A DNA stretch of 64,000 nt from Lachnospiraceae bacterium (GTDB lineage: Bacteria > Bacillota > Clostridia > Lachnospirales > Lachnospiraceae), in assembly GCA_024690605.1 (NCBI GenBank), contig JAILOV010000008.1, positions 1-64,000 of the forward strand. The letters run 5' to 3'. Below are positions 1-64,000 of this stretch, one piece after another; within the stretch, counting starts at the first letter, position 1, and each line of letters opens with the position of its first letter. Both the position numbers and the translations under genes were made by a program. The notes below the pieces were generated by a model, which did no database searches, was not told the DNA's origin, and saw only the letters and a list, made by a program, of their open reading frames with translations.

Positions 1-1
1 A

Positions 2-514
2 TTTATCCAACGCAGCAAGCCTGATACACAGATCGCTCAAATTGTGGCAAGTGAACAAAACCGTTTAGGAAGACCGCTTACGATCAATACGCTGTTTGTT
101 TTAAATACTCTGAAGGATTTGCCGAAATCTACGCCAAAACAAGTATCAGACGCAATCGGAATATCCGAAACGGTGGTGAAAGGGATACTGGATGCATCAG
201 TAGAATCCGGTCTGGTGGAGAGCTTCGGCAACGGCAGGAACAGAACATATATCCTATCGCCCAAAGTATACAAGTCGCAAACTGCGAAGATTGGCTATGT
301 AAGACAGGCGGATATAGATGAAACCAGATATCCGGAATTGATCATCAATCTGGCCAAAAACACAGAATACCTGTCTCGGGCGGATGTTGTTCAGTTATTA
401 CATGTCAGTCCGTCAAAAGCTTATACTTTGTTAAAAAAACTGGTGGAAAAGGGAAAACTGGTGCCAATTAACAAAGGGCATTATGCAAAGTATCGTTATG
501 CCGCGAATGAGTGA
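2..514 (+). CDS. C-terminal part of AlbA_2/AAA_4 (Schlafen-like) putative ATP-binding transcriptional regulator, truncated by window start
   Basis: Frame is open to the window edge (FIQRSKPDTQIAQIVASEQNRLGRPLTINTL...); two winged-helix-like segments (STPKQVSDAIGISETVVKGIL; LSRADVVQLLHVSPSKAYTLLKKLVEKGKL) typical of the C-terminus of AAA_4 proteins. Confidence 0.6.
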   Translation, partial: FIQRSKPDTQIAQIVASEQNRLGRPLTINTLFVLNTLKDLPKSTPKQVSDAIGISETVVKGILDASVESGLVESFGNGRNRTYILSPKVYKSQTAKIGYVRQADIDETRYPELIINLAKNTEYLSRADVVQLLHVSPSKAYTLLKKLVEKGKLVPINKGHYAKYRYAANE

Positions 515-519
515 TTCAA

Positions 520-575
520 AGCATCCAACGCACATCCAACGCGTTTAATGCGTTGGATGTGCGTTGGGTGCTTTT
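520..575 (+). terminator. Long hairpin (23-bp stem, 7-nt loop) followed by TTTT
   Basis: AGCATCCAACGCACATCCAACGC-GTTTAAT-GCGTTGGATGTGCGTTGGGTGCT-TTT; one G.U pair in the stem. Confidence 0.75.
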
Positions 576-596
576 CGTGTCTTGAGGCATACCTTT

Positions 597-719
597 TCAA
601 CGTGTTTTATCATGTCGAAGAATATCCTCCACCTCACAGTCTAAAATGAAGCAAAGCGTGTCAAGGGTTTCCATAGTAAACGGGAGCCCTTTTTTGCATT
701 GTTTCAAACAATGGCTCAT
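597..719 (-). pseudogene. C-terminal remnant of an XRE/Cro-type HTH regulator
   Basis: Minus-strand reading MSHCLKQCKKGLPFTMETLDTLCFILDCEVEDILRHDKTR* resembles the end of Cro/C1 HTH proteins (TL..lc..L.C...DIl); the N-terminal HTH is absent. Confidence 0.5.
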
Positions 720-911
720 AGCATGATCTGATGAAATCAGTTTAAACAAAAAATAGAATATGGAATCAACAGGAAAACTACAAAAAATAGAACATGATTC
801 TTGTGCGGATATTACAAATAATGGGACATGGATTGTAGCAGGAGGGAAAAGCAGCCGGTTGTGACAGAGGAGGATCTGCGGACGGGACAGTGGGCTTTAT
901 TTCCGGTATTG

Positions 912-1112
912 TTATTCTATGATGACATTTTCAATTCCGTGACGGAGAATGGTGCATATTAATTCGTTTCTTGAGTAGTTGCTTTTTTGAGCGAGATCAT
1001 CGATCGAATTCAGGAGATCCTCACGGATCCGGATCGTTATTACTTTGCTTCCGTCTTCACCACGACGCCTGATCACAAGTGGTTCGCCTTTCATTGATTC
1101 GCCTCCCGTCAT
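912..1112 (-). CDS. Ribbon-helix-helix (Arc/CopG-like) protein
   Basis: SKVITIRIREDLLNSIDDLAQKSNYSRNELICTILRHGIE matches the RHH pattern; start may be 1112 or the internal Met at 1094. Confidence 0.7.
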   Translation of the reverse strand: MTGGESMKGEPLVIRRRGEDGSKVITIRIREDLLNSIDDLAQKSNYSRNELICTILRHGIENVIIE

Positions 1113-1134
1113 TGCTTGCTGTAGTTATTCTAAC

Positions 1135-1194
1135 TTGACAATATGAACAGATATATAATACAATTCAATATCTATATGTATTACACATAGATAT
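1135..1194 (+). promoter_or_regulatory. Promoter TTGACA-18-TACAAT plus 12-bp inverted repeat
   Basis: TTGACA 1135-1140, TACAAT 1159-1164; ATATCTATATGT(ATT)ACACATAGATAT at 1168-1194, one mismatch. Confidence 0.6.
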
Positions 1195-1236
1195 ATCAGA
1201 ATCGATATGCTTGGTAATGTCCAGAAAGGAAAACAG

Positions 1237-2277
1237 ATGAAAAAGAAAGTTGCGCTGTTCTTTGTTGTCGGGGCACTCATTGCTTCTACTCTCGCCGGGT
1301 GTGGAGAAGAATCCTCCTCAAAAAAATACGCCAAGAAGGAATCCGAGGAAATAGAGGAGGATGACGAAGAGGAGGAAGAGAAAGAAGAGAAGGAAACAAA
1401 AAACAATAAGTATAAGAAAAAAGAAGAAGTAACCGAAGCGCCTGAAGAGAAAGAAACATATGAGGAACCGGTAGAAGAGAAGCAAGAAGAAGCAGATCAA
1501 CCTGAAGTGATCGAGGAAGTGATTTGTGAAGGTCCCGAAAACCGTAATGTACAGTTTTTCAATATTCCCGAAGGAACAACAACTATCGGACCGAATGCTT
1601 TTAAAGGGTGCTGGGAGCTGGATGAATTAACTGTTCCTGAGAGTGTGACCCAAATTGGCGATAATGCATTTGATGATTGTAGGAAACTGACAAGATTTGA
1701 TATGCCGAAAGGCGTTACGGAAATTGGAGCCGGGGCTTTTATGTCAACACCCATTACAGAAATACAACTGCCGGATTCGCTGGAAATAATTGGGAATTTC
1801 GCATTTCAAGGTTGCCGAGACCTGTCGGGGACTATTACGATCCCTGATAGTGTTGTATCTATAGGTATGGGTGTATTTAGTAGTTGCAGTTCTATAGAGC
1901 GTGTCGATTTACCCGAAGGATTGACTGAAATACCGGAATACGCTTTTGAAGCATGTAAGAATCTTGAAGAGATCAACATTCCCAGCAGTGTGAAAGTCAT
2001 ACAAGAAAACGCATTTACAGGGAGCGGACTTAAGGAGATCAATCTTTCTGAAGGTTTGGAAAGCATTGGAGAGGGGGCTTTCCGACAATGTGCCGTGAGT
2101 GAAATTCGAATCCCTAAGAGTGTGAAAACTATTGGAACATGGGCATTCGATTATATGGGCGATGGTGATTTTACAGTATATGTTCCCGAAGATCTACTAA
2201 ACGCGATGGGGTTACATGAAGATGGGTTTCAGAAGAGCTATACCCGTGGCAAAACAGTAACAGTCATAGCATATTAA
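1237..2277 (+). CDS. BspA-like leucine-rich-repeat (LRR_5) lipoprotein
   Basis: Lipobox MKKKVALFFVVGALIASTLAGC, K/E-rich linker, repeats such as IPSSVKVIQENAFTGSGLKEINLSEGLESIGEGAF. Confidence 0.85.
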   Translation: MKKKVALFFVVGALIASTLAGCGEESSSKKYAKKESEEIEEDDEEEEEKEEKETKNNKYKKKEEVTEAPEEKETYEEPVEEKQEEADQPEVIEEVICEGPENRNVQFFNIPEGTTTIGPNAFKGCWELDELTVPESVTQIGDNAFDDCRKLTRFDMPKGVTEIGAGAFMSTPITEIQLPDSLEIIGNFAFQGCRDLSGTITIPDSVVSIGMGVFSSCSSIERVDLPEGLTEIPEYAFEACKNLEEINIPSSVKVIQENAFTGSGLKEINLSEGLESIGEGAFRQCAVSEIRIPKSVKTIGTWAFDYMGDGDFTVYVPEDLLNAMGLHEDGFQKSYTRGKTVTVIAY

Positions 2278-2356
2278 ACAATATGGCGGGTTATCTGTGT
2301 GTTTCCGTAAACACCGCAATCGGTCATCCCTTAGTTTGATCTGCGCGGAGGGTATC

Positions 2357-3502
2357 ATGAAAAAGAAACTGGCTTTTTTCATTATTCTTGTAACACTTTT
2401 TGCTTCCATCCTTGCGGGTTGCGGGGATGGAGAAGTGCCAAAAAAATCATCAAAAAAAGAATTCACCGAGGTTGAGGAGGTGGAGAAAGAAGACAACGCG
2501 AAGGAGGAAAAAACAAAGAAAAAAACAAATAAAGAAGATGAAAGTGACGGTATCGAGAAAGAATCTGTGAAAGCAAAGGAGTCTTCAAAGGAGAAGGAGA
2601 CGGAAAAGTCTGAGGATTCAAAAACGGAGGCAAAGGAGGAGCCTGTCGAAAAAGCGACGCCGGAGCCGGAAATTGTTATATTTAAAGGAATGGGGAACGA
2701 AAAATCCAATATTCAGTACTTCGATATTCCGGAGGGTACAACTGTCATTGGCAGAGAAGCGTTCAGAAACTATAATCAGCTTAAAACCATCACAATTCCA
2801 AGCAGCGTTACAAAAATCGATGATGGCGCATTTAGCGGGTGCGGATCTCTTGAAGAAGTCGCCTTGCCGGACGGATTGAAGAAAATTGGAAAACGGGCAT
2901 TCTTCGATTGTAAAAAACTGGTAAATGCCAACATCTCGGATGGTTTGGAAGATATTGGCGCGGAAGCATTCGCGGGGTGTGAAAGCCTCAATTCAATTTA
3001 TCTACCTGCTTCACTGGATAGTATTGGTAAGCGTGCGTTTGCGGGAACACGTGCACTGGGTGAAGTAGCCCTTCCTGAAAGCATTTCATCTATTGATGAA
3101 GGAGTATTTCTGAATTCCGCTATCAAGAAGGTGACATTGCCAAACACAATAGTATCGATTGGCCGTTCTGCTTTTGACCAGAGCGATCTGGAATCGATTA
3201 TTATACCGAATAGTGTAAGGACAATTGAAGACGGGGCGTTTAACAGTTGCTATTTATTAACCGACATCTCTCTTCCGGAGGGACTAAAAACAATTGGCCA
3301 TCATGCATTCTGTCAGGCAGGGATCAAAAACGGTAATCAAACTGTGATCACCATTCCCAAAAGCGTGGAAATGGTTGGAGATGAGGCATTTCAAGAAGTG
3401 AAGGCTGTCAGGGTACCACAGGAAATACTGGATATGCTCGGCGTGTATGAAGATGGGTTTGAGCAAAACTACGCCTATGGTTCCAAGGTAGAAGTGTACT
3501 AA
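2357..3502 (+). CDS. BspA-like leucine-rich-repeat (LRR_5) lipoprotein, paralogue of preceding gene
   Basis: Lipobox MKKKLAFFIILVTLFASILAGC, K/E-rich linker, LRR_5 repeats. Confidence 0.85.
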   Translation: MKKKLAFFIILVTLFASILAGCGDGEVPKKSSKKEFTEVEEVEKEDNAKEEKTKKKTNKEDESDGIEKESVKAKESSKEKETEKSEDSKTEAKEEPVEKATPEPEIVIFKGMGNEKSNIQYFDIPEGTTVIGREAFRNYNQLKTITIPSSVTKIDDGAFSGCGSLEEVALPDGLKKIGKRAFFDCKKLVNANISDGLEDIGAEAFAGCESLNSIYLPASLDSIGKRAFAGTRALGEVALPESISSIDEGVFLNSAIKKVTLPNTIVSIGRSAFDQSDLESIIIPNSVRTIEDGAFNSCYLLTDISLPEGLKTIGHHAFCQAGIKNGNQTVITIPKSVEMVGDEAFQEVKAVRVPQEILDMLGVYEDGFEQNYAYGSKVEVY

Positions 3503-3539
3503 GTGCATGTTATCATAGTATACCAATATTATCCGGCAT

Positions 3540-3580
3540 CGTCCCGCAAGGATCGTTCCGTGCGGGACGGCTTTGCTTTT
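3540..3580 (+). terminator. Intrinsic terminator-like hairpin
   Basis: CGTCCCGCA-AGGATCGTTCCG-TGCGGGACG then T-rich GGCTTTGCTTTT. Confidence 0.6.
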
Positions 3581-3637
3581 CATCGGGGTTTGCCGTATTA
3601 TTGCATTTGACCCGGGATCAAACAAAAGAGGAGAGAC

Positions 3638-5044
3638 ATGATGCGTATTCGTTTGAAAACAGGTTTTTTAGTTATGACGCTGATGGCATTATCCCTTGCC
3701 GGATGCGGCTCGCAGGGAGCGAGAACAACGCACGACACGGAAGAACGGGTCGTTGACGATCCCGATGAGGAGAGTGAGCCGGAAGAGAATGAAGAAGAAA
3801 CTTCCGAAGATACCGGCACGGACGATAAGACCGATAACAAGGAGATTAAGTACGAGGCGGGGGAAACAGATCAGATCGTTTTCTATATAAATGTTTCTGC
3901 GGATGGGGTGTGGGAAATCAATAGTGCTTTGTTTCGCGGAAAGGTGGATACATATTGCCAGAATACTTCCCTCGCATTACATGCGAACAGAACGATCGGA
4001 GACAAAACCGTGGAGTATTCCGATGATGCGGCTTCAAAAATCGCCATGATCGAATCCGATCTTTATAAAACCATCTTTGCGCATAACGAAGATGCGATCT
4101 TGGACAGTTATGAGATACTGGCACAATCCTATGTTGATCAAAAAGGTTATGGTGAGGAAATAAGAACAACGCTAAAACCTGTTGATATGAAGGACAAGAT
4201 CCTTGATCATATTTCTTACAATTTTCATGGAACGATGATAGAAGCACCCGTGCTGAAGTGTGAGGCTTATGCCGTTCTTACCGGCACCTTCCAAAAAGGC
4301 GATGTCGAGCCCGTAGTTCCCACATACGCATTGGAACATGATCCGGATAGGCAAACCTGGCTTTACAGCTTTAGTATCGAAATCGATGTTCCGAAAGACA
4401 GTTTGTCGCCGCTATTCAAGTATTTCGACGAACTGGTCGGTGAATCCGTTCAGGATTCCGATACGGATATGCAAGCGGAAAAACCGGTAGCTGATACAGA
4501 TAAAAGCAAGAAGGATAAAACCGATACCGGTATCATCGGCAAATGGTATCCGGAGCATACGAGTTTTTCGGTATATTATATGCAAATTGACGAAGGCGGA
4601 ACAGGTACAATACATTGCGATGATGAGAAGTTTACATTAACGTATACCTATGCGGATGATGTTCTTGATATCTCGATCAGCGGGAGCGGCACACGAACGT
4701 TTTATCATGAGGGAGATGTATTATTAGCAGATGAGGATGGCAGCACATGGCATAAAAATGACAAGTCAGATGCGTCAACACCTGCGAAAGAATCCAAAGA
4801 AAAGGCCGATACTTCCGAACTGATCGGCATCTGGTATGACGAAACCGGGATCGATTATGCAGAATATGATATCCGCGCGGACGGAACAGGGGTGGAAACG
4901 ATCGGCTCTAACACATCGATCGCCCTCAGATGGACATTTTCCGGCGGAGCATTGTCTATCACAACAAAGTACGGCACGGAATCATTCGCATATGCCGGTG
5001 GTAAACTGTATGCCTCGACTAACGGCGTATACGTAAAGAAATAG
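3638..5044 (+). CDS. Lipoprotein with two related C-terminal domains (lipocalin/DUF5640-like)
   Basis: Lipobox LMALSLAGC; two repeats starting IIGKWYPEHTSFSVYYMQIDEGGTGTI and LIGIWYDETGIDYAEYDIRADGTGVE. Confidence 0.65.
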   Translation: MMRIRLKTGFLVMTLMALSLAGCGSQGARTTHDTEERVVDDPDEESEPEENEEETSEDTGTDDKTDNKEIKYEAGETDQIVFYINVSADGVWEINSALFRGKVDTYCQNTSLALHANRTIGDKTVEYSDDAASKIAMIESDLYKTIFAHNEDAILDSYEILAQSYVDQKGYGEEIRTTLKPVDMKDKILDHISYNFHGTMIEAPVLKCEAYAVLTGTFQKGDVEPVVPTYALEHDPDRQTWLYSFSIEIDVPKDSLSPLFKYFDELVGESVQDSDTDMQAEKPVADTDKSKKDKTDTGIIGKWYPEHTSFSVYYMQIDEGGTGTIHCDDEKFTLTYTYADDVLDISISGSGTRTFYHEGDVLLADEDGSTWHKNDKSDASTPAKESKEKADTSELIGIWYDETGIDYAEYDIRADGTGVETIGSNTSIALRWTFSGGALSITTKYGTESFAYAGGKLYASTNGVYVKK

Positions 5045-5065
5045 TGAAAAAGAGCCTGTTCTTTA

Positions 5066-6130
5066 TCAATTTCTTTTCGCTTCCGCGGGACATCTGTGGG
5101 GCATCCCCGGGCCATACTGGCATCTCGGGCAGTTGAAGCATTTGGTATATGGGGCATCCGAAAATACCGCTTCACTGAAGGCCGGATCTGCGAGCAGTGC
5201 GCGGCCAAGATCCACGGTATCGACCAGATCATTCTCGATCAGATATTTTGCGAGAGCAGGCTCCAGAATCCCGTTGACACAGGAAACCGGAACGCGCCCT
5301 TTGAAGTGTTCATGGAACCGGATGCCCAGAGAGCAGATCGGATTGTATGGCTCACCGTTTTCTCCGACTGTCGGATCATCCCATTCGATGCCGGTAGAGA
5401 CCTGCAGATAATCACATCCGGCTTTGACATATTCTTCCGCGATATCCATGGCGGTGGCGACATCCGGTTCGATCCCCGCAGTCCTGACAGAAATGATGAA
5501 GTCCTCTCCGCAACGCTCCCGGATCATGTGGATGATCTCCGATGCAAATCGGGCGCGGTTTTCCGTGCTTCCGCCGTATTCATCCGTGCGTAGATTTGTT
5601 TTGCGGGAAATAAACTGGTTGATCAGGTATCCGTGGCATCCGTGGAGCTGGATGCCGTCGTAGCCCGCCTGTTTTGCACGGAAAGCCGCTTCTGTAAAGT
5701 GTTCCTGCATCCGGTGGATCTCATCGATGTGCATCTCCCGGGAAAGCCGTTCGGGATCCCCGATGGAAACGGCGGACGGACCGATCGCCGTTCCGCATTC
5801 CGGATTGGCCTGGATCCCGGTATGATTCAGCTGGATGAGCACGGTCGCCTGGTGGTCATGGCATGCCGACGTGATCGCCCGATGGCCCTCGATCTGGCCG
5901 TCCTCCCACAGGCCGAGGTGCGTTTTGCAGAACCTTCCGTCCGGTGTGACTGCGGTCGCTTCCACACAGATCAGTCCGCAGCCGTGCATCGCACGCTCTC
6001 TGTAGTGTTCGATATGCTTTTCCGTGACCTTGCCGTCGGCACCGGCATAATCGAATTTCACCGTCGGCGCCATCGTCAGACGGTTTTTGACTCCGGTTCT
6101 GTTGATGATGATCGGATCAGTTACCTTCAT
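5066..6130 (-). CDS. NADH:flavin oxidoreductase (Old Yellow Enzyme family)
   Basis: QLNHTGIQA, AAFRAKQAGYDGIQLHGCHGYLINQFIS..TN.RTDEYGGS, DTVDLGRALLADP. Confidence 0.9.
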   Translation of the reverse strand: MKVTDPIIINRTGVKNRLTMAPTVKFDYAGADGKVTEKHIEHYRERAMHGCGLICVEATAVTPDGRFCKTHLGLWEDGQIEGHRAITSACHDHQATVLIQLNHTGIQANPECGTAIGPSAVSIGDPERLSREMHIDEIHRMQEHFTEAAFRAKQAGYDGIQLHGCHGYLINQFISRKTNLRTDEYGGSTENRARFASEIIHMIRERCGEDFIISVRTAGIEPDVATAMDIAEEYVKAGCDYLQVSTGIEWDDPTVGENGEPYNPICSLGIRFHEHFKGRVPVSCVNGILEPALAKYLIENDLVDTVDLGRALLADPAFSEAVFSDAPYTKCFNCPRCQYGPGMPHRCPAEAKRN

Positions 6131-6170
6131 GAATTCTCGCCCTTCCAATCATAGTCGAAAGCACCGTTTC

Positions 6171-7307
6171 TCATTTTACAACAACGTGCAGCCCTGCCAG
6201 GATGACCAGCATGGCCAGGTTGAGCAGGGAAAAGCGCAGCAGGTAACGCGCTTTGTCATCCGGATAGGAATCCGCGTAGAATTTGTAGGAGATCAGGCTG
6301 GCCATCGACGCGATCATGGTGCCAAGACCGCCGACATTGACGCCCAGCAGGAGCTCGTGATAGTCCGCGGCAAAATCGGACAGCAGGAGCGCCGCGGGAA
6401 CATTGCTGATCACCTGACTGGTCAGGACCGCGACCGGAAACTCCCTGTTCTGCACCACCTGTTGCAGGGCATCCCGTACGGCGGGGATCCTCGCCATGTT
6501 TCCCGTAAAGATAAAGAAGCCGATAAAGGTCAAAAGCAGCGTGTAGTCGGCCCGTTTCAGGATCTTGAAATCCATGCCGAACACAACGATCAGCGTGCAG
6601 CCGGCCGTGAACTGCCAGGGAACCAGGCGCAGCACCGTGAGCATGGCAAAGAAAAAGAGGACCAGATAGACACCGATCTGTTTCCGTGAACCGAAGTGCC
6701 GGACCGTTGCCGAGCTTCCGCCCAGTTTTGCCCTTTCTTTTCCACCCGGAAACAGCAGAATGACAATGAGGAGAACCACCGCAGTCAGGAGCGTGTAGGG
6801 CAGCATCCAGAGAACAAAGGTGCCGATGGGGGCCTGCATCAGGCCGAACAGATACAGGTTCTGCGGATTGCCGATCGGGGTCAGCATGCTCCCGAGGTTG
6901 GCCGCGATCGTCTGCAGGATGACCAGCCACGACACCAGCCCGTCTTTGCCGCAGCTGTGAAACAGCATGATGGAGAGGGGGACAAAGGTCAAAAGCGCCA
7001 CATCGTTGGTGACGAACATGCTCCCGAAGAAGCACAGGAAGATCAGCGCACCGGCCAATTGTCTGATGTTCGAAACGCGCCGGGTGACTGCCGTCCCGAT
7101 CTTTTCGAACACGGCGTTTTCCTTGAGCCCCTGGATCACCACCATGAGGGACCACAGGATGCCGAGCGAGCGCCAGTCGATGTAGCCCGCATAGGCTGCG
7201 TCCGGATGGACAGCCAGCGCCGAGCCGGCCGCCAGAAGCCACGCAATACAGAGAACGGGATCGACCTTTTTCTTCCCGCGCTCTTTTTCGTTATCGTTCT
7301 TTGACAT
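6171..7307 (-). CDS. ArsB/CitMHS/SLC13-like anion permease
   Basis: Polytopic; SMFVTNDVALLTFVPLSI, ANLGSMLTPIGNPQN motifs of the ArsB/NhaD superfamily. Confidence 0.75.
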   Translation of the reverse strand: MSKNDNEKERGKKKVDPVLCIAWLLAAGSALAVHPDAAYAGYIDWRSLGILWSLMVVIQGLKENAVFEKIGTAVTRRVSNIRQLAGALIFLCFFGSMFVTNDVALLTFVPLSIMLFHSCGKDGLVSWLVILQTIAANLGSMLTPIGNPQNLYLFGLMQAPIGTFVLWMLPYTLLTAVVLLIVILLFPGGKERAKLGGSSATVRHFGSRKQIGVYLVLFFFAMLTVLRLVPWQFTAGCTLIVVFGMDFKILKRADYTLLLTFIGFFIFTGNMARIPAVRDALQQVVQNREFPVAVLTSQVISNVPAALLLSDFAADYHELLLGVNVGGLGTMIASMASLISYKFYADSYPDDKARYLLRFSLLNLAMLVILAGLHVVVK

Positions 7308-7330
7308 GGATGATTACCTTGTTGCGATAT

Positions 7331-7375
7331 TATGCGGCTAACAGGATTTGAACCTGCACGGAGTAATCCACCGGA
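7331..7375 (-). repeat. 45-bp exact partial duplicate of the 3' part of the adjacent tRNA-Leu
   Basis: TATGCGGCTAACAGGATTTGAACCTGCACGGAGTAATCCACCGGA, identical to 7406-7450. Confidence 0.9.
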
Positions 7376-7407
7376 GACCGCATCCATCGTTGAATGCAAA
7401 TTAAATA

Positions 7408-7489
7408 TGCGGCTAACAGGATTTGAACCTGCACGGAGTAATCCACCGGAACCTAAATCCGGCGCGTCTGCCAATTCCGCCATAGCCGC
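7408..7489 (-). tRNA. tRNA-Leu (anticodon UAG)
   Basis: Reverse complement GCGGCTATGGCGGAATTGGCAGACGCGCCGGATTTAGGTTCCGGTGGATTACTCCGTGCAGGTTCAAATCCTGTTAGCCGCA: 7-bp acceptor stem, TAG anticodon, T-loop GTTCAAATCC, class II variable arm; CCA not encoded. Confidence 0.95.
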
Positions 7490-7558
7490 AGTTTCCCTTG
7501 ATGATAGGTCATTTTCCCGTGAAAAGCAAGAAGAATTCGCGGAATGGGCGGTTCGGGC

Positions 7559-7587
7559 TTGACGCGACTGCCGCCGGGTGCTAAAAT
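7559..7587 (+). promoter_or_regulatory. Promoter of the rimP-nusA-infB operon
   Basis: TTGACG-17 bp-TAAAAT. Confidence 0.75.
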
Positions 7588-7604
7588 ATCTTTGTTACTG
7601 ATGG

Positions 7605-7626
7605 AAGTGGGCTTGCGAGTCCACTT
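7605..7626 (+). promoter_or_regulatory. Leader hairpin upstream of rimP
   Basis: AAGTGG-GCTTGCGAGT-CCACTT between promoter and rimP start. Confidence 0.5.
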
Positions 7627-7646
7627 TCTTGCTGTCAGGAAAAACT

Positions 7647-8132
7647 ATGGCGGAAGGCAAAGGGAAAAAAACGAATATCGCGGAGCGTGCGGAAGAGATG
7701 CTCGTTCCGATCGCGGAGACCTGCGGCGTCGAGATCTATGACGTCGAATATGTCAAAGAGGCCGGCGAACAGTATCTGCGGGCCTATATCGACAAGCGGC
7801 CGGACGGTGTCACGATCGACGACTGCGAGGCGGTGAGCAGGGCTTTCTCGGATGCGCTCGACGCGGATGATTTCATCCCGGATGCCTACATCCTTGAGGT
7901 GTCCAGTCCGGGACTGGGGAGACAGCTCAAAAAGGACCGTCATCTCGCCCGGTCGATCGGCGAAGAGGTGGAGATCAAGACTTTTCGCGAGATCGACGGC
8001 ACGAAGCTCTTTGAAGGGGTTCTGGAAGCCTTTGACAAGGAGACGGTCACGATCCGTGCGGGTGATGACGGCGGAGAAAAGACCCTTTTGCGAAAGGACA
8101 TCGCGGTGATCCGGCTGGCGCTGGATTTCTGA
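7647..8132 (+). CDS. rimP: Ribosome maturation factor RimP
   Basis: AERAEEMLVPIAETCGVEIYDVEYVKEAGEQYLRAYIDKRPDGVTIDDCEAVSR; LEVSSPGLGRQLKKDRH; position before nusA. Confidence 0.97.
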   Translation: MAEGKGKKTNIAERAEEMLVPIAETCGVEIYDVEYVKEAGEQYLRAYIDKRPDGVTIDDCEAVSRAFSDALDADDFIPDAYILEVSSPGLGRQLKKDRHLARSIGEEVEIKTFREIDGTKLFEGVLEAFDKETVTIRAGDDGGEKTLLRKDIAVIRLALDF

Positions 8133-8188
8133 ACAGATAAGACGAATCATAAACAAAGTTCATCAAGTGGCAAAACAAAGGAGGAGCC

Positions 8189-9415
8189 ATGAACAGTGAA
8201 TTGATGCAGGCGGTGGAATTGCTTGAAAAGGAGCGGCATATCAGCAGGGAGAGCCTTTTTGAGGCGATCGAGAACTCCCTGATCGCGGCGTGCCGGAACA
8301 ATTTTGAGCGGGTGGACAATGTGCATGTGAACATCGACCGGGAGACCGGCGACATCAATGTCTACTCGGAGCAGACGATCGTGGCAGATGAGGACGAGAT
8401 CGAGGAGCCCGGTCTGCAGATCACGCTGGAGAAGGCCCGCGAGACCGATCCGACCGCAGAGGTCGGGGGCGTTTTGCGCAAGGAATACAATTCCAAGGAG
8501 TTCGGCCGCATCGCTTCCCAGAATGCCAAGAACGTCATTCTGCAGAAGATCCGTGAGGAGGAGCGCGGTGCGATCTACAACGAGTATTCCGCCAGAGAGC
8601 ATGACATCGTGACCGGCGTCGTGCAGCGCACCTTCGGGCGCAACATCAGCATCAATCTGGGACGCGCCGACGCGGTCCTTGAGGAAAAGGAGCAGGTTCG
8701 GGGTGAGCATCTGCATCCGCAGGAGCGCATCAAGGTCTACATTTTGGAAGTTCGGAACAACGCCAAGGGCCCCAGGATCCTCGTCTCCCGCACGCATCCC
8801 GATCTGGTGCGCCGCCTGTTCGAGCAGGAGGTGACGGAGATCCGCGACGGCATCGTGGAGATCATGAGCATCGCCCGCGAGCCCGGCAGCCGCACGAAGA
8901 TCGCGGTCCGCTCCAACAATGCCAATGTAGACGCTGTCGGCGCCTGCGTCGGTGTGAACGGCAACCGTGTGGGCATGATCGTCGATGAGTTAAACGGCGA
9001 GAAGATCGATATCGTCAACTGGGATGAGAATCCCGGTAACTTCATTCAGAACGCGCTCTCGCCGGCCAAGATCGTCGCGGTGTTCGCCGATCCCGACGAG
9101 CATGTGGCCAAGGTCGTCGTGCCGGATTATCAGCTCTCTCTCGCGATCGGCAAAGAGGGACAGAACGCGAGGCTTGCAGCCAAGCTCACCGGCTACAAGG
9201 TCGATATCAAGAACGAGACGCAGGCCAAGGATACGCCCGGCTTCCGTTACGAGGACTACCTCGATGAGGAGATGGATGACGGCGAAGGTTATTACTATGA
9301 GGACGGCGAGTACGCCGGAGAGTATGCCGAGGGCGACTATGTGGAAGAGGGCGCGGAAGCCGTCGCGGAAGAGGCGCCTGTGACGGAGAAAGCACCTGCC
9401 GGGAGCGAAGCCTGA
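8189..9415 (+). CDS. nusA: Transcription termination/antitermination protein NusA
   Basis: S1/KH region VDAVGACVGVNGNRVGMIVDELNGEKIDIVNW; operon context; acidic Tyr-rich C-terminal tail. Confidence 0.97.
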   Translation: MNSELMQAVELLEKERHISRESLFEAIENSLIAACRNNFERVDNVHVNIDRETGDINVYSEQTIVADEDEIEEPGLQITLEKARETDPTAEVGGVLRKEYNSKEFGRIASQNAKNVILQKIREEERGAIYNEYSAREHDIVTGVVQRTFGRNISINLGRADAVLEEKEQVRGEHLHPQERIKVYILEVRNNAKGPRILVSRTHPDLVRRLFEQEVTEIRDGIVEIMSIAREPGSRTKIAVRSNNANVDAVGACVGVNGNRVGMIVDELNGEKIDIVNWDENPGNFIQNALSPAKIVAVFADPDEHVAKVVVPDYQLSLAIGKEGQNARLAAKLTGYKVDIKNETQAKDTPGFRYEDYLDEEMDDGEGYYYEDGEYAGEYAEGDYVEEGAEAVAEEAPVTEKAPAGSEA

Positions 9416-9416
9416 A

Positions 9417-9665
9417 ATGCCGCTTCGCCACTGCGTCTCCTGCGGGAGAGAGGGCGATAAGGACACCTTTCTCCGCGTGGTCAGAGAACCGGACGGAACC
9501 TTTCGGATCGACGATACGGGGCGGATGAACGGACGCGGTGCCTATCTGTGCAGAGAACAGGCCTGTCTGGAGAAAGCGGTCAGGAAGCAGGGACTCAACC
9601 GGTCGTTTCGACAGGCGGTGCCAAAGGAGATCTATGAGCAGCTCGGAAGCCATACCGGCGGATGA
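9417..9665 (+). CDS. rnpM: YlxR family protein (RNase P modulator RnpM)
   Basis: RHCVSCGREGDKDTFLRVVREPDG...GRGAYLCR; between nusA and infB. Confidence 0.92.
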   Translation: MPLRHCVSCGREGDKDTFLRVVREPDGTFRIDDTGRMNGRGAYLCREQACLEKAVRKQGLNRSFRQAVPKEIYEQLGSHTGG

Positions 9666-10002
9666 GAAAAAAATATACGGACTGTTGTCGCTCTGCAAAA
9701 AAGCGGGAAAATGCAAAAGCGGAGAACTGCAGCTTCTGGAGAGCATCAAAGCGGAAGAGGCGAAACTTGTGCTGATCGCGCAGGATGCCTCGGAGAATTC
9801 AAAGAAGAGGCTGCGCGACAAATGCGATTATCGCCGGATACCGTGGCGGATGTTCGGTGACAGGGAAAAACTTGGAGAAGCGATCGGAGTCGGAGAAAGA
9901 GCCGGCGTCGCCGTAACGGACGCGGGATTTGCCAAAGCGGTACTTGAACGGATGGACGCGGCGCGGAAGGGAGAGTCGAATGGGAAAGATCAAAATTTCT
10001 GA
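9634..10002 (+). CDS. L7Ae-family ribosomal-associated protein YlxQ
   Basis: EKKIYGLLSLCKKAGKCKSGELQLLESIKAEEAKLVLIAQDASENSKKRL; start at 9634 overlaps rnpM. Confidence 0.9.
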   Translation: MSSSEAIPADEKKIYGLLSLCKKAGKCKSGELQLLESIKAEEAKLVLIAQDASENSKKRLRDKCDYRRIPWRMFGDREKLGEAIGVGERAGVAVTDAGFAKAVLERMDAARKGESNGKDQNF

Positions 10003-12922
10003 ACTTGCAGAGGAACTCGGTGTAGACGGGCTGGAGGTTCTGCACTATCTGAAAGAGCAGGGGATCAAAGCCGCCAGACAATCCAGTTCCGTTGAGGATG
10101 ATGCCGCCGCGCTTGCCAGAAAACAGTTCGGCAAGGGGGCGGGCAAGAGTGCACCCGCGGCCAAGACGAAGCCCGTGAAGGAAGAAGAACCCGCGAAGGC
10201 TGAGGCCACGGCACCGGCGGAAAAACCGGCACCGGCAGCGGAGAAAAAGGAAGCCGCGCCCGCGGAGAAGTCTGCAGCGGCGGAGCAGGAAAAACCGGCA
10301 GCACCGGCGGAAAAGCCTGCCGCAACGGGAGCGGCTCCGGCGCAGCCTGCCGGAGGAGAACCGGTCAAGAAGAAAAAGAAGATCATTTTTGTCAGCAATC
10401 CGGGCAATTCCCGCACGCCGGCCGGCGGCGGTTACAGCTCGGACATGGGACGGGGCGGCGCACGCCCGGGGCCGCGCACACGCGGAAACTTCGGAGGAAC
10501 GCCGACCAGACCGCTCATCAAGCCGCATACGGCTCCTTCCCAGCCGGAGATTTACACCCGCGAGGTGACGAAGGTGGAGGCACCCAAGCCTGCCGCCCCC
10601 AAGGATCAGGAGCAGGTGACACCCGCACAGGCGGGGCAGGCACCGGAGGAAACCGCGCCGAAGACGGCACCCGCGAGCGATGTGCAGACACCTGCGGCGA
10701 GCGCGGCACCGGCGGCTGCGCCGGCGGCGAGACCTGCCGCACGTCCGGAGGGAGCACGCCCCGCCGGCGGACAGATCCGTCAGGGACAGGGACCCCGTCC
10801 GGGATTCGGACAGAATCAGGCGGGCAGACCCGGTCAGGCAGGCGGCAGCCGGTTCGGCGGACCCAGACCCGGTTTTGGCGGACCGGGAGCCTGGAGACCG
10901 GGCTTCGGCGGACCGGGAAGAGGGACCGGGAGACCGGGCTTCGGCGGACCGGGAGCGGGACGTCCGGGATTCGGCGGCGGTCAGGGTGCACCCGCACCGG
11001 GCCGTGACGGCGGCAAGCGTCAGCGCGGCAAGGAAAAGGACAAGGACAAGCGCAAGGACATGCAGCTTGAGAACGAGGAGAACATGTCCCGTTCCAAGCG
11101 CGCAGGGCGCTTTATCAAACCGGAGATGAAGGCCGAGGAGCCCGAGGAGCAGATCAAGGTCATCACGATCCCCGAGACGCTCACGATCAAGGATCTGGCG
11201 CAGGCGATGCGCATGCAGCCCTCTGTGATCATCAAGAAGCTTTTCCTCGCCGGCAAGGTGATGACGGTCAATTCGGAGATCAGTTATGAGGAGGCCGAGG
11301 ATATCGCGGCGGATTATGAGATCCTGTGCGAAAAGGAAGTACAGGTTGACCTGATCGAGGAACTCCTGCGGGAGGAGGAAGACGCGCCCGAGACCATGAA
11401 GAAGAGACCGCCGGTCGTCTGCGTCATGGGTCACGTTGATCACGGCAAGACCTCCCTTCTGGATGCGATCCGCAAGACCAATGTGACCGATCGCGAGGCG
11501 GGCGGTATCACGCAGGCGATCGGTGCCTACACGGTCACCGCGAAGGATCAGAAGATCACCTTCCTCGACACGCCGGGTCATGAGGCGTTCACGGCCATGC
11601 GTATGCGCGGTGCCAAATCCACGGATATCGCGGTGCTGGTCGTCGCGGCGGATGACGGTGTGATGCCGCAGACGGTGGAGGCGATCAACCATGCCAAGGC
11701 CGCGGAGGTCGAGATCATCGTCGCGGTCAACAAGATCGACAAGCCCAACGCCAATGTCGATCGCGTGAAGCAGGAGATGACGGAGCACGGTCTGATCGCA
11801 ACGGACTGGGGCGGGCAGACGGAGTTTGTTCCGGTTTCCGCCAAGACCGGCGAGGGTCTGGAGAATCTGCTGGAAACGATCATCCTGACGGCGGACATCC
11901 TGGAACTCAAGGCCAATCCGAACCGCGTGGCGCGCGGTATCGTGCTGGAAGCGCAGCTGGATAAGGGGCGCGGTCCGGTGGCGACGGTTCTGGTACAGAA
12001 GGGCACGCTGCATGTCGGAGATTTCATTTCCGCGGGCGCCTGCTCCGGCCGTGTGCGCGCGATGGTCGATGACAAGGGACGCCGCGTCAAGGAGGCAGGA
12101 CCTTCGGAGCCGGTGGAGATCCTCGGACTCTCCGATGTGCCGGATGCCGGTGAGGTGTTCCTGGGCCATGACAGCGACAAGGAGGCCAAGCAGTACGCGG
12201 ACACCTACTTAAAGCAGCACAAGAAGGAACTGATCGACGAGACGAAGGGCAACCGGATGTCGCTCGACAACCTGTTCACCAAGATCGAAGAGGGCAAGTT
12301 AAAGGAACTGGAGCTCATCATCAAAGCAGATGTGCAGGGTTCCGTCGAAGCACTCAAGCAGAGTCTGGAGAAGCTTTCCAACGACGAGGTCGTGGTGAAG
12401 ATCATCCATTCCGGCGTCGGTGCGATCACCGAGTCCGATGTTTCCCTCGCGATGGCATCCAACGCGATTATCATCGGCTTTGATGTGCGTCCGGACAATA
12501 TCGCCAAGGGCATCGCGGAGCGCGAGGGAGTGGAGATCAAACTCTACAAGGTCATCTACCAGGCGATCGACGATGTCGAGGCCGCGATGAAAGGCATGCT
12601 CGCACCGGTCTACGAGGAAAAGATCATCGGTCACGCGGAGGTGCGTCAGATCTTCAAGGCGAGCGCGGTCGGCAACATCGCCGGTTCCTATATCCTCGAC
12701 GGCGTCGTGCAGAAGGGCTGCAAGGTGCGCATCCGCCGCGGAGACGAGCAGATCTTCGAGGGCGAGCTGGCGAGCTTAAAGCGCTTCAAGGATGATGTCA
12801 AGGAGGTCCGCGAGGGCTATGAGTGCGGTCTTGTCTTTGACGGCTTTGATGCCATGAATGTCGGAGATACGGTCGAGGCCTACAAGATGGTCGAGGTCCC
12901 GAGAGAGAAGATCGGCAAATGA
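9980..12922 (+). CDS. infB: Translation initiation factor IF-2
   Basis: [70 protein letters not shown]; Ala/Pro-rich and GRPGFGGPG-rich N-terminal region. Confidence 0.99.
10850..10985 (+). repeat. Gly/Pro/Arg-rich coding repeats (GRPGFGGPG-type) in infB
   Basis: Recurrent ...ccgggcttcggcggaccggga... units encoding [42 protein letters not shown]. Confidence 0.85.
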
Positions 12923-13317
12923 GAAAGAACAGCATCAAAAACAACCGCATCAACGGCGAGGTGCAGCGGGTGATCGCGCAGGCGATCCGCGAATCCAAGG
13001 ATCCGCGCATCTCTCCGATGACGACGGTCATGGAGGCGATCGTTGCGCCGGATCTGAAGACCTGTAAGGTGTGGGTCTCGGTGATGGGCGATGAAGAGGA
13101 ACGGGACAGGACGCTCGCGGGATTAAAGAGCGCCGCGGGATACATCCGTTCGACACTCGCAAGGGAGATCAATCTGCGCTACACTCCGGAACTGCATTTC
13201 TACATGGATGATTCCGTAGAATATGCGATCGAGATCGGCAAGAAGATCGATGAGGTCGCGGCGCAGGATCGGGCTGCCAGAGAGGCACGGGGGGACGATG
13301 GCATTTACGAAGATTGA
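12919..13317 (+). CDS. rbfA: Ribosome-binding factor A
   Basis: NRINGEVQRVIAQAIRESKDPRISPMTTVMEAIVAPDLKTCKVWVSVMG; 4-nt overlap with infB stop. Confidence 0.95.
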   Translation: MRKNSIKNNRINGEVQRVIAQAIRESKDPRISPMTTVMEAIVAPDLKTCKVWVSVMGDEEERDRTLAGLKSAAGYIRSTLAREINLRYTPELHFYMDDSVEYAIEIGKKIDEVAAQDRAAREARGDDGIYED

Positions 13318-14266
13318 TGATCTGATCGATCAGAGCACAGAGGCTGTCGGGATCGCCGGACATGTGCGGCCGGACGGAGACTGCATCAGCGCTTCGCTCG
13401 CGCTCTGGCAGTATCTGACCGACAATTATCCCGCTCTCCGCGTCGATGTGTTTCTGGAGGAGGTGCCTCCGGTCTACAGCTTCATCAGGGGAAGCGATCA
13501 GGTGCACACGGACTTTAGGACCGATGTGGAGTCCTATGACCTCTTTATCGTCGTCGACACGGACAAGAGCCGGATCAGCGCGGCGGAACCCTTCTTTGAA
13601 AATGCCCGGCGCACGGTCAACATCGATCATCACGTGAGCAATCACGGCACGGGAGACGAGAACTATCTTGATCCCGATGTCGGCAGCTGCTGCGAGCTGA
13701 TCTATGATCTGCTGGACAAAGACAAGATGAACCGCCAGCTGGCGGAGACGATCTACTGCGGCATCATCGCCGACACCGGCGTGTTCAAGTACAACTCCAC
13801 TTCGCCGAAGACCATGCGGATCGGCGCCGAACTGATCTCCTACGGGTTTGATTTCAACGATCTGATCGACCGGACCTTTTATCGCAAGAGCTATGTGCAG
13901 AATCTCCTCCTGGGCCGCGTGCTCATGGAATCGACGCTCTTCATGAACGGCAGATGTATCCTCGGCCTGATCTCGCGAAAGACCATGGAATTCTATCACG
14001 CGACGCCGAGCGATCTGGAAGGGATCGTGAATCAGCTGATGCTCACGTCGGGCGTTGCCTGCGCGATCTTTTTGCATGAAACGGGGAGCCTCGAATACAA
14101 GGCGTCCCTTCGTTCCAACGGCATGGTGGATGTTTCGAAGATCGCCGAGATCTTCGGCGGCGGCGGTCATGTGCGGGCGGCCGGATGCACGATGAACGGC
14201 ACCAGCCACGACTGTATCAACAATCTCTCCAAGTACATCGCCGAGCAGTTAAACGGCATCGGCTGA
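13298..14266 (+). CDS. nrnA: Bifunctional oligoribonuclease/PAP phosphatase NrnA (DHH-DHHA1)
   Basis: GHVRPDGDCISASLAL, VNIDHHVSN, GIIADTGVFKY, GGGGHVRAAG; context between rbfA and truB. Confidence 0.93.
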   Translation: MAFTKIDDLIDQSTEAVGIAGHVRPDGDCISASLALWQYLTDNYPALRVDVFLEEVPPVYSFIRGSDQVHTDFRTDVESYDLFIVVDTDKSRISAAEPFFENARRTVNIDHHVSNHGTGDENYLDPDVGSCCELIYDLLDKDKMNRQLAETIYCGIIADTGVFKYNSTSPKTMRIGAELISYGFDFNDLIDRTFYRKSYVQNLLLGRVLMESTLFMNGRCILGLISRKTMEFYHATPSDLEGIVNQLMLTSGVACAIFLHETGSLEYKASLRSNGMVDVSKIAEIFGGGGHVRAAGCTMNGTSHDCINNLSKYIAEQLNGIG

Positions 14267-14275
14267 ACGGATGCG

Positions 14276-15241
14276 ATGGGCGGCGTGAACGCGTGGAACG
14301 GTCTGCTTTGCGTGAACAAGGAGGCGGGATTCACCTCCAATGATGTGGTTGCGAAGCTTCGCGGCATTCTGAAACAGAAAAAGATCGGTCATACGGGGAC
14401 GCTCGATCCGGAAGCGGTCGGCGTCCTTGTTGTGTGTCTGGGGAACGCCACGCGTGTGGTGGATCTGCTCACGGAGCACAGCAAGGAATATATCGCAGTG
14501 GTGCAGCTGGGGGTCGTCACGGACACGCAGGACATGACCGGTGAGATCCTGGAGAAAAGAGACACCTCCGGCGTCACGAGAGAGCGGCTCACAGAGGCGC
14601 TGCAGGCTTTTAAGGGCAGCTATGAGCAGGTGCCTCCGATGTATTCCGCCGTCAAGGTGAACGGACAGCGGCTCTACAAGCTGGCCCGTGAGGGAAAAAC
14701 GGTCGAGCGCAAGCCCCGGACGGTCACGATCGACGCGATCTCCCTGCTGGACGATTCGCTGCTTTCGGAGAGCGGGATCTTCACCATGGAGGTGCGGTGC
14801 TCCAAGGGAACCTACATCCGCACACTCTGCAATGACATCGGGGAACGGCTCGATTGCGGCGCCGCCATGGCCATGCTCACGCGCACGGCGGTCGGGAGCT
14901 TCCGTCTGGAGAGCGCGCTGACGCTGACACAGATCGAAGAGCAAAGGGACGCGGGAACGCTCGCGGACGCGATCCTGCCGGTGGAGGAACTGTTCCGTGA
15001 CATGGACCGGATCACGGTCTCGGAGGATTTCCGCAGACGGCTGGAAAACGGCAACAGCCTCGGCCCGGAGATGATCGTTTCCGAGGCGCCCGCGGATGAA
15101 AATGACAGCGTCCCGCCGGAGGAAAGCTTTACTGACAATGAAGCGGTTCGCGTTTACTGCGGCGGCGAGTGGTTCGGGATCTACCGTTACAGTGCGAAAT
15201 TAAAGCAGTTCCGGGTGGACAAGTTTTTCCGGGAAACCTGA
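14276..15241 (+). CDS. truB: tRNA pseudouridine(55) synthase TruB
   Basis: GLLCVNKEAGFTSNDVVAKLRGIL..KKIGHTGTLDPEAVGVLVVCLGNATR; RCSKGTYIRTLCNDIGE. Confidence 0.97.
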   Translation: MGGVNAWNGLLCVNKEAGFTSNDVVAKLRGILKQKKIGHTGTLDPEAVGVLVVCLGNATRVVDLLTEHSKEYIAVVQLGVVTDTQDMTGEILEKRDTSGVTRERLTEALQAFKGSYEQVPPMYSAVKVNGQRLYKLAREGKTVERKPRTVTIDAISLLDDSLLSESGIFTMEVRCSKGTYIRTLCNDIGERLDCGAAMAMLTRTAVGSFRLESALTLTQIEEQRDAGTLADAILPVEELFRDMDRITVSEDFRRRLENGNSLGPEMIVSEAPADENDSVPPEESFTDNEAVRVYCGGEWFGIYRYSAKLKQFRVDKFFRET

Positions 15242-15248
15242 GGGAGCG

Positions 15249-15797
15249 ATGCGGATCATCAGAGAACTGTCGGAATTCCATGAGGGAAAAAGCGCGGTCG
15301 CGATCGGCAAATTTGACGGTGTGCACAGGGGTCACCGGAAGCTGATCGGCGAACTGGTGCGGGCTTCGCGCGAGTGCGGACTTGTGTCCGTCATCCTCAC
15401 CTTTGATCCGCCGCCCGCGGTGCTCTTCGGTGCCGCTGACGCGGAAGAACTGATCCCCGCCGGAAAACAGCAGGAGATCTTCGCGCAGCTCGGTGTCGAT
15501 GTGCTGGTGGAATATCCGTTCACACGGGAAACGGCAGCGACGCCGCCCGATGTCTTTGTGAATGATGTGCTGCTGCGTGATCTGCACGCGTCACTGATCG
15601 TGTGCGGAAGCGATGTGTCCTTCGGCGACGGCGGCAGGGGGGATCTGCAACTGCTGCAGTCACTGACAGCGCCGCACGCCTGCGGGGTGCTCGTTGTCGA
15701 CAAGGTCCTCGCGGACGGCACACCGATCAGTTCGACGAGGATCCGGCAGGCCATCCGCGAGGGACACGAGGCGGAAGCACGCGCGCTGCTGGAGTAG
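15249..15797 (+). CDS. ribF: RibF-like FAD synthetase (FMN adenylyltransferase) domain only; no riboflavin kinase domain
   Basis: AIGKFDGVHRGHRKLIGELV, LTFDPPPAVLF, GSDVSFGDGGRGD, PISSTRIRQAI; ORF stops at 182 aa. Confidence 0.85.
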   Translation: MRIIRELSEFHEGKSAVAIGKFDGVHRGHRKLIGELVRASRECGLVSVILTFDPPPAVLFGAADAEELIPAGKQQEIFAQLGVDVLVEYPFTRETAATPPDVFVNDVLLRDLHASLIVCGSDVSFGDGGRGDLQLLQSLTAPHACGVLVVDKVLADGTPISSTRIRQAIREGHEAEARALLE

Positions 15798-15810
15798 AAA
15801 AGGAGGCAAC

Positions 15811-17328
15811 ATGGCCTTTACACTGTCTGCACTAACCGCATATGATGACATCCTCATCCAGTGCCACGACAATCCCGACGCGGACGCACTGGCGAGCGGC
15901 ATGGCCCTGCACCGGTATCTGACCGGCCGGGGGAAGCATCCGCGGTTTGTCTACAGCGGCCGTAACGCGGTCACCAAGAGCAATCTCCGGATGATGATCT
16001 CGAACCTGCAGATCCCCGTGGAACATGTCACCGAACTGCCGCCCGATTACCGGCCGGAGCTTCTGGTCACGGTCGACTGCCAGTACGGGGAGAGCAATGT
16101 CACCCGATTCCCGGCGCAGCATGTCGCCGTCATCGATCATCATCAGGTGTCCGGAGAGCTTCCCGCGATGAACGAAGTGAGGAGCAACTATGGCTCCTGT
16201 TCTACCGTGTTCTACGAACTGTTAAGCGGCGAGGGATTCGATGTCAACGCGGACGAGGATCTGTCGACGGCCCTCTACTATGGGCTCATGACCGATACCG
16301 GCGGCTTCGCCGAGATCTCCCACCCCGCCGACAGGGATCTGCGGGACATGGCGAAGTTTCGGCAGAGTGATATCGTTCTGTTCAAAAATGCCAATCTGTC
16401 CAAAGAGGAGCTAACGATCGCCGGCGATGCGCTCAAGCACGCGCATTTTGACGAGGAGGCGGCTTTCGCCATCGTGGAGGCCAAGCCCTGCGATCCCAAC
16501 ATTCTCGGACTGATCAGCGATATGCTGCTGGAAGTGGATTCGATCAGCACCTGTCTTGTCTACAGCATGCTGCCCTTTGGCGTCAAGATCTCCGTGCGCA
16601 GCTGTGTCAAGGAGACCAGGGCCAGCGAGCTCGCCGCTTTCCTGACGAGCGGTCTGGGCGGCGGAGGCGGACATCTCGTCAAGGCCGGCGGCATGCTGAA
16701 AAAGGATCTGATCGTACGGGCCGGCATCCCCTATACGCAGGAGGCCGTGGCGGAACTGCTGGAGGGGCGCATGCGCACCTATTACCGGGAATCGGAGATC
16801 CTGTACGCCGGGCAGCACCGGGAGGATCTCGCCGCTCTGGCACGCTACCGGAAGAAGGAACTGGATCTCGGCTATGTGGAGGCGACGGATCTGGCCCCCG
16901 AGGGGACCGTCATCACGATCCGGACTCTCGAGGGCGATGTGGATGTGCCGGTCAGAGCGGATATGGTGATCATGCTCGGGATCGACGGGGAGATCTATCC
17001 CACCAACCGGACGAAATTCAAGGCGAACAATGTGCCGACGGACACGGCCTATGTCTTTCCCGGGGAGTACGCACCGGTGGTCATCCATGTAGAAACGGGT
17101 GACAGGATCGAACTCCTCCCCCACGCGCGTGCTTGCAGATCCATGGGCGGCGCCGGGATCTATGCCAGACAGCTCGATCACCGGGTCAAGGTGTTCACCG
17201 CGTGGGATACGGAGAAATATTACCTGGGAACACCGGGCGATTTTCTTGCAACCCGGGCGGATGATCCGTCCGATATCTATATCATTGAAAAGTCTGTATT
17301 TGAGAGGTCCTATGAGCCAGCAGTATGA
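15811..17328 (+). CDS. DHH/DHHA1 family phosphoesterase with C-terminal extension
   Basis: CHDNPDADALASGMALHRYL, VDCQYGESN..VAVIDHHQ, GLMTDTGGFAE, GLGGGGGHLVKAGGM; about 170-aa C-terminal extension. Confidence 0.88.
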   Translation: MAFTLSALTAYDDILIQCHDNPDADALASGMALHRYLTGRGKHPRFVYSGRNAVTKSNLRMMISNLQIPVEHVTELPPDYRPELLVTVDCQYGESNVTRFPAQHVAVIDHHQVSGELPAMNEVRSNYGSCSTVFYELLSGEGFDVNADEDLSTALYYGLMTDTGGFAEISHPADRDLRDMAKFRQSDIVLFKNANLSKEELTIAGDALKHAHFDEEAAFAIVEAKPCDPNILGLISDMLLEVDSISTCLVYSMLPFGVKISVRSCVKETRASELAAFLTSGLGGGGGHLVKAGGMLKKDLIVRAGIPYTQEAVAELLEGRMRTYYRESEILYAGQHREDLAALARYRKKELDLGYVEATDLAPEGTVITIRTLEGDVDVPVRADMVIMLGIDGEIYPTNRTKFKANNVPTDTAYVFPGEYAPVVIHVETGDRIELLPHARACRSMGGAGIYARQLDHRVKVFTAWDTEKYYLGTPGDFLATRADDPSDIYIIEKSVFERSYEPAV

Positions 17329-20300
17329 TGCCTTCATCAGTTACCGCCACGCGCCGCTGGATATGGAGATGGCGAAAAAGGTGCACACCGCACTGGAAAC
17401 CTATCATATCCCCCGTGCCGTACAGGGTAAGACCGGAAAAAAGAAAATGGGGCGCGTGTTCCGCGACCAGGAGGAGCTTCCCATCGGAAGCGATCTGGAT
17501 GACAACATCTCGGCCGCGCTGTCCTCGTCCCGCTATCTGATCGTCATCTGTTCTCCGAGAACACCGGAATCCTATTGGGTGTGTAAGGAGATCGAGACCT
17601 TTATCGGGATGCACGGACGGGAGCATGTCCTGGCGGTCCTGATCGAGGGGGAGCCGGACGAGAGCTTCCCGAAACAGCTTTTGTCCGATGATGAGGGGAA
17701 TCCGGTTGAGCCGCTGGCCGCGGATGTCCGCGGCGCCACCCCGAGAGAGAGAAACAGCAGATTCCGGACGGAAAGGCTCCGCCTGGCCGCGCCGGTCATC
17801 GGGTGCACCTATGACGACCTGAAACAGCGCCACAGAGAGCGCATGATCCGGCGGACGGTGACGATCGTGTCGGCTGCCGCTGCCGTTGTCGCCGCGGCGG
17901 GAACCGCGTTCGGTATCTACAACTCCGGCGTGGCGGCGCGGATGAAGCAGCTGGCCGAGGAGAAAACGAGACTTGCGGATGAGATCCTCGCGGAATATAA
18001 GCAGAAGCAGGTGAACCAGTCCAAATTCTACGCCAGGGAATCCCTGTCACTGCTTGACGCCGGCAACCGCGAGGATGCCGTGCTGGTCGCCAAAGCCGCG
18101 CTTCCCGCTGAGGACAGCGACCGGCCCTATGTCGCCGACGCGGAATATGCGCTCGCGGAGGCTCTGTATGCCTATGATCCCGGGAGGACGCTCAAGTTTG
18201 ACCGCAAGCTCCCGCAGGACATGACGGTCAGCGAGATCCGGCGCAGTGTCGACCGTGACAAGCTGATCGTGACGGACACCGGCTACAAGGTCTATGTCTA
18301 CGACACGAACGACTGGAGCCTTCTTGCCAGCATCGAACCAGGACTGAAGGAAATGAACTACACGGTGAAGACCGTGATGGCGGACGCGGACAAGAGCGGC
18401 GTCTACGTGTGCACCGAGAATGAACTGACCAAATACGGCTATGACGGCAAGGAGATCTGGAAAAATGACGACATGGCCTCCATATCGGGCAGCACGATCT
18501 CGCCCGACGGCAGTGTCATCGCGCTGTTATCCACGGAAACCGTCACGTTCGTCGATACCGCGACCGGGAAAGCGATCAGCACCTGCGCCAATGAGGAAGC
18601 CTATTCCTTCAGCATGTCCAAATGCCTGATCACGTCGGACGGCAGGGTGGGCGTCTGCGGACACTACGATTCGGAGGCGGAGCACACCTTTCTCACCTTT
18701 TATGACATCGCAGGCGGCAGCAGGATGGGCCGCGCGGATGTGTCCGGCGGGTACATCCTGGACATGTATCTGACCGACGGGGATCATATCGCGGTTCTTT
18801 CGACGAACAGCGATTTTGCGTCCGATAAGGGCGTGACCTTTATGGGACTGGATCTGTATGCCGCGGACGGCGGGACACTCTGGAGCAGCAGGGTCGACGC
18901 GCATGTCCGATATTGGAGCACCTTTTCCACCGCGCTCAAATCTCACGGCTATGATACCGCCGGGGGACACCGGGATGAGATCGTCCTTGTTGTCGAGGAT
19001 GAACTGTTCCTCTATGACGAAGCGAACGGGAAACTGTTCCGCAGACTGGATACCCGCGATGACTGTACGGCGCTCACCGTGGGTCTGGATTCCCCGTATG
19101 CGTACATCTCCTATACCGGCGGCAATGTCGATGCCGTTGACTGTGAGGAAGGAGAGATCTACACCGAACCGCTGATCGCCACGGACATGAGCATCATGGA
19201 TACGGTGTTCGTCAACTCCCAGGCGGTGATCCGCCCGTACATGTCTTCGGAGCTTTATATCCTGTCCTATCATGAGGCAACGGATCTGGTCGAACTCGAT
19301 CCCTTTGACACCACGCAGGTCCTCATGGGCACGGCGCCGGATTCGTCGTACTATGTGCTGTCGCCCCTCGGAGATCACGAGACGCTGGATTTCTTTGATC
19401 ACACCGGGAAGAAGATCCATACGGCGGAATTTGACACCTCCTATGATCTGGATCACGGTTTTGTGGATAACACCTATGCCTTTGCCTACCGGGAGGGGAT
19501 CGCATTTGTGGATCCCGTGTCGGGGGAGGAGCGCGAGACCTCCTGGAGCAAGCTGGGGATAACGGAATATGTGAGCGACGGGTGCTTCTCGGAGAACGGC
19601 GATTACGCGGCCTTCTGGAGTAACCACACGCTGTATGCCGTGGATATGCATGAGATGAAGGTCATCTGCACCGCGGAGACGGAGAAGATCATCTCCGGCG
19701 CGATCATCTCCGGGGACGGCACGAGACTCTATGTCTATGAATCGGGGGAGCCGGTCTATGCGCTGGATACGGCGGACGGCAGCAAAACGGAGCTGACCGC
19801 GGAGATGGTCCCTCACGCGGAATCCACGATGCGGGATTTCATGGTCCTGTCCCATGACGGCACGAAATTCGCGATGTTCTGTCTGGACGGCAAGGTGCGT
19901 GTCACGGACACCGCGGACGGACACGTGATCTGTGAGATGCCGCTCACCTCGAGGCTTCGGATGTTCATCCGCTTTTCGCCGGATGACAGCTGTCTGATGC
20001 TGCAGGGGGATGATGCGAAGCTGCGCATCTGGGATCTGCAGACGCAGGATACCGTGGGGCTTATCGAGATGGAGGCCACCGTTCTGGATGTTCTCTGCGA
20101 TGACGCGATCGGGATCATGGCGGTCGTCATCGACGGCGCTGTCTATCTCCTGGATCAGGCGGATCACGGCATCCGCGCCAGAGTACCGGACGCCGTCACC
20201 TATCTGAAGGGGGATCGTATGTTCCTGCTCCGGTGCAACGGCAGAAAATTCTACATGACGGCCTACAAGGATCACAGGAAACTGCTCGAGGAGGCCGCCG

Positions 20301-20359
20301 CGGAATTCCCCGGCGCCGTCCTGGATGATGAGAGAAGAGTGAAATATAACATTGAGTAG
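17312..20359 (+). CDS. TIR-domain protein with transmembrane helix and C-terminal beta-propeller-like repeats
   Basis: YDAFISYRHAPLDMEMAKKVHTALETYHIP...RVFRDQEELPIGSDLDDNISAALSSSRYLIVICSPRTPESYWVCKEIETFIG; TM VTIVSAAAAVVAAAGTAFGIYNS; many WD40-like strands (ISGSTISPDGSVIALLSTETVTFVDTATGKAI). Confidence 0.85.
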   Translation: MSQQYDAFISYRHAPLDMEMAKKVHTALETYHIPRAVQGKTGKKKMGRVFRDQEELPIGSDLDDNISAALSSSRYLIVICSPRTPESYWVCKEIETFIGMHGREHVLAVLIEGEPDESFPKQLLSDDEGNPVEPLAADVRGATPRERNSRFRTERLRLAAPVIGCTYDDLKQRHRERMIRRTVTIVSAAAAVVAAAGTAFGIYNSGVAARMKQLAEEKTRLADEILAEYKQKQVNQSKFYARESLSLLDAGNREDAVLVAKAALPAEDSDRPYVADAEYALAEALYAYDPGRTLKFDRKLPQDMTVSEIRRSVDRDKLIVTDTGYKVYVYDTNDWSLLASIEPGLKEMNYTVKTVMADADKSGVYVCTENELTKYGYDGKEIWKNDDMASISGSTISPDGSVIALLSTETVTFVDTATGKAISTCANEEAYSFSMSKCLITSDGRVGVCGHYDSEAEHTFLTFYDIAGGSRMGRADVSGGYILDMYLTDGDHIAVLSTNSDFASDKGVTFMGLDLYAADGGTLWSSRVDAHVRYWSTFSTALKSHGYDTAGGHRDEIVLVVEDELFLYDEANGKLFRRLDTRDDCTALTVGLDSPYAYISYTGGNVDAVDCEEGEIYTEPLIATDMSIMDTVFVNSQAVIRPYMSSELYILSYHEATDLVELDPFDTTQVLMGTAPDSSYYVLSPLGDHETLDFFDHTGKKIHTAEFDTSYDLDHGFVDNTYAFAYREGIAFVDPVSGEERETSWSKLGITEYVSDGCFSENGDYAAFWSNHTLYAVDMHEMKVICTAETEKIISGAIISGDGTRLYVYESGEPVYALDTADGSKTELTAEMVPHAESTMRDFMVLSHDGTKFAMFCLDGKVRVTDTADGHVICEMPLTSRLRMFIRFSPDDSCLMLQGDDAKLRIWDLQTQDTVGLIEMEATVLDVLCDDAIGIMAVVIDGAVYLLDQADHGIRARVPDAVTYLKGDRMFLLRCNGRKFYMTAYKDHRKLLEEAAAEFPGAVLDDERRVKYNIE

Positions 20360-20372
20360 AGAAGGAGGATCC

Positions 20373-22028
20373 ATGAGACTGCAGAGAAGCATCACCGCCG
20401 TGGGACTGACCGCGTCCCTCCTGGCGACGCAGACCGGCTGCGGCCGCGGTGAGGCAACGCCGGCGGAGGAACCGCAGCCCGTGGAAGAGGATTACAACAT
20501 CCTCTTCATTACCGTGGATCAGGAGCACTACTTTTCCGAGTATCCGGAGGGAACAGCCTACAAGGCCAGGCAGCTCCTTGCGGAACTCGGCACGACCTTT
20601 GAGAAGCACTACGCCTGCTCCAACATGTCCACTTCGTCCCGCTCAGTCATGTTCACCGGAAAGCACATCCCGGACACCGGCATGATCGACAACACGGATT
20701 TTCAGTGGCAGGGGGCGATGGACGAAAACATCACCACGATCGGCGACAGGATGCGGGAAGCGGGCTATTACACCGCGCTGAAGGGGAAATGGCATCTGGG
20801 GGATGCCAGCATCATAAGTGACGTGGCGACGCTGACCGATCTGGAAGGCTATGGCTACGCCGACTGGGGCGGCAAGGACTACATCGGCAGCGTGCAGGAG
20901 GGATATGAGATGGATCCCGTGGTCGTGTCGGAAGCGCTCGACTGGCTGGGAACGAAGGGGAAGGAACTGAACGATCAGGGAAAGCCGTTTTTCCTGAACG
21001 TCAACATGGTCAATCCGCATGACATCATGAACTATGATATCACTGGCTATCAGAGCGGTTTCATGCCGCTGGCGGGAAAACCGGACGATCCTGTCTACAA
21101 CAAGACCTATGATACACCGGTTCCCTCTACATGGAATTTTGATCTGAACGCGGCGGATGTTCCCGAAGCGCTGCGCGTGTATCAGGAACACTGGGGACTC
21201 TTTACCGGCGTGATCCGGGAGGAGAGCGTCTGGAAGGATTATCAGAATTATTATTTCAACTGCATTCAGGATTCGGACGATCATCTCATGGAGATCCTCG
21301 ACTACCTGAAGGAGCAGGGGATGATGGACAACACGGTGATTGTGTTCACGGCCGATCACGGGGAGATGCAGGGAAGCCACGGCCTCAAGGGCAAGGGCGG
21401 TTTTCTCTACGAGAACAACGTCCATGTGCCGCTCATCATCGTGCATCCCGGCTTCGAGGGAGGAAAGACCGTGTCCGCGCTGACCAGTCACGTGGATCTG
21501 GCCCCTACCTTTGTCGACATGACGTCCCTTCCCGCGGATGAAAAGGAGAAGATCCTGAAGGAACTGCCGGGCGAGAGCCTTCTGCAGCTGATGGACGGAA
21601 GGAAAGACAGCGTCCGTGACGCCGCGCTGTTCTGCTTCGAGATGCTCTCCATGACGGCACTGCAATATGATTTTGACGCGGCGGGCAATGTTTCCTACTC
21701 GTTCGATGTCGGGGGGCGCGGCATGGTGCGCGGGATCGTGACCGCGGATCACAAGTTTGTCCGGTACTTTGCGCCGACGGATTTCAACACGCCGACAACT
21801 CTGGAAGATCTGTTCGCCCACAATGACGTGCAACTGTTCGACACAAAGGCTGATCCGGAGGAGGTGGTCAATCTGGCCGCGGATCCGGAGACCAACGGGG
21901 AACTCATCCTGCAGATGAACGAGCTGCTGAACGAGACGATCCGCCGGGAGATCGGAGAGGACGACGGCACGCATGTCCTTAAGGTGTTAAAGGGACTGCA
22001 GCAGGCACAACAGCAGGCGCAGCAGTAG
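20373..22028 (+). CDS. Lipoprotein sulfatase (arylsulfatase family, Ser-type)
   Basis: YNILFITVDQEHYFSEYPEG, STSSRSVMFTGKH, GKWHLGD, VFTADHGEMQGSHGLKGKGGFLYENNVHVPLII; lipobox LLATQTGC. Confidence 0.9.
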   Translation: MRLQRSITAVGLTASLLATQTGCGRGEATPAEEPQPVEEDYNILFITVDQEHYFSEYPEGTAYKARQLLAELGTTFEKHYACSNMSTSSRSVMFTGKHIPDTGMIDNTDFQWQGAMDENITTIGDRMREAGYYTALKGKWHLGDASIISDVATLTDLEGYGYADWGGKDYIGSVQEGYEMDPVVVSEALDWLGTKGKELNDQGKPFFLNVNMVNPHDIMNYDITGYQSGFMPLAGKPDDPVYNKTYDTPVPSTWNFDLNAADVPEALRVYQEHWGLFTGVIREESVWKDYQNYYFNCIQDSDDHLMEILDYLKEQGMMDNTVIVFTADHGEMQGSHGLKGKGGFLYENNVHVPLIIVHPGFEGGKTVSALTSHVDLAPTFVDMTSLPADEKEKILKELPGESLLQLMDGRKDSVRDAALFCFEMLSMTALQYDFDAAGNVSYSFDVGGRGMVRGIVTADHKFVRYFAPTDFNTPTTLEDLFAHNDVQLFDTKADPEEVVNLAADPETNGELILQMNELLNETIRREIGEDDGTHVLKVLKGLQQAQQQAQQ

Positions 22029-22035
22029 GATCTCC

Positions 22036-23175
22036 ATGGGAGCACACCCGGACAGAACCTATGCCATGCTTGCCAAGCCGGTCTCCGGCGCCTGCAATCT
22101 CCGGTGTGCCTATTGCTACTACGCCGGCAAGGAGCGCCTGCTGCAGACCGGCACATCCCGGATGAGCGACGAGGTGCTCGCGGCCTACATCCGGCAGAGC
22201 CTTACCATGCATGGCAGAAACGCCACGGTGGAATTTGCGTGGCACGGCGGAGAGCCGACGCTCGCGGGGATCGATTTTTACAGGAAGGCGGTCCGGCTGG
22301 AGGAGCAGTACGGACAGGGACGGAAGATCGTCAACACGCTGCAGACGAACGCCACCTGTCTTTCCGACGAGCTGTGCCGGTTCTTTAAGGAACACGGCTT
22401 CCTCATCGGCGTCAGCATCGACGGCCCCGAGGACTGCCACAACGCATACCGCAGGGGCGCGGACGGAGCGGGGAGCTTTGCCGATACCATGCGGGGAATT
22501 GAGCTTCTGAAAAAGCACGGCGTTTCCTTTAACACGCTGACCACGGTCAACCGCGTGAACGAGGAGCATGCGGCAAGGGTCTACGGCTTTCTGCGGGAAC
22601 TGACCGACTGGATGCAGTTTCTGCCTGTCGTGGAGAGCGAAGCGGCGGAGTATGAGGGATCGGCGGGACAGCTGTTTGCGGAACCGCCGGGGATCCACGG
22701 ACTGAAGATCCGGCATCCCCTCACGCCGTTTTCCGTGACGCCAGAGGGCTACGGAAAATTCCTGTGTACCGTGTTTGATGAATGGAAGAAGCGGGATGAG
22801 GGGCACAAACATGTGCAGATCATCGATGTGACCCTGGGCAACCTGCAAGGCATTCCCTCCTCTCTGTGTGTACATCATCCGCTGTGCGGCCACTCCGGCT
22901 GCGTGGAGGCAAACGGCGACGTGTATGCCTGTGACCGTTACGCCTTTCCGGCCTACCGGCTGGGAAATCTCCTGGAAACCGATCTGGGGATCCTCATGGA
23001 GCGCAACCGGCAGTTCGGCATGCACAAGACCTATGGTCTCCCGGAGACCTGTCTGGACTGTCCCTGGATCCGCCTGTGCTTCGGCGGCTGCCCCAAGGAC
23101 CGCCTGCAGGGGGACAGGAACTATCTGTGTGACGGTCTGCGGATTTTTTTCCGTCACTTGACAGAATGTGTGTGA
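22036..23175 (+). CDS. Anaerobic sulfatase-maturating enzyme (radical SAM, SPASM)
   Basis: LAKPVSGACNLRCAYCYYAGK, WHGGEPTLAGIDFYR, LQTNATCLSDE, C-terminal CLDCPWIRLCFGGCPKDR; adjacent to the sulfatase. Confidence 0.93.
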   Translation: MGAHPDRTYAMLAKPVSGACNLRCAYCYYAGKERLLQTGTSRMSDEVLAAYIRQSLTMHGRNATVEFAWHGGEPTLAGIDFYRKAVRLEEQYGQGRKIVNTLQTNATCLSDELCRFFKEHGFLIGVSIDGPEDCHNAYRRGADGAGSFADTMRGIELLKKHGVSFNTLTTVNRVNEEHAARVYGFLRELTDWMQFLPVVESEAAEYEGSAGQLFAEPPGIHGLKIRHPLTPFSVTPEGYGKFLCTVFDEWKKRDEGHKHVQIIDVTLGNLQGIPSSLCVHHPLCGHSGCVEANGDVYACDRYAFPAYRLGNLLETDLGILMERNRQFGMHKTYGLPETCLDCPWIRLCFGGCPKDRLQGDRNYLCDGLRIFFRHLTECV

Positions 23176-23265
23176 TTATCCCGTTCTTTCCGTGTATAAT
23201 GGAGAAGGGCGTTCACAGCCCGATCCGTGAGCTGATACAAAACAGGCATAAAAGGGGAAACGATC

Positions 23266-24666
23266 ATGGCAAAACCGGTTTCCGTACTGGAACTCATCAC
23301 GACACTCCGCATATTGACGACCAACACCGAAACGAGGGGTTATGAGCTGCTTGCGGCGATGCAGGCCTTTGTCGATAACGGTGAAGCGGCCCTGGAAGAG
23401 GATTGGAACGATGAAGACATGGAGAATACGGCGCTCCACGGTCTGCAGTTCAACACGAAGACCGGAGATGATCTCTATGTGGAGATGGCAGAACTGGCCA
23501 AGCAGTTTCGGGACGGGAACGGCGGCGAACACTGGAAGGCAAATGCCGCCCGCGCCCTGAGAAGCGCCATGGAGATGCTGAGGCAGGCAGATGATTCCGA
23601 TCTGAAGAAGGGCAGTCCGGCGGAACGTTTTGCCTCTTCCTTTGGCGAAGAGTATGCCCTCAACTGTGATGAGATTCTGAAATCGCTGCTCGTACGGGAT
23701 ACGAATGAGCATGTGTCGGGCGGCATGCGCAGCGACATCGCAGATGCGACCACCTATCCGGAATTCGTTGAGATCATGGCCGCCATGCAGGAGACGCTCG
23801 ATTCGCAAGAGGTCGGTTCGGCGCAACTGGCGGAGGACTTCATCTATGACGCGATGGAGCTGCTCCACAGGGACAGGGATGATGACTTGCAATCGGAAAG
23901 GGAACCCTTTAGGGGAATGGTGACGGACGAGACCGTGCAAAGCGTGCGGGAGGCCCTGACCAGAGCCTGCGTCATGATGGATCATGATGTGGGAATCCAA
24001 CCGGTCCAAGTCTCCCGCTCCTATGAGGCGATCATGGACGTCAAGAGGGAGAAGAGGGACAGCGCCGCAAAGGACATACTTGCCGAGAAGGCGCACGCGG
24101 AGCATTTGGCGGAGGTTCTGCCGAATATTCAGGACCTGCAGCTCAAGATGAAGGAAGGGGATACCTGGTGGCACATCAATTCCTCCTCCTATCGCCGCAT
24201 GAAGACCGCGGTCGACGAGGTCTGCAGACTGGCCGATGACTATGATCCGAAGAGCCGGAAGAAAGCCGTCGAGATGCAGAAGGCGATGGACCGTCTGCAT
24301 GAGGCGTCGAAAGCGTATGTGGAGAGTAAGGTCTACGACAAGAAAAAATCCACGGAGATGGGCGTCTCCCGCAAGAACACAGCACTGGCGCTTATGGAGC
24401 TCTCGTTTGACCAGACAAGACATTGGGTGCGGACGGATGTCGATCTCAACCGGATCGATGACTGGCGGATGAAGCAGTCCGATACCGGCAAGACCAGGGT
24501 GAAGTTGGGATTTGACGGTTTGCAGAATCTGGTGGCGGAAGAAATGGATGCCAACCGTACCCTGCGGCAGACGCGGGAACAGGAAGCAAGGGAGAGGCGC
24601 GAAAAAGAACACGAAAAGGCTGCAAAAAAGAAGTCTCAGAAAACAACCGATGCGGATCAGCTCTGA
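23266..24666 (+). CDS. Uncharacterised helical protein (RKNTALALM family, paralogue of 36525-37502)
   Basis: Long ORF after CGTGTATAATGG promoter-like element; shares HxNSxxYxxMK...RKNTALALM region with 36525-37502. Confidence 0.8.
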   Translation: MAKPVSVLELITTLRILTTNTETRGYELLAAMQAFVDNGEAALEEDWNDEDMENTALHGLQFNTKTGDDLYVEMAELAKQFRDGNGGEHWKANAARALRSAMEMLRQADDSDLKKGSPAERFASSFGEEYALNCDEILKSLLVRDTNEHVSGGMRSDIADATTYPEFVEIMAAMQETLDSQEVGSAQLAEDFIYDAMELLHRDRDDDLQSEREPFRGMVTDETVQSVREALTRACVMMDHDVGIQPVQVSRSYEAIMDVKREKRDSAAKDILAEKAHAEHLAEVLPNIQDLQLKMKEGDTWWHINSSSYRRMKTAVDEVCRLADDYDPKSRKKAVEMQKAMDRLHEASKAYVESKVYDKKKSTEMGVSRKNTALALMELSFDQTRHWVRTDVDLNRIDDWRMKQSDTGKTRVKLGFDGLQNLVAEEMDANRTLRQTREQEARERREKEHEKAAKKKSQKTTDADQL

Positions 24667-24698
24667 TCGGAGAGAAAAGGAGGGTTTTCCCATGGCGG

Positions 24699-25856
24699 AT
24701 GAGAGAAAGAGGATTGATGACGCGGCCGCAAAAAAAGAATAAACGATCGGGGATCAGGCGGTTCATCCGCCTGATCCTCACTGTGTTTCTTATCATTCTT
24801 CTGATCGCCGCCGGCGGGCTCGGGATCCTCACGATCCTGGAGTACCGGCCGGCAGACGAAGAACCGGCGGAACGCATCGGATGGGAGACGGCGGACAGTT
24901 CCCTGAAGCAGCTGCATAAGGGAGAGAGCTTCCGGATCGTCACCTGGAACATCGGTTACGGAGCACTCGGCGACAATGCCGATTTCTTTATGGACGGCGG
25001 CAGGATGGTCAACACGGCCGACGCGGCGCGTCTTCAGGAAAACATGCAGGGAATCCGCACGACCCTGACGGAGCTGTCACCGGATGTGGTGTTTTTGCAG
25101 GAGATCGATACGGATTCCGCAAGATCCCATCACCAGAATGAGGTGCGCTATCTCACGGGAGACCGATCGGATCCGACCTTTCTGACCGGATACCGCAGTG
25201 CCTTTGCCTGCAATTTCCGCGTCCCTTTTATCCCCTATCCGATCCCGCCGATCGGCAAAGTTCATTCCGGGATCTTCACCTCGTCGGCGTTTCCCGCTAC
25301 GGATGCCGTGCGCGTTAAGCTCCCCTCTCCGTTTTCCTGGCCGGTCCGGATCGCCAATCTGAAGCGGTGCCTGCTGGTCACGCGGATCCCGGTCGCGGAT
25401 TCCGACCGGGAACTGGTGCTGGTCAACCTTCACCTGGAAGCCTATGATGACGGCGAGGGCAAGATCATGCAGACGAAGCTTCTGACCGACTTTTTGCTGA
25501 GCGAGCATGCGGCCGGCAATTATGTGATCGCCGGAGGCGATTTCAACCAGCACTTTTCTTCGGTGGATATCTCCGCCTATCCGGACCTCCCCGGAACCTG
25601 GAAGGCGGGAACGCTCAATGTCGAAGACCTCGGTGAGGGTTTCACCTTCCACGCCGACAATAGCGCTCCCAGCTGCCGGTCGCTCGATCGGCCGCTCGCG
25701 GAAGCCCCCGAAAAGGATCCCGCTCATTTCCAGTATTATGTGATCGACGGCTTTATCGTCTCGGACAATGTGGTCGTGGAATCCTGTGAGACGCAGGATC
25801 TCGGCTTCCGTCTGGCGGATCACAATCCCGTGGCCGCGCGGATGCGGCTGGAATGA
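24699..25856 (+). CDS. Membrane-anchored endonuclease/exonuclease/phosphatase family protein
   Basis: TM LILTVFLIILLIAAGGLGIL; FRIVTWNIGYGAL, VVFLQEIDTD, LVLVNLHLEAY, IAGGDFNQ, LADHNPVAARM. Confidence 0.88.
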   Translation: MRERGLMTRPQKKNKRSGIRRFIRLILTVFLIILLIAAGGLGILTILEYRPADEEPAERIGWETADSSLKQLHKGESFRIVTWNIGYGALGDNADFFMDGGRMVNTADAARLQENMQGIRTTLTELSPDVVFLQEIDTDSARSHHQNEVRYLTGDRSDPTFLTGYRSAFACNFRVPFIPYPIPPIGKVHSGIFTSSAFPATDAVRVKLPSPFSWPVRIANLKRCLLVTRIPVADSDRELVLVNLHLEAYDDGEGKIMQTKLLTDFLLSEHAAGNYVIAGGDFNQHFSSVDISAYPDLPGTWKAGTLNVEDLGEGFTFHADNSAPSCRSLDRPLAEAPEKDPAHFQYYVIDGFIVSDNVVVESCETQDLGFRLADHNPVAARMRLE

Positions 25857-25896
25857 AGTTGTGGTATAATGTTGCAGACTTGAAAGGAGGCCTGAT

Positions 25897-26310
25897 ATGG
25901 CAGAAAACAAATACGGATCCGTGACAAAGAAGGGAGAACTGCACTACGAGGAGCCGGCGAGGCTTCTGTTTTTCGGACTCCCGTGGACATTTCGCAAGTT
26001 CCTCGTCTATGACAACGATCTGGTGATCCGGGCGGGTTTTTTTAACCTCAAGGAGGATGACTGCTACATGTACCGCATCACCGACGTGCGGCTGAACCGC
26101 TCGCTGATGCAGCGGATCTTCGGCCTGTCGACGATCACGCTCTATACCTCCGACTCGAGTGATCACACGATCGACATGAAGAACATCCGCCGCGGTGTCG
26201 AGATCAAGGATTTCATCGTGGAAAACGCGGAGCGGTGCCGCATGATGCGCCGCACGGTCAACATGCAGAACATCGGATACGAGATGGGGGACGATCTCCA
26301 GGGAGACTGA
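25897..26310 (+). CDS. PH-like (bPH/YdbT-type) domain protein
   Basis: LVIRAGFFNLKEDDCYMYRITDVRLNRSLMQRIFGLSTITLYTSDSSDHTIDMKNIR. Confidence 0.75.
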   Translation: MAENKYGSVTKKGELHYEEPARLLFFGLPWTFRKFLVYDNDLVIRAGFFNLKEDDCYMYRITDVRLNRSLMQRIFGLSTITLYTSDSSDHTIDMKNIRRGVEIKDFIVENAERCRMMRRTVNMQNIGYEMGDDLQGD

Positions 26311-26313
26311 ATT

Positions 26314-28938
26314 ATGGATCGATACGTTGTCACCGGCATGAGCTGCGCGGCCTGTCAGGCGCGCGTCGAAAAGGCTGTCAGCGGTGTGCCCGGCGTGGAG
26401 AGCTGCAGTGTGAATCTCCTCACCAATTCCATGGGCGTCACGGGAACGGCCTCCCCGGCGGAGATCATCCGGGCGGTCGAAAAGGCCGGTTACGGGGCGG
26501 CAGAGTTGAACAGCGCTTCACCGGACAGCGCCGGATATGCCGGGAGCGGACAGGGGGCCGGCCGGCAGTCTTCTCTTGCCGCGCAGGAGGATGCGCTCGC
26601 GGACCGGGATACGCCGGTCCTGAAGAGACGGCTCTTTGTATCGCTGGGATTTCTGGCGGTTCTTCTCTGGTTTTCCATGGGACACATGCTGTGGGGCTTG
26701 CCGTTACCGGCTTTCTTTCACAACAACCACGTCGCCATGGGGCTCATACAGCTCCTTCTCTCCGGCATCATCTGCGTGATCAACCGCAGATTCTTTGAGA
26801 GCGGCTTCCGATCCCTGCTTCACGGCGCACCGAACATGGACACGCTCATCGCGCTGGGGAGCGCGGCAGCCATGGGCTATTCGACGGTCATGCTCTTTGC
26901 GATGACGAGAGCACAGGCCGACGGCGGGACGGATGCGGCGGCGCCGTTCATGAACGAGTTCTATTTTGAATCCGCCGCGATGATCCTGACGCTGATCACC
27001 CTCGGCAAGCTTCTGGAGGCGCGGGCAAAGGGCAGGACGACGGATGCGCTCAGGAGTCTGTTGAAGCTGGCACCGAAGAAGGCAACGATCCTCCGCGACG
27101 GCGCGGAGATCACCGTGCCGGTGGACGAGGTGGCCGTCGGGGACCTGTTTGTCGTGCGCCCGGGGGAGACGATCCCGATCGACGGCGAGGTGGAATCCGG
27201 CGAGAGCGCCGTGAACGAAGCGGCGATCACCGGCGAGAGCATTCCCGTTGACAAGGTACCGGGGGATCGCGTGACATCCGCGACGCTCAATCATTCGGGA
27301 TTTCTCACCTGCCGCGCCCTCCGCGTCGGCGAGGACACGTCGATCGCACAGATCATCCGCATGGTCAGCGACGCGGCAGCAACCAAGGCGCCGGTGGCCA
27401 GACTCGCGGACAGGATCTCCGGGATCTTCGTGCCGGCGGTCATCGGGATCGCCGTTCTGACCCTTGTCATCTGGCTGTTTGCGGGTGCGGATCCCGGGTT
27501 TGCACTGGCCCGCGCGATCTGCGTGCTGGTGGTGAGCTGTCCCTGCGCGCTGGGCCTTGCCACGCCGGTGGCGATCATGGTCGGGAACGGCGTGGGGGCA
27601 AGGAACGGGATCCTGTTCAAGACGGCGGAAGCGCTGCAGCAGCTCGGCGGTGTGCAGATCATCGCGCTGGACAAGACCGGAACGGTCACAAAGGGAGAGC
27701 CTGCCGTTTGCGGCGTGTTCCCCATGCCCGGTGTCGACAGGGACGAATTCCTGACGCTGGCCGCGTCGCTGGAACAGGCCAGCGAACACCCGCTTGCCAA
27801 AGCGATCGTGAAGGAAGCAGAGCACAAAAATATCATCCTGCGGGAAGTGCAGGATTTTCAGGCGCTTTCGGGGCAGGGCGCAGAGGGTAGGATCGGCGGC
27901 AGAGAGGTCGTCGGCGGCAATGAGCGGCTGATCGCCGGGCGGATCCGCGGTCCCATCCCCGAGGAGAACGGCACGAAGACGGCAGGACAGCTTGCCGGCG
28001 CCGGAAGGACACCGACCTATTTTGCCTGTGACGGACAGTATCTCGGCATGATCGCCGTGGCGGACTATGTCCGGGATGACAGTGCGGATGCCCTTGAAGA
28101 GTTTCGCAGGCTCGGGATCGCTTCCGTCCTGCTGACCGGGGACAACCCGGGCACGGCGGCGGAGATCGGCAGACAGGTGCGTGTCGATCGTGTTTATGCC
28201 GGTATCCTGCCGGGCGGCAAGGCGGAGATCATCAGACAGTTAAAGAGGCACGGTCGTGTTGCCATGGTGGGAGACGGCATCAATGACGCGCCGGCTCTCG
28301 CGGAGGCGGATGTCGGGATCGCGATCGGCGCCGGCACGGATGTGGCGATCGACGCGGCGGATGTGGTGCTGGTGAAGAACAGCCTGCGGGATGTGGCGGC
28401 CGGGATCCGGCTGAGCCGCAGCACCTACCGGAACATCATGGAGAACCTGTTCTGGGCGCTGTTCTACAATGTGCTGCTGATCCCGGCGGCCGCGGGTGTC
28501 TACAGCAGACTCTTCGGGATCACGATGAACCCGATGCTCGGCGCGGCGGCGATGAGTCTGTCGAGCTTCTGCGTGGTGATGAACGCCCTGCGACTGAATC
28601 TGGCCGATATCCGGAACGGGAAACGGGACAGAGCGGGGAAACGGGCGATATCCGGGCTTCCGGAGACAACGGATGGTTTTGCCGTGTCCGTCGATGACGG
28701 CGGGACACGGAAGAAAGGGGATGCAGCGATGACAAAGACCATGAAGATCGAAGGTATGATGTGCGCGCATTGTGAGGCGACCGTTAAAAAGGCACTGGAG
28801 GCGGTCGAAGGTGTTGTGTCCGCGGAAGTGAGCCACGAGGCCGGACAGGCCGTCGTGACACTCTCCGGCAGTGTGGACGACGCGGCGCTCAAAAAGGCGG
28901 TGGAAGACAAAGACTACAGGGTTCTGGAGGTGGCATAG
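26314..28938 (+). CDS. copA: Copper-translocating P-type ATPase with N- and C-terminal HMA domains
   Basis: GMSCAACQARVEKAVSGVPGV; SCPCALGLATPVAIMVG (CPC); DKTGTVTKG; GDGINDAPALAEADVG; C-terminal GMMCAHCEATVKKALEAVEGV. Confidence 0.95.
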   Translation: MDRYVVTGMSCAACQARVEKAVSGVPGVESCSVNLLTNSMGVTGTASPAEIIRAVEKAGYGAAELNSASPDSAGYAGSGQGAGRQSSLAAQEDALADRDTPVLKRRLFVSLGFLAVLLWFSMGHMLWGLPLPAFFHNNHVAMGLIQLLLSGIICVINRRFFESGFRSLLHGAPNMDTLIALGSAAAMGYSTVMLFAMTRAQADGGTDAAAPFMNEFYFESAAMILTLITLGKLLEARAKGRTTDALRSLLKLAPKKATILRDGAEITVPVDEVAVGDLFVVRPGETIPIDGEVESGESAVNEAAITGESIPVDKVPGDRVTSATLNHSGFLTCRALRVGEDTSIAQIIRMVSDAAATKAPVARLADRISGIFVPAVIGIAVLTLVIWLFAGADPGFALARAICVLVVSCPCALGLATPVAIMVGNGVGARNGILFKTAEALQQLGGVQIIALDKTGTVTKGEPAVCGVFPMPGVDRDEFLTLAASLEQASEHPLAKAIVKEAEHKNIILREVQDFQALSGQGAEGRIGGREVVGGNERLIAGRIRGPIPEENGTKTAGQLAGAGRTPTYFACDGQYLGMIAVADYVRDDSADALEEFRRLGIASVLLTGDNPGTAAEIGRQVRVDRVYAGILPGGKAEIIRQLKRHGRVAMVGDGINDAPALAEADVGIAIGAGTDVAIDAADVVLVKNSLRDVAAGIRLSRSTYRNIMENLFWALFYNVLLIPAAAGVYSRLFGITMNPMLGAAAMSLSSFCVVMNALRLNLADIRNGKRDRAGKRAISGLPETTDGFAVSVDDGGTRKKGDAAMTKTMKIEGMMCAHCEATVKKALEAVEGVVSAEVSHEAGQAVVTLSGSVDDAALKKAVEDKDYRVLEVA

Positions 28939-28941
28939 GAC

Positions 28942-30177
28942 ATGGCCATGAACATCACGATCGCCGTGTTTTTCGGCGGCAATTCAACGGAGCATGAGAT
29001 TTCGGTCATCTCGGCGATCCAGGCGATGGGGTATCTGGATCACGAAAAGTACCGGATCCTGCCGGTCTATATGACCAAGCAGAATCTGTTCTACACGCAC
29101 CCGGACATGGAGCGGATCGAAAACTTCCGGGATATCCCGGCGCTCCTGTCAAAGAGCAGGCGTGTGTTCTTCCTGAAGGAGGAGAACCGGACGCTCATGG
29201 TGACCTGGCCGTTCCGGCGATTCGGGAAAAACGAGTCGGTCCCGGTCGATCTCGCGTTCCCGATCGTGCATGGCACCAATGTGGAGGACGGAACGCTGCA
29301 GGGATTTCTCGCCACACTGGGACTGCCGATCATCGGACCGGGGGTTCTTCCATCGGCACTCGGCATGGACAAGGCCGTGATGAAGAGTGTGTTCAAGGAT
29401 CACGGGATCCCGGTCCTGCCCTGCAGGGTCTGCACGCGCAAAGACTGGGAGGATCCGGATGCTCTGGTAGATGGGCTGACGAAAGAACTGCCCTGGCCGA
29501 TGATCGTGAAGCCGGTCAATCTGGGCAGTAGCATCGGGATCACCAAAGCGGGAAACGCCGAAGAACTGCGGGACGCGCTGGATCTGGCGTTCACCTTTTC
29601 CGAAAAGGTGCTGGTGGAACGAGCGATCGAAAAACTCAAAGAGGTGAACTGCGCCGTGCTCGGGGACTATGAGGGTGCGGAGGCGAGTGAGTGTGAGGAG
29701 CCGCTCTCCTCGGACGAGGAATCGATCCTGAGTTTTGAGGACAAATATCTGAGCGGCGGCAAATCCGGTGCCAAAACCGCAGGCGTCAAAGGTGCAGCCG
29801 CGGGGGAAAAGGGCGGATCCAAGGGCATGGCGAGTCTGCAGAGGAAGATCCCCGCGCAGATCTCCGATGAGATGCGCGACCGCGTCCGTGAGACCGCGGT
29901 ACGGGCGTTTCAGGCTCTGGACGGTGCCGGTGTCGCCCGCATCGATTTCATGATCGATGAGGCGACGGGGGAGCTGTTCCTTAACGAGATCAACACGATC
30001 CCGGGATCGCTTTCCTTTTATCTCTGGGAACCGCTGGGCGTGCCCTACGCCGAGCTTCTGGAGAGGCTGATCGCGCTTGCCTTAAAGCGCGCAAGAGAAG
30101 CGGCCAAGACGACGACCGCGTTTGACACGAACATTCTGGCCACGGTGAAGATCCCCGGCGGCACGAAAACGAAATAG
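28942..30177 (+). CDS. ddl: D-alanine--D-alanine ligase
   Basis: AVFFGGNSTEHEISVISA, PIVHGTNVEDGTLQG, PWPMIVKPVNLGSSIGITKA, ARIDFMIDEATGELFLNEINTIPG; Gly/Lys/Ala-rich insertion. Confidence 0.93.
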   Translation: MAMNITIAVFFGGNSTEHEISVISAIQAMGYLDHEKYRILPVYMTKQNLFYTHPDMERIENFRDIPALLSKSRRVFFLKEENRTLMVTWPFRRFGKNESVPVDLAFPIVHGTNVEDGTLQGFLATLGLPIIGPGVLPSALGMDKAVMKSVFKDHGIPVLPCRVCTRKDWEDPDALVDGLTKELPWPMIVKPVNLGSSIGITKAGNAEELRDALDLAFTFSEKVLVERAIEKLKEVNCAVLGDYEGAEASECEEPLSSDEESILSFEDKYLSGGKSGAKTAGVKGAAAGEKGGSKGMASLQRKIPAQISDEMRDRVRETAVRAFQALDGAGVARIDFMIDEATGELFLNEINTIPGSLSFYLWEPLGVPYAELLERLIALALKRAREAAKTTTAFDTNILATVKIPGGTKTK

Positions 30178-30187
30178 CGGACGCAGG

Positions 30188-30913
30188 CTACAGAGCGGCC
30201 CGGTAGGTCTCTTCCATCACCTGATGGACCACGGCATCCACGGTCTTGCGCTCTTTCATGTCCATGGCACCGGTGTCGATGGGTTTGCCGTAGATCATCT
30301 TCACTTCGGCGCTCCGGATGAAGGGTTTGTGGCGCTCAAAGATCATCTCCGTGCGGGTCACGGTCACCGGCACGATCTTGCAGCCGGTCTTGTGTGCGAT
30401 CTTAAAGGTGCCGCGATGGAACGGCTGCAGGGGATCATCGGTCTTGTTGCGCGTCCCCTCGGGATAGACCATGATGCTCACGCCCTGCCTGATGAGATCG
30501 GAAGCACTGTTGATGACTTCGAGACCCTGCTTCAGATCATCACGGTCAAGGAACAGACAGTGCAGGTTCATCATCCAGAGATTCAGAACGGGCACCTTTT
30601 TCACCTGCTTCTTGGAGATGAAGCCTACCGGCGCTTTGGCGTTGCCGTAGGCAAGGACGATATCGAAACAGCTGCGGTGATTGCCGATGAAGAGGACGCC
30701 CTCGTTTGCCGGGATGTTCTCCTCGCCCTCGATCGTCAGCCGGACGCCGGAAAGAAAGGCCAGCACACGGAAGGCCCAGCTCACGATCGCCAGAGAGGAC
30801 CGCTCTTTGATGTCGGGGCGTTTCAGGCCGATCAGCCACAGGACGAACAGGATCGGAATGCTCATCAGGAGGAACACGATGAGAAAGAGAAAAACCACTA
30901 TCAGACGGACCAT
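30188..30913 (-). CDS. plsC: 1-acyl-sn-glycerol-3-phosphate acyltransferase
   Basis: VLFIGNHRSCFDIV, VYPEGTRNK; N-terminal TM. Confidence 0.88.
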   Translation of the reverse strand: MVRLIVVFLFLIVFLLMSIPILFVLWLIGLKRPDIKERSSLAIVSWAFRVLAFLSGVRLTIEGEENIPANEGVLFIGNHRSCFDIVLAYGNAKAPVGFISKKQVKKVPVLNLWMMNLHCLFLDRDDLKQGLEVINSASDLIRQGVSIMVYPEGTRNKTDDPLQPFHRGTFKIAHKTGCKIVPVTVTRTEMIFERHKPFIRSAEVKMIYGKPIDTGAMDMKERKTVDAVVHQVMEETYRAAL

Positions 30914-31002
30914 GTTGTATTCCCTCCTTTGCTTTCTGTGCTACTTCGTTATTATAATCGCTGAGCTCGCGTTCGGCAACGGGAAAAGAACGGGGCGGGA
31001 TC

Positions 31003-32313
31003 ATGCGTGATCTGTTCATCAAAAACGCACGGATCGTCGACCCGCGCGGCGTGGGCGTGTGCAACGGTTCGTTCCTTATCAGGGATGACAGGATCGAGAG
31101 AATCTTCACCGGGGAGACGGACGCGGATGCACGTGTCCCGGAAGAACGATCCGATCCGGAACAGCTGCGGGTGATCGACGCCGACGGGTGGCTCGCCTTT
31201 CCGGGACTGATCGACGCGCACGTGCATTTCCGCGATCCGGGCTTCACGGACAAGGAGGATATCGGGACCGGTGCCGCTGCGGCCGGGCACGGCGGCTTCA
31301 CAAGTGTGATCATGATGGGCAACACGGATCCGCCCATGGACGAGGCGGCGCGGGTCCGATCGGCGCTGGAAAAGGGCAGGCAGACGGGGATCCGCGTATA
31401 TGTCTGCGGCAATGTCACGACCGGGATGAAGGGACAGAGACTCGCGGACCTGAAGTCTCTGCGCGACGCGGGCGCGGTGCTGTTCTCGGATGACGGGCTG
31501 CCGGTCCGGGATGCCGCACTGATGGAGAAAGCCTGTAAAGAGGCGGCTGCGCTCGGCATGGTGATCTCTCTGCACGAGGAGGATCCGGCTTTCATTGACA
31601 GGCCGGGCGTCAACAGCGGTCCCGTGGCCGCGTCTCTGGGAACCGCCGGCGCGGACCGGCAGGCGGAGATCGACATGGTGGCGCGCGATATCGCGATCGC
31701 GGAAAAAACCGGCGCAGAGCTTACCGTGCAGCATATCAGTGCCCGGGAATCCGTGCAGCTGATCCGGGACGCCCGGGAAAAAGGGCTGCGGATCCACGCG
31801 GAGGCGACACCGCATCATTTCACGCTGACCGAGGAAGCCGTGCGCGAACACGGCACGAACGCCAAGATGAATCCGCCGCTCCGGGAGGAAGTCGACCGGC
31901 AGGCGATCATCGCGGGACTGGCGGACGGCACGATCGACATGATCGCGACGGATCACGCGCCGCACACGGCGGAGGAAAAGGCGAGGACGTTCCTGCAGGC
32001 GCCCAGCGGTATCATCGGTCTGGAGACGGCACTCTCCCTTGCGTACCGGGAACTGGTCCTGCCGGGGCATCTCACCTGGCCGCAGGTGATCGAACGGATG
32101 ACAGCCGCCTTTGGCGTTTACGGTCTTCCCGGCGGGGTACTCACGGAGAAGGGCCCTGCGGATCTGACACTTTTTGCACCCGATGAAACCTGGACGGTCA
32201 GTGACGGGACCCTTCGGTCGAAAGCCCGCAACACGCCGTTCTTCGGCGAGACATTGCCGGGCGTTGTGAAATACACGATTTGCGCGGGCAGGATCGTGTG
32301 GGGAGAGGAATGA
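31003..32313 (+). CDS. pyrC: Dihydroorotase
   Basis: GLIDAHVHFRDPGFTDKEDIGTG, VQHISARESV, ATDHAPHTAEEK; followed by pyrK-pyrD. Confidence 0.95.
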   Translation: MRDLFIKNARIVDPRGVGVCNGSFLIRDDRIERIFTGETDADARVPEERSDPEQLRVIDADGWLAFPGLIDAHVHFRDPGFTDKEDIGTGAAAAGHGGFTSVIMMGNTDPPMDEAARVRSALEKGRQTGIRVYVCGNVTTGMKGQRLADLKSLRDAGAVLFSDDGLPVRDAALMEKACKEAAALGMVISLHEEDPAFIDRPGVNSGPVAASLGTAGADRQAEIDMVARDIAIAEKTGAELTVQHISARESVQLIRDAREKGLRIHAEATPHHFTLTEEAVREHGTNAKMNPPLREEVDRQAIIAGLADGTIDMIATDHAPHTAEEKARTFLQAPSGIIGLETALSLAYRELVLPGHLTWPQVIERMTAAFGVYGLPGGVLTEKGPADLTLFAPDETWTVSDGTLRSKARNTPFFGETLPGVVKYTICAGRIVWGEE

Positions 32314-33134
32314 TGTACGAAAAAAGAGAGGTAACCGCGCGCGTCGAGAAACAGGAGAGCCTCACGGAGGATGTCCGGGAGCTGATCCTGGAAACCGAAC
32401 TGGCGGATGACGCCATGCCGGGACAGTTCGTGAATCTGTTCTGCGGGGACGGGGCGCGCCTGCTGCCGCGGCCGATCAGCGTCTGCGACACATTTATGGG
32501 CCGGATGAAGCTGGTGTACCGCGTTGTGGGAGCCGGCACGGCGGAACTCGCCGCACTGAGACCCGGCGATACCGTGCGCATGGTGGGGAATCTCGGCAAC
32601 GGCTATGATCCCCGGACGGCGTTTGGAAAGAATGTTCTCGTTGTGGGCGGCGGACTGGGCATTCCGCCGATGTACTATCTCTCCCGGCTGCTCCATGCGC
32701 TCGGTATGCGCGGAGGCGCGGAAGCACCGGCGTCCCTGACGATGGTGCTGGGCTACCGGGATCAGGCATCGACCTTTCTGCACCGGGCATTTACCGGCTT
32801 CGGCAAGGTCGTGTTCGCGAGTGATGACGGAACGATCGGTTACCGGGGGACCGTGCTGGATGCGATCCGCGCGGAGGAGATCTCCTGCGATGTGATCTAT
32901 GCCTGCGGGCCGCTGCCGATGCTGCGCGGTCTGGCCTCCTTCGCGGAGGAGCAGCGGGAGACGGAGAAAGATATCAAGTGTTATGTTTCACTGGAGGAGC
33001 GGATGGCCTGCGGGATCGGTACCTGTCTGGGCTGTGTCGTGAAGACGAAGCATGAGGACGCGCACAGCCGTGTCCGCAATGCACGGATCTGTACCGAGGG
33101 TCCGGTTTTTGACAGCGCGGAGATCGCGTGGTGA
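32310..33134 (+). CDS. pyrK: Dihydroorotate dehydrogenase B electron transfer subunit
   Basis: LLPRPISVCD, GGGLGIPPMYYLSR, CYVSLEERMACGIGTCLGCVVKTK. Confidence 0.95.
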   Translation: MMYEKREVTARVEKQESLTEDVRELILETELADDAMPGQFVNLFCGDGARLLPRPISVCDTFMGRMKLVYRVVGAGTAELAALRPGDTVRMVGNLGNGYDPRTAFGKNVLVVGGGLGIPPMYYLSRLLHALGMRGGAEAPASLTMVLGYRDQASTFLHRAFTGFGKVVFASDDGTIGYRGTVLDAIRAEEISCDVIYACGPLPMLRGLASFAEEQRETEKDIKCYVSLEERMACGIGTCLGCVVKTKHEDAHSRVRNARICTEGPVFDSAEIAW

Positions 33135-33155
33135 CGGAAGGAGGAGATCCCTGCT

Positions 33156-34076
33156 ATGGCTGATCCCGGAATGAAAGTGACGATCGCGGGCGTGACCCTG
33201 AAGAATCCCGTCATGAGTGCGTCGGGCACCTTTGGCAACGGGCAGGAGTATGCCGGTTTCTTTGATCTGTCCGGCCTCGGCGCCGTTGTGACCAAAGGGG
33301 TGTCGTCCGTGCCCTGGGAGGGCAACCCCACGCCGCGCATCGCGGAGACACCGTCCGGCATGCTCAACGCGATCGGGCTGCAGAACCCGGGGATCGATGT
33401 GTTCATCGAACGGGAACTGCCGTTTCTTGCGGAACTCAGGAAGAAGGGAACCCGCGTGATCGTCAACGTCTGCGGGCACAGCGTGGAGGAATATCTGTCT
33501 GTCATCGAGAAGCTGCGCGATCAGCCGGTCGATCTGCTGGAGATCAATGTCTCCTGTCCCAATGTTAAGGAGGGCGCCATCGCCTTCGGACAGGATCCGA
33601 AGATGCTGGAGTCGGTCACGCGGGCCTGTAAGGAAAAAGCAGCGCAGCCGGTCGTGATGAAGCTCACGCCCAATGTGACGGACATCCGGACGCTGGCGCA
33701 GGCGGCCGAGGCGGGCGGCGCGGACGCGATCTCGCTGATCAACACGCTGACCGGTATGAAGATCGATGTGGAAAGAAGACGGTTTTTGCTGGCGAACCGC
33801 ACGGGCGGCCTGTCGGGCCCCGCGATCCATCCGGTGGCGGTGCGCATGGTCTATGAGGCGGCGCACACCGTGCGGATCCCCGTGATCGGTATGGGCGGTG
33901 TGGCGAGCGGAACGGACGCGCTGGAGATGATGCTCGCGGGCGCGAGTGCCGTTGCCGTGGGAACGGCGACCTTTCATGAGCCGTGTGCGATGATCCGGAT
34001 CAGGGATGAGATCAGGGACTATCTGGTGCGCCACGGGATCGCGGACATCACGGAACTGATCGGCGCCGTGGCATAG
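33156..34076 (+). CDS. pyrD: Dihydroorotate dehydrogenase B catalytic subunit
   Basis: GVTLKNPVMSASGTFGNG, LEINVSCPNVKEGAIAFGQD, VVMKLTPNVTDI, PVIGMGGVASGTDALEMMLAGASAVAVGTA. Confidence 0.97.
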   Translation: MADPGMKVTIAGVTLKNPVMSASGTFGNGQEYAGFFDLSGLGAVVTKGVSSVPWEGNPTPRIAETPSGMLNAIGLQNPGIDVFIERELPFLAELRKKGTRVIVNVCGHSVEEYLSVIEKLRDQPVDLLEINVSCPNVKEGAIAFGQDPKMLESVTRACKEKAAQPVVMKLTPNVTDIRTLAQAAEAGGADAISLINTLTGMKIDVERRRFLLANRTGGLSGPAIHPVAVRMVYEAAHTVRIPVIGMGGVASGTDALEMMLAGASAVAVGTATFHEPCAMIRIRDEIRDYLVRHGIADITELIGAVA

Positions 34077-34082
34077 AGCGGC

Positions 34083-34583
34083 TCAGTCGCCGCAGAGGAT
34101 GCGGTACCGGACCTCGTGTGTTTCGGACGGCGCCTCGAGAAACCGGTAGATGATCGTCAGCGAGATCTGCTCCGGTTCCCGCAGCAGGCGGATCCGGTCC
34201 GTTTCCGTTGTCAGTGTCAGCGTCCCATAGGGCGTTACCATCGTAGCTTCGGTCCTGACCCCGACAAAAAACGAAAATTCTGCCGAGAGGGCGCCGCTTC
34301 GTGTCAGCCGCACCCGATCCTCTCCGAGAAGTTCCAGCGTGTTCTCCGTGACAAGACCGGTCTCATCCGTTTCGGTGTAGTAAACGGCAAAGATCTCACC
34401 GGATCCTTTCTGCTCAAGCTGACAGGGCAGATCTTTTTTTTCTTCGACAGCAGCGGGTGGATTTCCGTTCCCGGCGCGCGTATTGTCCGTGCCGGCGGCA
34501 TGTCCCGTCTCCGCGGAAACGGTGGCTGCGGTATAGGTCAGCTGTCCGGCCAGCGTATTCCGTCTGTTTTTCGGGTCTGTCAT
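34083..34583 (-). CDS. DUF1934 family protein
   Basis: YYTETDETGLVTENTLELLGEDRVRLTRSG...TPYGTLTLTTETDRIRL pattern. Confidence 0.7.
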   Translation of the reverse strand: MTDPKNRRNTLAGQLTYTAATVSAETGHAAGTDNTRAGNGNPPAAVEEKKDLPCQLEQKGSGEIFAVYYTETDETGLVTENTLELLGEDRVRLTRSGALSAEFSFFVGVRTEATMVTPYGTLTLTTETDRIRLLREPEQISLTIIYRFLEAPSETHEVRYRILCGD

Positions 34584-34596
34584 CCGTGTTTCTCCA

Positions 34597-35574
34597 TCAG
34601 AAGAACCTGTTTTCAGCCATGAACGAAGAATTGACCGGACGGGTCAAAAACAGACTCAGAGCCGGATCCTCCCGTTTCAGCTTGTCCATCGCGTCTTCGG
34701 CGGCAGCGCTGTCGGAGAACAGACCGAACACTGCGGACCCGCTGCCGGTCATCCGAGCGCCCGGGGCACCGAGAGAGGGGAGTTTGTGCACCAGTTCACC
34801 GACCGCCGGCACGAGCGGCGTCGTCACCGGCTCCAGCACATTGGCCAGCGAGCCGGCAAACGAGGCGAAAGAAGCGGCGGAACGGCCGGCATTTCCAAGT
34901 GCCGTTTCAAAAGCGTCCCAGTCGGGATGCACCGTGTCGGTTTTTGCGTCGAGCGCCGAATAGATCTCCTTTGTGGAGGCGCTCCCCGACGGTTTGGCGA
35001 TGAGGATCACGCAGTCGGCCATGTCCGGCAGGGGGGTCAGCACCTCACCGATTCCCTGTGCCCGCATCGTGCCGCCGGTCAGACAGAACGGTACATCCGC
35101 CCCCAGCGTCAGAGCGGTCTCCGCGAGCTCTGTATCGGTGAGACCGAGAGTGAACAGCCGGTTCACCGCGAGGAGTGCCGCGGCCGCGTCCGCGCTGCCG
35201 CCGCCGAGCCCGGCCTCCATGGGGATGCGCTTTTGCAGGACGAAGGACAGTCCGCATTCATTGGGAAAGCGAGCCGCGCACCGTTCCCGCAGGGCTTTCG
35301 CCGCCCGGAGAACAAGATTGCGGTCATCCGCTTCCAGCCGCGCAAAAACCCCTGTTCCCGAAGCGTCCTCGATCCGCAGGGTGTCCCGGAATTCCCCGTT
35401 CGGACCACAAGTTCCTGCATCGACCGAAACAGTCAATACATCATGCAGATCGATCGACTGCATGGCCATGTTCACCAGATGATAGCCGTCCGGACGCTTC
35501 CCCGTCACATCGAGGAAAAGATTGATCTTTGCCAGGGCGCGCACCCGGATGCTCTGTTTTTCCGTATCGTTCAT
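34597..35574 (-). CDS. ispE: 4-diphosphocytidyl-2-C-methyl-D-erythritol kinase
   Basis: ALAKINLFLDVTGKRPDGYHLVNMAMQSIDLHD, KRIPMEAGLGGGSADAAAALLAVN, TLGADVPFCLTGGTMRAQGIGE. Confidence 0.96.
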   Translation of the reverse strand: MNDTEKQSIRVRALAKINLFLDVTGKRPDGYHLVNMAMQSIDLHDVLTVSVDAGTCGPNGEFRDTLRIEDASGTGVFARLEADDRNLVLRAAKALRERCAARFPNECGLSFVLQKRIPMEAGLGGGSADAAAALLAVNRLFTLGLTDTELAETALTLGADVPFCLTGGTMRAQGIGEVLTPLPDMADCVILIAKPSGSASTKEIYSALDAKTDTVHPDWDAFETALGNAGRSAASFASFAGSLANVLEPVTTPLVPAVGELVHKLPSLGAPGARMTGSGSAVFGLFSDSAAAEDAMDKLKREDPALSLFLTRPVNSSFMAENRFF

Positions 35575-35728
35575 AAATTACCCGTCTTTTTCGGAAATTG
35601 TGCAAAAATTTAAGGAAAAGAGTGGATTTTTGCTTTCTTCCGTGATACAATACATTTGGTATAGTCTATATACCACGTTTCTATCCACTTTGCAACCGAT
35701 GCACCCAGCATCAGAAAAGGAGTTCGCC

Positions 35729-36367
35729 ATGAGTGTAAACGGAGTTACATCTGGGGTAAGCTCGTCTGCGTACACAGCGCAGACAGCGGCGGCGCAGGCG
35801 GCAAAGCCTGACACCGCGGGCAAGGCAACCGAAAACAAGGCTGCGGAGGAAACAGCGGCAGCCACCTACGAGAAGGGCGTCGAGGTCAAGACAGCCGGGT
35901 ATTCCAAGATCCAGAAGATGTCCGAGGAAGACCGGAGCAAGATCGTCGCCCAGCTCAAGGCCGATCAGGAGACGCGTCAGGCGCAGATGACCGACCTCGT
36001 GTCCAAGATGATGCGCGGTCAGGGCGTTGCCTACAACAACGCCAACGACATCTGGAGCTTCCTGCGGGAGGGCAATTTCACGGTCGATGCGGCGACCAAG
36101 GCACAGGCCCAGCAGGACATCTCCGAGGACGGTTACTGGGGCGTGAAGCAGACCTCGCAGCGCATCCTTGATTTCGCGGACGCGCTGGCAGGATCCGATC
36201 CCGATAACATCCAGAAGATGTATGACGCCTTCAAGAAGGGCTACAAGCAGGCTGAGGAGACCTGGGGCGGAGAGCTTCCGGACATCAGCAAGCAGACCTA
36301 TGATTCCGTTCTCGACGGCTTCCGCAAGCGCGCCGAGGAAGCGGGCATCACCCTGAATGAGGACTGA
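35729..36367 (+). CDS. Uncharacterised secreted/structural-type protein (MSVNGVTSGVSS... family)
   Basis: Strong ORF with RBS AAAAGGAG; followed by a strong terminator; region ANDIWSFLREGNFTVDAATKAQAQQDISEDGYWGVKQTSQRILDFA. Confidence 0.75.
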   Translation: MSVNGVTSGVSSSAYTAQTAAAQAAKPDTAGKATENKAAEETAAATYEKGVEVKTAGYSKIQKMSEEDRSKIVAQLKADQETRQAQMTDLVSKMMRGQGVAYNNANDIWSFLREGNFTVDAATKAQAQQDISEDGYWGVKQTSQRILDFADALAGSDPDNIQKMYDAFKKGYKQAEETWGGELPDISKQTYDSVLDGFRKRAEEAGITLNED

Positions 36368-36392
36368 TCTTCAGCATTCCTTACAGGCAAGG

Positions 36393-36422
36393 CTCCGGCG
36401 GATCATACCGCCGGAGTTTTTT
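36393..36422 (+). terminator. Intrinsic terminator
   Basis: CTCCGGCGG-ATCATA-CCGCCGGAG-TTTTTT. Confidence 0.95.
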
Positions 36423-36435
36423 CGTGGGATTTTTT

Positions 36436-36460
36436 TTCATCATACGTGTATAATGATGAA
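36436..36460 (+). promoter_or_regulatory. -10 element inside an inverted repeat
   Basis: TTCATCAT-ACGTGTATA-ATGATGAA, with TATAAT at 36449-36454. Confidence 0.55.
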
Positions 36461-36524
36461 AAGGACATCGCAACGGAGCAATCCGTAGTTATCATGAAAT
36501 AAACTATCAGGGGGGATATCGATC

Positions 36525-37502
36525 ATGGCAGGATTTGCTAAACTCTTAAACCAGGAAGCGGCACCGGCACAGACCTGCGAGGAACTGGATGTCATCATGC
36601 AGGCGCTTCTGTCGGTGACGGAAGGTGATCTCTATGGTCAATGGCTGAATACGGACAGAGACATTCTGATACAGGACAGTCAGGCCGTCCGGAAGCAGCT
36701 GGCGTCCGAGACAGACCGGGTCGTCTATACCGAACCGGACGGAACCCGTCACATCGCCCATCGCACTTCGGATGCGTTGATGGAAAAATACCACAGAGAT
36801 ATCGAAGAGCTGGCAAAAGCGATTGACGGCATGGATGAGATCGCGATGCATGGTTCCGCCATGCAGATCTGGGTCGAGTATGACAAATCGAGGAGGGCCT
36901 ATCTTGAACAGCGCGCCCAGACGGTGGTCGGCGATGAGATCACCACCATGGCAGATGCCAGACGCGTCTCCGCTCACGTGCAGGAACTGACCCCTGATGT
37001 GGATTTTAAGGCCATCCGCGAGCTGAATGAGAAGGTGCTGAATGAGAGCACCGGAAGCCACAAGAATTCGCAGGAATACGACACGATGAAGGCGAGACTG
37101 GCCGAGGTGGCGAGATTATCCTCCCTTCCCGCGGATCATCCCGAGCGGATCAACAATATGGGCCAGGCAATGCAGGATCTCTATCAGGCTGCCGAGGCCT
37201 ATGCGGATAAGGAAGCCTTCAAGACCAAGAAGACACCGCAGGGCATCCAGCGCAAGAACACGGCGCTGGCGCTGATGAAGCTGACCGATCCGCAGAGAGC
37301 GGACGCCCATATCGCCGCGAAGGGCGGTGTCAAGGATCTTCGTGAATCCACCTTTAAGAAGCGCGTGAGCCTGGATGATCTCGTGGCCCATGAGAAGGGC
37401 AGAAACTCCGCGGAGTTCGGCGTAAAGGCGGATGAGCGCCGCAGGAGGACCCGCGAAGCGCGGGCGCAGCAGGCTCCGACCACGACACAGCCGAGAGTGT
37501 GA
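36525..37502 (+). CDS. Uncharacterised helical protein (RKNTALALM family, paralogue of 23266-24666)
   Basis: Strong ORF with RBS GGGGGG; C-terminal half aligns with 23266-24666 product. Confidence 0.8.
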   Translation: MAGFAKLLNQEAAPAQTCEELDVIMQALLSVTEGDLYGQWLNTDRDILIQDSQAVRKQLASETDRVVYTEPDGTRHIAHRTSDALMEKYHRDIEELAKAIDGMDEIAMHGSAMQIWVEYDKSRRAYLEQRAQTVVGDEITTMADARRVSAHVQELTPDVDFKAIRELNEKVLNESTGSHKNSQEYDTMKARLAEVARLSSLPADHPERINNMGQAMQDLYQAAEAYADKEAFKTKKTPQGIQRKNTALALMKLTDPQRADAHIAAKGGVKDLRESTFKKRVSLDDLVAHEKGRNSAEFGVKADERRRRTREARAQQAPTTTQPRV

Positions 37503-37605
37503 CACAAATGCCGCGTGATCCGTGACATGCGCACGGAAACCGCGGGCAGTCGTCCGACAGCGCACCGGCCGGCAGGACTTGACGGGAGCGGCAAACCCCG
37601 TTAAA

Positions 37606-39045
37606 ATGCTTGGTGGTTTGGGAGAAAGTGTACGTCGGATGATAGAGGAAGAAAAAAACAGGCAGAACCCTGTTGAAAAAGCATTGCGTATCACAGCCAG
37701 GATCCCGGCGAGGATCCTGGCATTTCTGATCGGTTTTCTGATCCTTGCCGTCACGGTCACGATGCTGGTTTTTCTGCGGCTCACCGTGAAAAGCTTCACG
37801 GAACTGAAGCGGGAATCCGTTGATTATCTGCGCATGAGTAAGGCTGCGACGGATCTGCAGGCAGGCTCCGACCAGCTGACGGAACAGGTGCGGTACTACG
37901 CGGTGACCGGTGACCGGAAATACCTGGACGGCTATTTCGAGGAAGCCGATGTCACGAGGCAGCGGGACCGCGCGATCGAGACGATCTCACGGGAGGCGGC
38001 CGGAACGAAGGCTGATGAATATCTGCAGGAAGCCATGCGCTGCTCCACAAACCTCATGGAGCGGGAATACTATGCCATGTGCCTGGTGCTCTCGGCACAG
38101 GGGGAATCGGAGGATGGCCTGTCCCGGTATCCCGCGCTGCGGGATGTGCGCCTGACAGACGAGGATCTGGCGCTCTCCGCTGATGGAAAAATGGAAAAGG
38201 CGCTGTTCATCGTTACCGATGAGTCTTATCAGCAGGAGAAGGATAAGATCGAGGGGAACACCTCGCTCTGTATGGCGGATCTTCTGGGCGGCATGTTCGC
38301 GGCGCAGGAGAACACCAGCCGGGGACTGGAAAAGCGCCTGCAATACCAGACGATCCTGCTGATCACCCTGCTGGGGCTGTTCCTGTTCTTTATCCTGTTC
38401 GTTCATTTCTCGGTGTTTTCCCCGATGCGGAGAGCCATAGAGTATATCCGGGACAACCACGCCATTCCCGTGGAGGGCGGCCGGGAGTTCCGGTTTCTGG
38501 CAAAAGCCCTTAATGAGATGCGGGATGAAAACCGCAGGAAGACGGGACAGCTCGCCTTTGAATCCACGCATGATCCCGTTACGGGAGTCTATAACCGGAC
38601 CGGTTATGAACAGCTGACGGAGCAGATGGATCCGGAGAACACCGCGTTCCTGCTGGTGGATGTGGACCTGTTCAAGCAGGTCAACGACAATTACGGACAT
38701 GAGGCGGGAGACCGCGCGCTGGCCGAGGTGGCGGCCGCGCTTTTGTCCAATTTCCGGCCGCAGGATCACATCTGCAGGATCGGCGGTGACGAATTCGCCG
38801 TCCTTGCGGGCGGTGTTCCCAGAGCACATGCCGATTCCCTTGTTCAGAAGATCGGGGAGATCAACCGGTCCTTCCGTGAAGCGGAGCAGGAGTTCCCGAT
38901 CAGCATCAGCGTCGGGATCGCGTTCGGGGAAACGGGGGACGCGCCGGACGATCTTTTCCGGAAAGCGGATAAGGCACTTTACGAAGTCAAACGCGTCGGC
39001 CGAAGCGGCGCCGCGGTCTATCAGGACGAACCTTCGATCTTATAG
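37606..39045 (+). CDS. Membrane diguanylate cyclase (GGDEF) with intact active site and I-site
   Basis: Two TM helices; FLLVDVDLFKQVNDNYGHEAGDRALAEVA...RPQDHICRIGGDEFAVL. Confidence 0.9.
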   Translation: MLGGLGESVRRMIEEEKNRQNPVEKALRITARIPARILAFLIGFLILAVTVTMLVFLRLTVKSFTELKRESVDYLRMSKAATDLQAGSDQLTEQVRYYAVTGDRKYLDGYFEEADVTRQRDRAIETISREAAGTKADEYLQEAMRCSTNLMEREYYAMCLVLSAQGESEDGLSRYPALRDVRLTDEDLALSADGKMEKALFIVTDESYQQEKDKIEGNTSLCMADLLGGMFAAQENTSRGLEKRLQYQTILLITLLGLFLFFILFVHFSVFSPMRRAIEYIRDNHAIPVEGGREFRFLAKALNEMRDENRRKTGQLAFESTHDPVTGVYNRTGYEQLTEQMDPENTAFLLVDVDLFKQVNDNYGHEAGDRALAEVAAALLSNFRPQDHICRIGGDEFAVLAGGVPRAHADSLVQKIGEINRSFREAEQEFPISISVGIAFGETGDAPDDLFRKADKALYEVKRVGRSGAAVYQDEPSIL

Positions 39046-40301
39046 AGTTCTTCCGCGGCAAGCCGCGCTTTGGCCACGGGAAAGCTCTGATCCTTCGGAA
39101 AGCAGTAATACTGCCGCGCAAGGTTTCCGATGGAGATCATGTCTCCGAGCTCATACCAGAAATAATCCGCATAGAGGCTGTAGGAAGCACGGGGTGCCTG
39201 ACGGTAGTCCAGTCTGCCGTCGCAGCCGGTCAGGACAAATCCGTCTCTTCCGTGATGAAGCACACCGTCGCCCACATGGCGCACAGCTTTCGTGTCTGCC
39301 AGAACGAGGATCCGTACCGGGAGATCCGGGGCATAGGTGCCGTCAAGGATCTCCTGTCGCACGCAGGCACGCTCCCAGCGGTACCAGTCCGGAATGTGGT
39401 CAAACGCCTGCTCCGCGGCCGGTCGGGGGCCACCCGTGTGCGCGAGCGCACCGAATTCCGTGAGTGTCCATGTCGCCCCGCACCCGCTACAGGCGATATC
39501 CGTTCCCGTTCCCTTCATCAGTCCCTCTCTGCCGCAGACGGGACACCGGTAGAGCACACGCTCCAGCCCCTCCGCGCGGAAGGGCTCATCCACACGGATC
39601 CGGTTCTCCCGCTGCCACCGGAAATGGTCAAAGGTGAACGCATCTGTCAGACGGCGGTTGATCTCCGTAAGCGGCAGGGAGGCGATCTCCTCCGGTGAGA
39701 AGAGCACGGTCTCCCTGGCGCGCACGATGACCTTGCGGAGACGCAGTCCGTTGTAGAGCGGATCTCTGGTGAAGGCGCCCTCCGTCCGGATCATGACGAC
39801 GGGCACCCTGAGCATGCGGATGCATTTGCCAAGGCTTTCGGGAAGCGGGGTCGCGGTCCCGTCAAAGGAATAGCTGGCCTCAGGAAACAGGAGCACCGAT
39901 TCCCTGAGCTTCCCCGTTACGCTTCGCATATCCTGCACAAGAGGCAGATCCGTGATGAATTTGCGCGCGGGAAGACATCCCATGGCGCGCATCAGTCCCT
40001 CCTTGCCCACAAAGCCGTCATAGGTGCACACGACATGCCAGGGACGTTCCTTGAGAAGAACGGCTGCGATCTTCAGATCCAGGAAACTGGAGTGATTCAT
40101 GAGAAAGAGTGCCGGTTCATCGGGCTTGAGCCGTTCCATGCCCTCTTTTTCGCAGGTAAAGCCGACCTCCTTAAGCTCTCCGGCGGAGAGCGCCGCGGCC
40201 AGTGCCCGCAGGAAGCCGTTCTGCCTGCAGGGCTCCCGGTGTTTAAGCCCCGGGTGTGCGAGGACTTCGTCGATGTTGCTTTCTTTCACTCTGATCTTCA
40301 T
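39021..40301 (-). CDS. Acyltransferase (PlsC-like) fused to zinc ribbon
   Basis: FLMNHSSFLDLKIA, VLLFPEASYSFDGTAT; YRCPVCGREGLMKGTGTDIACSGCGATW. Confidence 0.8.
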   Translation of the reverse strand: MKIRVKESNIDEVLAHPGLKHREPCRQNGFLRALAAALSAGELKEVGFTCEKEGMERLKPDEPALFLMNHSSFLDLKIAAVLLKERPWHVVCTYDGFVGKEGLMRAMGCLPARKFITDLPLVQDMRSVTGKLRESVLLFPEASYSFDGTATPLPESLGKCIRMLRVPVVMIRTEGAFTRDPLYNGLRLRKVIVRARETVLFSPEEIASLPLTEINRRLTDAFTFDHFRWQRENRIRVDEPFRAEGLERVLYRCPVCGREGLMKGTGTDIACSGCGATWTLTEFGALAHTGGPRPAAEQAFDHIPDWYRWERACVRQEILDGTYAPDLPVRILVLADTKAVRHVGDGVLHHGRDGFVLTGCDGRLDYRQAPRASYSLYADYFWYELGDMISIGNLARQYYCFPKDQSFPVAKARLAAEELYKIEGSS

Positions 40302-40347
40302 AAAGCCATTTATACCACAGGCGCGCCGCGGTTGCAAACGTGGGGTA

Positions 40348-40376
40348 TTGACAAGGGCGACAGACTGAGGTAAGAT
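40348..40376 (+). promoter_or_regulatory. Sigma-A-like promoter
   Basis: TTGACA-17 bp-TAAGAT. Confidence 0.75.
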
Positions 40377-40383
40377 TGCTACA

Positions 40384-40485
40384 CTCAGCGAAATCGGCTG
40401 AGAAAAGAGAATCGATATTTGAGGCTGACAGAGAGACGGGAGAACTATGCCCTGATCTCTGGCTTCAGATATCGGTTCTTTTTTT
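40384..40485 (+). ncRNA. Candidate small RNA / terminated leader (two hairpins plus U7 tail)
   Basis: CTCAGC-GAAATCG-GCTGAG hairpin; long hairpin GAATCGATATTTGAGGC...GGCTTCAGATATCGGTTC (17 pairs, 3 of them G.U) followed by TTTTTTT; preceded by TTGACA-17-TAAGAT. Confidence 0.6.
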
Positions 40486-40677
40486 GTACCTTGACAGGTG
40501 CATATCGCTCTCCCTGCGGAGAGGCCCATCCGGGGAAGCAGTCGCGAAGACCCGCCGAAAAGGCGGCGAGCGTGCCGGGGATGCGCGGGAGAGGAGAGAA
40601 ACGCAAAACCGTGGGCGGCATGGCGGAGAACATCGCGTCGGGAAATCAGCTACGTGTTTCAGAAGGGAGGATCGATC

Positions 40678-41715
40678 ATGGAAAAAAGAGAGCAAAGAAC
40701 AAACAGGAAACAGGCCGTTGTCTCTGAAAGAGATATCCCCTGGTATGACGAAGATTACAGGGGACCGGCGATGAGGAACAGCCGTGTGAAAGACTATCTT
40801 TCTCTCACACCGCAGGATATCAAAGCGGAACTTGAAAAAAGCGTCGTGAACCAGGAGGAGGCGTGCCGGCGCGTCGCGGTCATGATGTATCAGCATCTCC
40901 ACGGACACCGGTTTGTCGGGATGCTCGCGGGGCCGACGGGATCGGGCAAGTCGTTCATCGCGGAGAGCCTGAAGGAGATCTTTCCGGATGTCGTGTACAT
41001 CCGGGATGTTTCCAATGTGACCTGCGACGGATGGAAGGGGAACAAAAAGGTCGGCACGCTCTTTAAAGGCGTTCATCCCCCGTATTCCTGCAGCGGAAGG
41101 ATCTATCCGGTGCTCTTTCTGGATGAGTGCGACAAGATGTTCAGTCCCAAAACGAGCAGCGGGGAGGAGAATGTGAGCGAATCGGTCCAGTACGAGTTCC
41201 TGTCCGCGATCCACGGCGGCGAGGTGGAGGTCGCGGAAGCCGGCAACGGCAGGCCGACAAGCCGAACGGATACCTCGCGGATGAGCTTTCTTTTCGCGGG
41301 CGCTTTTGAAAAGAAAGCCGGAGAGATCGCCGCGAGGGAGTCGGGTGCTTCCATCGGATTCGGCGCGGATCACACGAAGCCCGCGTCCTATGACCGGGAA
41401 CTGACCATGGAGGACGTGCACGAGGCGGGATGCATCTCGGAACTCTGCGGCAGGATCCAGCGCATCATCCCGCTGAACAGGATCGATGAAAGCGGGTTCC
41501 GCAGCATGCTGGATATCCGTGACCGGGGACCCGTTTATGAACTGGAGCGGGAATTCCGTCTTCCGATCCGCATCAGCGACGCCCGCAAGGACGAGATCGC
41601 ACACAATGCTTTTGCGACGGGGCTGGGGATCCGGGGGATGAAGAACAGCATCCGCACGTATATCGATGAGCTCACATGGGAAGACTGTAACGCAGGCAAA
41701 CTGGATATCATGTAG
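40678..41715 (+). CDS. ClpX-like AAA+ ATPase lacking the N-terminal zinc-binding domain
   Basis: GPTGSGKSFIAESL, VLFLDECDKMF, SFLFAGAFE, SIGFGAD loop, C-terminal GIRGMKNSI. Confidence 0.85.
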   Translation: MEKREQRTNRKQAVVSERDIPWYDEDYRGPAMRNSRVKDYLSLTPQDIKAELEKSVVNQEEACRRVAVMMYQHLHGHRFVGMLAGPTGSGKSFIAESLKEIFPDVVYIRDVSNVTCDGWKGNKKVGTLFKGVHPPYSCSGRIYPVLFLDECDKMFSPKTSSGEENVSESVQYEFLSAIHGGEVEVAEAGNGRPTSRTDTSRMSFLFAGAFEKKAGEIAARESGASIGFGADHTKPASYDRELTMEDVHEAGCISELCGRIQRIIPLNRIDESGFRSMLDIRDRGPVYELEREFRLPIRISDARKDEIAHNAFATGLGIRGMKNSIRTYIDELTWEDCNAGKLDIM

Positions 41716-41729
41716 AAGGAGGTGCTGAT

Positions 41730-42071
41730 ATGCTGCATTTTGAATACAGGAAACAGGCGTATAAAGGGAGCCGGGTCGACATCCTGCCGGGCCATATCAG
41801 CGAGATCCCGGATCTGCGGGATATGCTGATGCGTCATTTCCTCATCGACAATCCGGCAAGAACCTTTGCACGCAAGTACCGCGCGGGCGGCTATGACGGA
41901 TGGCCGGAGGAGGAAGTCACCGCGGAGGCGGAGATGGCGAACACGCTGGCGGATCTCTGGGAAGGAGAGGCGACCATGAATGTCATGGCCCTGCTGAGCA
42001 GGGCCATGCAGATGATCTTTGATCTGAAAAAGAGGGAAGGCGGCCCGGACGGGGATCCGCCGGAAACCTGA
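41730..42071 (+). CDS. Uncharacterised small protein in operon with ClpX-like ATPase
   Basis: 15 nt downstream of the AAA+ gene, RBS GAAGGAGG. Confidence 0.65.
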   Translation: MLHFEYRKQAYKGSRVDILPGHISEIPDLRDMLMRHFLIDNPARTFARKYRAGGYDGWPEEEVTAEAEMANTLADLWEGEATMNVMALLSRAMQMIFDLKKREGGPDGDPPET

Positions 42072-42917
42072 TCACAGGGTCGCTTTGATGTTTCTGCCAA
42101 TGATCTCGTCGATCTCACTGACGGTCACAAAGCAGTTGAAATCATCGACGATGTCTCTTAACTGCCGCAGCTCATACTGGCTGATGACCAGGTAGAGCGC
42201 CTTGTTCTCGCCGCCGATGTAGCCCACGGTGTTCCATTCCGTGCAGGTCCTGCCAAGCTCCTGGTAGATGCGGTCTTTGATCTCATCTACATTGTCGTGG
42301 GTGAAGATCAGACATCCGCGCTGCGCGTCAAAGCCTTCTTCTACACGGGTCATGACAACGCTCACCAGGACATAGGTGAGGATGGAGTAGAGGCCGCGGT
42401 TCCAGCCGTACAGGATGCCGACGAGCAGGTAGAGCACGATGTTGAAGCACAGGACCTGGCGCCCGATGGGCATGTGGATCCTCTTGACGAGGATCGATGC
42501 CACGATCTCCGTTCCGTCGAGACAACCGCCGTACCGGAGGATGAGACCGACACCGACGCCCAGGATCAGGCCGCCGAAGGTGACCGCCAGAAGATGATCG
42601 GTGGTAACGGCGGGGGTGGTCTCGAAGCATCCGACACTGACCGCGAACACCGTCATCGCGTAGATCGACCGGATCAGGAAGAACTTCCCCTTCATCTTCC
42701 AGGCGAACAGAAGGAACGGCACGTTGAACAGCCAGGTCAGGATACTCAGTTTAAATCCGGAAAAGTCGGCTGTGATCATGGACACGCCGACGATCCCGCC
42801 GTCAAAGATCTGGTTGGGCGCGAGGAACTCCTCGATGGAAAAGGCAGCGATGATCGCGCCCACCGTGATCATGACGAAATTGAAGATCTCAATTTTGATG
42901 CTTTTTTTCTTCTTCAT
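42072..42917 (-). CDS. YitT family membrane protein
   Basis: NQIFDGGIVGVSMITADFSGFKLSILTWLFNVPFLLFAWK; C-terminal DUF2179 region. Confidence 0.9.
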   Translation of the reverse strand: MKKKKSIKIEIFNFVMITVGAIIAAFSIEEFLAPNQIFDGGIVGVSMITADFSGFKLSILTWLFNVPFLLFAWKMKGKFFLIRSIYAMTVFAVSVGCFETTPAVTTDHLLAVTFGGLILGVGVGLILRYGGCLDGTEIVASILVKRIHMPIGRQVLCFNIVLYLLVGILYGWNRGLYSILTYVLVSVVMTRVEEGFDAQRGCLIFTHDNVDEIKDRIYQELGRTCTEWNTVGYIGGENKALYLVISQYELRQLRDIVDDFNCFVTVSEIDEIIGRNIKATL

Positions 42918-42929
42918 GACAGCGTGCGG

Positions 42930-45443
42930 TCACATCTCCACGACGACCTGAACATCCTTCTTCGATGCGTCGAAGGGGATCACGTTGCCGTCCACGGCGG
43001 TGCCGTCGACCGTCATCTTCTTCACACCCTTCTGCGAGCCGTTTGTCTTCACGTCGATGTGATAGGTGACGCCGCGGTACTTCCGGGTGAGCTTGAAATC
43101 ACCGAAATCGGCGGGCACGCACGGGTCGACCGAGAGACCGTTCAGCGTCGGATAGAGGCCGAGGATGTACTGGCTGACATTGACAAAGGTCCAGGCGGCA
43201 GTGCCGGTGAGCCAGCTGTTCTTGCCCTGGCCGAAGAAGTGGGCATCCGCGCCGGCGACCATCTGGGAGTAGACATAGGGCTCCGTGCAGTGGATCTCAC
43301 TGATGTCCTCGATGAAGGCGGGGCAGGTCTTTTTGTAGATCTCAAACGCGCGGTCGCCGTGACCGAGAACCGTCTCGGCGATCGAGACCCACGGATTGTT
43401 GTGGCAGAAGATGCCGGCATTTTCCTTGTAGCCCGGCGGATAGGAGCTGACCTCACCGAGTTCCAGATGATACTCCGTGTAGGCGGGCTGCAGGATCATG
43501 ATGCCGTATTTCGTGTCCAGTTTCTCCTTGACGGACTTCAGTGCCTTGTCGGCAAGGCCTTCCTCGACACCGACACCGGCGAGCACGCAGAAGCCCTGCG
43601 GCTCGATGAAGATCTGTCCCTCTTTGCATTCTTTGGAACCGACCTTGTTGCCGTGCGCGTCATAGGCGCGGACAAACCAGTCACCGTCCCAGCCGTCCTT
43701 GAGGATCGCGGCGTACATCTTCTTGACTTCGTCGCGTGCGCGCGCTGCTTCGGCCGTGTCTCCCTTCAGTTCGCAGAGCTTTGCGTATTCCTCGCCGTAT
43801 TTGACAAACATGCCGGCAATGAAGACCGATTCCGCCACCGGCCCCTCCGAGGGACCGAAGGTCTGGAAACTCTCACCCGGATGCTCGGAGAAGCAGTTCA
43901 GGTTCAGACAGTCGTTCCAGTCCGCGCGTCCGATGAGCGGCAGGTCGTGCGGCCCCTTGTGGTTCACGATGTAATCAAAGGAGCGCTTAAGATGCTCCAT
44001 GAGCGGCTGCGCCTTGGATTCATCATTGTCGAAGGGAGTCATGACGTCCAGGATCGTTGCGTCACCGGATTCGCGGATATAGGCGCTCGTGCCGGCGATC
44101 AGCCAGAGCGGGTCGTCATTGAAGCCGGAGCCGATATCGGAATTGCCCTTCTTGGTGAGCGGCTGATACTGGTGATAGGCGCTTCCGTCCTCAAACTGGG
44201 TGGAGGCGATATCGATGATGCGCTCGCGCGCACGATCGGGGATCAGGTGCACAAAGCCGAGCAGATCCTGGCAGGAATCGCGGAAGCCCATGCCGCGGCC
44301 GATACCGGATTCATAGTAGGAAGCCGAGCGGCTCATGTTAAAGGTGACCATGCACTGATACTGATTCCAGATGTTGGCCATGCGGTTGAGCTCGGTGCTC
44401 CCGGACTCCACATGGTAGCAGGAGAGCAGCTCCGACCAGTAGGCTTTGAGCGTCTCCAGCGCCTTGTCTACATCCGCGGGCGTCTGATATTTTGCCAGCA
44501 GCGCATGCGCGTTCTTCTTGTTGACGACCTCATCGGTGGGCTTGGTGCCGGGTGCCCATTTATCGTCATCGGGATTCTCCACATAAGCGAGGACAAAGAC
44601 CCAGGTCTTTTCCTCTCCGGGAGCGAGCTCCACATCGAGCTGGTGAGAGGCGATCGGCGACCAGCCGCTGGCCACGCTGTTGGTTCCCTTACCGGCAAAG
44701 ACGGCATCGGGATGATCCGGTCCGTTGTAGGCGCCAAGGAAGGCGTCACGCGAGGTGTCCACGGCGTCCGCGGCCGCGTTGACCGAATAGACGGCCACGT
44801 GGTTGCGACGCTCGCGATATTCGGTCTTGTGATAGATGGTCGTGCGGCTGTCGTCGATCGCAAAGATCCAGGGACGGCCTTCAAAGGCCTTATCGGCGGC
44901 AAGCGCCTTCGGGATCTCCAGTTCCATCTCACCGGTGGAGAGATTGCGCTGGAAATTCTTCATGTCGTCATCCGCGTTCCAGAGGCACCACTCGACATAG
45001 GAGAAAACGGAGAGCTTCTTTGCCGCGCTGCCCTCATTTTTCACGGTGAGCTTCGTGACCTCGCAGGTGTCGCCCATCGGCACGAGCGTCAGGAGATCCG
45101 CACGGACATCCTTTTTCTTTCCGGAAAAGGTGGAGTAGCCGAGACCGTGCCGGCATTCATAGCTGTCAAGCTCTGTTTTGACGGGCTGCCAGCCGGGATT
45201 CCAGACGGTATCTCCGTCCTTGATGTAGAAATATTTGCCGTTGTTGTCATAAGGGACATTATTGTAACGATAGCGTGTCAGACGCAGGAGCTTGGCATCC
45301 TTGTAAAAGGTGTATCCGCCGCAGGTGTTCGAGATGAGCGAGAAGAAATCCTGGTTGCCGAGGTAGTTGATCCACGGCAGCGGCGTCCGGGGCGTCGTGA
45401 TGACATATTCCCTTGCCTGATCGTCGAAATGTCCGAATTTCAT
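42930..45443 (-). CDS. GH94 cellobiose phosphorylase-like enzyme
   Basis: [92 protein letters not shown]. Confidence 0.93.
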
Positions 45444-45473
45444 GCGTGCCTCCTGTAATATAGAGAATCTGTG

Positions 45474-45518
45474 AAAGTGTTACCGCTTTATTGTATGACA
45501 CACCTGCCCGTTTTGCAA
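45474..45518 (-). promoter_or_regulatory. Promoter with operator-like inverted repeat for the GH94 gene
   Basis: Minus strand TTGCAA-17-TACAAT immediately followed by AAAGCGGTAACACTTT (6-bp arms, one mismatch). Confidence 0.65.
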
Positions 45519-45634
45519 TGAAAATGAAATCGTGTTTTTCGGAGTTTTTCGGAGCGCACGGCTTCCAATATAAATAAAAATCGTGTATAATAAATCGTTA
45601 AATTATATTCGGAGGCGGAGCGGGCAAAAGCAGG

Positions 45635-48600
45635 ATGACCATCTGGCTGAACAGTTTTTATGAGGCGTCGTTTTTCATCATCGCATCGGTGATCTGTTTT
45701 ACGGCACTCATTTTTCAGATCGTGGAGGGCAGGACGAAGAAGATGCAGAACCGCATCTTTATCCTGCTGCTTGTCATCACACTTTTTGGGGCGCTGGCCT
45801 CCGGACTGGTCGTTTTTGCCCGTCCTTATCTGCTGACCAGTGATACGGCACGTTTCTTATCGGACAGCGCACAATACCTCTATTTCGTGTTCCACACAAT
45901 GATGCCGGCGCTCTTCTACCTCTATGTGGCGCTGGTCAGCGGCGTGATCTATGCGCAGAGCAAACGGCGGCATATCCTTGTTCTGCTTCCCTGTGCGTTT
46001 GTCGAGGCACTGGTCCTCATCAATCCGGCCTTTCATCTGGTCTATTCCTACGGACCCGGACACGCGTTTGCCCGTGAATGGGGCGAGGGCGCGATCTACC
46101 TGATCTCCGCTTTTTATCTCGTGATCGCGATGGCGCATCTGCTTCGCTACTGGAGAATGCTCGCCTTCCGCAGAAGATGGGCGCTCCTGTACAGTTTTGG
46201 GATTGCCGTCCTCGGCATCGTGCTGCAGCTGATCTCCATCAAGGTGCTCGTGGAACTCCTGTTTGAGTCCATGGCCTTTGCCGGTCTCATGTTCACGGTG
46301 GAAAAGGAAGACGACCGCGTGGATGAATCGACCGGTGTCTACAACCGCAGCGCCATGCGCGCCGACATCGCCAACTACCTGCGTCTGAACATGTCCTTCC
46401 GCCTGATCTGCGTGCGCATCACCAATTCCGACATTTTACAGCGTGTCACCGGCTCGGCGGATTCCGATGCCATGCTGCGCGATGTGGCAAATTATCTGTC
46501 TTCCGTCCATCTGATCCACCACATCTACCGGGCCCAGTCTTCGGCGTTCCTGCTGGTCTGCCGGGATTTCTCCGCCGCGGATCAGCGCAATCTGGCCTTT
46601 GAGATCACCAAGCGCTTTGACCGCCCCTGGACGGGACACGGAACGGATCTCCGGCTCAAAGCCGTCCTGCTGCTCGCGGAGATGCCGGAGGAATACCATA
46701 CGATCGATGATCTGTTCCTCCTGTGCGACGGGGATCTGCCGCCGTCGGAGTCGCGCCGGATCCTCTCCGGCGAGGAACTGGATTTCCTCAAACGCAATCT
46801 GCAGGTGGAAGAGGCACTGATGCGCGGCTTCGCGGAGCACAGCTTCGAGATCTTCTACCAGCCGGTCTATCATCTGCGCAACCGTTCCATCCACGCGGCG
46901 GAGGCGATCCCGCTCCTGCATGACGCCAAACTCGGCATGATCCGGCCGGAGGAATTCCTGCCGATCGCCGCCAAAAACGATATCACGGGACGCATCAATG
47001 CACTGCTGATCGAAGAGATCTGCATCTTTCTCGCCAGCGGCATCCCGACGGAGATGGGCCTTACGCGCATCCTGGTGGTCCTCCCGGCACATCAGTGCCT
47101 GAATCCGACCTTTACCGAGGACCTGAAGAAAAACATCCGCAAATACAACGTGGATCCCTCGCTGATCAATTTTGAACTGCGGGAATTCGCTTCCGCCGGA
47201 GATTATGCGGCGCTGCAGCAGGTGCTGGAATCGATCCGGGATGCCGGCTTCCGGATCTCGCTCGGCCGCTTCGGCATCGGTGATTCCAATATCCAGCTGC
47301 TCACCATGCTGCCGTTTGATGTGATCAATATCGACCTGAACATGATGATCGGGAAAGGCAATGACGAGATCGGCTACCGCATCGTCGAGAACGGCGTCCG
47401 CATGATCAGCCGCATGCACAAGCAGATCCTGGTCAAGGGAATCGGTGACGAAGAACAGGTCAACAGGCTGTCCGAGCTGGATATCGATTTCCTGGAGGGA
47501 GACTACTACTCCAAGCCGGTGAGTCAGAACGAGCTGATCTCGATCCTGCGCGTGACCGAGGTCGCCCGCCGCGAGGAGCAGCAGGCGCGCGCACAGAGCG
47601 AAGCGAAATCCAGCTTCCTGGCCAACATGTCGCATGAGATCCGCACGCCGATCAACGCGATCCTGGGCATGAATGAGATGATCATCCGCGAGAGCGATGA
47701 CGAGACGATCCGCGGCTATGCCAGAGATATCGAGCGGGCCGGCAATTCGCTGCTGTCGCTGATCAACGATATCCTCGACTTCTCCAAGATCGAGGCCGGG
47801 AGCATGGAGATCGTGCTGGTGGAGTACGGACTCTCCTCGGTCATCAACGATGTCACCAATCTCGTGCACGGCAAGATGGATCAGAAGCGTCTCGAATTCA
47901 AACTCGATGTGGATGAGACGCTGCCTGAGCTTCTGTACGGTGATGAGATGCGCATCCGGCAGATCATGGTCAATCTGCTCAACAATGCCGTGAAGTATAC
48001 GGAAAAGGGAAGCGTCACGCTCTCCGTGCACGGGGACTACCTTGATGAAGACAGCATCATGCTCCGCATCGATATCATCGATACGGGGATCGGCATCAAA
48101 AAGGAGGATCTGGGCAAGCTCTTCGGCACCTTCCAGCGCGTGGATATGGAAAAGAACCGGACGGTGGAAGGCACGGGCCTGGGACTCGCGATCACGCAGA
48201 ATCTGTTGAAGCTCATGAGCGGCGAGATTCATGTGCAGAGCCGGTACGGGGAGGGATCCACCTTTTCCGTCACGCTTCCGCAGACGGTGCTTGACAGCCG
48301 CCCGATCGGCGATCTGAAGGAACGTTACCGGCAGCATGTCGAGAACATGACGGAATACCATGAGGCATTCACGGCACCGGACGCCAGGATTCTGGTGGTC
48401 GACGACACGCCGATGAATCTGACGGTCGTGAAGGGGCTGTTAAAGAAGACGCTCATCGCGATCGATACGGCACTCAGCGGCAGGGAATGTCTGGAAATGG
48501 TGCAGCAGACTCCCTATGACTGTGTGTTCCTGGATTACCGCATGCCGGAGATGGACGGTCTGATGACACTGAAGGCGATGCGTGAGCTCAAGGGCAGCCC

Positions 48601-49429
48601 AAATGACAAAACGCCCGTGATCGTGCTCACGGCCAACGCGCTCACGGGTGCCAGGGATCGATTCCTGGCGGAGGGCTTTGACGACTATCTCACCAAGCCG
48701 GTGGAAGCGCGCAAACTGGAGGAGACGCTGATGCAGTTCCTTCCGGACGATAAGGTACAGGTTGTCCGGCAGGAGGAACCGGAGGAGGCAGCGCAGCCGG
48801 AGGCGATGGATGAACGTCTCGTGCCCCTGCACGAGATGCTCCCCGAACTGGACATCCCGGTCGGCATCGAGCGATGCGGCGGCGCGGACGGCTATCTGGA
48901 CGCCGTGAAGATCTACAGTGATTCGCTGGAGGCCAAGAAGGAGGAGATCACGCGGTACTTTGCGGGAGAGGACTGGCCGAACTACACGATCCAGGTGCAC
49001 TCCTTAAAGAGCACTTCGCGTGTGATCGGAGCGATGGATCTCGGAGAGGCGGCCTGGGAGATGGAGCAGGCCGGAGACCGCCTGGATGTGGCGCTGATCA
49101 GGGAGAAGACCCCGGCATTGCTGGAAGCGCTGGAGGCGCTCGGCGATAAACTCCGCACCTTCCTCGGCGGCGGAGAGGAGGCACAGGCGGATGCCGATCT
49201 GCCGGCGATCGATGAGGTGACGCTTAAAGAAGCGTGGCAGACGCTCCGGGATTTTGCTTCGCAGATGGATTATGAGGACAGCGTCTTTGTGCTGGATGAA
49301 CTGAGGGGCTACGCGCTTTCCGAGGCGGACCGGACACGCGTGAAAAAGCTTTCGGATGCGCTGGAGCTGCTGGATTGGGATGCCATGCTCGCGGCGCTTG
49401 AGGACACTGCCGGAGGGACGAACGGATGA
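45635..49429 (+). CDS. Hybrid histidine kinase: TM region, degenerate GGDEF, degenerate EAL, HisKA-HATPase, REC, Hpt
   Basis: STGVYNRSAMRAD; YQPVYHLRNRSIHAAEAI; SSFLANMSHEIRTPINAILGM; ILVVDDTPMNL; VHSLKSTSRVIGA. Confidence 0.88.
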   Translation: MTIWLNSFYEASFFIIASVICFTALIFQIVEGRTKKMQNRIFILLLVITLFGALASGLVVFARPYLLTSDTARFLSDSAQYLYFVFHTMMPALFYLYVALVSGVIYAQSKRRHILVLLPCAFVEALVLINPAFHLVYSYGPGHAFAREWGEGAIYLISAFYLVIAMAHLLRYWRMLAFRRRWALLYSFGIAVLGIVLQLISIKVLVELLFESMAFAGLMFTVEKEDDRVDESTGVYNRSAMRADIANYLRLNMSFRLICVRITNSDILQRVTGSADSDAMLRDVANYLSSVHLIHHIYRAQSSAFLLVCRDFSAADQRNLAFEITKRFDRPWTGHGTDLRLKAVLLLAEMPEEYHTIDDLFLLCDGDLPPSESRRILSGEELDFLKRNLQVEEALMRGFAEHSFEIFYQPVYHLRNRSIHAAEAIPLLHDAKLGMIRPEEFLPIAAKNDITGRINALLIEEICIFLASGIPTEMGLTRILVVLPAHQCLNPTFTEDLKKNIRKYNVDPSLINFELREFASAGDYAALQQVLESIRDAGFRISLGRFGIGDSNIQLLTMLPFDVINIDLNMMIGKGNDEIGYRIVENGVRMISRMHKQILVKGIGDEEQVNRLSELDIDFLEGDYYSKPVSQNELISILRVTEVARREEQQARAQSEAKSSFLANMSHEIRTPINAILGMNEMIIRESDDETIRGYARDIERAGNSLLSLINDILDFSKIEAGSMEIVLVEYGLSSVINDVTNLVHGKMDQKRLEFKLDVDETLPELLYGDEMRIRQIMVNLLNNAVKYTEKGSVTLSVHGDYLDEDSIMLRIDIIDTGIGIKKEDLGKLFGTFQRVDMEKNRTVEGTGLGLAITQNLLKLMSGEIHVQSRYGEGSTFSVTLPQTVLDSRPIGDLKERYRQHVENMTEYHEAFTAPDARILVVDDTPMNLTVVKGLLKKTLIAIDTALSGRECLEMVQQTPYDCVFLDYRMPEMDGLMTLKAMRELKGSPNDKTPVIVLTANALTGARDRFLAEGFDDYLTKPVEARKLEETLMQFLPDDKVQVVRQEEPEEAAQPEAMDERLVPLHEMLPELDIPVGIERCGGADGYLDAVKIYSDSLEAKKEEITRYFAGEDWPNYTIQVHSLKSTSRVIGAMDLGEAAWEMEQAGDRLDVALIREKTPALLEALEALGDKLRTFLGGGEEAQADADLPAIDEVTLKEAWQTLRDFASQMDYEDSVFVLDELRGYALSEADRTRVKKLSDALELLDWDAMLAALEDTAGGTNG

Positions 49430-51339
49430 CGGTCTACGAGTTTATCAATCAGTCGGCTTTCTATCTGGCAACAATCCTGGTGTCTGTTTCCTGCCTGATC
49501 TACACGCTGGCCCAGCGTCACACGGACCGGCCGCAGAACACCATCTTCATGATGGCGGGGGTTTCCATCACGCTCTCTGCGATCTTTGAGATGGTCAGCC
49601 GGTATCAGATGACCCACGAAGTGTCGGGAGAAACACAGCGGATCGCCCTGCAGATATCGGTCTTCATGTATTTCCTGCTGCACGCCATGCTCCCGATGTT
49701 TTTCTACTATTACACGCTCTTCGCCACCAAGAATTTCCAGAGAATACAGACGGTCATGCACACGCTCTCCCTGGTGCCGTTTATCGTCGCGGAGATCCTG
49801 GTCCTCATCAATCCCTGGGTGCATCTGGTCTGGTACATCGACGGGTCAATGGGCTATCACAGGAATGCCGGCATTTATCTCTACTATCTGCTGAACACCT
49901 TTTATCTGGTGCTCGGTCTGCGGATGCTCTTTTTTGAATGGGCGGCGATCTCCGTAAAGAAGAGCAGGATCCTTGTCTATTCCGTGACGACCGGGCTTGT
50001 CGGCATTCTGGTGCAGCTGTTCAACACCTATGCAAAGACCGAACTGTTCGCCGAGGCGATCGGATTCATGGGGCTGATGCTCGCGCTGGAATATGACGAG
50101 GACAGACTGGATACGGCAACGGGTGTCTACAACCGGAGCGCGCTGCTTCAGGACACCAAGAGCTATTTTGAGAACGGACGCAAGTTCTATGCGATCTGCG
50201 TCCGCATCATCAATATGGAACTGCTGCAGCGCACGCTCGGCGCCTCCGACAACGAGGAGATTTTCCGCATGGTGGCGGATTACTTAAAGAGCGTGCATCC
50301 GCGGTACATGATCTACCGGGCGACGCCGACGGCCTTTGTGCTGCTGAACCTGCGCGGCAATGAGGGACAGGTGCGTTTCCTCTCCCAGATGATCTCCTGG
50401 AAGATGGAGGAGGGCTGGGAATTCCAGGGTCGCAGTTTGCCGCTGCACGGTGTGCTGCTCTATGCCGGTGTGCCGGACGAACTGCATTCCTCCGATGATA
50501 TCCTGCTCATGTGCGAATCGCCGATCCCGAATGCCGAGAACGGTTCGATCCTGGTCGGTGAGGATCTCAGGGCGATCCTTTACAGGGCCAATCTCGAAAC
50601 GGCGCTGCACCGGGGGCTGTCCGAGCACAATTTCCGCGTGTATTATCAGCCGGTCTACACGGCGGACGGCACGCACATGTATTCCGCGGAATCCCTGATC
50701 CGCCTGAACGACCCGGAATTCGGCGAACTGTTCCCGGGTGAATTCATCCCCGCGGCCGAGCGCAACGGCATGATCGAGCAGCTTGGCGAGTACACGCTGG
50801 AGGAGGTCTGCCGATTCCTGGAATCGGGTGTTCCGGAAAAACTGGGCATCCGCTATATCAATGTCAATCTGTCGGTCGTGCAGTGCATGAACCCCGATTT
50901 CGCGGTCCGGGTCAAGCGGATCGTTGACCGGCACGCGGTCCTTCCCTCCTGGATCAATTTTGAGATCACGGAGACGATGGCGGCACTGGACTATGTGATG
51001 CTCGACGCGACCATCAAGGAACTCAAGGCGGAGGGCTTCATGTTCTCCATGGAGGGATACGGAACCGGGTTCTCCAATTTGTACTCCATTTTTTCTCTGG
51101 ATTTTGATATGATAAAAATGGACAAGCGTCTTCTCTGGGACGCGGAAAAGAGTGAGGACGGTATGACGATCCTGGAAAACAGCGTGCGGCTCGTGCATGA
51201 GCTTTCGCACGAGGTGGTCGTCGTCGGTGTCGAGACCAAGGAACAGTTTGAGCGCGCAAGAAAGCTGGCGGTGGACTGGTATCAGGGCAATTATTTCTCG
51301 CGCCCCCTGACGCGCAGCGAACTGGAAAAGATGATATAA
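49426..51339 (+). CDS. Membrane protein with degenerate GGDEF and EAL domains
   Basis: Same TM scaffold as preceding gene; ATGVYNRSALLQD; YQPVYTADGTHMYSAESLIRL; NFEITET; SMEGYGTGFSN. Confidence 0.87.
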   Translation: MTVYEFINQSAFYLATILVSVSCLIYTLAQRHTDRPQNTIFMMAGVSITLSAIFEMVSRYQMTHEVSGETQRIALQISVFMYFLLHAMLPMFFYYYTLFATKNFQRIQTVMHTLSLVPFIVAEILVLINPWVHLVWYIDGSMGYHRNAGIYLYYLLNTFYLVLGLRMLFFEWAAISVKKSRILVYSVTTGLVGILVQLFNTYAKTELFAEAIGFMGLMLALEYDEDRLDTATGVYNRSALLQDTKSYFENGRKFYAICVRIINMELLQRTLGASDNEEIFRMVADYLKSVHPRYMIYRATPTAFVLLNLRGNEGQVRFLSQMISWKMEEGWEFQGRSLPLHGVLLYAGVPDELHSSDDILLMCESPIPNAENGSILVGEDLRAILYRANLETALHRGLSEHNFRVYYQPVYTADGTHMYSAESLIRLNDPEFGELFPGEFIPAAERNGMIEQLGEYTLEEVCRFLESGVPEKLGIRYINVNLSVVQCMNPDFAVRVKRIVDRHAVLPSWINFEITETMAALDYVMLDATIKELKAEGFMFSMEGYGTGFSNLYSIFSLDFDMIKMDKRLLWDAEKSEDGMTILENSVRLVHELSHEVVVVGVETKEQFERARKLAVDWYQGNYFSRPLTRSELEKMI

Positions 51340-51360
51340 TAATCTTTTGAGGTGACGGAA

Positions 51361-52143
51361 ATGGATTTTTCGAAGGACAAAACACATGTGCTTGTGATCA
51401 GCGCCAAGGAGACCTTTATCTCCAAGGCGCTGCAGCGGAGTCTCCGCGATGCCGGCTACGATGTTTCCTATTCTCCGGCCGAGGTGGAGAACATATCGGA
51501 TTTCACCGAAACGGTCAATATGTATATCCTCTATATGGACGAGGAAATGGAAAACGCCATGAAGCTGCTGGTCTTTCTCAAAGATCTCAGCATCGAGGAG
51601 GACAAAATGGTCATCCTCATCGGCACACCTGCCGAGTTTGAAACGGCGACCTCCGTGCTTCCCAAGGAAAACCTGGCCGCGTGGTTCGAACGGCCGATCG
51701 ACATGCGCGCGCTTCTTGACAAGGTCAAGCTCCTCACGGACAAGCGGGCCATTGAGAACAGGAAGAAGAGCATCCTGGTCGTGGACGACGATGTCACCTA
51801 TCTGCGCATGGTGCATTCCTGGCTCAAGAGCAAATACCGCGTGTCGATCGTGAATTCCGGGATGCAGGCCATCACGTGGCTTGCGCGCAATCAGGTGGAT
51901 CTGGTGCTTCTCGACTATGAGATGCCGGTCACCTCGGGGCCGTCCGTACTTGAGATGTTAAAGAGCGAGGTGGCGACCAGCGACATCCCGGTCATGTTCC
52001 TGACCGGCAAGAGCGACCGCGCGAGCATCAGCAAGGTGATCGGGCTCAAGCCCGACCGTTACCTGTTAAAGACCATCAGCAGAGAAGAACTCCTGGAAGA
52101 GCTGGACCGGTTCTTTATCGCACGCAAGATGGAGCTGGAATGA
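51361..52143 (+). CDS. Tandem REC-domain response regulator (first receiver degenerate)
   Basis: Second domain KSILVVDDDVTYLRMVHSWLKS...VDLVLLDYEMPVTSGP...FLTGKSD; first domain HVLVISAKETFISKAL lacks the acidic pair. Confidence 0.85.
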   Translation: MDFSKDKTHVLVISAKETFISKALQRSLRDAGYDVSYSPAEVENISDFTETVNMYILYMDEEMENAMKLLVFLKDLSIEEDKMVILIGTPAEFETATSVLPKENLAAWFERPIDMRALLDKVKLLTDKRAIENRKKSILVVDDDVTYLRMVHSWLKSKYRVSIVNSGMQAITWLARNQVDLVLLDYEMPVTSGPSVLEMLKSEVATSDIPVMFLTGKSDRASISKVIGLKPDRYLLKTISREELLEELDRFFIARKMELE

Positions 52144-52144
52144 C

Positions 52145-53083
52145 ATGACGGACAGGGGGCGTGCCGGGGCAGGCGGCGTGTTGCTGCTTCTTCTCGCGGC
52201 TCTGATCTGGGGGATCGCTTTTGTCGCGCAGTCGATCGGCGCGGAGCATGTCGGACCGTTTACCTTCCTTGCACTCAGGAGCTGGCTGGGGGTGTTTGTC
52301 CTGCTTCCGGTGGTCGCGGTCCGGGCGGGGAAGCGACAGAAACAGCAGGTGACGCGGCAGGACGGGAGTTCAAAGGGAGAGCGGCTTCGGCCGCTTTTTG
52401 TCGGCGGACTCTGCACCGGTTTTTTTCTTTTTGCCGCAAGCGCCGCACAGCAGATCGGGATCGCGTCGACGACCGCCGGGAAATCCGGTTTTATCACGGC
52501 AATGTATGTGATCCTGGTGCCGATCGTCTCGGTGCTCCTGCGCAGGAGCCCGCCGCGCCGGATCTGGGTCTGTGTCGCGCTGTCGGTCCTGGGACTGTAT
52601 CTTCTGTGCATGGCGGAAGGCGGCAGGATGGGAACGGGAGATCTGTGGACGCTGTTGTGCGCGCTCCTGTTCACTTTTCAGATCCTCTGCATCAGTCACT
52701 ACGTGAAGATCACGGACAGCGTGGAACTGACCTGCGTGGAATTCGTGTTCGAGGCGCTCTTTGCCACCGCAGTCATGCTCGTCCTGGAGCGGGGGACCGC
52801 CCGGGAGGCAATCCTGGCAGCCATGCCGGCGATCCTCTACGCGGGCATCTTCTCGAGCGGTGTGGGCTACACGCTGCAGACGGTCGGAGAACGCCGCGTG
52901 AGTCCGCCCGTCGCATCGCTGGCGATGTGCATGGAAAGTGTTTTCAGCGCGCTCTTCGGATGGCTGATCCTCGGTGAAACCCTCACGATGAGGGAATTCG
53001 CGGGATGCGCGCTCATGTTCGGTTCGATCCTGCTGGCGGAGATGCCGGTGGAATCCCTGTTCGGAAAAAGGAGGCAGCTTTGA
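52145..53083 (+). CDS. EamA/DMT family transporter
   Basis: AALIWGIAFVAQSIGAEHVGPFTFLALRSWLGVFVLLP; two EamA halves. Confidence 0.9.
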   Translation: MTDRGRAGAGGVLLLLLAALIWGIAFVAQSIGAEHVGPFTFLALRSWLGVFVLLPVVAVRAGKRQKQQVTRQDGSSKGERLRPLFVGGLCTGFFLFAASAAQQIGIASTTAGKSGFITAMYVILVPIVSVLLRRSPPRRIWVCVALSVLGLYLLCMAEGGRMGTGDLWTLLCALLFTFQILCISHYVKITDSVELTCVEFVFEALFATAVMLVLERGTAREAILAAMPAILYAGIFSSGVGYTLQTVGERRVSPPVASLAMCMESVFSALFGWLILGETLTMREFAGCALMFGSILLAEMPVESLFGKRRQL

Positions 53084-54228
53084 AATTCTGGAGGAATCTG
53101 AAGGGACAGCCCTGGGCCAACACAGCGATCGCGGCGTGCATCGCGGTACTGTTTTATGTGCTCATCACCCATCTGGAGATCTTTGTCGTCGCGCTCTCGG
53201 CGGTGTACAGCTGGACCCGGCCGGTCATTCTGGGCGTGGTGATCGCCTATGTTCTGGATCCCTTTGCCAAATGGCTCGAGCGCGTGCCGCTTTCAAAGAT
53301 CCGGAAAGGGAATCTCCGGCGTGTGATCGCGACGGCACTGACCGTGATCTCCGTGCTGTTCCTCATCGTTTTTCTGATGGCACTGCTCATTCCGCAGCTG
53401 ATCGACAGCGTCGCGACCTTTGTTTCCAATTTCGGCTCCTACAGCCAGTCGCTGCAGGGACTGCTCAGACAGCTGGAGCAGCGCGCCGCGGGCGGGCCGA
53501 TCGATCTCGATGACATGTTTGTCCGGATCGAGGATGTTCTCGGTTCTCTGACAACGCTCATCACGGATAATATCGGCAGCATCGGCGGCGTGGCGACGAG
53601 CATCGGCTCGAGCGTCGTGGACGCCGTGCTGGCGTTTATCGTTGCCATCTATTTTCTTGCGGCAAAACACCGCATGAAGGCGATGATCTCGAGATTTCTG
53701 CATCTGATCCTCAGTGACGCGCGCTATGAACGCGCGTCCGGCTACTGGAAGCGCTGCAACGAGATCTTCATCCGCTTCATCGCCTATGATCTTCTGGACG
53801 CGCTGATCGTCGGCGTGGTCAACAGCATCTTCATGCTGATCGCCGGCATTCCCTACAGTGTGCTGATCTCCGTGATCGTGGGGGTGACCAATCTTGCACC
53901 CACCTTTGGCCCCGTGGTCGGCGCGATCCTCGGCGGCCTGATCCTTGTGCTGGTGAATCCGTGGTACGCGCTCTGGTTCCTGATCTTCACGATCGTGCTG
54001 CAGATCATCGACGGCTATGTGATCAAGCCCAAGCTCTTCGGCGGTTCCCTCGGCGTGCCTGCGGTCTGGATCCTGGTCACTTTGATCATCGGCGGCCGGA
54101 TGTTCGGCGTTCCCGGCATCCTGCTCGCGATCCCGGTTGCCGCGATCATCATGCTCATCTGTCAGGAACTGTTTCCGCAGCTCTTTGCTTCCGCGGAACA
54201 GAGGCAGGATCCGCCGGATGCGGCATGA
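53080..54228 (+). CDS. AI-2E family transporter
   Basis: VTNLAPTFGPVVGAILGGLILVLVNPW; LQIIDGYVIKPKLFGGSLGVPAVWILVTLIIGGRMFGVPGILLAIP; TTG start overlapping previous stop. Confidence 0.88.
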   Translation: MKFWRNLKGQPWANTAIAACIAVLFYVLITHLEIFVVALSAVYSWTRPVILGVVIAYVLDPFAKWLERVPLSKIRKGNLRRVIATALTVISVLFLIVFLMALLIPQLIDSVATFVSNFGSYSQSLQGLLRQLEQRAAGGPIDLDDMFVRIEDVLGSLTTLITDNIGSIGGVATSIGSSVVDAVLAFIVAIYFLAAKHRMKAMISRFLHLILSDARYERASGYWKRCNEIFIRFIAYDLLDALIVGVVNSIFMLIAGIPYSVLISVIVGVTNLAPTFGPVVGAILGGLILVLVNPWYALWFLIFTIVLQIIDGYVIKPKLFGGSLGVPAVWILVTLIIGGRMFGVPGILLAIPVAAIIMLICQELFPQLFASAEQRQDPPDAA

Positions 54229-54908
54229 GCTTCGCGCATGCCTTTTTCGGTTTTGTCCCGCGACATATCCCGAACAGTCTGACGCTGTTTGTCTATGATC
54301 TTCTGAGTCGTCACGGCAGGCTGCCTTCTTTTTCCGCGCCGGTTCCCGGCTGCGGATCCGGAGAGGATCTCCCCGAAACACGCGAACCCGTCCTGATCGA
54401 GGATCAGAGACGACGCGCGCAGGAACCGTTCGGCCGCTCCACGGTGGCCCATGCCGGCTGCGAGGTGATCGCCCTGTACAACGCGCTGTCCGCTCTGTAC
54501 GGGCGGGAGATCATCCCGTTTCCGGAACTGATCCGTCTGTTCCGGCATCGGGGCATGGCACTCGGCGGACGCTGGGGGACATCGCCCAGATCGCTCTTCC
54601 GTTTCCTCGTGGTTCTTTCCCGGCAGTGTCCGCTGCGGATCGAAGCGACGAGCGACCTCTCGCGTTTTGAAGAGCTGGCGGAGCGGTATTCCTGTCTGAT
54701 CCTGAGTTTCTTCAATGACGGCGGGGACATCCGCCGCGGTGTGCATACCGTGTGTCTCACGCGTACCGCGGGAGGATTCGTCGCCCACAATCTCACCGAG
54801 GACGGGAAACCCCGCGGGCCGTTCTCCGATGTCACCCGTGCGCTCGCAAACGCAGGCGGCGGACGCGCACGGGGGCTCTATCTGATCGGGGTCGGAAAAA
54901 ACGGCTGA
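54225..54908 (+). CDS. Putative C39-like/papain-like cysteine peptidase-fold protein
   Basis: STVAHAGCEVIALYNALSALYG...HTVCLTRTAGGFVAHNLTEDG; ATGA overlap with upstream gene. Confidence 0.5.
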   Translation: MSFAHAFFGFVPRHIPNSLTLFVYDLLSRHGRLPSFSAPVPGCGSGEDLPETREPVLIEDQRRRAQEPFGRSTVAHAGCEVIALYNALSALYGREIIPFPELIRLFRHRGMALGGRWGTSPRSLFRFLVVLSRQCPLRIEATSDLSRFEELAERYSCLILSFFNDGGDIRRGVHTVCLTRTAGGFVAHNLTEDGKPRGPFSDVTRALANAGGGRARGLYLIGVGKNG

Positions 54909-54968
54909 ACCGCGGACAGGTTATCTGATCCCGACCATCTGAAATTTTCCAACGATCCAGATTTCCTC

Positions 54969-54997
54969 TTGACAGACAGATAAGGAACGGATATACT
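54969..54997 (+). promoter_or_regulatory. Consensus sigma-A promoter of the ArsR/HMA/CadA operon
   Basis: TTGACA-17 bp-TATACT. Confidence 0.9.
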
Positions 54998-54998
54998 C

Positions 54999-55024
54999 AA
55001 CATATGAACAATTGTTCATATGTT
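54999..55024 (+). promoter_or_regulatory. Perfect 26-bp palindromic operator (ArsR/SmtB type)
   Basis: AACATATGAACAATTGTTCATATGTT is its own reverse complement and lies just downstream of the -10. Confidence 0.9.
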
Positions 55025-55050
55025 TGCGTAGAGTGAGCAAGGAGGATCGG

Positions 55051-55410
55051 ATGAGCCTTAAGGATGTGGAACAGTGCGAAGTGAGAGAACTCCATCCGGA
55101 GAAACTGCGGATCGCGCGCGCGTCGATGCCGGATGAGGATGAGATCGCGGACCTCGCGGAACTGTTCAAGGTGTTCGGGGATTCGACCAGAATGCGGATC
55201 CTGTTCGCGCTTTTTGATACGGAGATCTGTGTCTGCGACCTCGCGGAGACACTTTCCATGACCCAGTCGGCGGTCTCCCATCAGCTGCGCATCTTAAAAC
55301 AGGCACATCTGATCGGGGCACGCAGGGAGGGCAAGAGCATTTTTTATTCTCTGGCAGACGATCATGTGCGCACGATCATCGGTCAGGGAAGGGAACATAT
55401 TGAGGAGTAG
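55051..55410 (+). CDS. ArsR/SmtB family metalloregulator (CadC-like)
   Basis: LAELFKVFGDSTRMRILFALFDTEICVCDLAETLSMTQSAVSHQLRILKQAHLIGARREGKSIFYSLADDHV. Confidence 0.94.
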   Translation: MSLKDVEQCEVRELHPEKLRIARASMPDEDEIADLAELFKVFGDSTRMRILFALFDTEICVCDLAETLSMTQSAVSHQLRILKQAHLIGARREGKSIFYSLADDHVRTIIGQGREHIEE

Positions 55411-55433
55411 AAGGAAAGAAAGGAGACAGCATC

Positions 55434-55652
55434 ATGAAGAAAAAATTCAAGTGTGAAGTGGATTGCGCGAACTGCGCGGCCAAGGTGGAGGAGGCGATCA
55501 AAAAGGTCCCGGGCGTCATCGACGCGAGCGTCAATTTCCTCACGCAGAAGACCATGATCGAGGCGGCCGACGATGCCTTCGATGAGGTCGTGCAGGCGGC
55601 TCTGAAGGCAGCCAAAAAGGTTGAGGACGAATTTGAGATGGAGATCGCGTAA
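55434..55652 (+). CDS. Heavy-metal-associated (HMA) domain protein
   Basis: KFKCEVDCANCAAKVEEAIKKVPGVIDASVNFLTQKTMIEA. Confidence 0.93.
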   Translation: MKKKFKCEVDCANCAAKVEEAIKKVPGVIDASVNFLTQKTMIEAADDAFDEVVQAALKAAKKVEDEFEMEIA

Positions 55653-55667
55653 GGAAGGAATTGTGCA

Positions 55668-57650
55668 ATGACGAAGAAGCAGAAAAAAACGCGGACGAGG
55701 ATCCTGATCACGCTGGTCTGGTTCGCGGTCCTGATGATCTTTGAGGGACAGATCGCTGCCCTGTCGGAGAGCGCGGCCGCTGCCGTCTGCGGCGGGAACA
55801 CGGCACGCATCCTGCCTGTGACGCGTCTTTTTCTGCTTGTGATCTACGTGCCGCCCTATCTGCTGATCGGCCATGATGTCATCCTGCGGGCACTGAAGAA
55901 CATCCGGAACGGGCAGGTCTTTGACGAGAATTTCCTCATGATGGTCGCGACCTTTGCGGCGTTCGGCGTCGGAGAGTACAGTGAGGCGCTTGCCGTCATG
56001 TTGTTCTACCAGATCGGTGAACTCTTCCAGAGCTACGCCGTGGGGAAATCGCGGCAGTCGATCACCGAGATGATGAGCATCGCGCCGGAATATGCCAATC
56101 TTCTCGCGGAGGACGGGACGATCAGCGAGGTCGATCCCGATGAGGTGCCGGTCGGTGCCGTGATCGTGGTGAAACCTGGGGAGAAGATCCCGCTGGACGG
56201 CGAGGTGGTGGAGGGTGAGTCCTTTATCGATACCGCGGCGCTCACCGGCGAATCCGTGCCGAGGCGCGCGGCTCCGGGAGAAGCCGTGATCAGCGGCTGC
56301 GTGAACGGGGCGGGGACGCTGCGCGTGCGCGTGAGCAAAGCCTATGAGGACTCCACGGTCGCGAGCATCCTGGAGATGGTGGAGAATGCCGGCAGCAGGA
56401 AGGCCCGCCTGGAGAATTTCATCACGCGCTTTGCGAAATACTACACCCCCGTCGTCACGATCGGCGCGGCACTGCTGGCGGTCCTGCCGCCGATCGCGCT
56501 GGCACTGTCCGGACAGGCACCCCGGTGGAGCGACTGGATCGGCCGCGCGTGCGTGTTCCTGATCGTGTCCTGTCCGTGCGCGCTGGTGATCTCGGTGCCC
56601 CTCGGGTTTTTCGGCGGGATCGGCGCGGCGTCAAAGATCGGCGTGCTGGTGAAGGGAAGCAATTTCCTGGAGGCGATCGCCGACACGACGACGGTCGTCA
56701 TGGACAAGACGGGGACGTTGACGGTCGGCGAATTCCGGGTGACCCGGATCTGCCCCGCGGCAGGGGACGAAACGGAGGCTTCGCTCCTGGAACTGGCGGC
56801 CTATGCCGAATCGCTCTCCACGCATCCGATCGCCGGATCGATCGCGGAGGCGCATGCGGCAGCGGTTGCGCGCGGAGAAGCGGAACCGCTGCGGTCCGGG
56901 CGTGTCACGGACATGCAGGAGATCGCCGGTCACGGAACGCACTGCCTTCTGGACGGCAGAGTGCTGCTCGCCGGAAATGCCGCGCTGCTTAAGGAGAACG
57001 GCATAACAGACGATAAAATAACATCTGATATTGAAAAACACGCGGGCACTGTTGTGCTGATCGCCTTTGACGGTGTGTACCGCGGCGCGATCGTGATCGC
57101 CGACACGATCAAAAACGGAGCGGTCTCCGCGATCGCCGACATGAAGGCAGGCGGCGTGAGGAAGGTCGTGATGCTCACCGGTGACCGCAGAAAGGCTGCG
57201 GAAGCGGTGGCCGCAGAGCTTGGTATCGACGAGGTGCACGCGGAGCTCCTGCCGGTTGACAAGGTGAACACGGTGGAAACGCTCCTCGCCGGGCAGCAGG
57301 GCAGGGACATGCTGGCCTTTGTCGGAGACGGGATCAACGACGCGCCGGTGCTCATGCGTGCGGATGTCGGGATCGCGATGGGAAGTCTCGGATCGGATGC
57401 CGCGATCGAGGCGGCGGATATCGTGCTGATGGATGACGATATCACAAAGATCGCCAGACTGGTCAGGATCGGACGACGGACGCTCAGGATCGTGCGGCAG
57501 AATGTTGTTTTTGCCATCGGTGTGAAACTTCTTGTTCTGACGCTCGGCGCGCTGGGGATCGCCACGATGTGGCTCGCCGTGTTCGCCGATGTCGGCGTCG
57601 CCGTTCTCGCGATCCTGAATTCCATGCGGGCGTTGAAGGAAGGTCATTGA
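55668..57650 (+). CDS. cadA: Zn/Cd/Pb-type P1B-ATPase (CadA/ZntA-like)
   Basis: IVSCPCALVISVPLGFFGGIG, MDKTGTLTVGEF, GDGINDAPVLMRADVGIAMG; ArsR/HMA upstream. Confidence 0.93.
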   Translation: MTKKQKKTRTRILITLVWFAVLMIFEGQIAALSESAAAAVCGGNTARILPVTRLFLLVIYVPPYLLIGHDVILRALKNIRNGQVFDENFLMMVATFAAFGVGEYSEALAVMLFYQIGELFQSYAVGKSRQSITEMMSIAPEYANLLAEDGTISEVDPDEVPVGAVIVVKPGEKIPLDGEVVEGESFIDTAALTGESVPRRAAPGEAVISGCVNGAGTLRVRVSKAYEDSTVASILEMVENAGSRKARLENFITRFAKYYTPVVTIGAALLAVLPPIALALSGQAPRWSDWIGRACVFLIVSCPCALVISVPLGFFGGIGAASKIGVLVKGSNFLEAIADTTTVVMDKTGTLTVGEFRVTRICPAAGDETEASLLELAAYAESLSTHPIAGSIAEAHAAAVARGEAEPLRSGRVTDMQEIAGHGTHCLLDGRVLLAGNAALLKENGITDDKITSDIEKHAGTVVLIAFDGVYRGAIVIADTIKNGAVSAIADMKAGGVRKVVMLTGDRRKAAEAVAAELGIDEVHAELLPVDKVNTVETLLAGQQGRDMLAFVGDGINDAPVLMRADVGIAMGSLGSDAAIEAADIVLMDDDITKIARLVRIGRRTLRIVRQNVVFAIGVKLLVLTLGALGIATMWLAVFADVGVAVLAILNSMRALKEGH

Positions 57651-57718
57651 TGACGGTTCCTCATGAAATCTTTGGATAACAGTCGGGAAAAGAGTTTCCT
57701 CCGGGAAGCTCTTTTTGA

Positions 57719-57724
57719 TATAAT
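57719..57724 (+). promoter_or_regulatory. Extended -10 promoter element
   Basis: TTTTTGATATAAT (TGnTATAAT) 50 nt upstream of the 28-codon ORF. Confidence 0.5.
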
Positions 57725-57774
57725 ATGGCGATAGAAATCCGTGGCATCATTACAGTCAAAGGAGAACACAGCCC

Positions 57775-57858
57775 ATGATGAATAAAAAAGTGATCCGTGT
57801 GATCGCGCTGATCCTGGTGGTCGCCATGATCGTGACGATCCTGATCGGCATTCTGTAG
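57775..57858 (+). CDS. 27-aa single-TM micropeptide (not in supplied ORF track)
   Basis: ATG ATG AAT AAA AAA ... encodes MMNKKVIRVIALILVVAMIVTILIGIL*; RBS AAAGGAGA upstream. Confidence 0.65.
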   Translation: MMNKKVIRVIALILVVAMIVTILIGIL

Positions 57859-57870
57859 GAGGGCCGGAAC

Positions 57871-58062
57871 ATGCAGCGATCATCGGGCGGCCGGTTCCGG
57901 GTGGACCCGGATCTGCGGGATATGGCAGAGGTGTTTCATATGCCTTTTTCCGCGCGACTGCGCTATCTTTATCTGCCCGCACTGACCGGGAAGAAACGCC
58001 GCGCGGATGCCCCGGAAGAGAGTGAAAGCGCCGGACAGCCGGACGGGGGGCAGACATCATGA
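57871..58062 (+). CDS. 63-aa peptide resembling the EAA coupling loop of SsuC/TauC-type ABC permeases, with no TM segments
   Basis: DPDLRDMAEVFHMPFSARLRYLYLPALTGKK matches the cytoplasmic EAA loop; RBS TAGGAGG; 4-nt ATGA overlap with next gene. Confidence 0.65.
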   Translation: MQRSSGGRFRVDPDLRDMAEVFHMPFSARLRYLYLPALTGKKRRADAPEESESAGQPDGGQTS

Positions 58063-58643
58063 CGATCGAACTGGAGCAGGTCGGCAAGCGTTACGGCGAC
58101 AGGCAGGTGCTGCGGGAACTGACTCTGGATGTTTCGACGGACACCTGCTATGCGGTGACGGGGGAGGCCGGCAGCGGCAAGACGACACTTCTGCGTCTTC
58201 TCATGGGACTGGAGAAGCCCGATACGGGCAGGATCCGTCTGCTGGGAGACTATAAATACACATGGCTCGCCTGCGGTGCCGTGTTTGAACGGGATGCGCT
58301 GATCGAAGAGCTCTCCGCCGTCCGCAATGTTTCCGTGATCCGCAAGCTCACGAGCGACAAGGCAGCCAGAGAGGAACTGGTGAAGCTTCTGCCCGCAGAG
58401 CGGACGGAGATCCCTGTATGTGAACTTGGCAGGGCCGAGCGGCGTGCGGTCTGTATCGTGCGTGCGCTGTCCGTGCCCGCGGATCTGATCGTCATGGATG
58501 AACCGTTTGCCGGTATGTCGGATGATGAGCGGGCGTCTGCTGTCCGCTACATCATGGACAGGAAGGGCAGCACACCGCTTGTGATCGCCATGCGGGAGCG
58601 GTGTGAGGAGATCCGCAGTTTCAAGAACATCGCACTGTCCTGA
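58059..58643 (+). CDS. ABC ATPase-like protein with degenerate signature, Q-loop and H-loop
   Basis: GEAGSGKTTLLRLLMGLEKPDTGRIRLLG (Walker A), LIVMDEPFAGMSDDE (Walker B); LSGGQ position reads LGRAE. Confidence 0.85.
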   Translation: MTIELEQVGKRYGDRQVLRELTLDVSTDTCYAVTGEAGSGKTTLLRLLMGLEKPDTGRIRLLGDYKYTWLACGAVFERDALIEELSAVRNVSVIRKLTSDKAAREELVKLLPAERTEIPVCELGRAERRAVCIVRALSVPADLIVMDEPFAGMSDDERASAVRYIMDRKGSTPLVIAMRERCEEIRSFKNIALS

Positions 58644-58655
58644 GCTCTTCCGGAT

Positions 58656-59600
58656 TTACTTTCCCGCGGCATCAGGTTCGACTCTTGCCGTTACCACGCG
58701 CTGAACAAAATCTTCCAGTGCCGGTCCGCGCGGTGTTCCCTTGCGGTATCCGTAGTGAACCGTAAATCTCGCGCTTTCTCCGAGCGTAAAAACATGGAAG
58801 GGGAAAAGATCCTGTCTGTTCAGCGCATCCGACGTAATGCGGCGAGGAAAGAAGGAAAAAGCGGCGCCGCTGCGGCAGATCCAGATCTGTGCGTCAAAGG
58901 AATCCGCCTCGGCGTTGATGATCGGCGCAGGGATGTTTTCCTTCATGAAACGGTCCGCGAAGTGGGCGACGATATTGTTGCACTTGCTGCGGATATAAGG
59001 ACAGCTTTTCAGGAGCGAAAAATTGCCGGTTGCGTGGATCTCACGAATGATCGCTTCCGCAGCGCCGCCGAAGGTGTTCTGCAGCAGTTCATCGGTGGCC
59101 AGCAGCACCACCTCATCCTCGAACATGGGCTGACAGACAAATGCAGGATCGTTCTCCGGGAAGTGGGCGATCGCGAGATCCAGGCTGCCCTTTCGGAGAC
59201 CTTCGATGAGATCGTCGCCGGGCATTTCCACAAAGCGGATCTGGGGGATCAGCATGTTCCGCGACGTGCTCATCATCAGCTTCGTGAAACGCTGGATCGC
59301 ACCGGGGTAGGGGATGCCGATGCTGACGGTATTGTCCATCCTTTCATCAAGATGGGTCAGTTCGGCCTGCATCTTGCGGTAATCGCGCAGGAGTCCCATT
59401 GCGTAGGAAAAGAAGATCTCCCCTGCCTTGGTCAGTTCCAGCGGTTTGGATCGGATAAACAGTTTATAGCCGATTTCTTTTTCGAGTGAGGCGATCTGAC
59501 CGCTTAAGGTCTGCTGGGTGACATAAAGGCGGCTGGCCGCTTTGGTAAAGCTTTTGACTGTTGCCGTCGTCACAAAATAATCCAGATTCTGAAAATTCAT
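58656..59600 (-). CDS. LysR family transcriptional regulator
   Basis: MNFQNLDYFVTTATVKSFTKAASRLYVTQQTLSGQIASLEKEIGYKLFIRSKPLELTKAGEIF. Confidence 0.93.
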   Translation of the reverse strand: MNFQNLDYFVTTATVKSFTKAASRLYVTQQTLSGQIASLEKEIGYKLFIRSKPLELTKAGEIFFSYAMGLLRDYRKMQAELTHLDERMDNTVSIGIPYPGAIQRFTKLMMSTSRNMLIPQIRFVEMPGDDLIEGLRKGSLDLAIAHFPENDPAFVCQPMFEDEVVLLATDELLQNTFGGAAEAIIREIHATGNFSLLKSCPYIRSKCNNIVAHFADRFMKENIPAPIINAEADSFDAQIWICRSGAAFSFFPRRITSDALNRQDLFPFHVFTLGESARFTVHYGYRKGTPRGPALEDFVQRVVTARVEPDAAGK

Positions 59601-59762
59601 CGGCACAATCCTCCACAGGGAATTACCTGTATTATAACGGAAAAAAGTCTGTTTCACAAGGGGGGATTGCTTTGATAGACTGATAATGGTCATCGGTTGC
59701 AGATCTCCCCAAGGTCCCCCAAGCCCATGTGTATGGAGCTTATGCGCCGGTGGCCTTTCTAC

Positions 59763-60449
59763 TTACTTCTCCAGATACCTGTATACCACAGCCGCGAGTG
59801 CCGCGCCGATGAAGGGTCCGACGATGAAGACCCAAAGGCAGGCAAGCGGAGCGGCGTTACCGCTGATCGCCGCCATGACCGCGGGACCGAAGCTTCTGGC
59901 CGGATTGACCGAGGTGCCGGTCAGACCGATGCCGAGGATGTGGACGAGCACCAGCGTGAAGCCGATGACCACGCCGCCGAAGGAGCCGTGACCGGCCTTT
60001 TTGGAGGTCACGCCGAGGATCGTCAGCACGAAGATGAAGGTGAGCAGGACCTCAACGAGGAGGCCGGCGAACGCACTGCCGTTCACCCCCGCAAGTCCGT
60101 TGGAGCCGAAACCGCCGGTCTGATCCGTCACACCGCCGGCTCCCCAGATGGCCGCGAGCAGACCGGAGCCGACGAGCGCGCCGATGCACTGCGCGATCAC
60201 GTAGCCGGCGAAGTCACCGGCCTTCATGCCGCCGCTTATCAGCACGCCGAGGGAGACCGCCGGATTGATGTGGCAGCCGGAGATGTTGCCGACGCAGTAG
60301 GCCATGCCGACGATGGTCAGGCCGAAGGCGAGCGCCGTCAGCAGGTAGCCGCAGCCGTTTGCCGCGTCACAGCCGACGAGCATGGCCGTGCCGCAACCGA
60401 TGAGCACCAGCGTCATGGTGCCGATACATTCCGCGATATACTTTTTCAT
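59763..60449 (-). CDS. MIP family aquaporin
   Basis: Two NPA boxes: GCHINPAVSLG and GTSVNPARSFGPA. Confidence 0.94.
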   Translation of the reverse strand: MKKYIAECIGTMTLVLIGCGTAMLVGCDAANGCGYLLTALAFGLTIVGMAYCVGNISGCHINPAVSLGVLISGGMKAGDFAGYVIAQCIGALVGSGLLAAIWGAGGVTDQTGGFGSNGLAGVNGSAFAGLLVEVLLTFIFVLTILGVTSKKAGHGSFGGVVIGFTLVLVHILGIGLTGTSVNPARSFGPAVMAAISGNAAPLACLWVFIVGPFIGAALAAVVYRYLEK

Positions 60450-60545
60450 ATCTGCCTCCTTGTCAATTGAAACGGGAAAGTTATATAATATCACTAGTTA
60501 TTATAGACGGATACCGCGAAAAGTCAAATTCGGAAAGGAGCGCCG

Positions 60546-60824
60546 ATGGCCGCCTTTGTCTACATGCTTGAATGCGCGGACGGCACACTCTACACCGGGT
60601 GGACCAATGATCTGGAAAAGCGCGTGCGGGATCACAACACGCCGGGAAAAGGCGCCAAATACACGCGGAGCCGGATGCCGTGCCGGCTGGTCTATCGGGA
60701 ATGCTGCACCGATAAACAGGCGGCCATGCGCCGCGAATGGGAGATCAAGCACCGGCTGTCCAGGGAGAAAAAACTGGCTCTGATCGCGTCTTTTAAGGGA
60801 GAGATCACACCTGACGGCACGTGA
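60546..60824 (+). CDS. GIY-YIG nuclease superfamily protein (UPF0213)
   Basis: AFVYMLECADGTLYTGWTNDLEKRVRDHNTPGKGAKYTRSRMPCRLVYRE. Confidence 0.94.
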   Translation: MAAFVYMLECADGTLYTGWTNDLEKRVRDHNTPGKGAKYTRSRMPCRLVYRECCTDKQAAMRREWEIKHRLSREKKLALIASFKGEITPDGT

Positions 60825-60831
60825 AATCCTG

Positions 60832-60859
60832 TTGACAGAGGCCGGTGTTGTGCTATACT
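60832..60859 (+). promoter_or_regulatory. Promoter upstream of CPBP-like gene
   Basis: TTGACA-16 bp-TATACT. Confidence 0.7.
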
Positions 60860-60866
60860 AAAGACC

Positions 60867-61538
60867 ATGCAGGACGAGACGAAGAAAAACTGGAAGAGCC
60901 TGTTGTTTCCGCTGGTCTGGGAGGCGTTATTTGTCGCCTCCTATCTTGTTGTCGCATTGCGGGACGACAAGCGGCATTTCTCCCTGACGCTGTATTTCAT
61001 GTTCTTTTTCTATCTCGGTCTTCTCGTCTATTATCGCAGAGATTTTTCCCTTAAGGAATTTTTCCTGAATTTCACAAAATGGAAGGAGTTTATCCTGCCG
61101 GTGATGTTCACGGCCGCCGGTGCCGCTCTTGCGCGCGCGGTCTTTTCCTGTGTGGGGACGAAGCTCTTCCCCGATTCGCTGAATATCGTGCTGCCGCTCG
61201 CATACAGCAGCAACGTGTTCGAGACGATCCTGTTCGCGCTGACCGTGATGCTGCTCAAGCCCGTGGCGAGCGAGCTGTTCTTCCGCAAGGGCTGGATCGA
61301 CTTCTCCGGCCGCGGGATCTTCCTTTTCACCGTTGTGACCGGATTTCTCCTGGAGGCGGTCACACGGAGCATCACGCCCCTCGGCATTCTGGAGACGGTG
61401 CTGTTAGCTGTTCCCTTTGTGATCGCCTACTGCGTGACGAAAAATGTTTATGTTTCCCTGTTCGTGCATCTGATCTTCGGCATCGTCGTCAACATGCCGG
61501 ATGTGATCTATGATTTCATGCGTCTTGCGCTGGCTTAA
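60867..61538 (+). CDS. Divergent CPBP (CAAX protease-like) membrane protein
   Basis: Polytopic; KPVASELFFRKGWID and FVHLIFGIVVNMPD in the order of CPBP motifs. Confidence 0.6.
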   Translation: MQDETKKNWKSLLFPLVWEALFVASYLVVALRDDKRHFSLTLYFMFFFYLGLLVYYRRDFSLKEFFLNFTKWKEFILPVMFTAAGAALARAVFSCVGTKLFPDSLNIVLPLAYSSNVFETILFALTVMLLKPVASELFFRKGWIDFSGRGIFLFTVVTGFLLEAVTRSITPLGILETVLLAVPFVIAYCVTKNVYVSLFVHLIFGIVVNMPDVIYDFMRLALA

Positions 61539-63843
61539 GGCGCTTGTCCTGTCCGGCAGACTCCTGCCGGCCTTTTTTCTGCTCGTTTTTCCCCTTCTTT
61601 TCGACGGCTGCGGTGCGGCGGAAGCATCACCGATGGCGGAGGACAGCCGGGACTGTATCTGGCGGTTCACGGATGTGCCGCTGGCATCGTCGGTCGAGGA
61701 ATCGGAGGGACGCATGGACGGCGGCGGCCGTGCGGAGGCGGTCTTTCTGTCCGGGGACAGGATCTGTACGGTGGTCAGCCGGTACGGCGACATGGGCGAG
61801 GAATTCGTGCTGTTCAGCTGCGACACGGACGGGGAAAACGTGACCGAGATCCCGTTGGCCGCAGACGGGGGTGTGTTCCCGGATCCCGAAGCGGAGGGGG
61901 GCGAGGCGAATTTCACCAGGTTTTGCGCGGCGGACGGCAATCTCTATGCGCTGGAACAGATCCATGTCTTCGATGAGGAGACGGGGCAGGATAAAAACAG
62001 TTTCGCGCTGGTGTGCATGACATCGGAGGGTGAAGTCCGGGCGCGTCATGAACTGGCCGCACCGGCAGATCTTGCGCCGGATGATTATTATTATATCGAC
62101 AATATGCTTCCCATCGGAGAAGGGAAGCTTCTGTTCAAAGACACGCGCGGGCTTTTTACGGTGGATACGGAGAGCGGCGCACAACGGCGGGTCTATCAGA
62201 CGGAAAACGACTATTTCGACGGGACGGTCTCCGTGCTCCGGGGAAACAAGGCCCTTTTGGGGGTCTGGGAGAAAAACGGTTATATCTACAGGCGGATCGA
62301 TACGGAGGCGGGGAAACTCGCGGACGATGTGGAGCTGCCGGATGACGTGAACAGCTCCGTGATCTATCCGGGGCTCTCGCGCGACGGATTCTATTATGCC
62401 GGCCGGGCTGTCTGGGCTTTTGATCTCGGACGCGGGAAAAGGGACAAGGTGATCGATTTTGTCGCCTCCGATCTGCTGGTCGACGACGTGAGGGGACTGG
62501 CGGAGCTGCCGGACGGCCGGATCGCGATGATCACGATGGTCTGGGCGAATGAGAGGCAGCAGCCGTCGTTGCTGATCGGCACACACATTCCGCCGTCCGA
62601 GGTAAAGGACAGGGAGGAGATCACGATCTCGGGTGTCTGGCTGAACCGGACCATCATGAGCAGAGCCGTCGCCTTCAATCAGGAGAATGAGGATTACCGC
62701 ATCCGGATCGTCGATTATTCGCAGTACCAGTCGGATAATGACTGGAGTTATCCCTACACGAAGCTGAACACCGATATCGTTTCGGGCTATATTCCCGATA
62801 TCCTGATCATCGATGACATGATGCCGGTGGAAAGCTACATCAACAAAGGCATTCTCCGAGACCTGACACCGTTGCTCGCGGAGGATGAGGAACTCTCGCG
62901 GACGGCGTTTCTTGATAACATTTTTGATGCCTACCGGATCGACGGGAAACTCTATGAGCTGATCCCTTCGTTTACCGTTACGACCGGTGTCATGCGCGCA
63001 TCCCTCGTGAACGGCAGGAAGACACTGACCATGCAGGACCTCCGGCAGATCTGCGGCGAACAGGGGATCGATATCAAGAACAGCTTCGGCCAGATGACGA
63101 GAGACACGCTGATGAGCATGCTGCTCTACGTGCAGGGGATGGAATATGTCGATCTCAAGACCGGGAAATGCGCGTTTGATTCCCCTGCGTTCATCGATCT
63201 GCTGGAACTGGCCAAAACCTTTCCGGTAAAGGAAAACGACGATTATGAGAGCGGTCAGACGGCTTACCGCGAAGGCCGCGCGGCGCTCATGCTCTACGGC
63301 ATCAGTGATTTCAAGGATTATCCGCGGCTGCGCTACGGCTATTTCGGTGATGAGATCTCGATGATCGGGATCCCGGGCGGCGAGGGCAGCAGCACGGTGA
63401 TCCAGCCGCAGATGCAGATCGCGATCACGACATCGGCAAAGCATCCGGAAGCCGTCTGGTCCTTTGTCCGGGAATTTCTGTCCGAACAGGAGCAGGATGC
63501 GGTCCAGTGGGGATTTCCCGTGCGCATCGACAGTCTGGAAAAAAAGGCGGAGAAGGCAAAGGAGCGTCCCTACTACTTCGACGAGACCGGGAAAAAAGTG
63601 GAGTATGACGAGTCGTGGTGGATCGGCGGGCAGGAGATCCCGATGCCGGCGATCTCCGATGAGGAGATCGCGATGATGCAGGAGTTTCTCGGCGGCTGCG
63701 ATCGCAGGGTCTTCAACAACAGCACCGTGAGCAACATCATCAACGAGGAGGCCGCGGCATTTTTTGAGGGGGTAAAGAGCGCCGAAGAGGTGGCGAAGAT
63801 CATTCAGAGCCGGGCACAGATCTATGTGCACGAGAACAGATAA
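61510..63843 (+). CDS. Extracellular solute-binding lipoprotein with N-terminal propeller-like region
   Basis: Lipobox-like LLFDGC; C-terminal NQENEDYRIRIVDYSQY...LNTDIVSGYIPDILIIDD...TAYREGRAALMLYGISDF...AVWSFVREFLSEQEQ. Confidence 0.8.
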   Translation: MISCVLRWLKALVLSGRLLPAFFLLVFPLLFDGCGAAEASPMAEDSRDCIWRFTDVPLASSVEESEGRMDGGGRAEAVFLSGDRICTVVSRYGDMGEEFVLFSCDTDGENVTEIPLAADGGVFPDPEAEGGEANFTRFCAADGNLYALEQIHVFDEETGQDKNSFALVCMTSEGEVRARHELAAPADLAPDDYYYIDNMLPIGEGKLLFKDTRGLFTVDTESGAQRRVYQTENDYFDGTVSVLRGNKALLGVWEKNGYIYRRIDTEAGKLADDVELPDDVNSSVIYPGLSRDGFYYAGRAVWAFDLGRGKRDKVIDFVASDLLVDDVRGLAELPDGRIAMITMVWANERQQPSLLIGTHIPPSEVKDREEITISGVWLNRTIMSRAVAFNQENEDYRIRIVDYSQYQSDNDWSYPYTKLNTDIVSGYIPDILIIDDMMPVESYINKGILRDLTPLLAEDEELSRTAFLDNIFDAYRIDGKLYELIPSFTVTTGVMRASLVNGRKTLTMQDLRQICGEQGIDIKNSFGQMTRDTLMSMLLYVQGMEYVDLKTGKCAFDSPAFIDLLELAKTFPVKENDDYESGQTAYREGRAALMLYGISDFKDYPRLRYGYFGDEISMIGIPGGEGSSTVIQPQMQIAITTSAKHPEAVWSFVREFLSEQEQDAVQWGFPVRIDSLEKKAEKAKERPYYFDETGKKVEYDESWWIGGQEIPMPAISDEEIAMMQEFLGGCDRRVFNNSTVSNIINEEAAAFFEGVKSAEEVAKIIQSRAQIYVHENR

Positions 63844-63853
63844 GGAGGGGACC

Positions 63854-64000
63854 ATGAAGATCGGCTATGATGAAAAGACACACATTTTCCGACTGGAATC
63901 CGGGGACATGACCTATGCCATGTTCGTGACCGACGGCCAGGGATTTCTCGGTCATCTGTATTTCGGCAGGACGCCGGGAGAGGATGATCTGCGCTATCTG
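63854..64000 (+). CDS. Alpha-galactosidase (GH36) N-terminus, truncated by window end
   Basis: MKIGYDEKTHIFRLESGDMTYAMFVTDGQGFLGHLYFGRTPGEDDLRYL resembles the GH36 N-terminal domain. Confidence 0.7.
   Translation, partial: MKIGYDEKTHIFRLESGDMTYAMFVTDGQGFLGHLYFGRTPGEDDLRYL

Follow-up and report, generated by a model that had tools for sequence, protein, structure and literature searches.

The closest described systems are the type I importers of the SsuABC/TauABC kind, which take an NMT1-type binding protein. An EAA loop and a nucleotide-binding domain (NBD) homologous to theirs are encoded by a pair of genes in the window, that is, the whole stretch of 64,000 nucleotides of Lachnospiraceae DNA analysed here, and complete versions of the importer exist in sister species. 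Unlike SsuABC/TauABC, the pair keeps Walker A and B but comes without permease helices, binding protein, LSGGQ signature or H-loop histidine and, on its sequence, cannot work as an importer in the accepted way. ABC domains that are soluble and do something other than transport are well known, namely ABC-F, ABC-E, Rad50/SMC and UvrA; these differ in that they keep LSGGQ-type signatures and dimerise or stand in tandem. To our knowledge, none of them has a free EAA loop, and no described system consists of a free coupling loop and a signature-less NBD. Open-licence papers yielded no earlier description of an orphan EAA peptide or a similar module. Two other systems are informative: (i) in MlaFB, the small protein MlaB binds and stabilises the ABC ATPase MlaF (PMC7367683), as we propose for the peptide and its NBD, but MlaB is a STAS domain that uses a different face, and MlaF has a complete catalytic apparatus and works for a transporter; (ii) the importer ATPase MalK restrains MalT besides transporting (PMC7863352), a transport-independent regulatory role that is a model for the function proposed below, although MalK, a complete ATPase that also has a C-terminal regulatory domain, continues to transport. 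In short, the parts of the module are homologous to known families and the tested ABC-importer features (permease, binding protein, signature, H-loop) are missing.

Three ORFs on the forward strand make up the locus, all located where the sequence-only reading had placed them: a 27-aa single-TM micropeptide (57775-57858), a 63-aa orphan EAA coupling-loop peptide that starts 12 bases further on (57871-58062, core 57901-57990) and a 194-aa ABC ATPase (58059-58643). An AGGAGGG ribosome-binding site precedes the ATG of the 63-aa ORF, whose stop codon shares an ATGA with the start codon of the 194-aa ORF, an overlap that couples the pair translationally. Upstream lies an ArsR/HMA/P1B-type-ATPase operon (55012-57650; Pfam HTH_5 and E1-E2_ATPase) that ends in a strong terminator-like hairpin on the same strand (57687-57719, RNA fold -18.6 kcal/mol, z -4.33). 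The extended -10 element claimed from the sequence was found as well (TGATATAAT, 57716-57724, forward strand), a putative promoter with no good -35 that overlaps the T tract of the hairpin; a consensus scan returned no sigma-70 site on the forward strand at these positions. Since the hairpin closes the upstream operon and the extended -10 lies there, the three ORFs probably form their own transcription unit.

The resemblance of the 63-aa core to the EAA loop of SsuC/TauC-type permeases, first noted from the sequence, is borne out by profile comparison. Same-genus relatives encode a permease of 241-265 aa (Pfam BPD_transp_1) where the window has the peptide, and when a 37-row alignment of orphan peptides was compared to 14 full-length permeases by hhalign, the match fell exactly over the EAA loop (probability 98.6%, E 1.1e-15). 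Conversely, full permeases searched against the reduced loci by tblastn showed similarity essentially confined to permease residues ~130-198, and no permease remnant was detected outside the EAA stretch except at L183, where the hit is a separate SsuC-type permease downstream of the pair. At that locus (L183:3787-6395) the peptide-ATPase pair stands beside a canonical SsuC/SsuB-type importer gene pair, a single case and a possible functional link. By these comparisons, what the 63-aa ORF encodes is the EAA coupling loop of a permease of the SsuC/TauC type and no other part of it. The peptide matched no family of Pfam or NCBIfam at cutoff, and its profile had no match among PDB sequences. Across the reduced forms the orphan loop measures 35-70 residues, and SD-like sequences stand ahead of 21 of 24 peptides, against a background of 20%; ORFs of 35-70 aa beside ABC ATPases thus merit annotation.

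The 194-aa protein is an ABC_tran domain by Pfam (66.9 bits for a cutoff of 25, 3.7e-18), and all motifs read in it at first sight are confirmed: Walker A (GEAGSGKTT) and Walker B (LIVMDEP) are intact, while LGRAE replaces LSGGQ, VFE stands at the Q-loop and AMRER at the H-loop, where the histidine is gone. The Q-loop change is nevertheless not general, as 44 of 47 reduced relatives keep the glutamine and the Q-to-E exchange of the window is a near-private exception. Among the peptide-linked NBDs, the Walker A lysine is present in 46/47 and the Walker B DE in 43/47. SGG and the H-loop histidine, on the other hand, are absent from all 47 and from the six NBDs linked to partial permeases (6/6), whereas both are present in 38 of 42 full-permease NBDs and in the three (3/3) with an unassigned upstream gene, i.e. 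in 41/45 NBDs with a full or probable full permease. In the well-sampled Butyrivibrio clade, entropy rises from full to reduced forms at SGG (0 to 2.0 bits) and at the D-loop (0.7 to 1.9) and is unchanged at Walker B (0.13 vs 0.09) and GDYKY (0 vs 0). Four loci (G070, L162, L172, L173) combine a full permease with degenerate NBD motifs, so that, inferred from present-day states, the loss of catalytic motifs can apparently precede that of the permease. A Foldseek search matched ordinary NBDs.

The NBD is present as a single copy in 67 of 79 genomes of the genus (Butyrivibrio in the GTDB sense, from named records). Of these, 34 have a full permease, three a partial one (83, 147 and 153 aa), four no EAA ORF and 26 an orphan loop, this last count including one peptide cut by a contig end (G018) and one in frame with a longer ORF (G078). 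For example, B. proteoclasticus P18 has the reduced form and B. hungatei DSM 14810 the full one. Other Lachnospiraceae have reduced pairs too (the combined tree has 47 reduced rows, plus two more), in line with the conserved co-occurrence that the sequence-only reading had proposed to look for. An NMT1-type binding protein is found in 33 of the 34 full genomes vs none of the 29 peptide or partial genomes, that of the window included (Fisher 4e-17). The [FeFe] hydrogenase gene (Fe_hyd_lg_C) adjoins the importer in 33/34 full genomes; it is still present in 22 of 26 reduced genomes and adjacent in only 6 of the 23 assessed, indicating that the pair moved as a unit. The pair is kept in several gene contexts, and the neighbouring genes of reduced pairs show no common pathway. 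The conserved full-type order, seen in L091 (G072) and in 33 of the 34 full-type loci, is a LarB/AIRC-like gene, NMT1 binding protein, SsuC-type permease, ABC ATPase and monomeric [FeFe] hydrogenase (490 aa), with a hybrid histidine kinase-like protein of ~1000 aa often next in line; this brings to notice a hydrogenase-linked importer of Butyrivibrio that is still uncharacterised.

How the peptide may sit on the NBD is suggested by two genomes, G073 and G061, in which both lie in one frame. Their read-through translations (stops read as Gly), artificial single chains with no designed linker, gave confident AlphaFold2 models of mean pLDDT 89.9 and 87.3 and pTM 0.86 and 0.85, respectively, the alignment for the second using in-frame fusions as bridges. 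The peptide forms two or three helices (pLDDT mostly 85-93) in a helix-turn-helix or hairpin arrangement and the linker is disordered; the known form of the EAA element is two short helices (PMC3150292). The high pTM despite a disordered linker of 21-24 residues suggests a defined position for the peptide and, as judged from the pTM and pLDDT of the fusions, lends support to a possible docking in the coupling-helix cleft of the NBD. Residue co-variation provides independent support for this docking: of the peptide-bearing NBDs, 47/47 retain F76, 47/47 D79 and 45/47 R80 (G073 numbering), residues beside the Q-loop, while the genus's peptide-less NBDs (4/4) have S, G and mostly Q at these positions, an SQxG pattern shared by three further Lachnospiraceae loci, these peptide-less NBDs probably being one clade and hence one event. 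The signal lies in particular residues; over the whole Q-loop/cleft region, conservation in the reduced clade is not above the protein average.

We think it rather probable that the two proteins are the module left from a reduced SsuABC/TauABC-like importer and now constitute a non-transporting, ATP-binding regulator or scaffold. The ancestor comprised an NMT1-type binding protein, a BPD_transp_1 permease and an ABC ATPase, usually encoded beside the [FeFe] hydrogenase. Binding protein and permease were lost repeatedly; what stayed, translationally coupled and under selection, is precisely the EAA loop together with the ATPase. Gone from these ATPases are the motifs of the sandwich dimer and the catalytic linchpin (LSGGQ, D-loop, H-loop His); Walker A and Walker B, its catalytic Glu included, persist, as does the Q-loop Gln in almost every relative, though not in the window. 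From the models and the residue co-variation, the peptide may remain in the coupling-helix cleft as an obligate small subunit that stabilises the NBD; four genomes of the genus with a degenerate NBD and no EAA ORF speak against the explanation. The complex would bind ATP or ADP without a productive sandwich dimer or a transport cycle, and act on a partner as a nucleotide-responsive regulator or scaffold, a role that may have been a side job of the ancestral importer and outlived transport. Most likely the leftover pair has a second, non-transport job, which would be that of a regulator or scaffold. As twelve genus genomes are without the ATPase, this function is dispensable, a further point against the explanation. 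With a little less assurance, though still on the favourable side of even, we propose that these pairs represent a class of non-transport ABC modules in which a free EAA peptide is the obligate subunit of a signature-less, nucleotide-binding ATPase, arisen repeatedly from one importer lineage and exposing a selectable, transport-free function of the coupling interface. Repeated reduction suggests that the complex of NBD and coupling loop does something in its own right: it is a repeated natural experiment in which an ABC importer is stripped of its pore and catalytic motifs and the coupling interface alone is kept, and it offers a minimal, probably soluble pair for studying the allostery between coupling helix and nucleotide site.

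Another possibility is that the peptide and a hydrolysis-impaired ATPase act as decoys, occupying the NBD clefts or permease loops of other SsuBC/TauBC-type importers as a dominant-negative brake. While the peptide keeps its binding surface, the NBD keeps a nucleotide-binding fold, the genome holds many other ABC ATPases and the pair at L183 adjoins a canonical SsuC/SsuB-type pair, we consider this unlikely: the L183 arrangement is absent from the other loci, the loop is closest to the permease of its own lineage and these genomes contain no second ortholog of that importer's ATPase.

The first ORF raises the question of a third part. The 27-aa peptide, a short basic N-terminus followed by one TM helix, reaches no family at cutoff. 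In these two features it is like Prli42, a stressosome-associated micropeptide, to whose profile it has a weak match, and it differs in scoring under the curated cutoff (NF033880, 14.8 bits vs 27.5). The sequence-only reading had taken it as one of three components, and a membrane-tethered unit could be imagined in which it anchors the loop-ATPase complex: it ends just ahead of the loop ORF in the window and also adjoins the pair in one close relative, G038, and a TM helix is fused to the loop in L195. This is doubtful, as nearly all other reduced loci have no TM-peptide neighbour and homologs in G034 (67% identical) and G015 (54%) follow a cadA-type gene with no pair beside; in G034, TM peptide and pair are on different contigs. 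The TM micropeptide is thus not supported as a conserved third part and is probably, from its genomic distribution, a cadA-linked, separable neighbour beside which the pair landed. A TM micropeptide of 27-29 aa (MMNKKVIRVIALILVVAMIVTILIGIL) is conserved behind cadA-type P1B ATPase genes in the window (57775-57858), in L203 and in L204.

Returning to the two-protein module, selection and phylogeny bear on the choice that the sequence-only reading had left between decay and repurposing. The dN/dS comparison it had called for indicates purifying selection on both genes: NBD ratios are 0.04-0.11 in usable pairs and reach 0.24 among divergent members of the window's clade, those of the peptide are 0.03-0.3 in most pairs, with a few noisy highs of 0.7-0.8 over about 40 codons. 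The window and G038 give 0.31 for the peptide and 0.11 for the NBD, and the 40-aa peptides of G012 and G050 are identical at dS 0.29. On a 102-row NBD tree, which places the window with good support in a five-member clade (G034, G049, L174, G038, G000), the peptide state changes six times, at least three changes being forced by well-supported branches. A single origin of the reduction is rejected by the AU test, both for all reduced rows (p 0.0014) and for peptide rows alone (2e-6), with groups set by architecture independently of the tree and with long branches present; reduction therefore happened repeatedly, in Butyrivibrio of the rumen and in related bacteria of the gut. That the pair is a relic of a decaying transporter, kept by chance on its way to loss, could account for the lost transport genes, the degenerate catalytic motifs and the 12 of 79 genus genomes that miss the ATPase. 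It is nonetheless highly improbable: dN/dS is far below 1 in both genes, the identical loop-plus-NBD end state was reached repeatedly, the tight start/stop overlap and the RBS are kept and the pair was relocated together to new contexts. Relatives with a full-length permease exist as anticipated, but the scattered frameshifts expected of decay were not found, the reduced forms being clean ORFs without frameshifts or permease debris; the isolates B. proteoclasticus P18, Su6, INlla21 and YAB3001 are also reduced, which argues against a MAG-assembly artefact. Pseudogene decay is thus rejected on dN/dS, RBS, debris search and phylogeny. The comparative data instead favour repurposing of the coupling-loop/ATPase interface, because dozens of species, in several contexts, have held on to loop and ATPase as a pair under purifying selection; pairing and selection are borne out, the 27-aa peptide as a part is not.

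Finally, a split transporter, its permease completed by TM segments from genes elsewhere and its uptake still driven by the pair, as partial permeases of 83-177 aa in some relatives and the separate TM micropeptide of the window might hint, is scarcely credible, since a binding-protein homolog is found in none of the 29 reduced genomes and all have lost LSGGQ and the H-loop His, which coupled hydrolysis requires.

Several individual loci extend the picture. One branch of peptide-less, degenerate ATPases (L118, L117, L119, L120, L217, L219, L221) reads VSQEG or VSQAG at the Q-loop and lies in unrelated contexts; it may be either the next reduction step or a separate orphan ATPase. In Lachnospiraceae bacterium NK3A20 (L195:3747-4004), an 85-aa protein has an N-terminal TM helix fused to the EAA loop, its gene lying between hydE/hydF-like genes (identified by eye) and a hydrogenase gene. 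The pair is relocated in one Butyrivibrio subclade (L074, L075, L080, L065); a lipoprotein-like ORF precedes it in L080 and L065, anthranilate synthase genes follow downstream, and the L065 peptide is in frame with the lipoprotein-like ORF.
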